A program made the translations under genes and the position numbers. The notes below the pieces were generated by a model, which was not told the DNA's origin, searched no databases, and worked only from the letters and a program-made list of their open reading frames with translations. From the NCBI GenBank assembly GCA_948144175.1, contig CANXME010002588.1, positions 62,001 to 126,000 of the forward strand: a DNA stretch of 64,000 nucleotides, given 5' to 3'. Below, piece by piece: positions 1 through 64,000 of the stretch (position 1 is the stretch's first letter; every line of letters begins with the position of its first letter). The stretch is from Closterium sp. NIES-65 (lineage: Eukaryota; Streptophyta; Zygnematophyceae; Desmidiales; Closteriaceae).

Positions 1-2490
1 TGCTGGTGCGTCTGGGGGTGCTGCTGAGGCTACTGGTGCTGACGGTCCTACTGGAGTTGGTGCAGCTGGAGCTGGAGCTGCTGGGGGTGTTGGCGCTGGC
101 GGTGCTGCTGGCGCTGCTGCTTCTGAGGGTGCTAGAGTTGGCGCTGTTGAAGTTGGAGGTGCTGCTGGCGCTGGTGCTGCCGCAGGGGGTACTGGTGCCG
201 TCCTTGCTGGTTCTAGAGGCGCTGAGCGGCCGAGGCCGTACGTCGTTTCGCTCCTGGAGCGGGTTCTTGGTCTCCCGCCCTCTCCTGGTCCTGCTCCTTC
301 CTTAGAGTGTCCATAGCCAATCCAGTCGCAGTCACAGTTCCAGCCCGCCTCCCCTCTACTTGCTCCTTCTCCCTACACTGGTCCTACTGGAGGTCTTGCT
401 GAGCGTCGTGAGCCTGCGTCTCGTCCTGCGTCGCCTGTTCGTGCTGCTCGCACTAGTCGTCGTGCTCCGCGTCCGCGTCCTCCTGCGGTTCCCTTCACAC
501 ACCAGATGGCACTGCGTCCTTCCACTGCTCCTCTGCGTGTCCCGTTGCCGTCTCCTCCACAATCCTCTCTTCCTTCTCTTGCTGACCCGGAGTCTGACTC
601 CCTTCGTGCTGCTAGTCCTTCGCTCACACGCCTTCTTGCTACTGTTGTCACTGACCCTTCCTTTGAGTCCACTGCTGCGTCTGCCCTAGTTCCTGAGCTT
701 GTCGACTTCGCTGCTCACTGTCGTCTAGACTACGCTGCTAGTCTCGTTGCTGAGTCTGAGTCTGTCTGTCTTGCGTCCGTCAGGGATGAGTGTGCTCTTA
801 GCACGGACGTCCTTGAGGACAGGCACGAGGAGTTCCAGTGCTTTGCGGCTGCTTTGCCCCATCTCGTGTCCACGCTGATTGCCCCTAAGGGAGACCCGCA
901 TGCATCAGACATCCCGACTCCTTGATCGTACGCTGAGGCGATCTAGGGTCCCTACTCCCTACGCAGTCCACAGGCACCTACGTCGACGAGGTTCCTGGAA
1001 GTCCACAGGCACCTACGTCGACGAGGTTCCCCCACCTGGGGCGAACATCGTCAGTGGCATGTGGATTTTCAGGGTGAAGCGGCCGCCGGGTTCTCCACCA
1101 GTCTTCAAGGCGCGTTATGTGGCTCGAGGCTTCAGTCAGCCGCAGGGAGTTGACTACTTTCAGACCTTCTCTCCCACCCCGAAGATGACCACTCTTCGGG
1201 TGCTGCTGCACATAGCCGCTCAGCGCGACTACGAGCTTCACTCTCTTGACTTCAGCACAGCTTTCCTGCACGGCAGCCTGCACGAGGAGATCTGGCTGCG
1301 CTGCCCTCCTAGCTTAAATGGGTCGTTTCCTCCTGGTACCCAGTGTAGCCTCTGGCGGCCAGTCTACGGTCTCCGCCAGGCGCCCCATGAGTGGCACGAC
1401 ACACTGAGGGCTACACTTGCGGCTCTTGGGTTTGCTCCTTCTATTGCCGACCCGTCGCTGATTCTGCGCACCAACACCTCTTTGCCGCCGTTCTACATCC
1501 TCGTGTACGTCGACGACTTGGTCTTTGCCACTGCTGACACTGCTGGACTCGCCCACGTGAAGTCCGAGCTGCAGAAGAGACACACGTGCACAAACCTGGG
1601 TGAACTGCGCAGCTACCTTGGCTTGCAGATCACCTGGGACAGAGCACAGCGCACCATTACCCTGACTCAGTCACACATGGTGCAGCAGGTCCTTCAGCGC
1701 TTTGGCTTCGCGTACTCCTCGCCTCAGGCCACTCCTCTGTCTACTCGCCACTCGCTCTCAGCTCTGCCTTCGGATGAGTCCGATAGAGTCAAGTGGCCCG
1801 TACCCAGAGCTTGTTGGCTGCCTCATGTACCTAATGACCTGCACACGACCTGACCTTGCATACCCTCTTAGCATCTTGGCACGCTATGTTGCTCCTGGGA
1901 GACATAGACCAGAGCACATGGCTGCAGCGAAGAGGGTGTTGCGCTACTAGTGTAGTACGTCGAGCATGGGGCTAGTGCTTGGAGGGCGACGTCGAGTAGT
2001 CCTCACAGGTCACGCAGACGCTTCTTGGGCTGACGACCAGGCTCTGCAGCGGTCGTCACAGGGTTACACCTTCAGCCTTGGCTCCAACTCTGTTTCGTGG
2101 CGGTCTACCCGCTCGTCTTCTGTTCTCGGCTCCAGCTGTGAGGCTGAGATCTACGCAGGGGCCATGGCTGCACAGGAGCTACGCTGGCTCACCTACCTGC
2201 TGACTGACCTAGGAGAGCCGCCTCGTTCTCCTCGAGTTCTGTACGTAGACAACAAGGCCATGCTGGCCTTGTGTCGGGAGCACAGACTGGAGCACAGAAC
2301 GAAGCACATTGCTTTCCGCTGCTTCCTGGCTAGTGAGCTGCAGCAGTGTGGTCAGCTCTGCCTCACCTACGTGGCCTCTGAGGTCAACACTGCTGATAGC
2401 GTCACCAAGGCCCTTCCGCCTTGTGATCATCAGCGCTTCTGTACTTTGCTAGGTCTTGTGCCCACCTGGCCTCACTTGCTGAATTCTTGA
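1..2490 (+). pseudogene. E1 copia pol remnant: linker, reverse transcriptase, RNase H
   Basis: Polyprotein remnant. The low-complexity linker comes first (to about 300), then a Ser/Pro-rich stretch (about 500-925), RT (about 1015-1850, with the YVDDLVFAT catalytic box near 1505-1530) and RNase H (about 1966-2490, with HADASWADD and YVDNKAMLAL). Frame breaks include TGA at about 923-925, a frameshift near 1787 and TAG at about 1948. Around 958-1030 a segment of about 32 bp is duplicated in tandem where intact copies have the codons just before RT. It cannot make a full polyprotein. Confidence 0.88.
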
Positions 2491-2689
2491 TCTTGTTTGT
2501 AGTGTCCTCTTTCTATACCTGCACTTGCTTGTTTACCTTCATATATATGATCTTGCATGTGAACTGGCCTAGTGGCCTTTCTCTTGTGCTCGGACTGTGT
2601 GGTGACTTTGTGATCCACCCTTAGCTTGCTTTGCTTTGCTTGACTGGTCTTGTGACCGCTTGTTCTCCCCCACTTTGCCTATGGGGGTG

Positions 2690-2792
2690 TGTCAGAGCAT
2701 TATAGCTTATACATAAAGGGTACAACCTAATTAGGGTTAGTACTTGTACCCAAATGTTTCATAGTTCATTCATCCATTCTCACTTCTCGTCA
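2690..2792 (+). repeat. E1 3' LTR
   Basis: Begins TGTCAG directly after the conserved tract TATGGGGGTG and ends CTCGTCA. At 103 bp it is about 30 bp shorter than the E3 LTRs, because the block between 'cttatacat' and 'aaggggtac' is missing. It contains the family's TTAGGGTTAG core. Confidence 0.85.
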
Positions 2793-4700
2793 CCGGGACC
2801 AGTAGCAACAGTAGTACCTCCAGCTCCAATAGCACGGCTCTAGCGCCGGGCAAACCACTCGCGCAGCTCCTACGGAGAGAGTGGCTCCCGCCTCGACGAA
2901 GCACCGCCTGCGGCCACACGAGCAGACCCAGCGTCCCCAGGCTACGCACCCCCACGCTCCGCACCCCCAGGCTCAGCACCTCCAGACTCATCACCCTCAG
3001 ACTCAGCACCCCCAGTCTCAGCACCCCCAGGCTCAGCACCCCCAGACCCGGCACCCGCAGGCTCAGCACCTCTAGCAGCAGCTGAGTCAACAGCTACCTC
3101 GACAGGCTCGATTGCATCTACTTGCGACACACCTGACGGGGCAGGACCCTGAGGGGGGAGGGGGTCTACCGGGTGAGGACCTGGTGCAAGGAAGAGCGGC
3201 GGCGGGGGAAGGGGCGCGGCGCGGTAGGGGAAGAGACAGTAGTAAGGCACTGACTCGTCAAAGGTGACGTCCTGGGAGGACAGAACACGGCGCAAGGTGG
3301 GGTGGTAAAACTGCCAACCAGGTGCGTCAGGGGGGAAGCCAAGATAGACACAGGGAACAGCACGGGGGGACAGCTTGTCTGTAGACAAGTCGCGGACAAA
3401 CGCCCGAGATCCCGAGACCCGAAACGCAGACGCATTGCCAACCTTCCCCGTCCACCGCAAGGTGGGGTGGTCTCTGGCAAGGAGACTGGTAGTTGAAGGT
3501 TGAGCTGATGCGCCGCGTACTGAACCGCAAACGGCCACAGAAAATGGGGGGCAGCCGCATGGATCATGGACGTACGAGCGACGTCCATGACCATACAAAT
3601 GCGGCGCTCAGCAATCCCATTTTGCTGTGGAGAGGCCGGAAGCGTGAAGGTCTGGCGGATGCCCTGTGCACGTCAGAAGGCTCCCAGACGGGCAGAGGAA
3701 AACTCCCCGCCTCTGTCAAAGTGTAGACGCAGAACAGAAAAGTCCGAGCCGAAACTCTCTCTGAGATGGAGACGAGCTGCGCGGATCCAGTCGATCAACA
3801 CCTCAGTGACGGCGCCCTTGCTGCGCAAGGGGAAGACTGTGGTGTAACGCGAGTAGTCGTCAACCACCAACAGGAAGTAACGCTCGTGCCCCTGGCCACG
3901 GACGCGGGCGGGGCCCCACACGTCCATGTGAAGAGTCTACAACGGAGCCTGTGTCGGAGGAAACTCGGAGGAGTGAGGGGCGGCGCGCTGTCGCCCCTCA
4001 ACGCAGGGGACACAGGTAGGGGCAGTCTCCGGAGGTAGAGGAGGGAGAGACCGGGGGAGACCAGAGACAAGGACACGGGAGGCCATGCCTCGGAGACGAG
4101 GTAGAGAGGGCTGACCAAGGCGGTGGTGGCAAAGGAGAGTCTGGTGAGACAGGAGACGACACGAGCAGGGAGCCGACTCAGGACTAGACCTGGACGCTGC
4201 AGCAAACACCTGACTCGACGCAGCGACCTGACCAGGTTCAGCAGCCAGAGGAGACTTAGTAGTGAGGGTGTACAGGCTCGACCCCGGTCGACGGGTGCAC
4301 GTGGCCATCTGTCGACCTGTCCGAGCACACGTGCAGTGGGTCACCCGCTGACTCGCAGGAGTGAACTGGTCAACCCCCCTATCCTGTAGATCAGCGCCAC
4401 TCACCAAGTTCGTAGAGAACGAGGGGAGGTAGAGACCTGACAGGGTGCTAGAGGGGGCTGCCGGACACGGTAAGACAGTGGAGAAGCTAGCAAGGACAGG
4501 ACCCCTAGAGGGGTCCGCCAGGGAGACCGCAACCGGCCGACTAAGCGGCCTAAGTGTGGTGCGGTCCCGAAAGAAGGAGCGGGAAGCACCCGAGTCAAGG
4601 GTGAAGGTGTGTAAGGCCTGAGCTGACGTGGTACCTGAGAGGGCAGACTCATTAGCACCTAGGGCAGTAGACGTGCTAGCACCTAGAGCAGTAGCCTCTT
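2793..4700 (-). pseudogene. E2 copia protease, integrase and linker start
   Basis: Reads leftward. The aspartic protease motif DSGASRSFFRD lies near 4575-4610. The integrase HHCC region follows, with core Asp in MDVWGPARVRG (about 3900-3927) and in LHFDRGGEFSS (about 3690-3720), then QQNG near 3620. The linker (2942-3120) is a run of GAEPGG-type pentapeptide repeats. Several frames are needed, so the region carries frameshifts and is a pseudogene. Confidence 0.85.
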
Positions 4701-6115
4701 CAGCACCTAGAGCAGCAGGCTCAATGCGCGGGTCAGGCGGAACACGCAGGTAATAGTCACCCTCAACACTATCAGCAACAGCATACATGGCAGCAAGAAT
4801 AGCATCAACATCAAGATCAAAGATAGCAAACCCCGCCCTAGACAGCTCTCCCCAGCGAGGTATCTCAAAGGCCTCAAGGAACTGGTAACGCCACGTGTCC
4901 GTAAGGCGGCCGAAGTAGCGCTGGGTGGAGTGCGGGCCCCTGCATTGCTCACCAGCGCGGTCGCCGGTGCGGAGAACGTAGGTGCACGGACCCGTACCCC
5001 CACCGCGCTGACGCGCAGCGTACCACTCACGAAGGTGCTGAGGGGACAAGGTCTCACGACTGCGCTGCTGCTGCTGGCGCGTACCACCACCGGAGCCACT
5101 CCTCTGCGCAGAGTTGCGACCAGGTCCACTGCTGCCGCCGCCGCCTCCGCCGCCTCCACGACCTCCGCCGCCTCCGCTCCCTCCGCCACCGCCGCCGCCT
5201 CCTCCGCCTCCACTACTGCCACCGACACCTCCACCCTCGCCACCACTCCCACCACCACCCCCACCCCCTCCACTGCCTCCACCGCCACCTCCACCGCCCT
5301 TGCCAGCCCTTCCAGTGCCCTTGCCCCCCTTGCCCTTGCCGGTGCGGCGTCTCTCGCTTGGGGCAGACGCAGCGCCGACCGACTCGAAACCAACGAGGTC
5401 GGCCGCAGCAGCAGAGGCAATAGAGGGCAAGAGGGGGGAGGGGGAACACCCCTCAAAGACGGGGGTGCGAGGGTCACCACGAGAGGCTCCTACATCGACT
5501 ATGCTCTATCCTGCTGCTAGGAGGGCCTTCTCGAGGAGTTCAACGGTGAGAGTGGTGGGGCAAACAGAGAGGAAGTGGTCCCTGACTACGTGGAGAGAGT
5601 CAGGGAGCTGGGTGACTATGTAGTAGAGGGTGATGTACATGGGGAGGGGGGGGGTTCTTGGCGCAGAACTCAGTAGGAAGCGCAGCGCGGTAGCGAGTGT
5701 CACTAGTGCGGAGGTGCGTAATGAGGTCAGCGACAGTGGGAAAGGCAGCAAGGTCAGGGAAGAGGTACGGTAGCATGAGGCGGCTCAGTGCAGCAGTGGT
5801 AGTGGAAGAGTAGCGTGCAACTATAGCGTCGTACAAGGTCTGAGCACTCTTGTACTGGCTAAAGTGTGCACGCTCAGTGGTCGGTAAGTGGCGACGCACA
5901 GCAAGGCCAGCAGCAGCATCGCGTGTGGCCCACTGTGAGCAAGCAGTGCTATCAGCAGTAGCAGGCGGGTCACGAGAGGCACCAGAGGTGAGATCAAACA
6001 GAGAGAGTACGTCTGCCCTATCGCACTAGAGAAACAGCTGGAGGTCATCGACCCAGACCTCAAAGTCAACGCCACGGCCCTCAGTATCAAAAGTAAGGAC
6101 ACTGAGGGTAGCCAT
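4700..6115 (-). pseudogene. E2 copia gag
   Basis: Gag starts at an ATG at 6113-6115 (MATLSVLTF). A TAG at 6026-6028 replaces the CAG found in other copies. The capsid-like part runs to a C-run (C9-T-C4 on the minus strand, around 5641-5654) that throws the downstream MYITLYY segment out of frame. A Gly-rich tract of about 100 residues follows (about 5110-5340), then the LREWYAARQRGG motif and the Cys/His segment CTYVLRTGDRAGEQC (about 4930-4985). The final Cys of that motif is Tyr here. Confidence 0.83.
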
Positions 6116-6174
6116 AACTGCAGTGGCCTAGTAGGGAGTGAGCTCACCAGTTCGAGGAAGGAGGGCCGGGGCGC

Positions 6175-7080
6175 ACCGGTAGGAACAGCAGCGGCTCGAC
6201 AGTAGGGCGGCTCGGCGGCAGGGCGGCTCGGCTGCTGGGCGGCTCGGGTGGTGGGCGGCTCGGCGGCTCGGCTGCTGGGCGGCTCGGCAGCTGGGCGGCT
6301 CGGCTACTGGGCGGCTTGGCGGCTTGGCGGCTCGGGTGTTGGGCGGCTCGGCTGCTCGGCGGCTCGGCTGCTGGGCGGCTCGGCTGCTCGGCAGGTGGGC
6401 GGCTTGGCTGCTGGGCTGCTCGGCGGCTCGGTCGCTGGGCGGCTGAGCGGTGACAGGGCCGCTGGGGGAGGGCGACGGGGCCGCAGGTGACAGCAACGGG
6501 GCCGCAGGTGGCGGCGACGGGGCCGCAGGTTGCGGCGACGGGGCCGCAGGTGGCGGCGGGGCTGCAGGTGGCAGTTGCGTGGCCGTAGGTGGCGGCGACG
6601 GGGCCGCAGGGGGCGGCGACGGGGCCGCAGGTGGCGGCGACGGGGCCGCAGGTGGCGGCGACGGGGCCGCAGGTGACGGCGACGAGGCCGCAGGTGGCGG
6701 CGACGGGGCCGCAGGTAGCGGCGACGGGGTCTCAGAGGGGCCGCAGAGGGGCCTAGACGGGGCCGCAAAGGGGTCACAAGGGGCCTAGACGGGGCTGAAG
6801 AGGCGCCGCAAGGGGCCTAAACGGGGCGGCGGCGGGGCCGTAAGGGGCCGGAAAGGGCGCTGCGGGGTGCCAAAAGGAGGGCCGCGCGAGGGCCGTAAGG
6901 GCAGCGTAAGGGGCCGTAAGGGGCTGTAAGGGCGGCGCGAGGGGCCGTAGAGGGCGGCGCGAGGGGCCGTAGGGGCGGCGTAAGAGACCGTGAGAGGGGC
7001 CACTAAGGGCAGCGCGAAGGTAGGGAGGGCACACAGAGCGCGACTCGGGCAGGAGTGAAGCGCGCTCCGGGCAGGAAAAA
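6175..7080 (-). repeat. E2 leader: GC-rich tandem arrays
   Basis: Leader between primer site and gag, made of two array types. At 6190-6450 there are variants of a 15-16-bp unit (GCGGCTCGGCTGCTGG as written on the plus strand). At 6470-6740 there is a 21-bp unit (GGGGCCGCAGGTGGCGGCGAC). Beyond that lie irregular GGGGCCGTAAGG-type repeats up to an A-run at about 7077. Long Arg/Pro ORFs across it are a by-product of the repeats. Confidence 0.85.
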
Positions 7081-7086
7081 AAAAAT

Positions 7087-7135
7087 CGTGGTGGGCCCTA
7101 GGTAGCGTTCCCACTAGGGAACCTGCTCGATACCA
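7087..7135 (-). promoter_or_regulatory. E2 primer-binding site with extended tRNA-iMet-like complement
   Basis: Immediately inside the 5' LTR, reading on the minus strand: TGGTATCGAGCAGG, then a short hairpin, then GGGCCCACCACG. The first 12 bases are the usual copia initiator-tRNA site with one base missing. The later block matches the complement of the anticodon-arm side of plant tRNA-iMet as I recall it. Confidence 0.75.
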
Positions 7136-7261
7136 TGATAAGAAACGAGGAATGAATGCATTGAGCAGAATGAGGAGTACAAGTAGTAAACCCTAAAGTA
7201 TTGTCCCCTATATGAACTGCCCCACTACTGCCTGCACAGACTATAGCATATATGCCTGACA
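7136..7261 (-). repeat. E2 5' LTR
   Basis: 126 bp, TGTCAGG...TTATCA on the minus strand, with TG..CA ends. A perfect telo-box (AAACCCTAA) lies at 7188-7196. It is nearly identical in layout to the E6 LTR at 35880-36005. Confidence 0.87.
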
Positions 7262-7282
7262 AGGAAGGGTCAGTGACAGCAG
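7262..7282 (-). mobile_element. 21-bp scrap of copia E4 left of E3
   Basis: These 21 bases continue directly into 20808 and onward once E3 and one AGCAG copy are removed. The same junction occurs uninterrupted in E6 at about 26037-26080. They are part of E4 pol, just before RT, and show that E3 landed inside E4. Confidence 0.85.
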
Positions 7283-7414
7283 TGTCAAAACATTATAGCT
7301 TATACATTTGTGTAGGCTGTAGTGGGATAGCCCATAAGGGGTACAACCCAATTAGGGTTAGTACTTGTACCCAACTGTTTCATAGTTCATTCATTCCATT
7401 CTCACTTCTCGTCA
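7283..7414 (+). repeat. E3 5' LTR
   Basis: 132 bp, TGTCAAAAC...CTCGTCA. It pairs with 20671-20802. It contains AATTAGGGTTAGT, a reverse telo-box-like core, and the family block GTGTAGGCTGTAGTGGG. Confidence 0.93.
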
Positions 7415-7463
7415 TGGTATCGAGCAGGTTCCCGAATGGGAATACTGCCTAGGGCCCACCACG
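7415..7463 (+). promoter_or_regulatory. E3 primer-binding site, extended
   Basis: TGGTATCGAGCAGGTTCCC follows the LTR directly. A loop and GGGAA follow, then GGGCCCACCACG. The order matches a tRNA-iMet complement running past the T arm into the anticodon arm. Confidence 0.75.
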
Positions 7464-7499
7464 AACTTTTTTTTTCCTTCCCTGCCCGGAGCGCGCTTA

Positions 7500-7777
7500 G
7501 CTCCTAACCCGAGTAGCGCCTCGAGCCGCCTTAGTGGCCCCTCTTGGCCGCCTTTACTGCCCCTCGAGAAGCCCTCTACGGCCTCGCTTAGGCCGCTTAC
7601 GGCCCCGTCGCGGCCCCGCTACGACCCCGCTTAGGCCCCGCTACAGCCCTGCTACGACCCCGCTACGGCCCCGTCGGCCCGGCTACGGCCCCGCTTAGGC
7701 CCCGTCGGCCCCGCTACGGCCCCGCTTCGGCCCCGTTGGCACCGCTTAGGCCCCGCTATGGCCCCGTCGGCCCCGCT
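7500..7777 (+). repeat. E3 leader array, left part (split by Gypsy Y)
   Basis: Imperfect tandem repeats of GGCCCCGCTACGGCCCCGCT and shorter GGCCCCGTC variants. The array breaks at CCGCT (7773-7777), which is the Gypsy Y target duplication, and resumes at 13813. Confidence 0.85.
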
Positions 7778-8150
7778 TATGAGAGTACAACGGCTTATGC
7801 CAGCTATGCTTGCTTGCCTTTACTTTATTATGCAATTTCTAGCATAGGATAATTATATGCATGCATGAATTGCTTGATTTCCTAGGCTAGGTGCTTTCCT
7901 ATATTTTATTATAGTTATAGCACCGAGCTAGGTTGCGTGCACCGAATTCTGGCTTTTCGGTTGCCACCGAATTGCCTTCTACCGAATTCGGTAAGGATCT
8001 GTTCGGGACGCTTCGCGACCCGCGGAACCTTCGTGTAACACCTGGTTACGAGGCCTTGTGTCGAGCCTATATATAGCCTCGTGTTGTACCCAGGTGGACA
8101 TTCAATTCAATTTGAATCATCTTTTCTGAGCTCGATCCCAGATCCTCACA
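7778..8150 (+). repeat. Gypsy Y 5' LTR
   Basis: 373 bp, AT-richer than its surroundings. It contains three copies of ACCGAATT around 7950-7990, an ATGCATGCAT palindrome near 7858 and a TATA-like CCTATATATAGCC at about 8068-8080, a likely promoter. Confidence 0.92.
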
Positions 8151-8152
8151 CT

Positions 8153-8170
8153 TGGTAATCAGAGCGGGTT
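8153..8170 (+). promoter_or_regulatory. Gypsy Y primer-binding site
   Basis: TGGTAATCAGAGCGGG starts two bases after the LTR. This is the initiator-Met primer site (TGGTATCAGAGC) with one inserted A. Confidence 0.75.
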
Positions 8171-9019
8171 TACACGCGAGGTCTTCAACCGCTTAGTTCC
8201 GGCCTTTCCAAACCGCGGGGGCGACGACGAAAGTGCCGATACGGGTATGTAAAACCAGTTCCGCGCAATTTTTCTAAAGTCCCCCTCGATTCGGTTTTCG
8301 AACACCCCTCAGATTTACTGGTGGAAAGGTTGGAGTTTCGACCGTTCGATCGAGTTTCATCTCAACGGCCCAGAGAATTTCGCCCAAAAAAGTTGGAATT
8401 TGGAGCGTCGGATCGATTTTCTCCTCAACGGCCAAGATCGGACGCGAATTTCGCCTAAGGGAGATTTACGCAACCTACAAAATTCGCGCTCGTCGATTCT
8501 ACAGTCAATTTGACTCGCAGTAAGTCGACCAGCACCTAGAATTCGATTATTTTCGTCGCGCATCTTCGTGTAAATCGCCAAATGGAGAGAAAAAGGAGAT
8601 ATTTCAGTACAGAAAATCGCGGAGTTACATGCTAAGCATAAGCAAATACATGCGGCGCTCCCACGACTCAAAAAACTCCTTGCGAACCTGTCGGCAACCG
8701 CCATAGCAGCAGCGACAACAGTAGGAGCAACAGCAGCGGCAACACCGACAATTCTACATGCGACAACGGCAGCAGCTACAGTTAACCTCGAAGCAGTGAA
8801 GCTGAGGCTACCGGAGGCGTTCGATCCTACAGTAAAAAGGAACAACGTTCGTCGATTTGTAGCTGAACTCGAAATCTACTTCGAAGCCGTTAGATGCACG
8901 ACCCCGACAAAAGACGCAATGCGCATACGGCTCGCAGCAACACTGTTACGAGGCCCAGCTCTAGAGTGGATCAACAACAGAATAGTCCAAGGCGAGGGGA
9001 CGTGGGCGCAGGTTCCGGC

Positions 9020-9160
9020 TGTCAGTAGATCTGCACTATGGATGCCCGATTGATCCTGGAGAGGGTTACAGGCGCGTTCGCCTAGGGGGTTATGGGCGCA
9101 CTTACACGCTACTGAAACAAGCCCTTTTATCCCAATGGTCTAGTGGTTGGGATTCTGACA
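9020..9160 (+). repeat. TRIM 5' LTR
   Basis: 141 bp. Its last 31 bases (9130-9160) carry a tRNA-Glu-like 5' half, including an A-box-like TGGTCTAGTGG at 9136-9146. Confidence 0.93.
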
Positions 9161-9194
9161 TGGTATCAGAGCGGTCTCGGGTTCGATTCCCGGT
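9130..9194 (+). other. tRNA-Glu-like sequence spanning TRIM LTR and primer site
   Basis: 65 bases resemble a eukaryotic tRNA-Glu from the acceptor 5' strand to the end of the T arm. TCCC and the D arm with TGGTCTAGTGGTTGGGATTC lie in the LTR. The T arm CGGGTTCGATTCCCGGT follows the primer site, with a B-box match GGTTCGATTCC at 9180-9190. The total equals the spacing in the tRNA-Glu I recall. The anticodon arm is replaced by the LTR end plus TGGTATCAGAGCGG, and no 3' acceptor strand pairs with the 5' end. It is therefore not a functional tRNA gene. The T-arm block is nearly palindromic, so it could partly be an extended complement of tRNA-iMet. Confidence 0.7.
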
Positions 9195-9253
9195 GTATGC
9201 ACATGTAGGCCGTTGCCGCAATGCTTAGTCCTGGGCCTCCCAGTGCGGGGGGG

Positions 9254-9394
9254 TGTCAGTAGATCTGCACTGTGGATGCCCGATTGATCCTGGAGAGGGT
9301 TACAGGCGCGTTCGCCTGGGGGGTTATGGGCGCACTTACCCGCTACTGAAACAAGCCCTTTTATCCCAATGGTCTAGTGGTTGGGATTCTGACA
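9254..9394 (+). repeat. TRIM 3' LTR
   Basis: 141 bp, differing from the 5' copy at three bases (ATGG/GTGG, CTAG/CTGG, ACAC/ACCC). It ends with the same tRNA-like 5' half, here followed by gypsy gag rather than a T arm. Confidence 0.93.
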
Positions 9395-10029
9395 CCGGCA
9401 GCACTGATCGAACAGTTCGACACGTTGAACAGTACCTACTACGGAACACGACGCAACAAGCCAACTAGTGGCATGGGGCGATTGGCACCACCCACGACTG
9501 CCGACCCGATGGAGAACGATGAGGGCGATGTGGAGCAGCGGCTAGCAAATAATGAGACGTGCAAATTTTGCGGCCCTACAGGACATCGTATCTTGGCGTG
9601 TTGGAAAATGGAGAGAAGGTGTGCGGAGCTGAAGGACAAGAACAGTGCGGCACCCCCGAAGCAGAAAACGGACAAGGTGGCAACTTCGGAGAGGGCGAAA
9701 AAAGGAGAATATGGTGGCGCAAATTTAAAACGTCACGACCAGCCGGCACCAGGGGAAATCGCCGAGACTAATGGAGGATCCGCGAAACAAGACCCTGCAC
9801 CGACCAGGAAACTCCAGCCGTATACCCCGACAAGTAAGAATATTACTTCTCGTGGTTTTCAAGCCTTTATTAAGGGAGAGTCAGAAATTAAACCTGTACC
9901 GGGTATTATGGGGACCCTACTCCAGAGCGCTAATACGGGAAGCCTACACAGCTGCAAAGGCTTAGTGGAAGGTTCCAGGCCCAAGAGAAGCCGAATCGGC
10001 CTCAGATAAATCCTTCTAACCTTTCTCAG

Positions 10030-11451
10030 TTGAAAACTGATACTGAAGCTGCATCTTTGAGCGCAGGACCTAGGGATAACATATTCGACGTACCCTATGA
10101 TCCTATAAGCGATACCATCTACGGATACTCAGAGCAGCAGCAACCACTAGTACTCAAGGTGATCTGCAACGGGCGTCGCCTCCAGACCCTGGTGGACAAT
10201 GGTGCGTCCCACTCGGTGTGCGACCGCGGGACGTTGGAGAAAATTGGAGAATCCTAAGAAGAAACCCAGTTTACAGCAACGATGGTGGACGGTACGAAGC
10301 TTCCCATCCACGGAAAGTCAACACTGCAGCTGCAGATAGGGGCGTTGAGGTGGAAGCCGACGTTGCCGATCACGAACATTAAGGGATTAGATTTTATCTT
10401 AGGGCGAGATTTCCTGAAGCAGTTCAACCCCGAGATCGATTGGGTCAACAGCAAGGTGTGCATCTACAACAACGGGAAACGATTGGAGCTGCGAAGCTTG
10501 ACGGATACAGGGAGCGTTCCTGAAACGACACTGGCACGGTTCGAACGGACAGTGAACAAGAGTAACACGGGTTACTTAGCACTGGTTATAGCAGCAGCAG
10601 AGGAGGAGGTCTTGGAGCAGTACAAGGATATAATGTCCGACGACCTACCCACAGGCGTACCTCCAGCACGCACCCACGAGCACGAGATCGTGGAGGAACC
10701 ACGTGCGAAACCCGTCTCACGTGCACCATACCGACTGAGTCCGACTGAACTGACAGACATGAAAAAACAGATAGAGTATCTATTGGACAGACAACTGATC
10801 CGCCCATCCACCTCTCCCTATGGCGCACCAGTTCTCTTCACTCCAAAACCAGACGGCAGTCGACGGATGTGCATCGACTACCGCGCACTGAACAAACAGA
10901 CAGTCAAAAACAAATATCCCATACCGCGCATAGACGACCTACTCGATCAACTGCGTGGAGCAACAGTATTTTCGAAGCTGGACCTACGATCGGGCTACTG
11001 GCAGATCAAGATGGCAGACAACTCCGTCCACAAGACAGCGTTCCGTACCAGATACGGCTCCTGCGAATACTTGGTGATGCCGTTCGGACTCTGCAATGCA
11101 CCAGCAACGTTTCAGGCGGAGATGAATCACATCTTACGACCCCTGCTGGACGAGTGCGTGGTGGTGTACTTGGACGACATTCTCATCTACTCCAAGAACA
11201 TGAAGGAGCACGTGGAGCATCCGCGGAAGGTGTTCGAGATCCTGCGGAAAAATAAGTTCTACGTGAAGCTGTCAAAGAGCGACTTCGCCCTGAAGAAGGT
11301 GCAGTTTCTCGGGCACATGGTGAGTGCCAAGGGCGTACACGTGGACCCACGGAAGATCGAAGCCGTTAAGAAGTGGAAAGTTCCAAAGAACGTGAAGGAG
11401 TTACAGCAGTTCCTAGGCTTCGCCAACTACTACAACAGGTTCGTGCCGTAG
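10030..11451 (+). pseudogene. Gypsy Y protease and reverse transcriptase
   Basis: Protease motif LVDNGASHSVCDRG at about 10189-10230, then a TAA at 10255-10257 that splits it from what follows (FILGRDFL near 10393). RT runs from about 10690 ([20 protein letters not shown]) through [13 protein letters not shown] to the catalytic [10 protein letters not shown] at about 11166-11195 and [11 protein letters not shown] near 11420. It ends at a TAG at 11449-11451 in the conserved NRFVP segment. Confidence 0.88.
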
Positions 11452-12063
11452 TACGCTAAGATAGCAGCGCCACTGACCGACCTACTGAAAAAGGATACGC
11501 CCTACAAATGGGATACCCTTCATCAGCAAGCCATGGAGCAGCTACAGACAGCACTGACTACAGCGCCAGTACTCATCTTGCCGGATCCAGACAAGGACTA
11601 CGTGGTGGAAGCAGACGCTAGTGACCAAGCAGTCGGAGCAGTACTGATGCAGGAGCACAGACGCGGTTTGCAGCCCATCGCCTACCTCAGTAAGAAGCTA
11701 CACTGAGCAGAACTAAACTACCCCATTCACAACAAGGAAGCCTTAGCGATAGTCATAGCCTTCAAGGCGTGGAGGTATTACCTAGAGGGAGCCAAGACTA
11801 CAGTCTATACTAACCACTGCAGTCTCAAATACCTGAAGTCACAGCCGACACTCTCACGACGACAGGTGCAGTGGGTGGACTTCCTGGAAACTCACTTCCA
11901 CTACGACATCGTCTACAATCCCGGGCTATACAACAAGGCAAACGCGTTGAGCCGCCCCGGACATGTAGCAGGCATCCAGCTCGACGGGATAAACCCTCTG
12001 CTCAAGGGTCAATTCCAACATGGGTACTCCGTGGACGCAGAGATCACTATAGCACAGAACTAG
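11452..12063 (+). pseudogene. Gypsy Y RNase H
   Basis: Continues in frame after the TAG with KIAAPLTDLLKK. It then gives the RNase H motifs: VVEADASDQAVGAVLMQ near 11600-11660, and YTNHCSLKYL near 11810. A TGA at 11704-11706 interrupts SKKLH. Ends at a TAG at 12061-12063. Confidence 0.83.
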
Positions 12064-13351
12064 AAGCTATTACAGTGGGAGAAAGACCTACCTGTAAGGA
12101 AGGGTTCAAGAAAGTTTTGGGTACCGAATTACGCCCCGCTATGGCAGATCCTATTGGAGGAGTTTCACGACGTACCTTACGCGGGACATTTCGGGAGCAA
12201 CAAGACGTTGGCAAGGATAGCGAAGTATTACTACTGGTCCGAGATGGCAGCAGACGTGCAGCAGTTCGTGCGACACGTGCCAGCGGATGAAGAGCAGCAA
12301 GCAGAAAAAAGCAGGGTTACTTCAGCCTCTATCCATACCGGAGCAGCCATGGCAGGTCGTTAGCCTCGACTTCATCACAGGACTTCCTTCGACCTCACGG
12401 GGACATGATTCCATCCTCGTGGTGATCGATAAGTTCTCCAAAATGGGTCACTTCATACCGACCAACGCCACAGCTACAGCTGAAGCAACTGCTCGACTCT
12501 TCTTCGACCGCATCATCACCATCCACGGCATCCCCGCTACACTCATCTCAGACAGAGACCCCAAATTCACGAGTAAGTTCTGGAAGGAGCTCATGGGACT
12601 GTTGGGGACAAAGCTTGCAATGTCTTCAGCATACCACCCCCAGACTGACGGACAGACAGAGCGACTCAATCAAGTGGTTGATCAGTTACTGCGCACAGCT
12701 TGCAAGGACGACGTCAGCCACTGGGACACGCAGTTACCGACACAAGAGTTCGCTTACAACAACGCATCACATGCGGCCAGAGGAAAAACTCCTTTCTTCC
12801 TGTGTTACGGACGGGAACCACTCACACCACAGCAGCCAACCACACCGGCATACGTCCAAGCCGCACATGACTTCGTCACCACCATGCAGCAGCTATGGGA
12901 GAAGACTCAGCGACGTCTCACCACGATGCAGAACTCCCAGAAGCAGTATGCCGATCGTCAGCGACGTGATAACTCAGTAGCAGTCGGAGATCAGGTTCTT
13001 CTTGACACGCACAACTTGAACCTGTCTCACCTCCCATCCAAACTCCGGCCTCGCTTCTGTGGTCCTTTTCTCGTTGAGGCACAAGTGACACCAGTTACAT
13101 TCCGCTTGCGCTTACCAGATACATGGAAGCTTCACAACGCTTTCCATGTCCAACTACTGAAGCCCTACAAGGACCCCAACCAACAATTCCAGGGACGGCG
13201 GCTATCGCCACCACCACCTGTTCTTGTGCAGGATGAACCCGAGTACGAGATCGAGCGCATTCTCTCTTATCGGCGCCGCGGCGGCAAGACCCTCGAGTTC
13301 CTGATACGCTGGAAGGGATACGACCCCACTGAGGACAGTTGGGTTGCATAA
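12064..13351 (+). pseudogene. Gypsy Y integrase with chromodomain
   Basis: The HH part of the zinc-binding region (HDVPYAGHFG) is at about 12165-12190. The CC part is broken by a frameshift near 12280. The catalytic core is open: DFITGLP (about 12370), SDRDPKF (about 12550) and the Glu in QTDGQTERLNQ (about 12645-12675). The C-terminus is a chromodomain, EYEIERILSYRRR..FLIRWKGYDPTEDSW (about 13240-13345), interrupted by TAA at 13349-13351. Chromodomains of such elements bind modified histones and steer integration to heterochromatin. Confidence 0.9.
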
Positions 13352-13439
13352 GCTGATATGGGCAACGCACGCCGTGCTCTCAAGGACTATCTTGTCAAGC
13401 AGGGTGTATCTCACGCCACCCAGCTTTGAGGGGGGGACG

Positions 13440-13812
13440 TGTGAGAGTACGGCGGCTTATGCCAGCTATGCTTGCTTGCCTTTACTTTATTATGCTATTT
13501 CTAGCAAAGAATAATTATATGCATGCATGAATTGCTTGATTTCCTAGGCTAGGTGCTTTCCTATATTTTATTATAGTTATAGCACCGAGCTAGGTTGCGT
13601 GCACCGAATTCTGGCTTTTCGGTTGCCACCGAATTGCCTTCTACCGAATTCGGTAAGGATCTGTTCGGGACGCTTCGCGACCCGCGGAACCTTCGCGTAA
13701 CACCTGGTTACGGGGCCTTGTGTCGAGCCTATATATAGCCTCGTGTTGTACCCAGGTGATCATTCAATTCAATTTGAATCATCTTTTCTGAGCTCGATCC
13801 CAGATCCTCACA
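13440..13812 (+). repeat. Gypsy Y 3' LTR
   Basis: 373 bp, TGTGAG..CTCACA, preceded by a polypurine tract GAGGGGGGGACG (about 13428-13439) and followed by CCGCT. Confidence 0.93.
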
Positions 13813-14520
13813 CCGCTTAGGCCCTGCTACGGCCCCGCTACGGCCCCGCTACGGCCCCGTCGGCCCCGCTACGGCCCCGCTTAGGCCCTGTCGGCCCCGC
13901 TACGGCCCCACTTAGGCCCCGCTTTGGCCCCGTCGGCCCTGCTTAGGCCCCGCTACCGCCCCGTCGGCCCCGCTTAGGCCCCGCTACGGCCCCGCCGGCC
14001 CCACTTAGGCCCCACTACGGCCTCGCTACGGCCCCGCTACGGCCCCGCTACGGCCCCGTCGGCCCCGCTACGGCCCCACTTAGGCCACGTCGGCCCTGCT
14101 ACGGTCCCGCTTAGGCCGCTCTACGGCCCCGTTGGCCCCGCTACGGCCCCGTCGCGGCCCCGCTACGTCGCCCACTTCGGCCCCGTCGCCACCGTGGCCC
14201 CGCCCACCCTTACGGCCCGCCGCCACCTGCGACCTCGCCACCACCTGCGAACCCGCCGCCCAGCGCCGGCAGCGCCGAGCAGCCGAACCGCCGGCCATCT
14301 GAGTCGCGCGACCGCCCGAGCCGCCCATCAACCGAGCCGCCCGACCGCCGAGCCGCCCAGCAGCCGAGCCGCCCAGCAGGCGAGCCGCCTGACAGCCGAG
14401 CCGCCCAGCACCGTGCAGCCGAGCCGCCCAGCAGTCGAGCCGCCCAGCAGCCGAGCCGCCCTGCAGCCGAGCCGCCGAGCAGCCCGATCGCCCCGCCTGC
14501 CTGGTAAGAGCACACTCTCT
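13813..14520 (+). repeat. E3 leader array, right part
   Basis: Continues the GGCCCCGCTACGG / GGCCCCGCTTAGG array to about 14190. It then changes to the GCCGAGCCGCCCAGCA unit (about 14320-14490) found just upstream of gag in several copies of the family. Confidence 0.85.
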
Positions 14521-14570
14521 GCCACTGCACTGCCCTGCCTCACTGTACTCACTGCCTGCCTACTGCTGTT

Positions 14571-16110
14571 ATGGCTTCCCCTAGCGTTCTCACCTTTGAC
14601 GCTGAGGGTCGGGCAGTGGACTTTGAGGTCTCGGTAGATGATCTGCAGCTTTTCCTGCAGTGCGATAGGGCAGACGGCCTCTCCGTGTTTGACCTCACTT
14701 CTGGTGCCTCCCCTGCCCCTGCTGCTGATGCTGACGCCACTATTCGCTCACAGTGGGCCACACGTGATGCTGCTGCTCGCCTTGCTGTGCGCCACCACTT
14801 ACCGACCACTGAGCGTGCACACTTTAGCCAGTACAGAGTGCTCAGACCTTGTACGACGCTGTAGTTGCACGCTACTCTTCCCCTGCCACTGCTGCACTCG
14901 GCCGCCTCATGCTACCGTACCTCTTCCCTGACCTTGCTGCCTTTCCCACTGTTGCTGACCTCATTACGCACCTCCGCACTAGTGACACTCGCTACCGCGC
15001 TGCGCTTCCTGCTGAGTTCTGCACCAAGAACCCCCCCCCCCCATGTACATCACCCTCTACTACATAGTCACCCGGCTCCCTAACTCTCTTCGGGTAGTCA
15101 GGGACCACTTCCTCTCTGTTTGCCCCACCACTCTCACCGTTGACCTCCTCGAGAAGGCCCTCCTAGCGAAAGAGAAGAGCATAGTCGCTGTAGGAGCCTC
15201 TCGTGGTGACCCTCGCACCCCCGTCTTTGAGGGGTGTTCTCCCTCCCCCCTCTTGCCCTCTGTTGCATCTACTACTGCGGCTCGTTGGTTTCGAGTCGGT
15301 CGGCGCTGCGTCTGCCCCAAGCGGGAGACGCCGCACCGGCAAGGGCAAGGGGGGCAAGGGCACTGGAGGGGGTGGAGGGGGCGGTGGAAGTGGTGGTGGA
15401 GGCGGTGGAGGGAGTGTGGGTGGTGGTGGGAGTGGTGCCGGGGGTGGCAGCGGCGGCGGCAGCAGTGGAGGCGGCGGAGGCGGTGGAGGTGGCGGAGGGA
15501 GCGGAGGCGGCAGAGGTAGTGGAGGAGGCGGAGGTGGAGGAGGCGGCGGAGGCGGCGGAGGCAGCGGCGGCGCAGGCGGCGGTGGTGGAGCGAGTCGCGA
15601 CTCTGCGCCGAGGAGTGGCGCCGGTGGTGGTCAGCGCCAGCAGCAGCGGAGTGGTGTGACCGTGTCCCCTCAGCAGCTTCATGAGTGGTACACTGCACGC
15701 CAGCGCGGTGGGGGTTTAGGTCCCTGCTCTTACATTCTCCGTACCCGCGACCGCACTGGTGAGCAGTGCGGAGGTCCGAACTCCACCGAGCGCTGCTTTG
15801 GTTGCGTGACGGACGCGTGGCGTCGCCAGTTCCGTGAGGCGTCAGAGATCCCTCGCTTGGGAGATCTGGCTAAGGCCGGGGTTGCTATCTTTGATCTTGA
15901 CTTTGATGGTATTCTTGCTGCCATACATGATGTTGCTGATAGTGTTGAGGGTGCCTGTTACGTGTGCATACCGCCTGACCCAGGCATTGAGGCTGCTGCG
16001 CTAGGTGCAGGTGAGGCTGCTGCTCTAGGTGCTAGTGCGTCTGCTGCCCCAGGTGCCAGTGCGTCTGCCGCCCCAGGTGCTGGTGAGTCTTCTCTCTTTG
16101 GTACTACGTC
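14571..16110 (+). pseudogene. E3 copia gag
   Basis: ATG at 14571 (MASPSVLTFDAEG). A one-base loss near 14836 shifts the frame (LYDAVVARYSS resumes at 14849). A C-run of 12 at 15031-15042 shifts it again before MYITLYYIVTRL. The Gly-rich tract is at about 15355-15595. LSPQQLxEWY-like and the Cys segment CSYILRTRDRTGEQC follow (about 15725-15770), with Asn where other copies have the motif His. An acidic tail with IFDLDFDGILAAI follows. Confidence 0.87.
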
Positions 16111-19100
16111 GGCTCACGCCTTCCACACCTTCACCCTGAACTCGGGTGCGTCCCGCTCCTTCTTTCGAGACCGCACCACTCTTACGCCGCTTAGTCGGCC
16201 GGTTGCAGTCTCCCTGGCAGATCCCTCTGGGGGTCCTGTCCTTGCTAGCTTCTCCACTGTCCTTCCGTGCCCTGCAGCACCCTCTGGCACCCTGTCTGGT
16301 CTCTACCTCCCCTCGTTCTCTACGAACTTGGTGAGTGGAGTGGACCTACAGGATCGAGGGGTTGACCAGTTCACTCCTGCGAGTCAGCGAGTGACCCATT
16401 GCATGTGTGCTCGGACAGGCCGACACTTGGCCACGTTCACCCGTCGGCCAGGGTCGAGCCTGTACACCCTTACGGCTGAGTCTCCTCCTACTGTTGAGTC
16501 TGCCCAGGTAGCTGCGTCGAGTCAGGTGTTTGCTGCGGCGTCCAGGTCTCATCCTGAGTCTGCCCCCTGCTCGTGTGGTCTGCTGTCCCACCAGACTCTC
16601 CTTTCGCACCACCGCCTTCATCACCCCTCCTTGCCTCGTCTCCGAGGCATGGCCTCCCATGTCCTTGTCTCTGGTCTTCCTCGGTCTCTCCCTCCCCTTC
16701 CTCCGGGGCCTCGCCCTACCTGCGTCCCCTACGTCGAGGGGCGAGAGCGCGCCGCCCCTCACTCCTCCGAGTTTCCTCCGACAGAGGCTCCGCTGCAGAC
16801 TCTACACATGGACGTGTGGGGCCCAGCCAGCGTCAGTGGGCAGGGGAGAGAGTGGTACTTTCTACTGGTCGTTGACGAATACTGACGTTACACCACAGTC
16901 TTCCCCTTGCGCAGCAATGGTGACGTCACTGAGGTGTTGATCGACTGGATACGCGCAGCTTGTCTCCAGCTCAGAGAGAGTTTCAGCTCGGACTCTCTTG
17001 TTCTGCGTCTGCACTCGGACAGAGGCGGGGAGTTTTCCTCTGCTCGTCTGGGAGCCTTCTGTCGAGCACAGGGCATCCACCAGACCTTCACGCTTCCGGC
17101 CTCTCCACAGCAAAATAGGATTGCTGAGCACCGCATTTGCATGGTCATGGACGTCGCGCGTACGTCCATGATGCATGCGGCTGCCCCCCATTTTCTGTGG
17201 TCGTTTGTGGGTCAGTACGCCGCGCATCAGCTCAACCTTCAGCCCCGGGTCTCCTTGCAAGAGACCTCCCCCGCCTTGCGGTGGACAGGGACTGGGGATC
17301 TCGGGCGTTTGTCCGCGACTTGTCTGCGGACAAGCTGTCCCCCCGTGCTGTTCCTTGTGTCTTCCTTGGCTTCCCCCCCGACACGCCTGGCTGGCGGTTT
17401 TACCACCCCACCACGCGTCGTGTTCTGTCCTCCGAGGACGTCACCTTTTACGAGTCGGTGCCTTACTACCGTCTCTTCCCCTACCGCACTGCGCCCCTCC
17501 CCCCGCCGCCGCTCTTCCTTGCGCCAGGTGCTACCCAGGTAGACCCCCTCCCTCCTCAGGGTCCTGCCCGTTCAGGTGTGTCCCAGGTAGACGCAGTCGA
17601 GCCTGTCGAGTTATCTGTTGACTCTGGTGCTGCTAGAGGTGCTGAGCCTGCGGGTGCCGAGTCTGGGAGTGCTGAGACTGGGGGTGCTGAGACTGGGGGT
17701 GCTGAGCCTGGGGGTGCTGAGTCTGGGGGTGCTGAGCCTGGGGGTGCTGAGCCTGGGGGTGCGGAGCCTGGGGGTGCTGGGTCTACTCGTGTGGCCGCCG
17801 CCGGTGCTTCGTCGAGGCGGGAGCCGCTCTCTCCACAGGAGCTGCGCGAGTGGTTCGCCCGCTGCTGGAGACGTGCTGCTGAGTCTTGGGGTGCTGCTGG
17901 AGCTGCTGTCGGTACTGGTGCTGCTAGAGGTGGAGCTGTTGGGGGTGTTGGCGCTGGTGTTTCTAATGGTGCTAGTGCGTCTGGGGGTGCTGCTGAGGCT
18001 CCTGGTGCTGACGGTCTTACTGGAGTTGGTGCTGCTGGAGCTGGAGCTGCTGGGGGTGTTGGCGCTGGCGGTGCTGCTGGCGCTAGTGCTTCTAAGGGTT
18101 CTGGAGATGGCGCTGTTGGAGCTGGAGGTTCTGCTCGCGCTGGTGCTGCTGCTGGGGGTACTGGTGCCGTCCTTGCTAGTTTTGGAGGCGCTGAGCGGTC
18201 GAGGCCGTACTTCATTCCGCTCCTGGAGAAGGTTCTTAGTCTCCCGCCCTCTCCTGGTCCTGCTCCTCCCTTAGAGTGTCCACAGCCGGTCCAGTCGCAG
18301 TCACAGTTACAGCCCGCCTCCCCGTTACCTGCTCCTTCTCCCTACACTGGTCCTACTGGAGGTCTTGCTGAGCGTCGTGAGCCTGCGTCTCGTCCTGCGT
18401 CGCCTGTTCGTGCTGCTCGCACTAATCGTCGTGCTACGCGTCCGCGTCCTCCTGCGGTCCCCGGCACACACCAGATGGCACTGCGTCCGTCCACTGCTCC
18501 TCTGCGTGTCCCTTTGCCGTCTCCTCCAGAGTCCTCTCTTCCTTCTCTTGCTGACCCGGAGTCTGACTCCCTTCGTGCTGCTAGTCCTTCGGTCACGCGC
18601 CTTCTTGCTACTGTTGTCACTTACCCTTCCTTTGAGTCCACTGCTTCGTCAGCTCTAGTTGCTGAGCTTGTCGACTTCGCTGCTCGCTGTCGTCTAGACT
18701 ACGCTGCCAGTCTTGTTGCTAAGTCTGAGTCTGTCTGTCCTTTGTTCGTCGGGGGTGAGTGTGCTCTTAGCACGGACGTCCTTGAGGACAGGGAGGAGGA
18801 GTTCCAGTGCTTTGCGGCTGCTTTGCCCCATCTCGTGTCCACGCTGATTGCCCCTGAGGGAGACCCGGATGCATCAGACATCCCGACTCCTTGATCGTAC
18901 GCTGAGGCGATCGAGGGTCCCTCCTCCTCTCAGTGGCAGTCGGCCATGGATGCAGAGAAGGCTTCCTGGAAGTCCACAAGCACTTACGTCGACGAGGTTC
19001 CCCCACCTGGGGCGAACATCGTCAGTGGGATGTGGATCTTCAGGGTGAAGTGGCCGCCGGGCTCTCCGCCTATCTTCAAGGCGCGTTACGTGGCTCGAGG

Positions 19101-20460
19101 CTTTAGTTAGCGGAAGGAAGTTGACTACTTTTATACCTTCTCTCCCACCCCAAAGATGACCACTCTTCGGGTGCTGCTGCACATAGCCGCTCAGCGCGAC
19201 TACGAGCTTCACTCTCTTGACTTCAGCACAGATTTCCTGCAGGGCAGCCTGCACGAGGAGATTTAGCTGCGCCGCCCTCTTGGCTTCACTGGGTCGCTTC
19301 CTCCTGGTACCCAGTGGAGCCTCCGGCGGCCAGTCTACGGTCTCCGTTAGGCGCCCCGTGAGTGGCACGACACAGTGAGGACTACACTTGCGGCTCTTGG
19401 GTTTGCTCCTTCCATAGCCGACCCGTCGCTGTTTCTACGCACCGACACCTCTTTGCCGCCGTTCTACATCCTCGTGTGCGTCGACGACTTGGTCTTTGCC
19501 ACTGCTGACACTGCTGGACTCGCCCACATGAAGTCCGAGCTGCAGAAGAGACACACGTGCACTGACCTGGGTGAACTGCGCAGCTACCTTGGCTTGCAGA
19601 TCACCCGCGACAGAGCACGCCGCACCATTACCCTAACTCAGTCACACATGGTGCAGCAGGTCCTTCAGCGCTTCGGCTTCACGTACTCCTCGCCTCAGGC
19701 CACTCCTCTGTCTACTCGCCACTCGCTCTCAGCTCTGCCTTCGGATGAGTCCGTAGAGTCGAGTGGCCCGTACCCAGAGCTTGTTGGCTGCCTCATGTAC
19801 CTGATGACCTGCACACGACCTGACCTTGCATACCCTCTTAGCATCTTGGCACGCTATGTTGCTCCTGGAAGACACAGACCAGAGCACATGGCTGCAACGA
19901 AGAGGGTGTTGCGCTACGTGTGCAGTACGTCGGGCATGGGGCTAGTGCTTGGAGGGCGACGTCGAGTAGTCCTCACAGGTCACGCTGACGCTTCTTGGGC
20001 TGATGACCAGGCTACGCAGCGGTCGTCACAGGGTTACACCTTCAGCCTTGGCTCCGGCTCTGTTTCGTGGCTGTCTACCCGCTCATCCTCTGTTCTCAGC
20101 TCCAGCTGTGAGGCTGAGATCTACGCAGGGGCCATGGCTGCACAGGAGCTACGCTGGCTCACCTACCTGCTGACTGACCTAGGAGAGCCGCCTCGTTCTC
20201 CTCGAGTTCTGTACGTAGACAACAAGGCCATGCTGGCCTTGTGTCGGGAGAACAGACTGGAGCACAGATTGAAGCACATTGCTCTCCGATACTTCTTGTC
20301 TCGTGAGCTGCAGCAGCGTGGTCAGCTCTGCCTCACCTACGTGGCCTCTGAGGCCAACACTGCTGATATCTTCACCAAGGCCCTTCCGCCTTGTGATCAT
20401 CAGCGCTTCTGTACTGTGCTAGGTCTTGTGCCTACCTGGCCTCACTTGCTCACTTCTTGA
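16111..20460 (+). pseudogene. E3 copia pol: protease, integrase, linker, RT, RNase H
   Basis: The protease reads NSGASRSFF near 16140: the catalytic Asp codon is Asn. Integrase has CVPY for the second Cys pair, MDVWGPAS (about 16808), LHSDRGGEFSS (about 17010-17045) and QQNRIAEHR (about 17110-17135). The repeat linker is at about 17625-17780. RT has VCVDDLVFAT (Tyr to Cys before VDD) at about 19470-19500. RNase H is at about 19960-20460. Stops include TGA 16882-16884, TGA near 18892, TAG 19108-19110, TAG 19264-19266 and TAG 19349-19351. Confidence 0.9.
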
Positions 20461-20648
20461 TCTTGTTTGTAACGTATTCTTTCTATACCTACCCTTACTT
20501 GTTTTACCTTTTTATATATGACCTTGCATGTGAACTGGCCTTGTGGCCTTACTCTTGTGCTCGGGCTGTGTGGTGACTTTGTGATCTACCGTGAGCTTGC
20601 TTTGCTTTGCTTTGCTTTGCTTAACTGGTCTTGTGACCACTTGCTCTC

Positions 20649-20670
20649 CCCCACTTTGCCTATGGGGGTG
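20649..20670 (+). promoter_or_regulatory. E3 polypurine tract in a CCCCCA/TGGGGG hairpin
   Basis: CCCCCA, a 9-base loop and TGGGGG form a perfect 6-bp stem. The 3' arm is the polypurine tract that ends (TATGGGGGTG) right at the LTR start 20671. The same block precedes the 3' LTRs of E1, E7, E8 and (reversed) E10. Confidence 0.7.
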
Positions 20671-20802
20671 TGTCAGAACATTAAAGCTTATACATTTGTG
20701 TAGGCTGTAGTGGGGTAGCCCATAAGGGGTACAACCCAATTAGGGTTAGTACTTGTACCCAACTGTTTCATAGTTCATTTATTCCATTCTCACTTCTTGT
20801 CA
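20671..20802 (+). repeat. E3 3' LTR
   Basis: 132 bp, TGTCAGAAC...CTTGTCA, about five differences from 7283-7414. Confidence 0.93.
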
Positions 20803-23290
20803 AGCAGTAGCCAGGAGACGCGTGACAGTAGGACAGGCCGGACGAAGGGAGTCACAATCCAGGTCCGAACCGTCAGCAAGGAAGGACGCAAGAGGGAGAC
20901 GGCAGAGGGACACGCAGTGGAACAAAGGAAGGACGAAGTGCCATCTGGTGCATGCCGGGGACAGGAGGAGCACGCGGACGCAAAACACAACGACTAGTGC
21001 GAGCAGCGCGAACACGCGACGCAGGACGAGACACAAGCTCACGATGCTCAGCAAGACCACCGGTTGGCCCTGTGTAAGGAGAAGGACCAGGCAGTGGGGA
21101 GGCTGGCTGTAACTACAACTGCGACTGGTCAGGCGGCGGACACAGTAAGGGAGGAGTAGGACCAGTAGAAGGCGGGAGACCAAGAACCTGCTGAAGTAGT
21201 GGAAGGAAGTACGGCCGCGGCAGTGAAGCACCACCAGAACCAGCGGAGACAGCTCCAGCACCCCTAGCTCCAGGGTCTCCAACTCCAACTCCTGCAGCAT
21301 CACTAGCTCCAGCACCAGCAGCACCACCAGCAGGAATAGCTCCAGCGCCTCCAGCTCCAACTCCAGCAGCACCTCCAGCAGCTCCAGCTCCAGCAGCACC
21401 AGCACCTCCAGCAGCTCCAGTAGTACCTCCAGCCCCAGCAGCTCTAGTACCTCTAGTACGGGCACCTCCGGGACTAGCGGCTCCAGCACCTCCAACAGCT
21501 CTAGCTCCAGCAGCACCACTCCGGAGGCTCCAGCGCCGAGCAAACCACTTGCTCAGGTGCAGTGGAGAGAGATCCTCAGGCCGCGACACGACACCCGAAG
21601 GGCCTCCAGGCTCAGTACACTCGGGCTCAGCACCCGCAGGCTCAGCACCCCCAGGCTCCGCGCCCCTTGACTCAGCACCCCCAGGCTCAGCACCCCGAGG
21701 CTCTGCACCCTCAGACTCAGCACCCCCAGGCCCCGCACTCGCCGGCTCAACACCCGCAGACTCACCACCTTTAGCAGCACCAGAGTCGACAGCTACCTCG
21801 ACGAGCTCGACAGGGTCTACCTGGGACACACCTGAGGGAGCAGGATCCTGAGGGGGGAGGGGGTCTACCGGAGGAGGACCTGGTGCTAGGAAGAGTGGCG
21901 GAGGAGGGAGAGAGGCACTGCGGTAGGGGAAGAGACGGTAAAAGGGAACTGACTCATCAAACCTGACGTCCTGAGAGGGCAGGACACGGCGCGAGGTGGG
22001 GTGGTAAAACTACCAGTCAGGCGCGTCAGGAACAAAGCCAGGGAAGACACAGGGAATGGCGCGGGAGGAGAGCTTTTCCTCGGACGTATCGCGGACAAAG
22101 GCTCGACATCCCTAGACCCGGAACACTGACGCATCGTCAACCTCCCCCGTCCAACGCAGTGTGGGCGAGGTCCCCGGCGAGGAGACACAGGGCCAGAGGT
22201 TGAGCTGATGTGCAGCGCACTGGACTGCAAACGGCCACTGAAAATGGGGGGCAGCCGCATGGATAATGGAGGTACGAGCGACCTCCTTGACTAAGCCAAT
22301 GCGGTGCTCACCAACCCCATTCTGCTGTGGAGAGGCCGAAAGCGTGAATGTCTGGCGAATGCCCTCCGCATGACACAAGTCCCGCAAAAGGTCGGAGGAA
22401 AACTCACCACCTCTGTTAGAGTGCAGACGCAGGACTAGAAGGTCCGTCTCGAACCGCTCGCGGAGCTGGAGACAATTTGCGCGGACCCAAGGGATCAGAA
22501 CATCATGGACCTCCCCCTTGTGGCGCAAGGGGAAGAACGTGTTGTAACGTGACTAGTCGTCGACAACCAGCAGAAAGTACCGCTCGTGGCCCTGTCCACG
22601 GACGCGGGCTGGGCCCCACACATCCAGGTGGAGAGTCTGCAGGGGTGCCTCTGTCGGGCGGAACGAGGAGGAGTGAGGAGCAGCGCGCTGCCGCCCCTCG
22701 ACACAGGGATGGCAGGGAGGGGCATGCGACGGTGGGAGGGGAGGCAGAGACCTAGGAAGACCAGAGACAAGGAGACGGGAGTGCATGCCACGGAGGCGTG
22801 CCACAGAGGGGTGACGAAGACGGTGGTGCCAAAGGAGCGCCTGGTGCGTCAGGGCGCGACACGAGCAGGGGCAATCAAGCTGACCTTACGCAGACGCGGA
22901 CGCAGATACCTGAGGAGGTGCAGTAGTAAGTGTGTACAGACTCGACCCAGGCCGACGGGTGAACGTGGCCAGGTGGCGACCGGTCCGGGAGCACGTATAG
23001 ATCGCCACACGCTGCCGTTTAGGGGTGAAGGTGTTAACCCCCGCATCCTGGAGGAAAGCAGTGCTCACCAAGTTCGTAGAGAACGAGGGAAGGTGGAGAC
23101 CTCACAGTGACTCAGACGGAACCGCCGGACAGGGTAGAACACTGGAGGAACGTGCAAGGACTAGGCCCCTAGAGGGGTCAGCCAAAGACACAACAACAGG
23201 TGCAGTAAGCGGTGTGACTGTGGTACTGTCGCGAAAGAAACAACGGGAGGCACATGAGTCAAACGTGAAGGTGTGCAAGGCTGCAGCAAA
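20803..23290 (-). pseudogene. E4 copia protease, integrase, linker
   Basis: The protease motif reads DSCASRCFFRD near 23250, with Cys replacing the conserved Gly. Integrase has HPCVEG, LDVWGPARVRG (about 22600), LHSNRGGEFSS near 22400 (Asn at the second catalytic Asp) and QQNGVGEHRIG (about 22310). The linker is at about 21560-21780. A degenerate LSPLHLSKWFARRW motif is at about 21545. Several frame breaks; inactive. Confidence 0.83.
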
Positions 23291-24258
23291 CACAGTACCA
23301 GAGAGAGCAGACTCACCAGCACCTAGGTCAGCAGAGTCACTAGCACCTAGAGCAGCAGCCTCTATACCTGGGTCTGGCGGCATACACAGGTAACAGTCAC
23401 CCTCAGCACTAACAGACAATGCATACATGGCAGATAGGATAGCATCAAAGTCTAGAGCAAAGATATCAACATTCTGCCTAAGCAGCGCCGCCCAGTTGGG
23501 GAGCTCAGCCGCGTCGGGGAACTCTGCGCGGAAGGTGTCGGTAAGGCGCTAGAAGTAGCGGTGCTGAGTGTGAGACCTCCCGCATGTCTGACCAGTGCGG
23601 TCACCTGTGCGAAAGACATACGGGCAAGGACCACTACCCCCAGCCGCCCCACGCTGAGCAAACCACTCACGGAGCTCCTGTGACGAAAGGGGCTGACGCT
23701 GCTGCTGCTGCTGCTGGCCACCTCCAAGGCCTCCCTCCTGGCTGGTGCCACCCTTGCCGCCCCCACTGCCGCCGCCTCCACCCCCACTGCTCTACTACCG
23801 CCGCCACCACTCCCACTGCCGCCACCACCGCCGCCACCTGCCCCGCTGCCCCCACCACCACTACCTCCTCCACCGCCGCCCCCACCACCGCCTCCACCGC
23901 CCCCACCACCGCTTCCACCTCTGCCACCCCCACCGCTCCTGCCTCCCCTGCCCCTGCCGCTGTAGCGCCTCCCACTAGGGGCAGCCGCAGCTCCTACCTC
24001 CTCAGCACGAAGGTAGTCAATAGCTGCAGCAGAGGCGACTGAGGGGAGAAGGGGTGAGGGCGAACACCCCTCAAAGAAGGGGGTGCGAGGAGTGCCACGA
24101 GAAGCACCTATAGCGACTATGCTAGTCTCACCTGCTAGGAGGTGCTTCTCGAGCAGGTCGACAGTGAGGTTGGTGGGGTCAAGTGCTAGGAGGAGGTCCC
24201 TGACTGCAGTGAGAGAGTCAGGGAGGTGGATGACTATGAAGTAGAGCGTGATGTACAA

Positions 24259-24290
<32 letters not shown>

Positions 24291-24749
24291 CTTGGCGAGA
24301 AACTCGGCAGGGAGCGCAGCACGGTAGCGAGTGTCACTAGTGCGGAGGTGAGTAACTAGGTCGGCTACTGTGGCAAAGGCGGACAGGTCTGGGAACAGGT
24401 AGGGCAGGAGAAGGCGGCCTAGAGCAGCAATGGCCAGGGAGGAGTAACGAGCGTCTATAGCGTCATACAGTGCTTTTGTTGTCTTATGCTGGCCAAAGTG
24501 GGCGCGTTCGGCTAATGGTAGGTGGTTGCGAACGGCTAGGCGAGCAGCAGCGTCACGGGTAAGCCACTGTGAGCGGGTCGCACTGTCAGCTGTGGCGTCA
24601 GGAGCGGGCAAGGTGCAAGAAGTGAGGTCAAACAGTGAAGTACCGTCCTTAGAGTCTGTCAGTAGGAACAGCTGTAAGTCGTCTAGCCATGCATTGAACT
24701 CTATCGCGCAGCCCTCCGAATCGAAGGTGAGAACGTTGAGAGTGGCCAT
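23290..24749 (-). pseudogene. E4 copia gag
   Basis: ATG at 24747-24749 (MATLNVLTFDSEG). A C-run of 30 (24259-24288; G-run on the plus strand) lies between KN and the continuing YITLYFIV, shifting the frame. The Gly-rich tract is at about 23740-23965. SSQELREWF-like and a Cys-containing segment lie near 23580-23680. Confidence 0.83.
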
Positions 24750-24759
24750 AGCGGGCAGA

Positions 24760-25435
24760 GCATTCGGGCGCGCTAGCAGCAGAGTAGTACGCTAGCAGCA
24801 GTGCAGCAGGGAGCGCGCTGGCAGCAGTACAGTAGTAGGGTAGGGTGCACACGGCAGGGCAAGGCGCACGGAAGGGCAGGGCGCGCGGCAGGGCAGGGCA
24901 CGGCGCTCAGGTAGGGCGCACAGGCAAGGCAGGGCGTGTGGCGGTGCGGCGCGCGGGCAGGACAGGGCGCGCGGCGGCGCGCGGCAGGGAAGAGGCGCGC
25001 GGCAGCGCGCGGCGCAGGCTGGGCAAGGCGTGCGGCAAGGCGCGCAAGCAGGGCAGAGGCGCGCGGCACCGCGGCGCACGGGTAGGATAGAGGCGCGCGG
25101 CAGCGTGGCGCACGGGTAGGGCAGAGGCGCGTGGCAGCGCGGCGTGCAGGCAGGGCAGGGCGCGCGGCAGCGCGGCACGCGGGCAGGGTAGGGCGCGCGG
25201 CGGCGCGGCGCGCGGGCGCAGGCAGGGCGCGCGGCGCGACGCGCGTTCAGGGTGACGCGGCTACGCGATGCGCGGGCAGGGCAGAGCGCGCTGCAGCACA
25301 CAGCGCGCGACTCAGCAGAGCGTGCTGTAGCGGACGGTGCGCAGGCAAAGCAGTGCGCGCTACAGCAGGCAACGCAGGGCAGGGCAGGACAAGGCAGGGC
25401 AACGCAATCACAGTGGCGCGATGGGCGGGGTAGCG
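24760..25435 (-). repeat. E4 leader: GCGCGCGGCAG-type array
   Basis: Irregular tandem units of about 30-36 bp built from GCGCGCGGCAGCGCGGCGCACGGGCAGGGCAGA variants. The sequence differs from the leader arrays of the other copies although its position is the same. Confidence 0.8.
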
Positions 25436-25440
25436 CTACT

Positions 25441-25489
25441 CGGTGGGCCCTAAGAAATCGGTCCTAGGCTAGGACCTACTCTGAAACCA
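25441..25489 (-). promoter_or_regulatory. E4 primer-binding site, extended
   Basis: On the minus strand TGGTTTCAGAGTAGGTCC, a hairpin-like TAGCCTAGGACC, then TAGGGCCCACCG. It keeps the GGGCCCACC block at the same distance as the other copies. The first 12 bases have two differences from TGGTATCAGAGC. Confidence 0.72.
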
Positions 25490-25619
25490 TGTCAGAATAA
25501 CGAGCAGGGATGAATGAACTAGCAAAAGGATGGGTACAAGTAGCAAACCCAAATTTGGGTTGTACCCCATATGGGCTACCCACTACAGCCTACACAATAA
25601 GTAACATATATGTTTGACA
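25490..25619 (-). repeat. E4 5' LTR
   Basis: 130 bp, TGTCAAACATATATG...TTCTGACA on the minus strand. It adjoins Gypsy X RT sequence at 25620. Confidence 0.87.
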
Positions 25620-25997
25620 AGCATAGCATCTACGGGACATCAAAGCAGTTTTTAAAATACTGAGTGAGAACCGCCTACTGACTAAAGCCTCTAAGTGTGA
25701 GTTTTTACACGATAGATTGGAGTTTTGGGGACACAGTATTTCAGCTGAAGGAGTGGAAATAGACCCGAAGAAGATTGCAACGATTCAAGCGAGGCATTCG
25801 CCAACAAATTTGACCGAGTTGCAGAGCTTTTTGGGGTTCGTCAACTACATGCGCCAGTTCGTCCCCGACATGGCGAAGTTGACTGCTCCGTTGATCAACC
25901 TGCTGAGGAAGGGGGTTGAGTATACGTGGGGGGTGAAAGAGCAAGCTGCCTTCTCGGCCCTCAAACAAATTTTGTGCTCGCCGCCCGTGCTTCACTA
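25620..25997 (+). pseudogene. Gypsy X fragment 1: end of reverse transcriptase
   Basis: Open reading with typical Ty3/gypsy RT C-terminal sequence: LRDIKAVFKIL, ASKCEFLHDRLEFWGH, LTELQSFLGFVNYMRQFVPDMAKLTAPL, FSALKQILCSPPVLH. It begins where the E4 LTR ends and stops where E6 begins at 25998. It is not from Gypsy Y, whose protein differs clearly ([11 protein letters not shown]). Confidence 0.87.
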
Positions 25998-28578
25998 AGC
26001 TCAACCACTAAGGCAGACGCAGTAGTGGACTCAAAGGAAGGGTCAGTGACAACAGTGGCCAGGAGACGCGTGACAGTAGGACTGGCAGCACGAAGAGAGT
26101 CAGACTCAGGGTCAAGAAGGACAGGAAGAGAGGACTCTGGAGGAGACGGCAACGGGACACGCAGAGGAGCAGTGGAAGGACGCAGTGCAAACTGGTGTGT
26201 GCCTGGAACCGTAGGAGGACGCAGAACACGACGACTAGTGCGAGCAGTGCGAACAGGCGACGCAGGACGAGACGCAGGCTCACGACGCTCAGCAAGACCT
26301 CCAGTAGGACCAGTGTAGGGAGAAGGAGCAGGAAGAGGGGAGGCGGCCCGTAATTATGACTGCGACTGGACGGGCAGTGGACACTATAAGGGAGGAGCAG
26401 GACAAGTAGAGGGCGGGAGACCAAGAACCTGCTAAAGGAGCGGAACAAAATACCGCCTCGGCCGCGTAGCGCCTCCACAACCAGCAGGAACGGCACCAGT
26501 ACCCCCAGCAGTAGCACCAACTCCAGCCGCACCTCCAGCTCCAACAGCCTCAGCTCCAGCACCCTCAGACTCACCAGCGCCAGCAGAAACACCAGCGCCA
26601 ACACCCCCAGTAGCTCCAGCTCCAGCATCTCCAGTAGTACCAACTCCAGCAGGACCGGCAGCTCCAGCACCGCCAGCAGCTCCAGCAGGACCAACTCGAG
26701 CAGCTCCAGCAGCACCCCAAGTCCCAGCAGCTCCAGTACCGCTCACTACGAGCACCTCCGGAACCAGCACCAACAATAGTGCCTCCAACTCCAGCAGCAC
26801 GACTCCAGCGCCAGGAAAACCAGTCGCGCAGCTTCTGCGCATAGAGTGGCTCCCGCCTCGACAAAGCACCGCCGGCGGCCACACGAGCAAACCCAGCGCC
26901 CCCAGGCTCCGAACCCCTAGGCTCCGCACCCCCAGACTCAGCACCCCCAGACTCAGCACCCCTAGTCTCAGCACCCCCAGGCTCAGCACCCCCAGACTCA
27001 ACACCCGCAGGCTCAGCACCTCCAGACCCGGCACCCGCAGGCTTAGCACCTCTAGCAGCACCAGAGTCAACAGCTACCTCGACAGGCTCGACTGCATCTA
27101 CCTGGGACACACCTGACGGGGCAGGACGCAAGAGCAACGTCCCTGGCCATGCCAATGCGGCGCTAAGCAATCCCATTTTGCTGTGGAGAGGCCGGAAGCG
27201 TGAAGGTCTGGCGGATGCCCTGTGCACGACAGAAGGCTCCCAGACGGGCAGAGGAAAACTCCCCGCCTCTGTCAGAGTGTAGACGCGGAACAGGAAAGTC
27301 CGAGACGAAACGCTCTCTGAGCTGGAGACGAGCTGCGCGGATCCAGTCAATCAACACCTCAGTGACGTCACCCTTGCTGCGCAAGGGGAAGACTGTGGTG
27401 TAACGCGAGTAGTCGTCAACCACCAACAGGAAGTAACGCTCGTGTCCCTGTCCACGGACGCGGGCGGGGCCCCACACGTCCATGTGGAGAGTCTGCAGCG
27501 GAGCCTCTGTCGGAGGAAACTCGGAGGAGTGAGGGGCGGCGCGCTGTCGCCCCTCGACGCAGGGGATGCAGGTAGGGGCAGGCCTCGGAGGTAGGGGAGG
27601 GAGAGACCGGGGGAGACCAGAGACAAGGACACGGGAGGCCATGCCTCGGAGACGAGGCAGGGAGGGGTGACTAAGGCGGTGGTGCCAGAGGAGAGTCTGG
27701 TGGGACAGCAGACGACACGAGCAGGGAGCAGACTCAGGACCAGACCTGGACGCTGCAGCAAACACCTGACTCAACGTAGCTACCTGGCCAGACTCAGCAG
27801 CCGGAGGAGACTCAGTAGTAAGGGTGTACAGGCTCGACCCTGGCCGACGGGTGAACGTAGCCAAGTGTCGGCCTGTCCGAGCACACGTGCAGTGGATCAC
27901 CCGCTGACTCGCAGGAGTGAACTAGTCAACCCCCCTATCCTGTAGATCAGCTCCACTCACCAAGTTTGTGAAGAACGAGGGGAGGTAGAGACGTGACAGG
28001 GTGCCAGAGGGGGCTCCCGGGCATGGTAAGACAGTGGAGAAGCTAGCAAGGACAGGACCCCCAGAGGGGTCCGCCAGGGAGACTGCAACCGGCCGACTGA
28101 GCGGCGTAAGAGTGGTGCGGTCTCGAAAGAAGGAGCGGGACGCACTCGAGTCAAGGGTGAAGGTGTATAAGGCCTGAGCCGACGTAGTACCTGAGAGAGC
28201 GGACTCACTAGCACCTGGGGCAGTAGACGCACTAGCACCTGGGGCAGAAGACGCACTAGCACCTAGAGCAGCAGCCTCACCAGCACCTAGAGCAGTGGCC
28301 TCAATGCCCGGGTCAGGCGGTACACACAAGTAACAGTCACCCTCAACACTAGTAGACACAGAATACATGGCAGCAAGAATAGCATCATAGTCAAGATCAA
28401 AGATAGCAACCCCCGCCCTAGACAGATCTCCCCAGCGAGGGATCTCTGACGCCTCATGGAACTGGCGACGCCACGCGTCCGTCAGGCGACCGAAGCAGCG
28501 CTGGGTGGAGTGCAGGCCCCCGCACTGCTCACCACCTCGGTCGCCCGTACGGAGAACGTAAGTGCAAGGACCAGTACC
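25998..28578 (-). mobile_element. Copia element E6 (minus), left part
   Basis: Interior of a minus-strand copia from just before RT (GAGCTT at 25998) to the Cys/His region at 28578, where E7 is inserted. It resumes at 33773 after the GTACC duplication. RT, RNase H and the 3' LTR are missing at its left end, directly against Gypsy X, so a deletion has removed them. Confidence 0.88.
25998..28578 (-). pseudogene. E6 copia pol part: Cys/His motif, protease, integrase, linker
   Basis: Reads leftward from CTYVLRTGDRGGEQCGGLHSTQRC (about 28490-28565). IFDLDYDAILAAMY follows, then the protease DSSASRSFF near 28150 (Gly to Ser), the integrase HHRLSHPSLPR and CIPC zinc ligands, MDVWGPARVRG (about 27480), LHSDRGGEFSS (about 27270) and QQNGIA (about 27170). 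The segment after QQNG up to the linker is deleted (about 27125-27150). The linker has GAEPGG repeats (about 26880-27060). Confidence 0.85.
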
Positions 28579-28699
28579 TGTCAAATTATATTGTTGTGTA
28601 GGCTATAGTGGGGTAGCCTATATGGGGTACACATTTCTAGGGTTGCATATTTGTATCACTTTCGTTCCTTAGTCAAACATTCTCGTTTCAGTTTTCTCA
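28579..28699 (+). repeat. E7 5' LTR
   Basis: 121 bp, TGTCAAATTATA...GTTTTCTCA, with TAGGGTT core. Confidence 0.93.
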
Positions 28700-28748
28700 T
28701 GGTATCGAGCAGGTTCCCTAGTGGGAACTATGCCTAGGGCCCACCACT
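28700..28748 (+). promoter_or_regulatory. E7 primer-binding site, extended
   Basis: TGGTATCGAGCAGGTTCCC, a short loop, GGGAA, then TAGGGCCCACCAC. The extended block is intact although the leader right behind it is gone. Confidence 0.75.
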
Positions 28749-31700
28749 TTGTTGCTGTTCTTGCTGCCATGTATGCTGTGACTTATAGTGACGAGGGTGA
28801 CTGTTACCGGTGTTTCCCGCCCGATCCGGGCATTAAGACTGCTGCTCTAGGTACTGGTGAGGCTGCTGCTCTAGGTGCTAGTGCGGCTGTTGCTCTAGGT
28901 GCCAGTGCGTCTTTGTCCTCAGGTACTGGTGAGTCTGCGCTCTCAGGTACCACGTCGGCTTCGGCCTCCCTCACCTTCACACTTGACTCAGGGGCTTCTC
29001 GCTCCTTCTTTCGAGACCGCACCACACTCACGCCGCTTGGTCGGCCGGTTGCAGTCTCCCTGGCAGACCCCTCTGGGGGTCCTGTCCTCTCTCACTTCTC
29101 CACTGTCCTCCTGTGTCCGGCTGCCCCCTCTGGCACCTTGTCTGGTCTTTACCTCCCCTCGTTCTCTACGAACTTGGTGAGTGGTGATGACCTGCAGGAT
29201 GCGGGGGTTCACCAGTTTACTCCTGCGAGTTAGCGGGTGACCCACTGCTCGTCCGCTCGCACTGGCCGGCACCAGGCCACGTTTACGCGTCGGCCGGGGT
29301 CGAGCCTCTACACCCTGACCACTGAGTCTCCTCCTGTCCCTGCGTCTGGTCAGGTAGCTGCGTCGGGTCAGGTGTTTGCTGCAGCGTCCAGGTCTGGTCC
29401 TGAGTTTGCCCCCTGCTCGTGTCGCCTCCTGTCTCACGAGACTCTCTTGTGGCACTAGCGTCTTGGTCACCCCTCCCTGCCTCGTCTCCGAGGCATGGCT
29501 TCCCGTGTCCTTGTCTCTGGTCTTCCCCGGTCCCTCCCTCCCCTTCCTTCGGGGCCTGGTCCTTCCTGTGTCCCCTGTGTCGAGGGGCGGCTACGGGCTG
29601 CTCCTCACTCCTCTCCGTTTCCCCCAACAGAGGCCCCGCTGCAGACGCTTCATATGGACGTGTGGGGCCCGGCCCGCGTCCGTGGACAGGGTCACGATCG
29701 CTATTTTCTGCTGGTGGTTGACGACTACTCGCGTTACACCACAGTCTTCCCCTTGCGCAGCAAGGGCGATGTCACTGAGGTGTTGATTGACTGGATCCGC
29801 GCAGCTCGTCTCCAGCTCATGCAGAGCTTTGGCTCAGACTTTCCTGTTCTGCGTCTGCACTCTGACAGAGGCGGAGAGTTCTCCTCTGGCCTTCTGCGAG
29901 CCTACTGCCGTGCGCGAGGCATCCGCCAGACCTTTACGCTTCCGGACTCTCCACAGCAAAATGGGATTGCTGAGCGCCGCATTGGCATGGTCATGGACGT
30001 CGCTCGTACGTCCATGATGCATGCGGCTGCCCCCCAATTTCTGTGGCCGTTTGCGGTTCGGTACGCGGCGCATCAAATCAACCTTCACCCCAGGGTCTCC
30101 AGGCCGGAGACCTCCCCAGCTTTGCTGTGGACAGGGAAGGTAGGCGATGCGTCTGCGTTCCATGTCTGGGGATCTCTGGCGTTTGTCCGCGACTTGTCTG
30201 CGGACAAGCTGTCCCCTCGTGCTGCTCCTTGTGTCTTCCTTGGCTTCCCCCTTGACGCGCCAGGGTGGCAGTTCTACCACCCCACCTCTCGTCGTGTTCT
30301 GTCCTCTCAGGACGTCACGTTTGACGAGTCGGTCCCCTACTACCGCCTCTTCCCCTACCGCACTCCTTCCCTCCCCCCGCCACCGCTCTTCCTTGTGCCA
30401 GGTCCCCCCCCGGTAGACCCCCTCCCCCCTCAGGGTCTTGCCCCTTCAGGTGTGTCCCAGGTAGACGCGGTCGAGCCGGTCGAGGTTAGTGGTGACTCTG
30501 GTGCTGCTGTGGGTGCTGAGCCTGGGGGTGCAGACTCTGGGGGTGCTGCGCGGGTGGGTACTACGCCTGAGGGTGCTGGGCCTTCGGGTGGTACTGCTGG
30601 GAGTGCTGAGCTTGGGGCTGCTGCGCTTGGAGGTGCTGAGCCTGGGGGTGCTACGCCTGGGGGTGCTGAGCCTAGGGGTGCTACGCCTGGGGGTACTGAG
30701 CTTGGAGGTCCTACGTCTGGAGGTGCTGAGCCTGGGGGTGCCACGTCTAGAGCTGCTGAGCCTGGGGGTGCAGAGCCGGCGGCCGCTGGGCCTACTCGTG
30801 TGGCGTCTGGCGGTGCTGGGCCAGGAGGTTCTCCGGGTGCTTCGCCTCGGCGGGAGCCACTCTCTCCACAGGAGCTGCGTGAGTGGTTTGCCCGGTGCTG
30901 GAGGCGTACTGTTGGAGCTTCTTCGGCTGCTGAGGGTGCTAGTGCCGCCGGTCCCGGAGGTGCTCGTGCCGCGAGTACTGGAGCTGCTGGGCCTGCGGGT
31001 TCACCTGGAGCAGGAGCTGCTGAGGGTGTTGGCGCTGAGGCTACTGCTGTCAGTCCTGGAGACATTTCTGCTGGGGGTGCTGCTGGTGCTGCTGGAGGTG
31101 CTGCTGGCTCTGGTCTTGCTGTGGGTGCTGCTGGTCCTGCTGGAGGTCCTGCAGCTGACGGTGGTGTTGGCGCTGGTGCTGTCCCTGCTGTGTCTCGAGT
31201 CGCCGCGCGGCCTCGGCCGTACTTCATTCCGCTCCTTCAGCAGGTTCTTGGTCTTCCTCCTCCCTTAGAGTGTCCACCACCTGTCCAGTCCCAGTCACAG
31301 CTTTCGCCGGCCTCCTCACTGCCTGCTCCTTCTCCCTACACTGGTCCTACTGGAGGTCTTGCTGAGCATCGTGAGCCTGCGTCTCGTCCTGCGTCGCCTG
31401 TTCGTGCTGCTTGTACTAGTGGTCGCGGTTCGCGTCAGCGTCCTCCTCCTGTCCCTGGCACGCACCGGATGTCTCTGCGTCCGTCCATTGCTCCTCTGCG
31501 TGCCCCTTTACCTTCTCCTCCTGAGTCCTCTCTTCCGGCACTTGCCGACCCGGAGTCGGACTCTCTTCGTGCTGCCAGTCCTACTGTCACGCGTCTCCTT
31601 GCTACTGTCGTCACTGACACCTCCTTTGAGTCCACTGCTGCGTCTGCTCTTGTTGCTGAGCTCGTCGAATTTGCTGCTCGCTGTCGTCTAGACTACGCTG

Positions 31701-33379
31701 CTAGTCTTGTTGCTGAGTCTGCGTCTGTCTGTCCTCCGTCCGCCAGGGGTGAGTGTGCTCTTGGCACGGACGTCCTTGAGGACAGGCAGGAGGAGTTCCA
31801 GTGTCTGGCTGCTGCTTCACCTCATCTCGTGTCCGTACTGCTTACCCCTGAGGGAGACCCGGATGCACTTGACATCCCGACTCCGCGCTCTTACGCGGAG
31901 GCTGTAGAGGGTCCCTACTCCTCTCAGTGGCAGGCAGCTATGGATGCAGAGATGGCTTCCTGGAAGTCCACAGGCACCTACGTTGACGCAGTTCCCCCTC
32001 CTGGGGCGAACATCGTCAGTAGGATGTGGATCTTCAGGGTGAAGCGTCCGCCAGGTACTCCACCTGTCTTCAAGGCGCAGTACGTGGCTCGTGGCTTCAG
32101 TCAGCGGCAAGGAGTTGACTACTTTTAGACCTTCTCTCCCACCCCGAAGATGACCACTCTTCGGGTGTTGCTACACATAGCCGCTCAGCGTGACTACGAG
32201 CTTCACTCCCTTGACTTCAGCACTGCTTTCTTACAGGGTAGCCTGCACGAGGAGATCTGGCTACGCCGTCCACCTGGCTTCGCTGGGAATTTCCCTCCTG
32301 GCACCCAGTGGAGCCTCCAACGGCCAGTCTACGGTCTCCGCCAGGCACCTCGCGAGTGGCACGACACACTGAGGACTACACTTGCGGCTCTTGGGTTTGC
32401 TCCCTCTACTTCTGACTCGTCGCTGTTTCTGCGCACCGACACTTCTCTGCCGACGTTCTACATTCTCGTGTACGTCGACGACTTGGTCTTTGCCATTGCT
32501 TACACTGCTGGACTCGCCCACGTGAAGTCCGAGCTGCAGAAGAGACACACGTGCACAGACCTGGGTGAACTGCGCAGCTACCTTGGCTTGCAGATCACCC
32601 GGGACAGAGCACGCCGCACCATTACCCTGACTCAGTCACACATGGTGCAGCAGGTCCTTCAGCGCTTCAGCTTCACGTACTCCTCGCCTCAGGCCACTCC
32701 TGCGCCTACTCGCCACTCGCTCTCAGCTCTGCCTTCGGATGAGTCCGTAGAGTCGAGTGGCCCGTACCCAGAGCTTGTTGGCTGCCTCATGTACCTTATG
32801 ACCTGCACACGACCTGACCTTGCATACCCTCTTAGCATTCTTGCACGCTATGTTGCTCCTGGGAGACACAAACCAGAGCACATGGCTACAACGAAGAGGG
32901 TGTTGCGCTACTTGTGAAGTACGTCGGGCATGGGGCTAGTGCTTGGAGGGCGGAGTCCAGTGGTCCTCACTGGGCACGCAGACGCTTCTTGGGCTGACGA
33001 CCAGGCTACACAGCGGTCGTCACAAGGTTACACCTTCAGCCTTGGTTCCGGCTCTGTTTCGTGGCGGGCTACTCGCTCGTCTTCTGTTCTCGGCTCCAGT
33101 TGTGAGGCTGAGATCTACGCTGGAGCCATGGCTGCTCAAGAGCTTCGCTGGCTCACCTACCTGCTGACTTACCTCGAAGAGCCGCCTCGTTCTCCTCCAG
33201 TGCTGTACGTAGACAACAAGGCCATGCTGGCCTTGTGTCGGGAGCAGCGCGTGGAGCACAAAACGAAGCACATTGCTCGTGAGCTGCAGCAGCGTGGTCA
33301 GTTGCGACTTGCGTACGTGGCCTCTGAGGCCAACACTGCTGATATCTTCACTAAGGCACTTGCGCCTTGTGATCATTAG
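28749..33379 (+). pseudogene. E7 copia pol
   Basis: One frame with single-codon stops rather than frameshifts. The gag tail comes first, then the protease DSGASRSFFRD (about 28985-29020), stop TAG 29231-29233 and stop TAG 29456-29458. Integrase follows (MDVWGPARVRG about 29655, LHSDRGGEFSS about 29855, QQNGIAERRIG about 29955-29990), then the linker with GAEPGGATPGG repeats (about 30520-30800) and SPQELREWFARCWRR (about 30862-30910). Then come a Ser/Pro stretch, RT with TAG 32126-32128 and YVDDLVFAI (about 32471), TGA 32915-32917, RNase H, and TAG 33377-33379. Three stops are CAG to TAG. Confidence 0.92.
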
Positions 33380-33646
33380 CCCTTCTGTACTCAGCTTGGT
33401 CTTGTACCTGTCTTGCCTCACTTACTCACCTCTTGACCTTGCTTGTACTGTGACATATATATATACTCCTGCTCTTGCTTGTTTAGCCTGTTATATATAT
33501 ATGTGTTGCTGCATGTGAACTGACCTTCTGGCCTTGAACTTGTGCTCAGAATGTGTGGTGACTTTGTGATCCACCCTGAGCTTTGCTTTGTTTTGCTTGA
33601 CTGGTCTTGTGACCCCTTGTTCTCCCCCACTTTGCCTATGGGGGTG

Positions 33647-33767
33647 TGTCAAATTATAATGTTGTGTAGGCTATACTGGGGTAGCCTATATGGGGTACAC
33701 ATTTCTAGGGTTGCATATTTGTACCACTTTCGTTCCTTAGTCAATCATTCTCGTTTCAGTTTTCTCA
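33647..33767 (+). repeat. E7 3' LTR
   Basis: 121 bp, preceded by the CCCCCACTTTGCCTATGGGGG hairpin/polypurine block. Four differences from the 5' copy. Confidence 0.93.
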
Positions 33768-33772
33768 GTACC

Positions 33773-34895
33773 CCCACCACGCTGACGCGCAGCGTACCAC
33801 TCACGAAGCTGCTGAGGGGACAGAGTCACACCACTCCGCTGCTGCTGGCGCGGACCACCACCTGACCCACTCCTCTGCGCAGAGTCGCGACCCGCTCCAC
33901 CACCGCCGCCGCCGCCGCCGCCTCCGCCGCCTCCTCCACCTCCGCCTCCTCCGCCACCTCCGCCGCCTCTGCTCCCTCCGCCACCACCGCCGCCTCCTCC
34001 GCCTCCACTGCTGCCACCGCCGCCGCCACCCCTGCCACCACTCCCACCACCACCCCCACCCCCTCCACTGCCTCTACCACCACCTCCACCGCCCCCGCCA
34101 GCCCCTCCAGCGCCCTTGCCCCCCTTTCCCTTGCCGGTGCGGCGTCTCCCGCTAGGGGCAGACGCAGCGCCGACCGACTCGAAACCAACGAGGTCGGCCG
34201 CAGCAGCAGAAGCAACAGAGGGCAAGAGGGTGGAGGGGGAACACCCCTCAAAGACGGGGGTGCGAGGGTCACCACGAGAGGCTCCTACATCGACTATGCT
34301 CTTCTCTGTGCTAGGAGGTCAACGGTGAGAGTGGTGGGGCAAACTGAGAGGAAGTGGTCCCTAACTACGCGGAGAGAGTCAGGGAGCCGGGTGACTATGT
34401 AGTAGAGGGTGATGTACATGGGGGGGGGGGGGGGTTCTTGGCATAGAACTCAGCAGGAAGCGCAGCGCGGTAGCGAGTGTCACTAGTGCGGAGGTGCGTA
34501 ATGAGGTCAGCGACTGTGGGAAAGGCAGCAAGGTCAGGGAAGAGGTACAGTAGCATGAGGCGGATCACTGCAGCAGTGGCAGGGGAAGAGTAGCGCGCAA
34601 CTACAACGTCGTACAAGGTCTGAGCACTCTTGTAGTGGCTAAAGTGTGCACGCTCAGTGGTCGGTAAGTGGCGACGCACAGCAAGATGGGCAGCAGCATC
34701 GCGTGTCGCCCACTGTGAGCGAACAGTGCTGTCAGCAGTAGCAAGCGGAGCAGGGGAGGCACCAGAGGTGAGGTCGAACAGAGAGAGGCCGTCTGCCCTA
34801 TCGTAGTGGAGGAACAGCTGGAGGTCATCGACCCATACCTCAAAGTCAACGGCACGGCCCTCAGCATGAAAAGTAAGGACACTGGGGGTAGCCAT
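33773..34895 (-). pseudogene. E6 copia gag
   Basis: ATG at 34893-34895 (MATPSVLTFHAEG). The capsid-like part is open to a C-run of 15 (34420-34434) that shifts the frame before MYITLYYIV. A short deletion removes the segment between ALLA and the next residues near 34315. Gly-rich tract at about 33895-34125. SPQQLREWYAARQRGGG at about 33775-33825, cut by E7. Confidence 0.85.
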
Positions 34896-34949
34896 GACTG
34901 TATTGGCCTAGTAGGGAGTGAGCTCACGAGTAGGAACATTAGCGGATCG

Positions 34950-35820
34950 ATAGTAGGGCGGCTCGGCGGCTCGGCTGCTGGGCGGCTCGGCTGCTGGGCG
35001 GCTCGGCTGCATGGCGGCTCGGCTGCTCGGTAGGTGGGGGGCTTGGCTGCTGGGCGGCTCGGCTGCTGGGCTGCTCGGCGGCTCGGTCGCTGGGCGGCTG
35101 AGTGGTGACAAGGCCGGTAGATGCAGCAATGTGGCGGCTAGGGGAGGGCGACGGGGCCGCAGGTGACGGCGACAGGGCCGCAGGTGGCGGCGAGGTCGCA
35201 GGTGGTGGCTGCGTGGCCGCAGTTGGCGGCAACGGGGCCGAAGGTGGTGGCGACGGGGCTGCAGGTGGCGGCGGGGTGGCCGCAGGTGACGGTGACGGGG
35301 CTGCAGGTGGCGGCGACGGGGCCACAGAGGGGCCGCAAGGGACCGCAACGGGGCCGCAGAGGTGCCGCAAGGGGCCTAGACGGGGCCGTAGAGGGGCCGC
35401 ACGGGGCCTAGACGGGGCCACAGAGGGTCCGCAAGGGGCATAGACGGGGCCGTTACGGGGCCGTAAGGGGCCCAGACGGGGCGGCGACGGGGCCGTACGG
35501 GGCCTAGACGGGGCGGCGACGGGGCCGTAAGGGGCCTAGACGGGCCGGCGACGAGGCCGTAAGGGGCCGTAAGGGCGCCGCGAGGGGAGCCGACGGGCGT
35601 CGCGGGGGGGGGGGGCGTAAGGGGCCGTAAGGGCGGCGCGAGGGGGCGTAGAGGGCGGCGCGAGGGGCCGTTAAGGGCAGCGCGAGGGGCCATAAGGGCG
35701 GCGTAAGGGGCCGTGAGAGGGGTCGCTAAAGGCGACGCAAAGGGGCCGTGAGACGGCGCGACGGTAGGGAGGGCACACAGAGCGCGACTCGGGTAGGAGC
35801 GAAGCGCGCTCCGGGCAGGA
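34950..35820 (-). repeat. E6 leader arrays
   Basis: The GCCGAGCCGCCCAGCAG-type unit lies nearest gag (34965-35100). A 21-24-bp GGGGCCGCAGGTGGCGGCGAC-like array follows (35150-35340), then GGGGCCTAGACGGGGC / GGGGCCGTAAGG repeats to an A-run near 35820. Layout as in E2. Confidence 0.83.
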
Positions 35821-35830
35821 AAAAAAAAAT

Positions 35831-35879
35831 CGTGGTGGGCCTTAGGAAACGTTCCCACTAGGGAACCTGCTCGATACCA
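35831..35879 (-). promoter_or_regulatory. E6 primer-binding site, extended
   Basis: Minus strand TGGTATCGAGCAGGTTCCC, loop, GGGAA, then AAGGCCCACCACG. One base of the GGGCCC block has changed. Confidence 0.75.
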
Positions 35880-36005
35880 TGATAAGAAACGAGGAATGAA
35901 TGCATTAAGCAGAATGAGGAGTACAAGTAGTAAACCCTAAAGTGTTGTACCCCATATGAACTGCCCCACTACAGCCTACGCAGACTATAGCATATATGCC
36001 TGACA
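35880..36005 (-). repeat. E6 5' LTR
   Basis: 126 bp, TGTCAGGCATATATG...TTATCA on the minus strand. Contains AAACCCTAA, and is a close match to the E2 LTR. Confidence 0.88.
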
Positions 36006-36084
36006 CTACTCGCCCAAACCAACCCACTGTTAACAGACCTATTCACCCACGGATACAGGTTGACCCATTTTTCACGACTGGAAA
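36006..36084 (+). pseudogene. Gypsy X fragment 2
   Basis: 79 bp between the E6 LTR and the E8 LTR. It ends in GGAAA, the E8 target duplication, and joins 42992 onward in frame (DPFFTTGN into SQQLAEAKGDYYV). It should be the stretch between RNase H and integrase. The RNase H itself is missing. Confidence 0.75.
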
Positions 36085-36216
36085 TGTCAAACATTAGATA
36101 TGTTCTGCTTGTGTAGGCTACAGTGGGTTAGCCTATAGGGGGTACACAATTCTAGGGTTTCCTACTTGTACTCATTTCACTGCTAGTTCATTCATTCCTG
36201 TTCGCTTATTCTCACA
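36085..36216 (+). repeat. E8 5' LTR
   Basis: 132 bp, TGTCAAACATTAG...TTCTCACA. Contains TCTAGGGTTTCC, a reverse telo-box. Confidence 0.95.
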
Positions 36217-36269
36217 TGGTATAGAGCGGGTCCTTCTACGGACCGTTTTTTCTTGGGCCCACCGAAGCG
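36217..36269 (+). promoter_or_regulatory. E8 primer-binding site, extended
   Basis: TGGTATAGAGCGGGTCC, a loop, GGACC, then TTGGGCCCACCGAAGCG. The hairpin arms changed together (GGTCC/GGACC), which suggests that pairing is kept. Confidence 0.75.
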
Positions 36270-36289
36270 CCCCCCGAGGCGCGATCTTT

Positions 36290-37280
36290 TTTTAGCGACC
36301 CCTCGGGTCGCCATTTCCCCTGCGGCCCCGCCGCCTTCACTGACGCGGCCCCGCCGCCCTCTCTGTCGCGGCCCCGCCGCCTGCTCTCACGCGGCCCCGC
36401 CCCGGCTCCTTCGCGGCCCCGCCGCCTGCTCTCGCGCGGCCCCGCCCCGGCTTCTACGCGGCCCCGCCCCGGCTTTCACGCGGCCCCGCCGACGGCTTTG
36501 TCGCGGCCCCGCCCAGGCCCTTACGCGGCTCCGCCGCCTGCTCTCACGCGGCCCCGCCCCGGCTCCTTCGCGGCCCCGCCGCCTGCTCTCGCGCGGCCCC
36601 GCCCCGGCTTCTACGCGGCCCCGCCCCGGCTTTCACGCGGCCCCGCCGACGGCTCTGTCGCGGCCCCGCCCAGGCCCTTACGCGGCCCCGCCGCCTGCCC
36701 CCGTCGCGGCCCGGTCACCTCCTGACGGCCCCGCCGTCCCTTCGTGACGGCCCCGCCGTCCCCTCCTGACGGCTCCTGCCGTCCCCTTCTACCGGCCCCG
36801 CAACTGCACCTGCTGGCCCCGCCGCTGCACCTACCGGCCCCCCCCACCACCCACCCCCCCCCTTTTCCCGTCGCCCGTCGCGGCTCCTTCGGGGGCCGCA
36901 AGCGGCCCCCTCAGGTCGCCTCGACAGGCGACAGGAGAGGCCAGCAGAGGGGTGGCAGGTGTGTGGCCTCCCCTGCTTCTCCTCCTCCTTCATCTCCCAC
37001 TGCAGCAGCCGAGCCGCTCACCTGCAGCAGCCGAGCCGCCCCACCGCCGAGCCGCCCTGCACCCGAGCCGCCCAGCAGCCGAGCCGCCCTGCCGCCGAGC
37101 CGCCGGGTCGCTGAGCTGCTGAGCTGCAGTTGCTGCCGAGCCGCCCTGCCGCCGAGCCGCCGAGTCACCGAGCTGCTGAGCTGCAGTTGCTGCCGAGCCG
37201 CCTTGCCGCCGAGCCGCCCGAGTCGCCCGAGCCGCCGAGCCGCCGAGCTGCCGAGCCGCTGCGTCGCCGAGCCTACTCTT
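36290..37280 (+). repeat. E8 leader arrays
   Basis: CGCGGCCCCGCCCCGGCTTC and CGCGGCCCCGCCGCCTGCTC units (36310-36700), with one block of about 170 bp duplicated almost exactly (about 36370-36540 and 36540-36700). Then GACGGCCCCGCCGTCCC units, and finally GCCGAGCCGCCCTGCCGCC units (about 37010-37270). Confidence 0.83.
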
Positions 37281-37413
37281 CCCACCACTGGTGAGCTCTT
37301 GCCCTGCTAGCACGCTGCGCGTCGCCTGCTTGCCTGCCTGCCTGCCTTTTGGCTTGCCTGGCTGCCTGCCTCCCTGCTGCTAGTCCTGCTCCTGCTTCTA
37401 CTTGCGGAGCCAA

Positions 37414-37887
37414 ATGCAGCCCCAGCGACGCCGGCGTGAGTCCCTCACGCCCCAGCAGCTGCGTGAGTGGTACGCTGGTTGGGGCTGTAGGGGTGGCGAC
37501 GCTACTCCTACTTCCACTCCTGCTGCTTCTACTCGTGGTGGCGGCCAGATGCAGCTCCCGCGACCCTCTCGCGTGTCTCTCACGCCTCGCCAGCTTCGTG
37601 AGTGGTACGCTCAGAGTGGAGGGTCTCTCAGTGCTGTTCGCTGCTCTTACGTGATTCGCACTGGTACTCGGACTGGTCAGCCTTGTGGGACAAGTAGTCA
37701 TACACCGTCTAGCTGCTTCGCCCGTCTGAGCGACGCCTGGCGTACCGTGTTTGGCGACGAGGCTGAGCTTCCCGACTGGGTGGAGTTGCTTAGGCGGAGG
37801 GTAGATATATATGCTCTTGACTATGATGCTATTCTCACTGCCATGTATGCATTGCCTACTAGTGCTGACCGTGCCGGTCACCTGTGA
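37414..37887 (+). pseudogene. E8 residual gag: duplicated LREWYA motif and Cys/His segment
   Basis: ATG at 37414. The frame holds two copies of SLTPxQLREWYA (about 37441-37476 and 37574-37610), then CSYVIRTGTRTGQPC..H..C (about 37645-37725; C-X13-C-X4-H-X4-C), FARLSDAWR and YALDYDAILTAMYAL. It ends at TGA 37885-37887 where other copies have a Cys codon in YLCMPPDP. The same frame continues uninterrupted after the TGA into pol. The capsid-like N-terminus of the family is missing. Confidence 0.85.
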
Positions 37888-40800
37888 GTCCCGCCTGACC
37901 CAGGTATAGGACCTGCTGCTCTAGCTACTGGTGAGGCTGCTGCTCTGGGTGCTAGTGAGTCTCCTGCTCCAGGTACAGGTGCGGCTGCTGCTCTAGGTGC
38001 TAGTGAGTCTGCTTCCTCAGGTGCGGGTGAGGCTGCGCTCTCAGGTACCGCGTTGGCTTCGGCCTCCCTCACCTTTACACTTGACTCTGGGGCTTCTCGC
38101 TCCTTCTTTCGGGACCGCACCACACTCACGCCGCTTGGTCGGCCGGTTGCAGTCTCCCTGGCTGACCCCTCTGGGGGTCCTGTCCTCGCTCACTTCTCCA
38201 CTGTCCTCCCGTGTCCGGCTGCCCCCTCGGGCACCCTGTCTGGCCTGTACCTCCCCTCGTTCTCGACGAACTTGGTGAGTGGTGCAGACCTACAGGATGC
38301 GGGGGTTCACCAGTTCACTCCTGCGAGTCAGCGGGTGACCCACTGCACGGACGCACGCACAGGCCGGCACCTGGCCACGTTCTCGCGTCGGCCGGGGTCG
38401 AGCCTCTACACCCTGACCACTGAGTCTCCTCCTGTCCCCGCGTCCGGTCAGGTAGCAGCGTCGGGTCAGGTGTTTGCTGCTGCGTCCAGGTCTGGTCCTG
38501 AGTCTGCCCCCTGTTCGTGTCGCCTCCTGTCTCACGAGACTCTTCTGTGGCACCACCGTCTAGGCCACCCCTCCTTGCCCCGTCTTCGGGGCATGGCTTC
38601 CCGTGTCCTTGTCTCTGGTCTTCCCCAGTCTCTCCCTCCCCTTCCTTCGGGACCAGGACCTTCCTGTGTCCCCTGTGTCGAGGGGCGCCTCAGGGCTGCT
38701 CCTCACTCCTCCCAGTTTCCCCCGACAGAGGCTCCTCTGCAGACGCTTCACATGGACGTGTGGGGCCCAGCCCCCGTCCGTGGGCAGGGTCACGAGCGCT
38801 ACTTCCTGTTGGTGGTTGACGACTACTCGCGTTACACCTCAGTCTTCCCCTTGCGCAGCAAGGGTGCTGTCACTGAGGTGCTGATCGACTGGATCCGCGA
38901 GGCTCGTCTCCAGCTCAGGAGGAGCTTCGGCTCGGACTTTCCTGTTCTGCGTCTGCACTCTGACCGAGGTGGGGAGTTCTCCTCTCGCCTTCTGCGAGAC
39001 TACTGTCGTGCACAAGGGATCCGCCAGACCTTTACGCTTCCGGACTCTCCACAGCAAAATGGGATTGCTGAGCGCCGCATTGGCATGGTCATGGATGTCG
39101 CTCGTACGTCCATGATGCATGCGGCTGCCCCCCATTTTCTGTGGCCGTTTGCGGTTCGGTACGCGGCGCATCAGCTCAACCTTCACCCCAGGGTCTCTCG
39201 GCCCGCGATGTCCCCAGTGTTACTGTGGACGGGGAAGGTTGGCGATGCGTCTGCGTTCCGTGTCTGGGGATCTCGGGCGTTTGTCCGCGACTTGTCTGCG
39301 GACAAGCTGTCCCCCCGTGCTGCTCCCTGTGTCTTCCTTGGCTTCCCCCCTGACGCTCCAGGGTGGCAGTTCTACCACCCCTCCTCTCGTCGTGTTCTGT
39401 CCTCCCAGGACGTCACGTTCGACGAGTCAGTCCCCTTCTACCGCCTCTTCCCCTACCGTACTCCTTCCCTTCCCCCCCCACCGGACTTCCTGGTACCAGT
39501 TCCCCCCCCGGTAGACCCCCTCCCCCCTCAGGTTCCTGCCCCTTCAGGTGTGTCCCAGGTAGACACGGTCGAGCCAGTCGAGGTTGCTGCTGAGTCTGGT
39601 CCTGCTGTGGGTGCTGAGCCTGGGGGTGCTGCTGCTGGGGGTGCTGAGCCTGGGGGTGCTGAGCCTGGGGGTGCGAGGCCGGGGGGTGCTGAGTCTGGGG
39701 GTGCTGAGCCGGGGGGTGCTGAGCCGGAGGGTGCTACGTCAGGAGCTGCTGAGCCTGGGGGTGCTGGGCCTGGAGGTGCAGAGCCTGCGCCTGCTGGACC
39801 TGGGGGCTCTCCGGTTCTTCCGTCTCGGCGGGAGCCGCTCTCTCCACAGGAGCTGCGCGAGTGGTTTGCTCGCCGCTGGAGGCGTGCTGCTGGAGCTGGA
39901 GCTTCTTCGCCTGCTGAGGGTGCTGCCGGTCCCGGAGCTGCTGGGCCTGCGGGTCCTACTGGAGCTGGAGCTACTGAGTCTGGGGGTGCTGAGTCTGGAG
40001 CTGCTGAGCCTGGAGGTGCTGAGTCTGGAGCGGCTGTGCCTGGGGGTGCTGAGTCTGGAGCTGCTGAGCCTGGGGTTTCTCCTGCTGCTGCGTCTCGCCG
40101 AGAGCCCCTCTCTCCCCAGGAGCTGCGTGAGTGGTTTGCTCGCCGCTGGAGGAGTGCTGCTGGAGCTGGAGCTTCGTCGACCGTCGAGGGTGCTGGTGCT
40201 GCCGGTCCCGGAGCTGCTGGGCCTACGGGTCCTACTAGAGCTGGAGCTGCTGAGGGTGTTGGTGCTGAGACTACTGCTGTCTGTCCTGGCGGTGGTTCTG
40301 CTGCTGGTGCTGCTGGAGGTCCTGCCGCTGGAGGTGTTGGTGGCGCTGGTGCTGTCGCTGAGGGTGCTGGTGCTGTCCCTGCTGAGTCTGGAGCTGCCAC
40401 GCGGCCTCGGCCGTACTTCGTTCCGCTCCTACAGCAGGTTCTTGGTCTTTCTCCTTCGGTAGAGTGTCCACAGCCTGTCCAGTCGCAGTCACTGTTGGAG
40501 CCTTCCTCTCCTCTGCCTGCTCCCTCTCCTTACACTGGTCCTACTGGAGGTCTTGCTGAGCGTCGTGAGCCTGCGTCTCGTCCCGCGTCGCCTGTTCGTG
40601 CTACTCGCGCTAGTGGTCGCGGTTCGCGTCAGCGTCCTCCTCCTGTCCCTGGCACGCACCGGATGTCTCTGCGTCCGTCCACTGCTCCTCTGCGTGCCCC
40701 TTTGCCTTCTCCTCCTGAGTCCTCTCTTCCTGCGCTTGCCGACCCTGCGTCGGACTCTCTTCGCGCTGCCAGTCCTACTGTCACGCGTCTGCTTGCTACT

Positions 40801-42648
40801 GTCGTCACTGACCCCTCTTTTGAGTCCACTGCTGCGTCTGCTCTAGTCGCTGAGCTCGTTGACTTTGCTGCTCGCTGTCGTCTCGACTACGCTGCTGGTC
40901 TTGTTGCTGAGTCTGCGTCTGTCTGTCCTCCGTCCGTCGGGGGTGAGTGTGCTCTTGGCACGGACGTCCTAGAGGACAGACAGGAGGAGTTACAGTGTCT
41001 AGCGGCTGCTTCACCTCATCTCGCGTCTGTACTGCTTGCCCCTGAGGGAGACCCGGATGCACTAGACATCCCGACTCCGCGTTCTTACGCGGAGGCCGTA
41101 GAGGGTCCCTACTCCTCTCAGTGGCAGGCAGCTATGGATGCAGAGATGGCTTCCTGGAAGTCCACAGGCACCTACGTTGACGCAGTTCCCCCTCCTGGGG
41201 CGAACATCGTCAGTGGCATGTGGATCTTCCGGGTGAAGCGGCCGCCGGGCTCTCCACCTGTCTTCAAGGCGCGGTACGTTGCTCGTGGCTTCAGTCAGCG
41301 GCAGGGAGTTGACTACTTTCAGACCTTCTCTCCCACCCCGAAGATGACCACTCTTCGGGTGCTGCTGCACATAGCCGCTCAGCGCGACTACGAGCTTCAC
41401 TCTCTCGACTTCAGCACTGCGTTCCTGCAGGGTAGCCTGCACGAGGAGATCTGGCTGCGCCGTCCACCTGGCTTCACTGGGACTTTCCCTCCTGGCACCC
41501 AGTGGAGCCTCCGACGGCCAGTCTACGGTCTCCGCCAGGCACCGCGTGAGTGGCACGACACACTGAGGACTACGCTGGCGGCACTTGGGTTTGCTCCTTC
41601 TACTGCTGACCCGTCTCTGTTTCTGCGCACCGACACTTCACTGCCGCCGTTCTACATCCTCATGTACGTCGACGACTTGGTCTTTGCCACAGCGGACACT
41701 GCTGGACTCGCCTACGTGAAGTCCGAACTGCTGAAGAGACACACGTGCACAGACCTGGGTGAACTGCGCAGTTACCTTGGCTTGCAGATCACTCGGGACA
41801 GAGCACGCCGCACCATTACCTTGACTCAGTCACACATGGTGCAGCAGGTCCTTCAGCGCTTCGGCTTCACGTACTCCTCGCCTCAGGCCACTCCTTTGCC
41901 TACTCGCCACTCACTCTCAGCTCTGCCTTCGGATGAGTCCGTAGAGTCGAGTGGTCCGTATGCAGAGCTTGTTGGCTGCCTCATGTACCTGATGACCTGC
42001 ACACGACCTGACCTTGCATACCCTCTGAGCATTCTTGCACGCTATGTTGCTCCTGGGAGACACAGACCAGAGCACATGGCTGCAGCGAAGAGGGTATTGC
42101 GCTACCTGTGCAGTACGTCGGGCATGGGGCTTGTGCTTGGAGGGCGGAGTCCAGTGGTCCTTACCGGCCACGCGGACGCTTCTTGGGCTGACGACCAGGC
42201 TACGCAGCGGTCGTCACAGGGTTACACCTTCAGCCTTGGTTCCGGCTCTGTCTCGTGGCGGTCTACTCGCTCGTCTTCGGTTCTCGGCTCCAGTTGTGAG
42301 GCTGAGATCTACGCCGGGGCCATGGCTGCACAGGAGCTTCGCTGGCTCACCTACCTGCTGACTGACCTTGGAGAGCCGCCTCGTTCTCCTCCAGTGCTGT
42401 ACGTAGACAACAAGGCCATGCTGGCCTTGTGTCGAGAGCAGCGCTTGGAGCACAGAACGAAGCACATTGCTCTCCGCTACTTCCTTGCTCGTGAGCTGCA
42501 GCAGCGTGGTCAGTTGCGACTTGCGTACGTGGCCTCTGAGGCCAACACTGCTGATGTGTTCACCAAGGCACTCGCGCCTTGTGACCATCAGCGCTTTTGC
42601 ACCCAGCTGGGTCTTGTGCCTGTCTTGCCTCACTTGCTCTCCTCTTGA
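37888..42648 (+). CDS. E8 copia polyprotein: protease, integrase, linker, RT, RNase H
   Basis: Open for 1586 codons after the TGA at 37885-37887; the first strong start lies near 38053. Order: protease DSGASRSFFRD (about 38083-38115); integrase zinc ligands HHRLGH (about 38551) and CVPC (about 38668); catalytic MDVWGPAPVRG (about 38752), LHSDRGGEFSS (about 38955) and QQNGIAERRIG (about 39052-39085); linker with GAEPGG repeats (39600-39790) and two SPQELREWFARRWR motifs (39841, 40111); Ser/Pro-rich stretch; RT starting near 41120 with YVDDLVFAT (about 41663-41690); RNase H with HADASWADD (about 42169), SSCEAEIY and YVDNKAMLAL, ending TAA/TGA-free to 42648. All catalytic residues I could check are present. 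It copies element RNA into DNA and integrates it in virus-like particles. Without its own gag it would need capsid from another copy. Confidence 0.93.
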   Translation, partial: VPPDPGIGPAALATGEAAALGASESPAPGTGAAAALGASESASSGAGEAALSGTALASASLTFTLDSGASRSFFRDRTTLTPLGRPVAVSLADPSGGPVLAHFSTVLPCPAAPSGTLSGLYLPSFSTNLVSGADLQDAGVHQFTPASQRVTHCTDARTGRHLATFSRRPGSSLYTLTTESPPVPASGQVAASGQVFAAASRSGPESAPCSCRLLSHETLLWHHRLGHPSLPRLRGMASRVLVSGLPQSLPPLPSGPGPSCVPCVEGRLRAAPHSSQFPPTEAPLQTLHMDVWGPAPVRGQGHERYFLLVVDDYSRYTSVFPLRSKGAVTEVLIDWIREARLQLRRSFGSDFPVLRLHSDRGGEFSSRLLRDYCRAQGIRQTFTLPDSPQQNGIAERRIGMVMDVARTSMMHAAAPHFLWPFAVRYAAHQLNLHPRVSRPAMSPVLLWTGKVGDASAFRVWGSRAFVRDLSADKLSPRAAPCVFLGFPPDAPGWQFYHPSSRRVLSSQDVTFDESVPFYRLFPYRTPSLPPPPDFLVPVPPPVDPLPPQVPAPSGVSQVDTVEPVEVAAESGPAVGAEPGGAAAGGAEPGGAEPGGARPGGAESGGAEPGGAEPEGATSGAAEPGGAGPGGAEPAPAGPGGSPVLPSRREPLSPQELREWFARRWRRAAGAGASSPAEGAAGPGAAGPAGPTGAGATESGGAESGAAEPGGAESGAAVPGGAESGAAEPGVSPAAASRREPLSPQELREWFARRWRSAAGAGASSTVEGAGAAGPGAAGPTGPTRAGAAEGVGAETTAVCPGGGSAAGAAGGPAAGGVGGAGAVAEGAGAVPAESGAATRPRPYFVPLLQQVLGLSPSVECPQPVQSQSLLEPSSPLPAPSPYTGPTGGLAERREPASRPASPVRATRASGRGSRQRPPPVPGTHRMSLRPSTAPLRAPLPSPPESSLPALADPASDSLRAASPTVTRLLATVVTDPSFESTAASALVAELVDFAARCRLDYAAGLVAESASVCPPSVGGECALGTDVLEDRQEELQCLAAASPHLASVLLAPEGDPDALDIPTPRSYAEAVEGPYSSQWQAAMDAEMASWKSTGTYVDAVPPPGANIVSGMWIFRVKRPPGSPPVFKARYVARGFSQRQGVDYFQTFSPTPKMTTLRVLLHIAAQRDYELHSLDFSTAFLQGSLHEEIWLRRPPGFTGTFPPGTQWSLRRPVYGLRQAPREWHDTLRTTLAALGFAPSTADPSLFLRTDTSLPPFYILMYVDDLVFATADTAGLAYVKSELLKRHTCTDLGELRSYLGLQITRDRARRTITLTQSHMVQQVLQRFGFTYSSPQATPLPTRHSLSALPSDESVESSGPYAELVGCLMYLMTCTRPDLAYPLSILARYVAPGRHRPEHMAAAKRVLRYLCSTSGMGLVLGGRSPVVLTGHADASWADDQATQRSSQGYTFSLGSGSVSWRSTRSSSVLGSSCEAEIYAGAMAAQELRWLTYLLTDLGEPPRSPPVLYVDNKAMLALCREQRLEHRTKHIALRYFLARELQQRGQLRLAYVASEANTADVFTKALAPCDHQRFCTQLGLVPVLPHLLSS

Positions 42649-42829
42649 CTTCACTTGTACTGTGACATATATATATACCTGCTCTTGCTTGTCTAGTTTT
42701 ATATATATGTCTGTACTCCTGCATGTGAACTGGCCTCTGGCCCTGCTCTTGTGCTCGGACTGTGTGGTGACTTTGTGATCCACCCTGAGCTTGCTTTGCT
42801 TTGCTTGACTGGTCTTGTGACCCCTTGTT

Positions 42830-42854
42830 CTCCCCCACTTTGCCTATGGGGGTG
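42830..42854 (+). promoter_or_regulatory. E8 polypurine tract hairpin
   Basis: CCCCCA - 9-base loop - TGGGGG followed by TGTGTCAA. The G-run is the plus-strand primer tract abutting the LTR at 42855. Confidence 0.7.
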
Positions 42855-42986
42855 TGTCAAACATTAGATATGTTCTGCTTGTGTAGGCTACAGTGGGTTA
42901 GCCTATAGGGGGTACACAATTCTAGGGTTTCCTACTTGTACTCATTTCACTGCTAGTTCATTCATTCCTGTTCGCTTATTCTCACA
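42855..42986 (+). repeat. E8 3' LTR
   Basis: 132 bp, identical to 36085-36216. Confidence 0.95.
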
Positions 42987-42991
42987 GGAAA

Positions 42992-44311
42992 TTCACAGCA
43001 ACTAGCAGAAGCTAAAGGAGACTATTATGTAAAAACAAGCACCAATCGCATCTGGGTACCCGCGTACTCACTACTGAGGGAGCTGTTACCACAGGAGGCA
43101 CATGACGGAATTACCTCGGGACATTTTGGGTAGAAAAAACGCAACAGCAACTGCAGCGGTATTAGTACTGGCCGGAGCTGATGACACACGTATAGCACCA
43201 CGTGGGCTCGTGTCCTATGTGTCGGGTGATGAAGTGCTCGCAAACAAGAAAGGCGGGTCAATTGCAGCCGATTCCACCGCTCGAGCGCGCCTGGCAACAG
43301 GTTACCATGGATTTTGTCACACGGTTACCTTCGAACCCTGGGGGTAATGACGCGGTTATGGTCGTCGTTGGCAGGTTGACGAAGATGGCACACTTCGCTG
43401 CGTGCAAGAAATCGATCTCAGCCGAAGAAATTGCTCGCCTGTTCATCGCAGCCGTCGTTAGACTGCACGGGATACCAGCCGCGATAATCAGCGACCGCGG
43501 CACGAAGTTCACCAGCAACTTCTGGAAGAACCTTTGGGAGCAGTTTTGGACCAGGCTACAGTTCAGCTCGTCATATCACCTCGAGACCGACGGTCAAACG
43601 GAGCGGACCAATCAGACGATGGAACAGTTGATTCGGGCCACGTGTTACAACCGACAACTTGGGAGCAGCAGCTGCCGCTGATCGAGTTTGCCTACAACAA
43701 TGCCACATCAGCAACGACGCAGCAGTTCCCGTTCTACATGAACTATGGGCAAAACCCTACAGTACCCATGACGCCGAGTCCGGACAACCCAACGCCACGT
43801 GCACAACAATTTGCCGAGATACTGCAAGCTGCTCACACCAGCGCCGCTGAAGCAATAAACATGTCAATGTCATCGCAAAACGTAACGCTAACCGCCACCG
43901 CCGCCCAGTCACGTACCAAAATTACGACCGCGCTACTGCGGACCCTTCCAAATCGGCCACATGATCACCCCAGTGACCACTCACTTACTAGTGCCGACAG
44001 ACTGGTACATCAGCCCATCATTCCACGTCAGCCTGCTTTGCCCCTACATCCCAACCACAAGCCAACTGCCTCGTCACCGCCCGCCATCCATGACTCGCCC
44101 TGCATCGGAGTCGATCATCGAGCCCAAAAAGATTCTGAGCCATCGGATTCGCCATCTTACGGGAAGTAGTAGGATCGAGTTCCTCGTTCGCTGGAAGGAC
44201 CACTCACCAACTGAGGATAGCTGGGTGCCCCTGGCCAACATCGAAAACCACCCGGCCCTGCAAGTTTACCTGAGGAGCCGGGGTTTCTACGATATACACG
44301 CACTCGCGTAG
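42992..44311 (+). pseudogene. Gypsy X fragment 3: integrase and chromodomain
   Basis: Begins in frame with fragment 2, then the integrase zinc-binding region (AHDGITSGHFG, with TAG at about 43132). The integrase core is shared between two frames: MDFVTRLPSNPGGNDAVMVVV (about 43305), SDRGTKFTSNFW (about 43490) and TDGQTERTNQ with the catalytic Glu (about 43588). A frameshift near 43650 leads to LPLIEFAYNNA. The C-terminus has a chromodomain-like ILSHRIRHL..EFLVRWKDHSPTEDSWVPLANI (about 44130-44250), ending at TAG 44309-44311. Confidence 0.88.
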
Positions 44312-44313
44312 CG

Positions 44314-44342
44314 GAGGGGAGGGGGGGGGGGGGGGGGGGGGG
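44314..44342 (+). promoter_or_regulatory. Gypsy X polypurine tract, long G-run
   Basis: GGAGGGGAGGG continuing as an uninterrupted G-run of about 23 bases up to the presumed LTR start TGTAATG at 44343. Confidence 0.7.
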
Positions 44343-44523
44343 TGTAATGAATTTTCTCGACATTCCTTAGCGCATCCCGCAACAGCGCGTACAGCAACAA
44401 CCGTTGTTTGCCTATTACTGCTAAGAGGGCTTTGCCGACTTCGCGCGCACTGTTTCACCAAACCATGCACCGCTGGCCCGGCCGTGTCGGCCTACGTTTC
44501 GGGACTAGCCCGAGCCTCGATGC
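44343..44523 (+). repeat. Gypsy X 3' LTR, left part
   Basis: Starts TGTAATG right after the polypurine run and is split by E12 at GATGC (44519-44523). It continues at 50588. The 5' partner is not in the window, so the LTR identity rests on position and the TG start. Confidence 0.65.
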
Positions 44524-44962
44524 TGTTGGGCTGAGATGCCCTAGGATCTTTGTAGAGTTGAAGTCTAAGTAGGATTGTAATAGCGGAAGCGTTTGAATGA
44601 AAAGTCCTTGAACCACCTTGCGCTAGTATGTGAGGGCAAAGTAAGTTAATTAAAACAAGCAAATACAAGGCTTTATATAAGAGTACAAGGAATACGAATA
44701 GATATAATTAAACTGTTTTGCTGTTGCGATTCGATACAGTGCGACTCGGGCAACTGCTCAATGTCGAGTCAGTTGTGTGTCCTTGCTGACGCGCTGTATT
44801 TGTCAAGTAAGTCAAAGGTCGCTGACTTTTGACCTTCGCGTAACCTCCAAGCGGTTACCCTAACCTCCGAGGGTTGACTCGCGATGCTTCGATTTGGACT
44901 GCTTCGCTTGTGTCCTGAGTTTCGACACGACAGAGGCGCTTTAAGACTTATTGTTCCCAACA
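44524..44962 (-). repeat. E12 3' LTR
   Basis: 439 bp, TGTTGGG..CCCAACA. It lies downstream of RNase H on the minus strand and contains a 4-bp insertion (AAGTAAGTC versus AAGTC) relative to the other copy. Confidence 0.95.
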
Positions 44963-44974
44963 CTCCCCTTCGCT
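44963..44974 (-). promoter_or_regulatory. E12 polypurine tract
   Basis: Minus strand GCGAAGGGGAG directly before the 3' LTR start TGTTGGG. Confidence 0.8.
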
Positions 44975-44986
44975 TCTGGAGTGTCG

Positions 44987-47900
44987 TTAATGGTGACGTG
45001 GCCTTGTCCAGTCAGCAGCATGCAGTACTCGAACTTCTGTTTTCCGAGTTTCTTGGTCAAGTAATCGGCTGCCATCTCGGACGGGACAGTAGGATGATTC
45101 GAGTTTCCCTTTCTCGATCTCGTCTTTCACGAAGAAGTATCGCAGAGCGATATGCTTCGTTCTGTTCGCGAATCCGCTTTTGTTGGCGATGCGAATTGCA
45201 GATTGGTTGTCGCAGAATAGGGTGAAGTTGGGTAACTCGGCTAACCTTGCTTCTTCCAGCAGCTCGCGAAGGTAGAGTCCTTCCTTGGTGGCTGAGCAGA
45301 GGGCGATATATTCTGCTTCAGCTGAAGAGAGAGCGATTAGTTCCTGCTTGCTCGACTGCCAGGAAATAGGTCCGATAGGCTCGAGACGATAGACGTAGCC
45401 AGTGCGAGAGCGCCTATTGTCGGAATCGCCGGCATGATCGGCATCGACGTAGCCGATTAGTTTCGTGGTCGTAGTTTCATTTTTGTAGTAAGTCAGGCCG
45501 ATCGTCGGAGTGCTCACGAAGTAGTGTAGTGCGCGATCGAGCTCCGCCAGGTGCTCTGCTTCGGGTTTCTTGAGGTAGGTAGCGAGTTGGCTTGCGGAGT
45601 AAGATAGATCCGGGCGGCAGATGACGGCTGCAAAGAGGAGGCAGCCCAGTTTCCTCAGGTAGTCTCGTATTCCGGCAGCCTTGAGTGGAGCGGAATTTCC
45701 TTTGTTACTTCCTGCCGTGTAGCGGTATGGCGTGGCGATAGCGGTAGGTGTGAGCGAGAAGCGCTTGGAGATAGTGTCGGCGTATTTCTCGGCGCTTAAG
45801 TAGATAGCATTTTCTTTTTCGCGGATGTTGAGCCCGAGGTACTGGGTGACGGTAGAAGAAACTGTGAGCGTGAGGTCCTTCTGCAGCTCCCCTTCGAACC
45901 AGGTGGTGATGTCGTCGGTGGAGCCGATGTAGAGTAGGTCGTCGACGTAGACGATCAGTAGGATGTAATCGGCGTCTTTAGTGAATCGATACATTCCTTG
46001 GTCGTGCGGCAGTTGGCGGAATCCGATGCGAGTGAGTCGGGTGTGTAGGTGCTGTTGCCACAGCCGCGGGGCTTGTTTGATTCCGTAGAGCGATTTCAGT
46101 AGCTGGCAGACCTGTTTGGGGTTTCCGTGGGTACCGTGTGGGAGTTCGACCAAGATTTCGGCGTCGACGGGTGCGTAGAGAAATGCGTTGGCGACATCGA
46201 TTTGTCGCAGTTTCTTCTTCTTCATGGCGGCAACGGCGAGAAGAATTCGAAGAGAGGTATGTCGACTAACTGGGGCGAATGTCTCGGTGAAGTCTCGTCC
46301 TTGCTCTTGGTCGAATCCACGCACGACCCAGCGTGCTTTGAACTTCTCGATTGTGCCGTCTGCTTTCGTTTTGATGCGAAAGACCCATTTCCCTGTGAGA
46401 ATGGTCTTGTTCCTTGCCACGCTTGCGGGAACGACCTTCCAAGTGTTGCGTTCCTCCAGTGCCTTTAATTCTCTGTCCATGGCTTCGCGCCATTTCTCCC
46501 TGTGTTCCCCCCCCAGAGCCTGCTGAACCGTCGCAGGCTCCTTAGGAAGTGCATTGCCGTGGACTGCGGTGACGAGGCCGAGGATTTGCAGTCCAGTCTG
46601 TGAGTATCGGGGGAGTGTTGGATCCTCGGGATAAGCTGCTTCGTCTCCCGCTTCTGGATCGGGTATGAAATTTGGCCATATCCGTTCTGCTTCGTTTGTG
46701 TTGACTGTCGCAGGTGTTTCGTAACCGTTGTCGGCGAAGTGATAGAAGACTTCGGCGTTGGCACTGTCGCGAGGATTGTCTTCGTCCATGGGCACGTCGA
46801 CGGAGCAGTACGGGAGAGGTCCGGTTTCTTCCGATGCGTTGTCGACGTTCTGTTCATCCCAGTCTGCTTCGTCCGCTGCTGAGGCGAAGGCTCGGTCACC
46901 ACGAAAACCATTTGTGGGGTCTTGATTCTCGTGCAAGTTGGCGAGGTACGTTTGAAGGGTGAGTCGCTCGTAGAAGATCACATCACGTGCTGCTACTGTT
47001 TCCTTTGAGTGGACATCGAAAATTTTCCACGCGTTGTATTTTTTCTCGATGCCGAGGTGTAGTCCCCACTGTGCCCGTTGTGAAAATCTTCCCGCTCGTG
47101 CTTCTGGGGGTCGGTACTGCACCATGCATCCGAAAACTCGTAACATTCTTGTGCTGCCCTGCTTTCCTGTCCACAGCAGATGCGGTGATGCGTTGTTTGG
47201 GAGTGACGACGACGACAGCAAGTTGTGCAGCATGACAGCATGGTCCATTGCTGCAGGCCACTGGTGGTTGGGTAGCCGCATGCCACGTAGCAATTTGCAC
47301 ATGCTGTTCTGCAGAGTCCTGTTCATTCTTTCTGCAACACCTTGCTGCTGATGGGCGTAGGGAAGGGAGAGAAGTTGCTTGATTCCCCTTTCCGTCAGGT
47401 ACTGCTTGAAGCGCTGAGAGGTGTATTCTCCCCCTCCGTCTGACTGGAAGCTTTTCAGCTGTGTTCCTGACTCCCTCTCTGCTACCGGTAGCCAAGCGGC
47501 GAACGCTGCGAGTGCCATGTCACGGCTGGGTAGGTTTCGATGCCAGACGTATCGAGTGGCGACGTCGATGAAGGTTATTGTGTAATTGTAGGTGACTTGT
47601 CCTGGTTCTCGATTGAAGAGGATGTCGCTGTAAACTTTCTCGAGTGGTGCGTATGCAGGTGCGCTCGGGTTGTGGTGAGAAGAAAACGGTCGATGGGGTA
47701 AGTCGGCTTCGGGGCAGATGAGACAAGTTCCTCGTGCCCGTTGAAGTTCTCTGCCGTCGGGTAGTAGTAGCGAATCTTTGTCGAGGACTCCTGCTCGTAT
47801 TGTGTTATTTAATACTGTGTTGCTTGGATGTCCTGTGCGTGCGTGCCAGATGTCTTCAGGAGCGCGATGTCCGGGTGAGCGTTGATACGCGTCGGAGTTG

Positions 47901-48985
47901 GAGTAGAAGCTGGCAACGACATTGGCGCTTCTGTGGACTTCTCGTTGAGTCGGGTTCAGTTGCTGTGCGGGTGTTGGTGGTGCTTCGTGGACGATGACTG
48001 GTGTCGTTGGTCCTACTGCTGCCGATGATGTTTCTGCTGCTGTCGATGTTGTCTCTGCTGCTGCCGATGTTGTTTCTGCTGCTGCCGATGTTGTCTCTGC
48101 TGCTGCCGTTTGTTGAATTGTTGCTAACGCTCGTGTTCGTTCTGCTTCAGGGATGGTGTGCGAGCACCAGAAACCTCCCGGGCTGAAGTCGGGATCGAGA
48201 TCCGGGGGATGTGTCCAATCGGCGAAGTTGACGATGGCGTCGCTATCTGCAGTGCCAAGGTCGGGGACGAAATCGAGGACGAAGACGTTGTTCTTCAAAA
48301 CTGCTCTTCCGATGTAGAGGCCGCCCTTCCCGTGGTACAGTTTAAACTCCTGGGTGGTGCTGTCGGCTTCCAAGTGGATGCCTTTCGCCATCAGCTGGCT
48401 GACACTCAGTAATTTATAACCGAGTCCTTCTGCGATGAGTACCTTTGACATGTGCAGTATGACGTTTGTCTCTCTTGATTGAAGTTGAACTACTCCTTGT
48501 CGTGTGCGCAGGTTCTGGTTGTTGGCGACCGTGATGACTACTTCTCGCTGGAGTCGATGTTCGCGTTGAACAAAGCGTCCCGAGGAGCACATATGTTGTC
48601 CGCAGCAACTGTCCAGAAACCAGGTGTCTTGCCCGGACGGTTCGCTTTGAGCGATGGCGGCGTACGTCGGATTCGGTTGGAGTGACTCGCGGCGAGGCGT
48701 CCTGTTCTCGAGCTCTTCTTCCGGTGAGTAGTGAGGTGGTGATTTGGTTGTGCACGAATCAGTTATCTTCACCATGCAATTGACAATGTTTCTTGCTCCT
48801 TGTGCAGATTGTCCTGTTGGAGTCGTTGAAGCTTGGATTGAGGTCGTCGGATTTGCTTGTGTTGAGGCAACTTGGGAGCTTGAAGGCCGGAGTTGTCGCT
48901 GTGGTGTTGTCTGACGAGACGGGCAGTGCGTGCGAGGGTGTCCCGAAGTCTTGCAGATGTGGCAAAACGGAGGTACCGTCTTCAC
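44987..48985 (-). CDS. E12 copia pol (zinc knuckle to RNase H), 1332 codons
   Basis: Open frame continuing in phase from gag after a TGA at 49019-49021. The first start-like codon here is GTG at 48985, so no independent ATG start is obvious; it probably needs gag-pol readthrough. Domains: zinc knuckle CHICKTSGHPRTHC (residues 8-21); protease FLDSCCGQHM (about 127-136, with DSC in place of DSG); integrase H..H and CLIC ligands (HARTGH about 392); core Asp in YSDILF, FQSDGGGEYTS and Glu in QQGVAERMNR; RT with KARWVVRGFDQEQG and YVDDLLYIGS; RNase H with YVDADHAGD, SSAEAEYIAL, CDNQSAIRIA and RTKHIALRYFF. The stretch with ETTSAAAETTSAAAET is a short tandem repeat (about 305-330). Confidence 0.93.
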   Translation of the reverse strand: MKTVPPFCHICKTSGHPRTHCPSRQTTPQRQLRPSSSQVASTQANPTTSIQASTTPTGQSAQGARNIVNCMVKITDSCTTKSPPHYSPEEELENRTPRRESLQPNPTYAAIAQSEPSGQDTWFLDSCCGQHMCSSGRFVQREHRLQREVVITVANNQNLRTRQGVVQLQSRETNVILHMSKVLIAEGLGYKLLSVSQLMAKGIHLEADSTTQEFKLYHGKGGLYIGRAVLKNNVFVLDFVPDLGTADSDAIVNFADWTHPPDLDPDFSPGGFWCSHTIPEAERTRALATIQQTAAAETTSAAAETTSAAAETTSTAAETSSAAVGPTTPVIVHEAPPTPAQQLNPTQREVHRSANVVASFYSNSDAYQRSPGHRAPEDIWHARTGHPSNTVLNNTIRAGVLDKDSLLLPDGRELQRARGTCLICPEADLPHRPFSSHHNPSAPAYAPLEKVYSDILFNREPGQVTYNYTITFIDVATRYVWHRNLPSRDMALAAFAAWLPVAERESGTQLKSFQSDGGGEYTSQRFKQYLTERGIKQLLSLPYAHQQQGVAERMNRTLQNSMCKLLRGMRLPNHQWPAAMDHAVMLHNLLSSSSLPNNASPHLLWTGKQGSTRMLRVFGCMVQYRPPEARAGRFSQRAQWGLHLGIEKKYNAWKIFDVHSKETVAARDVIFYERLTLQTYLANLHENQDPTNGFRGDRAFASAADEADWDEQNVDNASEETGPLPYCSVDVPMDEDNPRDSANAEVFYHFADNGYETPATVNTNEAERIWPNFIPDPEAGDEAAYPEDPTLPRYSQTGLQILGLVTAVHGNALPKEPATVQQALGGEHREKWREAMDRELKALEERNTWKVVPASVARNKTILTGKWVFRIKTKADGTIEKFKARWVVRGFDQEQGRDFTETFAPVSRHTSLRILLAVAAMKKKKLRQIDVANAFLYAPVDAEILVELPHGTHGNPKQVCQLLKSLYGIKQAPRLWQQHLHTRLTRIGFRQLPHDQGMYRFTKDADYILLIVYVDDLLYIGSTDDITTWFEGELQKDLTLTVSSTVTQYLGLNIREKENAIYLSAEKYADTISKRFSLTPTAIATPYRYTAGSNKGNSAPLKAAGIRDYLRKLGCLLFAAVICRPDLSYSASQLATYLKKPEAEHLAELDRALHYFVSTPTIGLTYYKNETTTTKLIGYVDADHAGDSDNRRSRTGYVYRLEPIGPISWQSSKQELIALSSAEAEYIALCSATKEGLYLRELLEEARLAELPNFTLFCDNQSAIRIANKSGFANRTKHIALRYFFVKDEIEKGKLESSYCPVRDGSRLLDQETRKTEVRVLHAADWTRPRHH

Positions 48986-49018
48986 TTGTTGCTGTTGTCG
49001 ATTGTTGTTGTTGTTGTA

Positions 49019-49930
49019 TCATCGCTGAGTGTGAAACGCAAACTCCGGTGCTAATGTTTTCTTCTTGTGTCTTTCTTCTTGCAGGTCCATGTCCTGCTGC
49101 TCGGCATGGATTTCGGCGCAAAGTGCCGCTTCGGAAATCCTCTCGTGTGCTCGTAATATGGCGCGAGTGGAGCGCCAGTGGGGGCCGAGACCGCCGATGA
49201 CCACCGTGACAAAGGCGTCTTCTGAAATCGACCCTCCGCATCGAAGAAGCTTGTCGCACAGTTCGCGGCAGCGGCTGATATAAGCCATGCCTTTCTCGCC
49301 TGGTTTCATTTCAATTGTTGTCAACTACGCCATTAACCTGCTTTGATTTACGCTGTCTGTTGCTTGATACAGGTTCTTCAGGTGGTTGTACGCGAGCTCC
49401 GCGAAGTTGCCGTAGCCTCGGTAAGTCCTGATGTTCTGCTGCTGGGACGGGGTGATGTTTCTTAGCAGTATCGTGTACGCCATCATTGATTGATAGGTGT
49501 ACTGCTGCTTCTCATATTGTGTCCCGTTTGTTGGATATGGCAGGGACCCGTCGAAGAAGCCGAGAATCTGTGCTCCTTCCATCATCAGATCGAACTCGAA
49601 CGACCAGGTGAAGAAGTCTTTTCCGTCGAAAGGCTTTGTCGTTTGCAGCTTGAGAACATGCGCGAATTGCGATTGAACTTGTAATGCGTCCAATGCCCTT
49701 TCTTGTCCCGGTGCAGATTGCGGTTGCGGCATGAAGCTGACGGAGCCACGCTGGGGCTCGTACGGCGCAAAGGTAGGCTGCTGTTTTTGTTGTTGAATTC
49801 CGCGTGCGTAGGATGAGCCGTCGAGACTCATAGGAGTTACGTTGTTGTTGTTGCTGTTGTTTGACTGCGCAGGTACTCCTTGCTGGTGCTGCTCGTAGAA
49901 GGACATGAAGGAGAAGAATTTCTCCATCAT
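49019..49930 (-). pseudogene. E12 copia gag, interrupted by an in-frame TAG
   Basis: ATG at 49928-49930 (MMEKFFSFMSF). The gag capsid region LQTTKPFDGKDFFTWSFEFDLMM leads through QSMMAYTILLRNITPSQQQNI to RLMA, then TAG at 49325-49327. The same frame continues LTTIEMKPGEKGMAYISRCRELCDKLL to TGA at 49019-49021, then 11 more codons into pol. Total coding is about 1650 codons, a normal copia length. The two stops are either simple damage or suppressible. Confidence 0.87.
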
Positions 49931-50127
49931 GCTTGGATCGAAGCCTGCGGGCGTTTCCGTAGACCCAGCTGCTGGTCTCGTCTCGTGGTAGTCCCTTTTT
50001 CCGTCTGTAGACCAGAGACAGGAGGTGGAGTAGGGGTAGTGCCTGGAGAACCGTTGGAGGAGCTCCTCTCCTTCCTGGTAGACATATCTTCCTTGTATTA
50101 AGTATTAAGAGAAAAGGTAACTTTGAA

Positions 50128-50147
50128 CTCTGTCTGCTCTCATACCA
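50128..50147 (-). promoter_or_regulatory. E12 primer-binding site
   Basis: Minus strand TGGTATGAGAGCAGAC directly after the 5' LTR. This is the initiator-Met primer site with one mismatch (G for C). The GGGCCCACC extension seen in the other copia family is absent. Confidence 0.82.
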
Positions 50148-50582
50148 TGTTGGGCTGAGATGCCCTAGGATCTTTGTAGAGTTAAAGTCTAAGTAGGATT
50201 GTAATAGCGGAAGCGTTTGAATGAAAAGTCCTTGAACCACCTTGCACTAGTATGTGAGGGCAAAGTAAGTTAATTAAAACAAGCAAATACAAGGCTTTAT
50301 ATAAGACTACAAGGAATACGAATAGATATAATTAAACTGTTTTGCTGTTGCGATTCGATACTGTGCGACTCGGGCAACTGCTCAATGTCGAATCAGTTGT
50401 GTGTCCTTGCTGTCGCGCTGTATTTGTCAAGTCAAAGGTCGCTGACTTTTGACCTTCGCGTAACCTCCAGGCGGTTACCCTAACCTCCGAGGGCTGACTC
50501 GCGATGCTTCGATTTGGACTGCTTTGCTTGTGTCCTGAGTTTCGACACGACAGAGGCGCTTTAAGACTTATTGTTCCCAACA
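50148..50582 (-). repeat. E12 5' LTR
   Basis: 435 bp, TGTTGGG..CCCAACA, with GATGC following at 50583-50587. Confidence 0.95.
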
Positions 50583-50587
50583 GATGC

Positions 50588-50733
50588 CAGCCTAGCACTT
50601 GCTAGCTCGCACGCACCACGTTACCGTTTGCATGCTTCGCGTATAAATGCTCGCTCATGCCTTCACTCACATTTTTTACTCAATTGACACACTGTGCAAT
50701 CCTCGCTACCTCGATTCATTGCACCCGTAACAA
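50588..50733 (+). repeat. Gypsy X 3' LTR, right part
   Basis: Continues the split LTR. Contains a TATA-like GCGTATAAATGC at about 50639-50650. It probably ends at CCCGTAACA (50733), giving a total LTR of about 327 bp. The end is inferred from the CA terminus only. Confidence 0.5.
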
Positions 50734-51569
50734 TGCTGATCGAGCACCCTACGCAAAGAACATCTTAAAGGAAAGAACAACAAATCCATCCACTCGTCCA
50801 ATCTCTCTACAATCAATATTGGGGATAACCGAAACCGACATACAATCAATCTTTCCCTCCCTCCCGCCCTCGTTCCCATCCCAACTGTCGTCCTTCCCAA
50901 GCGATTCGACGCATACACGTTTGGATGACCTGACCTGACAACGAGGTCCGCCCGAATCGAACATGTGTTCGTCAAATCATGAGGAAAACTTTGCCACGCT
51001 GGACTAATCCGTGCACTTTTCCTTGTCCATGCATCCCAGGCACACGACATGACCCTAGTCAGTTGCTTCCTTTCCAATCTCCTAGCTGGAAGGTGTTTCG
51101 TGAAAGCGCGCCTATATTCCCGGCTCTATTCATCGGCGTCACGATACTGTACTACGTGTAGCGCTGTTCATGCGGGTTGGCCATGGCAAACCCTAGCAGC
51201 GGCGGTCGATGGCTTGTGGCACGGCACACAAGGAAACGCAGGTTTTTGCAGACGCGGCAAAAAATGCTCCGAAACGAAATAAGAGAGACAGTGCGCCGCG
51301 CCGCGCCACTCCTCGCCGTGCTTCGTCGTCCAAAGGGCTTGCAGATCGTAGTAACCTGTTTGGGTCGGGACGGGACCGACTTCAATCATGTTAGTAACCA
51401 ATGTAACATGATTGGACCATTCATTCTATCCGTACGACGTCGCCCAATGTCAGCCTACAGATGTTTGTACCGCGCCACACGAGAGCTTACTAATAGAAGA
51501 GTGTTCTCGGCGAAGCCCTTCGGCTTAGTAACAGATTAGTAACAATTGAACTACTCTGCCGCTAAAAAG
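50734..51569. other. Host intergenic DNA upstream of the GH30 gene
   Basis: No gene recognised. Short ORFs on both strands (for example 51177-51539) have no familiar motif. AAACCCTA (telo-box) lies at 51188-51195, and TTAGTAAC recurs at about 51389, 51526 and 51536. This is probably promoter and 5' untranslated sequence of the next gene. Confidence 0.5.
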
Positions 51570-54500
51570 ATGGTCGCAATTAGGTCTGTTAGCCCGTCGC
51601 TCCCGCTCCTAGTAATACTCTTCCTCCTCATAGCTTCCTCGTCCTCTCCCCACTCGCCTTGCTCAGCCACCCGCGCCGCTACCATCGGCGCGCAGTTGCC
51701 ACCTGCCCCAGTTCCGCCCGTGACCAGGAACCGCGATGCGAACAGTACCAGCGTCTACACTCTTCTGCCCCGCGCGTGGCACCCACCGTTGATCCTCTCC
51801 TTTACTCATGAAGCAGTGCAGTCGCCGCGTCAGCGCCACGTTTTCGGGCGGAAGTCGGGGCGGCCCGTAGAAGCGGCGGAAGTTTTTCCGCAGTCTGCGG
51901 ATTGGCGGGCGCCGGAGTCAGCCGCGCGCGGGCGCTCCCTGGCGGCTTCCGCCGCCGCCAGCGGCGCCGACGAGGGCGAGTGCGACGTAGAGTGGATGCT
52001 GCTGTGGCCGGCGCGACAGGGATGCTGGCGGCCGCGCATGACGGCGCAAGGCAGAACTTCCGCGCGCGTGACTTCCGCCACCTCCTCCTCCGCGCACCGC
52101 CAAGCTACCACGCAAAGCCTGACTTCCGCAGGCGCTGTGATCGCGCAGGCTTCCGCGCCTCCCCCTTCCCCTCCCGACGACCGGCCAGGCGACGGGGATG
52201 GGGGGAGCACTCCGCCCGCGGGGAACGAGGCGCGGCTGACACCCGACAATGAGATCATCGGCGTGTGCCGATTCGGAGGTGAGATATCCGCGATATAGAG
52301 TTGTGACGTCCTTCAAAGAACAGGAGGACCCTGTGAAGGGGGGGGATACTCCCATTGGACTAGGGCTGCGGCCAACGGGGGGTCAATAGGGGCGGCGGAG
52401 GGTCTATGTGGGCAACGGATGGGGAATGAGGGCAAGGGAGGGGCAATGGGGGCAATGAGGGCGGCAATGGGAGGGGGGGGGGCAATGATCATGGCAATGC
52501 TCCGCAATTGATCGCATGATGATGCGATCATACGCGCGTGCAGGTCTGGGAGGGAGGTATCCGCGTTTAGAGTCGAGGTGGGTGGATGAGCAGGAGAGAA
52601 AACGCTGTAAGTGTTGAGCCAGAGCAGGTGGCAGCAAACGATGTTCTCATTATAGCCAGCATCGCAGTTAGTGTTAGACCATCTTCGTCATGCCCTCGCT
52701 GTGCCCCCGCTGTGCCCCCACTGTGCCCCCGCTGTGCCTTGAGTCCCGTTGGCTGGCTCAATATCTTCTCTCCTTTCCTTCCCAACGTCTTCTTTCCGTC
52801 TCCTCCCCTTCACCTCTTTCTTCTCTCATTCCCTTTCGTTGCCGCGCAGCCCCCTCCACCATCACCATCGCCCTGGCTGGAACGGACAGACGTGGCGAGG
52901 CTGGGGCACTTCGCTGGCATGGTGAGTTGCTGAGCTGGCATGGTGAGTTGCTGATCTGACATGGTGAGTTGCTGATCTGGTATGGTGAGTTGCTGAGGTG
53001 GCATGGTGAGTCGCCTAGCTGGCATGGTTACCTGCTTAGCTGGCATGGTTCCATGTCTCATGTCTCATGTCTCATGTCCCTTGTCTCATGTCTCATGTCC
53101 GATGTCTCGTGTCCCATGTCCCATGTATCGTGTGCACGCACACTCTCCCACCTCCCATGCATCAATACCGCTTACCCCTTGCCCCTTGCCCTTTGCCCCT
53201 CCCAGGTTCGCCAACTACGTGGGCAAGCTGCCGGACGACCAGTTTGATCTCATAATGGATTTACTCCTCGACAAGGACAAGGGCATCGGACTCAACTTGG
53301 CCTGCTACCTCATTGGCAGCAGCGTCAACTACACCAACAGCCCCCAGTTCCTCACCGCCGCCTGGGAGACCCGCTCCATCCCCGGCTTCCGCGTCCAGCC
53401 AAACGGGCCGTACGACTGGACGGCGGACGGGCGGCAGAGGCGGACAATGCTCGCCGCCCTGGCGCGGAATGTGGACGAAGTTGAGGCGGTGTCGTACTCG
53501 CAGCCCTGGTGGATGACGGTCAGTGGGGACACTGCCGCGACAGAAACAGGCAAGTGCAACTTAAAGCCCGAGTACTTCCAGGCGTACACGGAGTATCAAG
53601 CTTCGGTGATCGAGCATTACCGCACGCACTGGAACGTGACTTTCTCGACCATGACCCCGGCGAATGAGGCGTTGGAGGGGTGGTGGACGCAGGGCCACAA
53701 GAACGAGGGGTGCAACTACAGCCCTGAGAAGCTGACCACTCTTATCCGGCTCCTCACAGCCACCTTAACGAGACTCAAGCTGCCGACAAAAGTCGCGGGG
53801 TTTGACAGTTTCGTCGGCGCGACTCTCCAGTACACGTTCAAGTTCCCTGCTGCGTTGAAGGCCGGCCTGTTTCGGCTGAATGTGCATGGGTACATAAACC
53901 CGCCGCCCAGCACGGCAGACACTCAGCAGTACATGGAAGGTGTGATGGTGAGCATGCACCGCATGGCGACCGGACTAGGGAAGGAGGTGTGGGTGTCGGA
54001 GGTGGGGCCGATGTGGGTGAGCGGGAATGATTTCGGTGTGATGCTGTTCACGGCGCGGCAGATAGTGGAGACTGTCAACATCATGGGGGCTTCGGCCTGG
54101 ATTTTCTGGCAGGCTGTGAGTGGGGTGGGAGGGAACAACCCATACGCGTTTCTGAAATGGGGGCTATTGGCGGTCAGGATCTACCGGCTGAACGACACAG
54201 AAGTCAAGCCGTTGGATCTGGTGATCTCCAAGAAGCTCTACATGCTGCAGCAGTTTGTGCGTGGGGCGCCGAGAGGAAGCCTGCCTTTGCGAATCCACAC
54301 ATCGGACGGGTGCCAGCACTGCATTGCCGCCTTCTTCCACCCCGACCAGCACTTCGTTTCGATATTCATCGTCAACCAGCGCGACACAACACACACAGCG
54401 ACATTTTCATTCGAGGATTTCGTGCCGTTTGACGCGGGGCAGGAGTGTGTGTTGGAGACGTATCGCACGTCAGCGACGGAAAATAACACGCTGGTGGCGA

Positions 54501-55036
54501 CTCAAAGTTACACAGACGTGCCAGCTTTGATACAGGTGGCGGCGCTGGGCAGCTCGATGACTTCTGTGGTGCTGCGGAATGTGGACCCCGCGTACGGATG
54601 TGCTGCTTGCAGGGATGGTGCATTTTACATCGGAGTGCTTAGCATTGAATTTAGGGGTCTTAGCATAGCGCTGCATCAGTACTGCTGGCTGCAGGGTTTG
54701 ACGCGGGTCAGGCGGGTGTGGTGCGCACGTCAGCCACGGAGAACAGCACGCTATCCGGAGGGAGCTACTCCGATGTACAGGTGGCTGCGCTGGCCTGGTC
54801 TTTTGCATCTGTGGTGCTGCACAAGTTGGCTGGCCCTTGCATCCTGCAGCAATGGTGCTGGTTGGAGAGTTACACAAGGCAGAGCCGCTCACAAGTGCTG
54901 CGTGTGCTGCGCAAAGTGCACACCACGCGTATTGGCATACATAGTGATGATGGCATGGCATTGGTCGAGAGAGCAGAGCTGCTCTTTAAAGCCGAGTCTA
55001 CAAGTGGCTGCACTGGGCTATATGAATCCTGTGTAG
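51570..55036 (+). CDS. GH30-family glycoside hydrolase (endo-beta-1,6-galactanase-like), frameshifted
   Basis: Inferred exons: 51570-52278, 52850-52921 and 53206 to at most 55036; introns GT..AG (donors GTGAGA and GTGAGT). Exon 1 starts MVAIRSVSPS with a hydrophobic signal-like LPLLVILFLLIASS, then a long Ser/Ala/Pro-rich region, so the product is probably secreted or wall-located. Exon 2 encodes STITIALAGTD then, one base out of phase, TWRGWGTSLAW, the GH30 N-terminal signature. Exon 3 continues FANYVGKLPDDQFDLI. The likely acid/base Glu is in TPANEALEGWW (GAG 53666-53668) and the nucleophile Glu in EVWVSEVGPMW (GAG 53999-54001). Family members cut beta-1,6-galactan side chains of arabinogalactan proteins; substrate here is inferred. 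The beta-domain ends near SSMTSVVLRNV (about 54580); sequence to 55036 looks like read-through. The frameshift at 52887-52889 means a pseudogene, a sequencing error, or an unseen splice solution. Confidence 0.75.
52279..52849 (+). other. GH30 intron 1 (571 bp)
   Basis: Donor G|GTGAGA at 52279, acceptor GCGCAG at 52844-52849, preceded by a pyrimidine-rich stretch. G-rich and GGGGGCAATG-like repeats occupy about 52335-52500. Retention would end the protein at a TAG soon after the donor. Confidence 0.7.
52911..53046 (+). repeat. Minisatellite of about 21 bp repeating the exon 2 / intron 2 splice donor
   Basis: The unit GCTGGCATGGTGAGTTGCTGA, which is the exon 2 end plus donor, recurs about six times with point changes (GATCTGACATGG, GATCTGGTATGG, GAGGTGGCATGG, CTAGCTGGCATGG). 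Several units keep GTGAGT; the last two have GTTACC and GTTCCA. Confidence 0.85.
53047..53137 (+). repeat. 7-bp CATGTCT/CATGTCC minisatellite in GH30 intron 2
   Basis: About twelve copies of a 7-bp unit (CATGTCT, CATGTCC, CGTGTCC), ending in CATGTATCGTGTGC. It lies between the donor array and the exon 3 acceptor CCCAG at 53201-53205. Confidence 0.85.
54697..54840 (+). pseudogene. Tandem copy of the GH30 C-terminal segment
   Basis: FDAGQAGVVRTSATENSTL..YSDVQVAALAWSFASVVLHKL repeats the authentic FDAGQ..YRTSATENNTL..YTDV..QVAALGSSMTSVVLRNV (about 54430-54585), in a different frame from the main ORF. It is preceded by CTGCAG|G, which could act as a splice acceptor and make it an alternative last exon. 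Confidence 0.65.
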
Positions 55037-55651
55037 CGATGGCATGATCACAAGGGAGGGAGCTGCTCCTCCGGCCAGGTCGTCGGTACAAGGGGCTGCA
55101 GGCTGCGGCCTCGTGGCAGGCAGCCATTGCACAGCCTTGCACAATTGGGACTCCCTGCGGTTGCACAGTTACCACTAGTTAACTAGAATAAGTATTCACC
55201 CTGCCTAGTGCAGGCGGGGTTACTAGCAAGGACCACAGAACAGAGCTATGATGCCGTGTACGCGGACCCTGCATAGCATAGCAAAAAGTATCACGTTGTT
55301 AGTACATAAGGTATTGTCCCCTGCGTTGTTGCCTGAACCATCTGGGTGTATGGTTAGAGAAAGCAGAGCTGTGCATTCTGGTTTTGAGATGGAAAATTGT
55401 GTGCCAGGTGTCTACAGCTGTTCATGTGTACCGGTAAGGGGATTTGCGTGTGGATGACACATGCATGTGCTTGTTGATCAAAGAAGGTGCTTCAGGTCAA
55501 ACCTACTAAGGTAAACTACGGTAAGGTACCATCAACGCTATACATTAGCATTGCAGCCAGCGCTAGGGTGACTAGCAAAGCATCAGTAAAAAAACATCAG
55601 CGACAATTGCACACCTGAAGCGTACAACTATAACTTATGCCACAGCTAATC
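55037..55651. other. Intergenic region between convergent genes
   Basis: No coding signal recognised. This should hold the 3' ends of the GH30 gene (from the left) and the kinase gene (from the right). Confidence 0.6.
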
Positions 55652-56839
55652 TCACACCACCATGGCAGAAGCTGCCTCCACGCCTGCCCTCAGATCCGAG
55701 CCTACACTGAAACCCAGACCTGCTTCCGAGCCTGTCCTCAAACCTGCCACGCTGGTGTGGCAATGCCGGAGGATCCAAGGATGAAAGAGGATTTGCGCGG
55801 CAGTGGGACGCTGCTGGGGGTTCCTCTGCAGCAGGCACAGCACAAGCCGCTTTGCCTCCTCCGACACTCCCGCCCACTCCTCGCCACTTAAATCCACCAC
55901 GCCTTTCAGCACCTCCACAAACACGTCCTTATCCGTCGGGCCCCAGAAAGGCGGCGCCCCGCAGAGCAAGATGTATAGAATCACGCCCAGAGACCACACG
56001 TCGGCTTCTAACGCGTATTCGCCTAGGAGGACCTCAGGAGCCATGTAGAACGGCGATCCCGCGACGCCCATTGCGCGATTGCCTGATTGCAGGGGAACCG
56101 CAAGGCCGAAATCCGCGAGTTTTGTGGTTAGCGGTGCGGTGGAGAACGGTGCGGAGGGGTCGCGCGTGAGCAGGATGTTTTCCGGCTTGAGATCGCGGTG
56201 GAGGACGCCTCGCGCGTGGCAGTGTGCGACGGCCGATGCGACCTGTGCGAACACGTTCGCAGCGTCGCGTTCACTCAGTCGCCCGCGTCGCACGACTTCG
56301 TCGAACAGTTCGCCGCCTTCGCACAGATCCATGACTAAATGCACTGAATGCTCGTCCTCGAAAACTCCGCGCAATTGCACCACCCCGGGATGCGCCACCC
56401 CCTGCGTCTCCCCAGCTCCGCTTCCGCCAACCCGCTGCATCAGCGCAACTTCTCGCCGCACCTCCTCCTGCTCCGCCTCGCTTCTAAGCCTGTCCTTGGA
56501 GATCGTCTTGCACGCGAAGCGCGCGCCTGTAAGCCGCTCGGTGCAGCGTCGCACGGTCCCGAACTGGCCGGTTCCTAAGACATGAGAGTCTAACGAAAAG
56601 AATGATTCGAGAGGGGCTGTTTGGAACGGAAGGACTTGACCATGCGACGACGGCGACAATGGCGACGTTGGCGACGAGCAGCGATCCTGGGCTTGGTCGA
56701 CCCATCGCAGCTGTGATTCAGGCTGCGACGAGGCGTCGGGCTGATGTTGCTGTTTCCTCTGCGACCTTACGGTATGCGACTTGCGAGTGTCTCGCACGCT
56801 GCTGCGATCTGTTGGTGCTTGCAGAGAGAAGTGGGCCAT
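55652..56839 (-). CDS. Ser/Thr protein kinase, CDPK/PEPRK-like, no EF hands
   Basis: A single-exon 395-residue protein from ATG 56837-56839. A Ser/Gln-rich N-terminal tail (1-80) precedes a complete CaMK-group kinase domain (about 84-356). Features: glycine loop GTGQFGTV (89-96); ATP-binding Lys 111 in ACKTISK; alpha-C Glu near 130; HRDLKPEN (214-221) with catalytic Asp 216; DFG (243-245); GSPFYMAPEV (261-270); DVWSLGVILYILLCG (280-294); HPWI at the domain end. It should phosphorylate Ser/Thr. The domain resembles plant CDPKs and PEPRK/PPCK kinases, but the C-terminus is only about 40 residues, with no junction segment or calcium-binding EF hands. It is therefore more like the PEPRK/PPCK side, and calcium control would not be intrinsic. 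It converges with the GH30 gene. No frame damage seen. Confidence 0.92.
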   Translation of the reverse strand: MAHFSLQAPTDRSSVRDTRKSHTVRSQRKQQHQPDASSQPESQLRWVDQAQDRCSSPTSPLSPSSHGQVLPFQTAPLESFFSLDSHVLGTGQFGTVRRCTERLTGARFACKTISKDRLRSEAEQEEVRREVALMQRVGGSGAGETQGVAHPGVVQLRGVFEDEHSVHLVMDLCEGGELFDEVVRRGRLSERDAANVFAQVASAVAHCHARGVLHRDLKPENILLTRDPSAPFSTAPLTTKLADFGLAVPLQSGNRAMGVAGSPFYMAPEVLLGEYALEADVWSLGVILYILLCGAPPFWGPTDKDVFVEVLKGVVDLSGEEWAGVSEEAKRLVLCLLQRNPQQRPTAAQILFHPWILRHCHTSVAGLRTGSEAGLGFSVGSDLRAGVEAASAMVV

Positions 56840-58692
56840 TATGGCTGATCGAATCTGATAGAGCAGTTAGAAGCTTGAAGGAAGAGTGGGTGCTAGTAGC
56901 GACTACGGCGACCAGTACTTGAAAATATCAACGAGTTAAGTAAATGCCGCAGACAAGTTCGTACCGGGAGTTCGAGCAGCGAGTGCTAAGAAACAACCAG
57001 ATGCAGAAGGACTTGAGTTTCCGGATTCTGTGTTGAGTACCTGGCATGGCTGCTGCATACTTATGCGTGAGCGTGACGGTGAGATTTCTCTCGGCCTTTC
57101 CAGAACGAGCCGCTCCAAGACTCTCCAAGTCGCGATCCTTCTGGTTGCTTCTGGCTCACGCTCGCGCCTTCCATTTTCTCTGTTCGACAATGCCAAGTCA
57201 GTCGTCGTGGTTGTGCGAACCGCAGGTTACCCTTACTGCCAATCAGCGATTCGTGCAGCTGTCTCGTTTGAGCCCACACCTGTCGCCTAGTAGTCGTCGT
57301 CGAGTCTGTCGGTGTCGTCGGAAGCAACGAACGAAGGTCAACGAAGGGTGCAGAGAGCCTTCGCGCGAGGTCACTTTCGTTTCTGTGACGCCTGTCAGTT
57401 GCTCGGCGGAAGTAAAAAGGCGAGGATTTTTGTTCGAGTGTGGCGTGGCAATGTGCTCTGATTGGTCTCGCTCCGCCAACCTCAACTTTGGGTCGGCTCT
57501 GGACTGCACGGCACGGCAGACGTCAATTCACATAACCGTCGCAGAAAGATGACCGAGGCTTCCATGCGAAACACTTTCGCGGATATTTCAAGTCTGTACT
57601 CGTTACAGTCTGTGCTAAGCTGCTGGACAAGTGAAAGGAAAACATTGTCTCAAGGCCTTTCACCATAAGTTGTGCATCGAGTGTACCCTGACAGAAATCC
57701 CAGAATAGGGGCTTCTGCTTCCTTCAGACCTCGGCAGGTGTGTTGACAAGCATCACCCTTGTGGCCCTGTGTGGCTAAGTGAACTAACTTCGCTTGCCCC
57801 TCGACACTATCAGTGTCCATGGCACCCCCATTCCGCTGAGATAACGCCAACGGAATGGGCCTCCAAGCGTCGGCGTTCGTGGCATCGTGTGTACCTCCAA
57901 CGTCGCCTAGCGATGCGACCCCCGTCGGCTTCCCCCACGCGCGTGCACCCTTTCGGCGCCGAACCAGCGAAACGGACGGCGAACCCAGCGAGGGTTCCCC
58001 ACGCCGAGCCTGCCATCCAGTTTACCACTTCCATCGTGTTGTCTCGATGTCATCGCGTCGCATTGGCATCTCGCATATCCCATCCAGGGTTGACCAAATT
58101 TCCACGCCTGATGGCGGAGCGAGCGTCACCCGCTCCACGCCATGATCGTCACAGCGATCCATTTCGTCCTGTACTGTACCACCGCGCGCCAACTTTTCTC
58201 TCGCTCCTACCCACCCCATCCATCGCCTCGCCAGATGCGTGAGATCCTCTTCCCGCGAGCTCTTCGACGAATACCCCTTGCACGGGAGTTTGTCGCAATG
58301 AGACCTCTTTCTCCTTTCACGGAGTCCGTCAGTGGCAGGTGTTCTCGCAGCTCGCTTCGTCCTCAGGCTGCTCGCAGCTGTGCTCCGGTTTCGAACCGGG
58401 TTGTCAAGCGCTTTCCCTTGCACGCGAGGCGTTGCACCAGTTCTGCTCGCAGTCTGGTTTTGCCATCTCCTTTCACTTGCAGCTTTGCGGCTTACACTCT
58501 CTCAAGTCGAATTGGCACAGTGAACTAGCAGTACTGGTTTCCAGTAGCACCATCAGCACCGGGAGGTGATTGCGATCGGCTTCTTGCCTGGCGGCGATTA
58601 GTTTCGCAGCGGGCAAAGTATTTTTACTACTTAACTACCTGCCATGTTGTCGCGGAGTTGTCGCATCCTATCGCTGGTAGAACTGGCGACAG
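56840..58692. other. Intergenic host DNA upstream of the kinase
   Basis: About 1.85 kb with only short ORFs on both strands and no motif I recognise. The first few hundred bases should contain the kinase promoter (minus strand). It ends where degenerate copia E9 begins near 58693. Confidence 0.6.
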
Positions 58693-59514
58693 CCCCTCCG
58701 CCCCTCCAGCTCCACCCGCGCCCTTGCCCCCCTTGCCTTTGCCAGAGCGGCGTCTCCCACTAGGGGCAGACGCCGCGCCAACCGACTCGAGACCAAGCAG
58801 GTCGGCAGCAGCAGCAGAGGCAACAGAGGGCAGGAGGGGGGAAGGAGAGCACCCCTCAAAGATGGGGGTGCGAGGGTCACCACGAGAAGCTCCTACAGCG
58901 ACGATGCGCTTCTCCGCCGCTAGGAGGGCCTTCTCGAGGATGTCGATGGTGAGGGTGGTGGGACAGACCGCGAGAAAGTGGTCCCTGACTACGCGAAGAG
59001 AGTCAGGGAGGCGCGCGACTACGTAGTAGAGAGTGATCTACATGGGGGGGGGGTTCTTGGTGCAGAACTCAGCAGGAAGGGCGGCGCGGTAGCGAGTGTC
59101 ACTAGTGCGGAGGTGCGTAATGAGGTCAGCGACAGTGGGAAAGGCAGAGAGGTCAGGAAAGAGGTAGGGAAGCATGAGACGGCTCAGTGCAGCAGTGGCA
59201 GGGGAGGAGTAGCGCGCGACTACAGCGTCGTACAAGGTCTGAGCACTCTTGTACTGACTAAAGTGCGCGCGCTCAGAGGTAGGGAGGTGGGGACGCACAG
59301 CAAGACGTGCAGCAGCATCGCGGGTGGCCCACTGAGAGCGCACAGTGGGATCAGCATCAGCAGCAGGGGCAGGAGAGGCACCAGAAGTGAGGTCAAAGAG
59401 AGAAAGGCCGTCTGCTCTGTCGCACTGTAAGAACAGCTGCAGGTCGTCGACCTAGACCTCAAAGTCAATGGCGCGACCCTCAGCGTCAAAAGCTAGGACA
59501 CTAGGGGTAGCCAT
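58693..59514 (-). pseudogene. E9 copia gag fragment
   Basis: ATG at 59512-59514 (MATPSVLAFDAEG). TAG at 59452-59454 replaces the Trp of EVWVDD. The capsid-like part is then open to a C-run of 10 (59044-59053), which in this copy keeps phase (KNPPPM). The next codon, however, is TAG where other copies have Tyr. The frame continues ITLYYVVARLPDSLR and ends in GKGKGGKGAGG, where the copy is truncated. Confidence 0.85.
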
Positions 59515-59689
59515 GACAGCAGTAGAAGGTCTCACCAGACAGGTTGGGTCGGGCAGCGCAGTAGCACACTAGTACTGCAACACAGCAGCTCAACCGGCTC
59601 AGCAGCAACAGCAGCTCCGCAGGACCAGCGGCTCGGCTCCTCAGGCGGTGCAGGCGGCTCGGGCGGCGCAGGCGGCTCGGGCTGTCAGC

Positions 59690-60480
59690 GACACAGGGCG
59701 GCCCGGGGCTGGGACGGGCGGCGCGCGGGCGATCAGGGGCCGGGACGGGCGGCGCGCGGGCGTCGAGAGGCCGGGACGGGCGGCCAGCGGGCGGCTAGGG
59801 GCCGGGACGGCGGCGCGCTGGCGTCGAGGGGCCGGGACGGGCGGCCAGCGGGCGGCTAGGGGCCGGGACGGGCGGCCAGCAGGCGGCTAGGGGCCGGGAC
59901 GGGCGGCGTGCGGGCGTCAAGGGGCCGGGACGGGCGGCCAGCGGGCGGCTAGGGGCCGGGACAGGCGGCGCGCGGGCGATCAGGGGCCGGGACGGGCGGC
60001 GCGCGGGCGTCGAGAGGCCGGGACGGGCGGCCAGTGGGCGGCTAGGGGCCGGGACGGCGGCGCGCGGGCGTTGAGGGGCCGGGACGGGCGGCCAGCGGGC
60101 GGCTAGGGGCCGGGACAGGCGGCGCGCGGGCGGCTAAGGGCCGGGACGGGCGGCGCGTGGGCGGCTAGGGGCCTAAACGGGCGCGCGCGGGCGGCTAAGG
60201 GCCTGAACGGGCGGCGCGTGGGTGGCTAGGGGCCGGGACGGGCGGCGCTTGGGCGGCTAGGGGCCTGAACAGGCGCGCGCGGGCGGCTAAGGGCCTGAAC
60301 GGGCGGCGCGTGGGTGGCTAGGGGCCGGGACGGGCGGCGCTTGGGCGGCTAGGGGCCTGAACAGGCGCGCGCGGGCGGCTAGGGGCCTGAACGGGCGGCG
60401 CGTGGGCGGCTAGGGGCCGGGACAGGCGGCGCGTGGGCGGCTAGGGGCCTGAACGGGCGCGCGCGGGTGGCTAGGGGCCG
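59690..60480 (-). repeat. E9 leader array
   Basis: About 25 units of roughly 30 bp, GGGGCCGGGACGGGCGGC + GCGCGGGCGGCTA with variants (GGGGCCTGAACGGGCG). Some multi-unit blocks are repeated exactly (for example around 60220-60290 and 60290-60360), so it grew by block duplication. Confidence 0.87.
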
Positions 60481-60550
60481 CAGGGCAGGCCGAAAAAAAG
60501 TGAAAGCGAGGGCCCGGAGCGCGCTCCGGGCAGAGAAAAAAAAGTTTAAA

Positions 60551-60599
60551 GGTGGTGGGCCCTAAGCACAGTTCCCACGGGGGAACCTGCTCGATACCA
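60551..60599 (-). promoter_or_regulatory. E9 primer-binding site, extended
   Basis: Minus strand TGGTATCGAGCAGGTTCCC, CC loop, GTGGGAA, then TTAGGGCCCACCACC. Confidence 0.75.
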
Positions 60600-60733
60600 T
60601 GATGAGAATAGAACGAGAATGAATGAACTATGAATGAAGTGAGTACAAATAGGAAACCCTAACTGGTTGTACCCCCTATGGGATGCCCCACTACAGCCTA
60701 CACAATAGTATAAGCTATATATATGTTCTGACA
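60600..60733 (-). repeat. E9 5' LTR
   Basis: 134 bp, TGTCAGAACATATATATAGC...TTCTCATCA on the minus strand, with AAACCCTAA at about 60653-60661. Confidence 0.87.
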
Positions 60734-61253
60734 TTGAAGTGCACACGACCTTCTCCTACATACGTTTCATTTGACCGTAACGTACCCCCGGCTTGCCCCT
60801 GCACGCACGCTGTGTACAGCAGTTGAAATTGGCCACACAACCAACCGACCACATTCCCTGCGCCGCACAGAGATAACGCTCTCCTCTGATACGACCACCT
60901 GTAACGCCCACATAGGACATCCCGCCCCCACGACGCCACGTACGCGTCACCCATATCCGAACAACCAACTGCCTGAGACCCCGAGTGTGCACCACCACAC
61001 ATTGTGGTTGTGCAACCCCGACCGCGCAAGGAATAAGGGTACTCGTACGCGTTATACGATTCATAACTTAACCACCATACTGCACACCTATACCTGATTG
61101 AACGTCTTATCATCCGAGCACGAGTGTATAATAACATCACCGCTGGATAACACAAGTTCCATCAAACCGCGCCTCTATACATAAAGAACGCACTACGCAG
61201 TGATTTAGGGTTTAAAATTCCGAGCTGCAACGACAGTCTCTAAACGCATTGCG
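60734..61253. other. Non-repetitive DNA, no gene recognised
   Basis: About 520 bp between E9 and the end of the unrecognised minus-strand gene. Short ORFs only. It may include that gene's 3' untranslated region. Confidence 0.5.
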
Positions 61254-61960
61254 TCACTCGCATAGTAGAAACCTATTTACTAGCTGCACCTTTTTGTTGC
61301 TGTACGAAGGGCACACGTACACCACTCTCTGCAGGCTTTTCAGCTCCACCACCGAGAACCTCACATCCTCCACTGTCTTGTGCAGCTGCGTACATCCCGT
61401 GAGGTTGCAGCTCCCAGCCTTCTCATAGTACCTCACATATGCGTACCCCTTCCAATCCCCATCATGGTCAACCGCCCTGAAAACGCACAGACATTTTGCA
61501 TACCAGTCCCCACCCTTGTCATTGAGCAGCGCCACGTCCGAATACCACCTCTCTCGGGGCGACACCTTCACAAATGTCCCTTTGGCCACTGGCTCGCCGC
61601 CTCTTGTGCGCGGAATGGCCACCGCCGTGTGGACCTGTCACCCCATCCCCACCAAACCAACAACACGTGCACATCATGAGTGCGGTGAGCACCATCATGT
61701 AAGACTACAAACGTCCCATGTCCGCCACATTGTAATCACTTCACCTGCACGCTGTTGGTAGCCACACCCAACGCCTTAAACTCGTCAGCCAAACCCTTCA
61801 TATCGTCTCCCAGCGCGGTTATGTACTCATCGTACACTGGATCCGACGCTCCGCCAATCCGCATTGTCCGATACTTCTTCGTGAGCACCGGTTTCTTCGT
61901 CATGATTGCCTGCACGTACCACACGCATTCGCACAACGAACCACACGGTGTTTGGAGCAC
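61254..61960 (-). pseudogene. Unrecognised host gene, last two exons, 5' part cut off by E10
   Basis: Two minus-strand exons joined by a GT..AG intron. The upstream exon (about 61739-61910, after an acceptor TGCAG) reads AIMTKKPVLTKKYRTMRIGGASDPVYDEY..LADEFKALGVATNSVQ. The intron (donor CAG|GTGAAG, acceptor TGACAG) removes about 61645-61738. The last exon reads HTAVAIPRTRGGEPVAKGTFVKVSPRERWYSD..DWYAKCLCVFRAVDHDGDWKGYAYVRYYEKAGSC..CTQL..FSVVELKSLQRVVYVCPSY..VNRFLLCE. The second part has the look of a small beta-barrel, with repeated short strands and a VVELxSLQRVVYV segment. I do not recognise the family, so I assign no function; a BAH-like or transposase-tail domain is only a guess. Copia E10 lies immediately upstream, so the 5' exons are displaced or lost. 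Confidence 0.55.
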
Positions 61961-62004
61961 GCCTCCACCCCGGTGTACGGTGTACTCTGGACTACCAACT
62001 GTTA

Positions 62005-62124
62005 TGAAGAAGAAGTGATTGCACTATGAAAGTTGGAGTAAAAGTAGGAAACCCTAACTTTGTGTACCCCCTAAAGGCTAACCCACTATAGCCTACACAA
62101 TAATAACACATGTAGTGTTTGACA
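62005..62124 (-). repeat. E10 3' LTR
   Basis: About 120 bp, TGTCAAACACTACATG...CTTCTTCA on the minus strand. Contains AAACCCTAA. The left end is uncertain by a few bases. Confidence 0.8.
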
Positions 62125-62150
62125 CACCCCCATAGGCAAAGTGGGGGAGA
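62125..62150 (-). promoter_or_regulatory. E10 polypurine tract hairpin
   Basis: Minus strand CCCCCA - CTTTGCCTA - TGGGGG just before the LTR, as in E3, E7 and E8. Confidence 0.7.
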
Positions 62151-62354
62151 ACAAGGGGTCACAAGACCAGTCAAGAAAGGCAAGCAAGCTCAGGGTGGAT
62201 CACAACGTCACCACACACTCCGAGCACAAGCAAAGGGCCACAAGGCCAGTTCACATGCAGAAGTATATATAAGTAGTACAGACAGCAAGGGTGATCTCAA
62301 CCTAGCAGAGCAAACAGGCAGGAGTATATATAGAGATCACAGTACAGACAAAGC

Positions 62355-63120
62355 CTACAACAAGTGAGACAAAGTGGGCACTAGCCCCAACAAAGTACAG
62401 AAGCGCTGATGATCACTAGGCTGAAGTGCCTTGGTGAAAATATCAGCGGTGTTGGCCTGAGAGGCCACGTAGCGCAGACGAAGCTGACCACGCTGCTGAA
62501 GCTCACGAGCAAGGAAGTAACGGAGAGCGATGTGCTTTGTTCTGTGCTCCAGTCTGTGCTCTTCACATAAGGCAATGGCAGCCTTGTTGTCGACGTACAG
62601 CACTGGAGGAGAACTTGGCCGCTCTCCAAGGTCGGTCAGCAGGTAGGTGAGCCACCGTAACTCCTGTGCAGCCATGGCTGTGGCGTAGATCTCAGCCTCA
62701 CAACTAGAGCTGAGAACCGAAGACGAACGAGTAAAGCGCCACGAAACTGAACCAGAGCCAAGGCTGAAGGTGTAACCCTGTGACGACCGCTGAGTAGCCT
62801 GGTCGTCAACCCAAGAAGCGTCTGAGTGCCCAGTGAGAACAACTGAGCTCCCTCCTCCAAGCACGAGCCCCATGCCCGATGTACTGCGCAAGTAGCGCAA
62901 TACCCTCTTTGCAGCATCCCAGTGCACCTTTCGGTGATGACCAGGAGCCACGTAGCGAGCCAGAAGGCCAAGAGGGTATGCTAGGTCAGGACGAGTGCAA
63001 GTCATCAGGTACATGAGGCAACCAACTAGCTCTGGGTAAGGACCACTCGACTCTACGGACTAATCTGAAGGCAGAGCTGAGAGCGAGTGACCTATAGCCA
63101 GAGGAGTGGCCTGTGCTGAG
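62355..63120 (-). pseudogene. E10 copia RT end and RNase H
   Basis: Reads SALPSD then TAG (63059-63061, GAG in other copies), then SVESSGPYPELVGCLMYLMTCTRPDLAYPLGLLARYVAPGH. RNase H follows: HSDASWVDDQATQRSSQGYTF (about 62790-62850), SSCEAEIYATAMAAQELRW, YVDNKAAIALCEEH (about 62565-62605), RTKHIALRYFLARELQQRGQLRLRYV, NTADIFTKAL. The RNase H part has no stop until the end of the frame. It differs from the others in several residues (GLLARY, ATAMAA). Confidence 0.88.
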
Positions 63121-63136
63121 GACCAGGTGAAGCCGA

Positions 63137-63267
63137 TGTCAGAACATTATAGCTTATGCTTTTGTGTAGGCTATAGTGGGGTATCCCATAGGGGGTACAA
63201 CCCAATTAGGGTTAGTACTTGTACTCACTTCATTCATAGTTCATTCATTCGCGTTCACTTCTTCACA
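63137..63267 (+). repeat. E11 5' LTR
   Basis: 131 bp, TGTCAGAACATTATAGC...CTTCTTCACA, with AATTAGGGTTAGT core. Confidence 0.9.
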
Positions 63268-63320
63268 TGGTATCAGAGCAGGTCCCCTCCTAGGGACTGT
63301 TCCTAGGGCCCACCGAAGCG
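63268..63320 (+). promoter_or_regulatory. E11 primer-binding site, extended, best tRNA-iMet match
   Basis: Starts with a perfect TGGTATCAGAGC, then AGGTCCCCTCCTAGGGACTG and TAGGGCCCACCGAAGCG. Of all copies this is closest to the complement of plant tRNA-iMet from the 3' end through the T arm and into the anticodon arm. Confidence 0.78.
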
Positions 63321-63344
63321 CGCCCTGAGGCGCGCGTTCCTTTT

Positions 63345-64000
63345 TTTAGCGACCCTCCGTGTCGCCCCTAGCGGCCCGTTACGCCGCCCTTACCTACGCA
63401 GCCCCGCCGCCCTTACCTACGCGGCCCCGCCGCCCTTACCTACGCGGCCCCGCCGCCCTTACGTCGCGGCCCCGCCGCCCTCACGTCGCGGCCCCGCCGC
63501 CCTCACCTACGTGGTGCCGCCGCCCTCACCTCCGCGGCCTCGCCGCCCTCACCTACGCGGCCCCGCCGCCCTCACCTTCGCGGCCTCGCCGCCCTCACCT
63601 TCGCGGCCCCGCCGCCCTCACCAACGCGGCCCCGCCGCCCTCACCTTCGCGGCCTCGCCGCCCGTGCCTACGCGGCCCCGCCGCCTTCTCCTACGCGGCC
63701 CCGCCGCCCTCACGTCGCGGCCCCGCCGCCCACACCTTCGCGGCCCCGCCGGTCTCCCCTCCTGCCGAGCCGCCCGAGCAGCCGCCCGCCACGCCGCCCG
63801 GTACCGGAGCAGCCGAGCCGCCCAGCAGCAGCTGCCGAGCCGCCCAGCAGCAGCTGCCGAGCCGCCGCGCCGCCGAGCCGCAGTCCAGCCGAGCCGCCCA
63901 GCAGCAGCCGCCGAGCCACCGGGCCGCCGAGCCGCAGTACAGCCGAGCCGCCCAGCAGCAGCCGCCGAGCCGCCGGGCCGCCGAGCCGCAGTACCGCCGA
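63345..64000 (+). repeat. E11 leader arrays
   Basis: About 16 copies of a 24-bp unit (CGCGGCCCCGCCGCCCTCACCTA with small changes) at 63395-63760. Then GCCGAGCCGCCCAGCAGCAGCT-type units (about 63825-64000). This is the same two-part layout as E3 and E8, with a different first unit. Confidence 0.87.

Follow-up and report, generated by a model that had tools for sequence, protein, structure and literature searches.

The window, a stretch of 64,000 nucleotides from Closterium sp. NIES-65, carries a TRIM in which the two halves of a tRNA-type promoter appear to meet at the junction between the 5' LTR and the primer binding site (PBS). Judging from the sequence features described below, we put at roughly 0.6 the probability that the TRIM has a type-2 Pol III promoter divided between the two sides of the LTR/PBS junction, from which transcription would start near 9119 and end at the TTTT of the 3' LTR.

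The element occupies positions 9020-9394 (375 bp; all its features are on the + strand). It consists of a 5' LTR (9020-9160) and a 3' LTR (9254-9394), direct repeats of 141 bp (TGTCAG...CTGACA) that differ at three positions, and of a 93-bp internal region without a gene (9161-9253). The latter ends in the polypurine-like tract (PPT) GCGGGGGGG (9245-9253), and the insertion is flanked by the target site duplication (TSD) CCGGC (9015-9019 and 9395-9399). The short direct LTRs, the PBS, the PPT, a length below 1000 bp, the non-coding nature and the integrase-type TSD, which is also of 5 bp in other copies, identify the element as a TRIM.

This TRIM is nested in a Ty3/Gypsy-type element, whose downstream frames matched RVT_1, a Tf2-type SH3 domain and a chromo domain, with the integrase core scoring just under the cut-off (31.9 vs 32.6 bits). 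The frames flanking the TRIM on both sides gave no Pfam match; the right one contains a CCHC-like stretch, recognized by eye, and therefore gag is likely in these frames. The window also holds several Copia elements, among them an unbroken 1586-codon Copia frame at 37888-42648 on the + strand (RVT_2, rve, SH3 and gag pre-integrase). At 52997-56866, cellular-type frames are found amid retrotransposons, encoding a GH30-like glycosyl hydrolase (+ strand) and a protein kinase (- strand).

The PBS (9161-9173) begins directly after the LTR, with a gap of 0. Its 13 nt are complementary to the 3' end in 15 of the 23 places matched in the host by an initiator-Met tRNA (iMet) pattern that required GCTCTGAT, the counts covering that form. 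By hand count, these 15 end in ..CCTCGCTCTGAT or ..GGTCCGAGGATCGAAACCTCGCTCTGAT, or nearly so, and the remaining eight, with CCTGGCTCTGAT (six) or CCTTGCTCTGAT (two), pair over 12 nt. With a discriminator A and CCA, which we take to be present at the 3' end of the host iMet, the complement of the main form (TGGTATCAGAGCGAGG...) gives 14 paired nt in subfamily B, one more than the 13 of the window family. The perfect initiator-Met PBS noted in the sequence-only reading was thus confirmed for the main host form.

The A box, TGGTCTAGTGG (9136-9146), is D-arm-like and lies within the last 31 bases of the 5' LTR (9130-9160), and the B box, GGTTCGATTCC (9180-9190), lies in the internal region, beyond the PBS. 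Both are exact matches to the consensus sequences of these boxes (TRGYNNARNGG and GGTTCGANTCC), and their starts are 44 bases apart. The sequence-only reading had placed A-box-like and B-box-like elements about 45 bp apart in the block 9130-9194, and its coordinates proved correct to the base. A scan of both strands of the window returned 13 + 8 A boxes and one B box, with 9136-9146/9180-9190 being the sole A/B pair at a spacing of 30-80 bp. In 400,000 shuffles of either stretch, an A box arose in 0.28% of the LTR tails and a B box in 0.01% of the post-PBS stretches. Together with the genome-wide counts and their reversed-pattern controls, given next, these shuffles ruled out that the boxes are chance matches.

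The host assembly searched comprised 874 Mb in 2400 contigs. One of them is plastid-like and contains chlI, a gene that is not known from the plastids of land plants, which makes a streptophyte alga the likely host. The LTR tail TTTTATCC, followed after 19-31 nt by the PBS, was present at 3383 places, and at 2637 of these (78%) an exact B box followed 4-14 nt on. The PBS followed after 8-38 nt by an exact B box was found at 1256 places genome-wide; in nearly all of the 100 listed among them, a GAAGGTC-like stretch stood 5' of the T arm, and these places represent a second subfamily, B. The reversed-pattern controls for the three patterns gave 0 each. These counts are of places rather than independent insertions, with some insertions perhaps present twice. 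The flanks of L001 and L002, and likewise those of L082 and L090, are 99% identical over 400 bases, and each pair may be one insertion seen twice, as haplotypes or through a larger duplication. A 35-base core pattern had no match in viral contigs, and a distant search of plasmids gave none either.

A similarity search returned at least 43 matches, the window included, of which 41 were near full length, with 95-100% identity (40 of the 1376 first-look candidates were scored). Matches longer than 340 bp were kept (35 rows) and one below 93% identity was dropped, leaving 34 aligned copies. Identical LTRs were found in 11 of these 34, and therefore the family of the window TRIM has moved recently. 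A perfect 5-bp TSD flanked 24 of the 29 single copies in the fetched loci, a set that excludes five array rows of L024 and the divergent copy of L027. At L024, on the reverse strand, the TRIM forms a tandem LTR-internal array with PBS places at about 1173-2112, an arrangement also reported for Cassandra and further plant TRIMs. At L027, position 2116 of the + strand, a divergent TRIM-type LTR has another D-loop-like tail (ATGGTTATTGGC); since no PBS follows, a solo LTR belonging to a third subfamily is the probable reading.

We have then tallied the boxes at 65 PBS places with a TRIM tail in the window and the fetched loci, of which L001-L030 had been picked for similarity to the window and L061-L090 for an exact PBS and B box, so that half of the loci were chosen for having a B box. 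The tally was made without L001, which is the window place, and without L031-L060, which are organelle-type tRNA loci. The A box was kept in its 11-nt form at 57 of the 65 places, had a 10-nt form at three and was absent from five, and the B box was exact at 59, had one mismatch at four and was absent from two. Most copies with an LTR and a PBS thus retain both blocks, and the refuting condition set in the sequence-only reading, namely copies with LTR and PBS but no blocks, was decided in favour of that reading for most copies. In a separate set of 47 distinct LTR tails, hand-picked and leaning to rare variants, 13 lacked the A box. The B box, even with one mismatch allowed, was absent from both LTRs in all 34 subfamily A copies, and the 3' LTR of the window copy has an A box and no B box.

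The same loci and the window contain 16 PBS-like places without TRIM tail or internal sequence, some of which are perhaps not real PBSs, one mismatch having been allowed; A and B box were both absent from all 16. One further place, L080, where the TRIM is clipped by the locus end and has a one-mismatch B box, stands outside this group. Inheritance of the block from the leader of a helper element was a candidate that we rejected, as the block was not seen at these 16 places.

Subfamily B has an LTR of about 139 bp and an internal region of about 69 bp, and it was compared with subfamily A through one copy each (L066 and the window copy, respectively). The U3 regions matched at 68/87 positions in the 5' LTR and at 71/87 in the 3' LTR (78-82%); in the middle part of the internal region, 19/50 positions matched (38%, with gaps included in the count). 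Identity was complete over the final 46 bases of the 5' LTR, which run from AAACAAGCCC, over the PBS, which is followed by a 3-nt insertion, and over the PPT (9/9). The T-arm block matched at 14/15 positions, with the lone difference at the N, a free position, of GGTTCGANTCC. Conservation thus tracks the putative promoter, together with the primer site and the PPT.

The block had been described as tRNA-Glu-like, with the PBS in place of the anticodon arm. Its tRNA-type character stood, both boxes being exact, but the Glu label is unproven: no host tRNA-Glu gene was recovered, the 32 places obtained being, by hand count, 12 tRNA-Gly-UCC genes and 20 TRIMs. The D-arm core GTCTAGTGGT is common to the TRIM and host tRNA-Gly-GCC genes, and the T arm CGGGTTCGATTCCCGG is common to the TRIM and host tRNA-Gly-UCC genes, with 9178-9193 matching the T arm of the latter at 16/16 positions. 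The tRNA-Gly search patterns themselves contained these D-arm and T-arm letters (the T arm with one N), and such matches show that the genes exist rather than that they are the best match. The D-arm half may derive from a tRNA-Glu or from a tRNA-Gly.

Among the places of the GTCTAGTGGT type, C9:125451-125503 included, 40 of the 50 listed were recognized by eye as tRNA-Gly-GCC genes. By hand count, 39 of these 40 have an insert of 6-8 nt directly 3' of CCTGCCA, the usual intron position, and the gene at C1849:285314 is without it. Nuclear tRNA introns of green plants are found mainly in the Tyr and elongator Met tRNAs.

The likeness does not extend to a whole tRNA. ARAGORN reported no tRNA in the window and, at default settings, none in the element; below default, it proposed a mispaired "Val" in the element and, in subfamily B, an antisense "Arg" too. 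The Rfam tRNA family was not listed for 8900-9500 at E values up to 10, in an output that omits one lower-scoring match to an unnamed family of the same clan. The minimum-energy fold of the block consists of three neighbouring hairpins and not of a cloverleaf: a U5 hairpin, ATCCCAA (9129-9135) with TTGGGAT (9147-9153), which encloses the A box (9129-9153); an anticodon-arm-like hairpin over the LTR/PBS junction, TCTGA-CATGGTA-TCAGA (9154-9170); and a T-arm-like hairpin, TCGGG-TTCGATT-CCCGG (9177-9193). The block has no acceptor stem, and the element thus lacks both the cloverleaf and the acceptor stem of a functional tRNA gene. The ARAGORN and Rfam results, the fold and the missing acceptor stem ruled out a whole-tRNA mimic, and with it the earlier suggestion that the RNA mimics a tRNA for packaging or priming lost its footing.

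The three adjoining hairpins also speak for the most probable of the alternatives, which we nevertheless consider unlikely: that the block is an RNA structure serving reverse transcription or packaging, with Pol II transcribing the element and the boxes being by-products of a tRNA-derived structure. One U5 hairpin pair shows a linked change from A-T to G-C; it is A-T in 29, G-C in 10, G-T in four and another combination in four of the 47 hand-picked distinct sequences mentioned above, which were taken from listings and lean to variants rather than being the full set. One lineage, at 2 of 38 places, had a second compensated U5 pair; at most of the remaining 36, that pair is T.G. However, the box-defining bases are conserved to the same degree as the stems, and the covariation is tied to the subfamilies, perhaps reflecting one event. 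Moreover, the U3 has no TATA in any of the 34 copies (first 105 bases). Covariation, weak and subfamily-linked as it is, was rejected as proof of the U5 hairpin. The U5 structure may nevertheless act in reverse transcription, in addition to the promoter.

Retrotransposons commonly contain captured fragments, and the block might be a piece of a tRNA or SINE acquired long ago and carried as a functionless passenger. This is improbable to a high degree, as, besides the PBS and the PPT, the block is the best conserved part between the two subfamily copies, and 2637 places still have both halves, correctly spaced, with the PBS between them. The least likely reading is that the T-arm block is a second primer contact complementary to the T arm of the initiator-Met tRNA, a second contact with the primer tRNA T arm having reportedly been described for Ty1: T arms are nearly palindromic and the block fits the reverse complement of the host iMet at 12/15 positions, but the sense T arm of the host fits at 16/16 (in a gene picked by a pattern with that T arm), the match in subfamily B reaches into an AAGGTC variable-loop-like stretch, and the A box is left unexplained.

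We return to the split Pol III promoter. In this model, TFIIIC would bind both the A and the B box, and Pol III would start near the CAA motif at 9118-9120, the RNA beginning at about 9119; in plant tRNA genes, a CAA motif is found at the transcription start. The RNA would extend over 9119-9362, about 244 nt, and end at the TTTT of the 3' LTR (9359-9362), the putative terminator. Taken with the TTTT copy at 9359-9362, the CAA motif delimits a putative R region, AAGCCCTTTT (9119-9128), which contains the 5' copy of the TTTT (9125-9128). None of the 34 aligned copies deviates at either TTTT. The R overlap would thus be about 10 nt and the U5 32 nt, with strand transfer as in Cassandra. The initiator-Met tRNA would prime at the PBS and a Copia element would provide proteins in trans. 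Because the A and B boxes meet only at the 5' junction, a complete promoter would be missing from solo LTRs and from the 3' LTR. A TRIM transcribed in this way would count among the TRIMp3, the TRIMs that are transcribed by Pol III.

A run of four T between the two TTTT copies was absent in 32 of 34 subfamily A copies and in 22 of 23 subfamily B copies. Shuffles of one copy were free of TTTT in 47% of cases, which weakens this evidence, and free of TTT in 2.9%; a TTT was absent from the interval in 29 of the 34 A copies. Several points speak against the model. Some places have no consensus A box, as tallied above, and at seven places the internal region with the B box adjoins a Copia-type LTR end that has no A box; the subfamily comparison, moreover, is between single copies. 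The TTTT of the 5' LTR lies only 6-9 nt past the assumed start, and TTTT is a minimal terminator; if it were leaky, transcripts would extend into the flanking DNA, which would simply lengthen the repeat. In addition, the conservation of the block could reflect a function in reverse transcription. Pol III transcription, which the sequence-only reading had advanced as one option, fits the boxes, the conservation of the block, the CAA and TTTT motifs and the box-free state of the other PBS-like places, all of which is support from sequence. The fuller proposal, of a tRNA promoter cut by the PBS and complete only at the 5' LTR/PBS junction, with the terminator supplied by the 3' LTR, promoter-dead solo and 3' LTRs, a streptophyte-alga origin and use of Copia particles, could as a whole go either way.

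Several loci link the TRIM to Copia elements, "Copia-type" here meaning likeness of the LTR end to those before other iMet PBSs in the window and the loci, and not of coding regions. A Copia-type LTR end precedes the TRIM internal region at seven places (L062, L064, L065, L069, L071, L073 and L083), all of which have the B box without an A box at the junction. In the five whose junctions were read (L062, L064, L071, L073 and L083), the next downstream LTR carries the A-box block, in some cases with single changes. At L073, GTATC flanks a 334-bp unit that combines a Copia-type 5' LTR with the TRIM internal region and a TRIM 3' LTR. L064 is a three-LTR array with the TSD TAGCT, in which the outer LTRs have the Copia-type end; this outer LTR form occurs at 2 places in the assembly. 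At L062 and L083, the TRIM LTRs are followed by a PBS-like stretch and unrelated sequence, and at L071 no TSD was seen. In contrast to the 34 TRIM copies, whose first 105 bases have no TATA, a TATA stands no more than 250 bases 5' of the PBS in each of four Copia-type LTRs that are joined to TRIMs. From the make-up of these chimeras we infer putative co-packaging and template switching with Copia elements, which would thus be candidate helpers of the TRIM.

The closest known counterparts in layout are the Helenus elements, described as TRIMs with tRNA-derived LTR sequence from fungi, animals and one plant, Selaginella (Kojima 2024, PMC10886601), with no alga listed in Table 1 of that paper. 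According to the same description, they share with the window TRIM the tRNA-derived A and B boxes and, in fungal and plant Helenus, a 5-bp TSD. The Selaginella family, compared by description only, is of similar size (LTR 120 bp, internal region 85 bp), and the fungal families are tied to Copia (PMC10886601), as the TRIM here may be. The motifs given there for most Helenus LTRs (TRGCY + YGG; GGTTC) have their counterparts in the window TRIM, GGTTC being exact and the A box, TGGTC...TGG, corresponding to TRGYY and not strictly to TRGCY. The two differ in that Helenus is reported to have the tRNA-like sequence in each LTR (PMC10886601), whereas here the A half alone is in the LTR and the B half lies past the PBS.

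Cassandra is described with a 5S rRNA promoter within each LTR, the PBS TGGTATCAGAGC and tandem LTR-internal arrays (PMC7215508), its RNA running from the 5' to the 3' LTR with a short R of 18 bp (PMC10886601). On these accounts, the window TRIM resembles it in the Pol III promoter, putative here, the same PBS, the short R and the tandem arrays, and it differs in having tRNA-type boxes that are split; Rfam 5S gave no match in 8900-9500 at E values up to 10. The parallel to Cassandra, already drawn from the letters, gained from the CAA start-like motif and the TTTT, which give a Cassandra-like R overlap. SMART/FRetro129 (PMC3281118) is likewise described as a very small TRIM with a Copia partner linked via the internal region, but with an LTR of 85 bp that has a TATAAAA motif, and the main text of that paper never uses the word "tRNA". 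In tRNA-derived SINEs (SINE2), as presented in PMC10886601, tRNA-type A and B boxes also drive a short non-autonomous element, which is without LTRs or PBS and is mobilised by non-LTR elements. According to a plant TRIM survey (PMC4717578), whose main text is also free of the word "tRNA", TRIMs are present in a lycophyte and in three algae, two of them green and one red.

A promoter split over the LTR/PBS junction was found nowhere in the literature searched, which was covered by titles and abstract starts and included few subscription journals. The initial view that no TRIM with this layout had been described therefore needs to be narrowed: tRNA-promoter TRIMs were already published in 2024 with Helenus, and, as far as these searches go, the new point is the split of the promoter across the LTR/PBS junction.

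If the split promoter is real, an LTR retrotransposon can use Pol III without carrying a whole promoter in each LTR, and the flanking host DNA would be spared a second promoter. The primer site would become part of the promoter spacer, and a further tRNA-based layout would stand beside Cassandra, Helenus and Ajax. Such an arrangement would also help to explain how the family came to be present at thousands of places in one genome.
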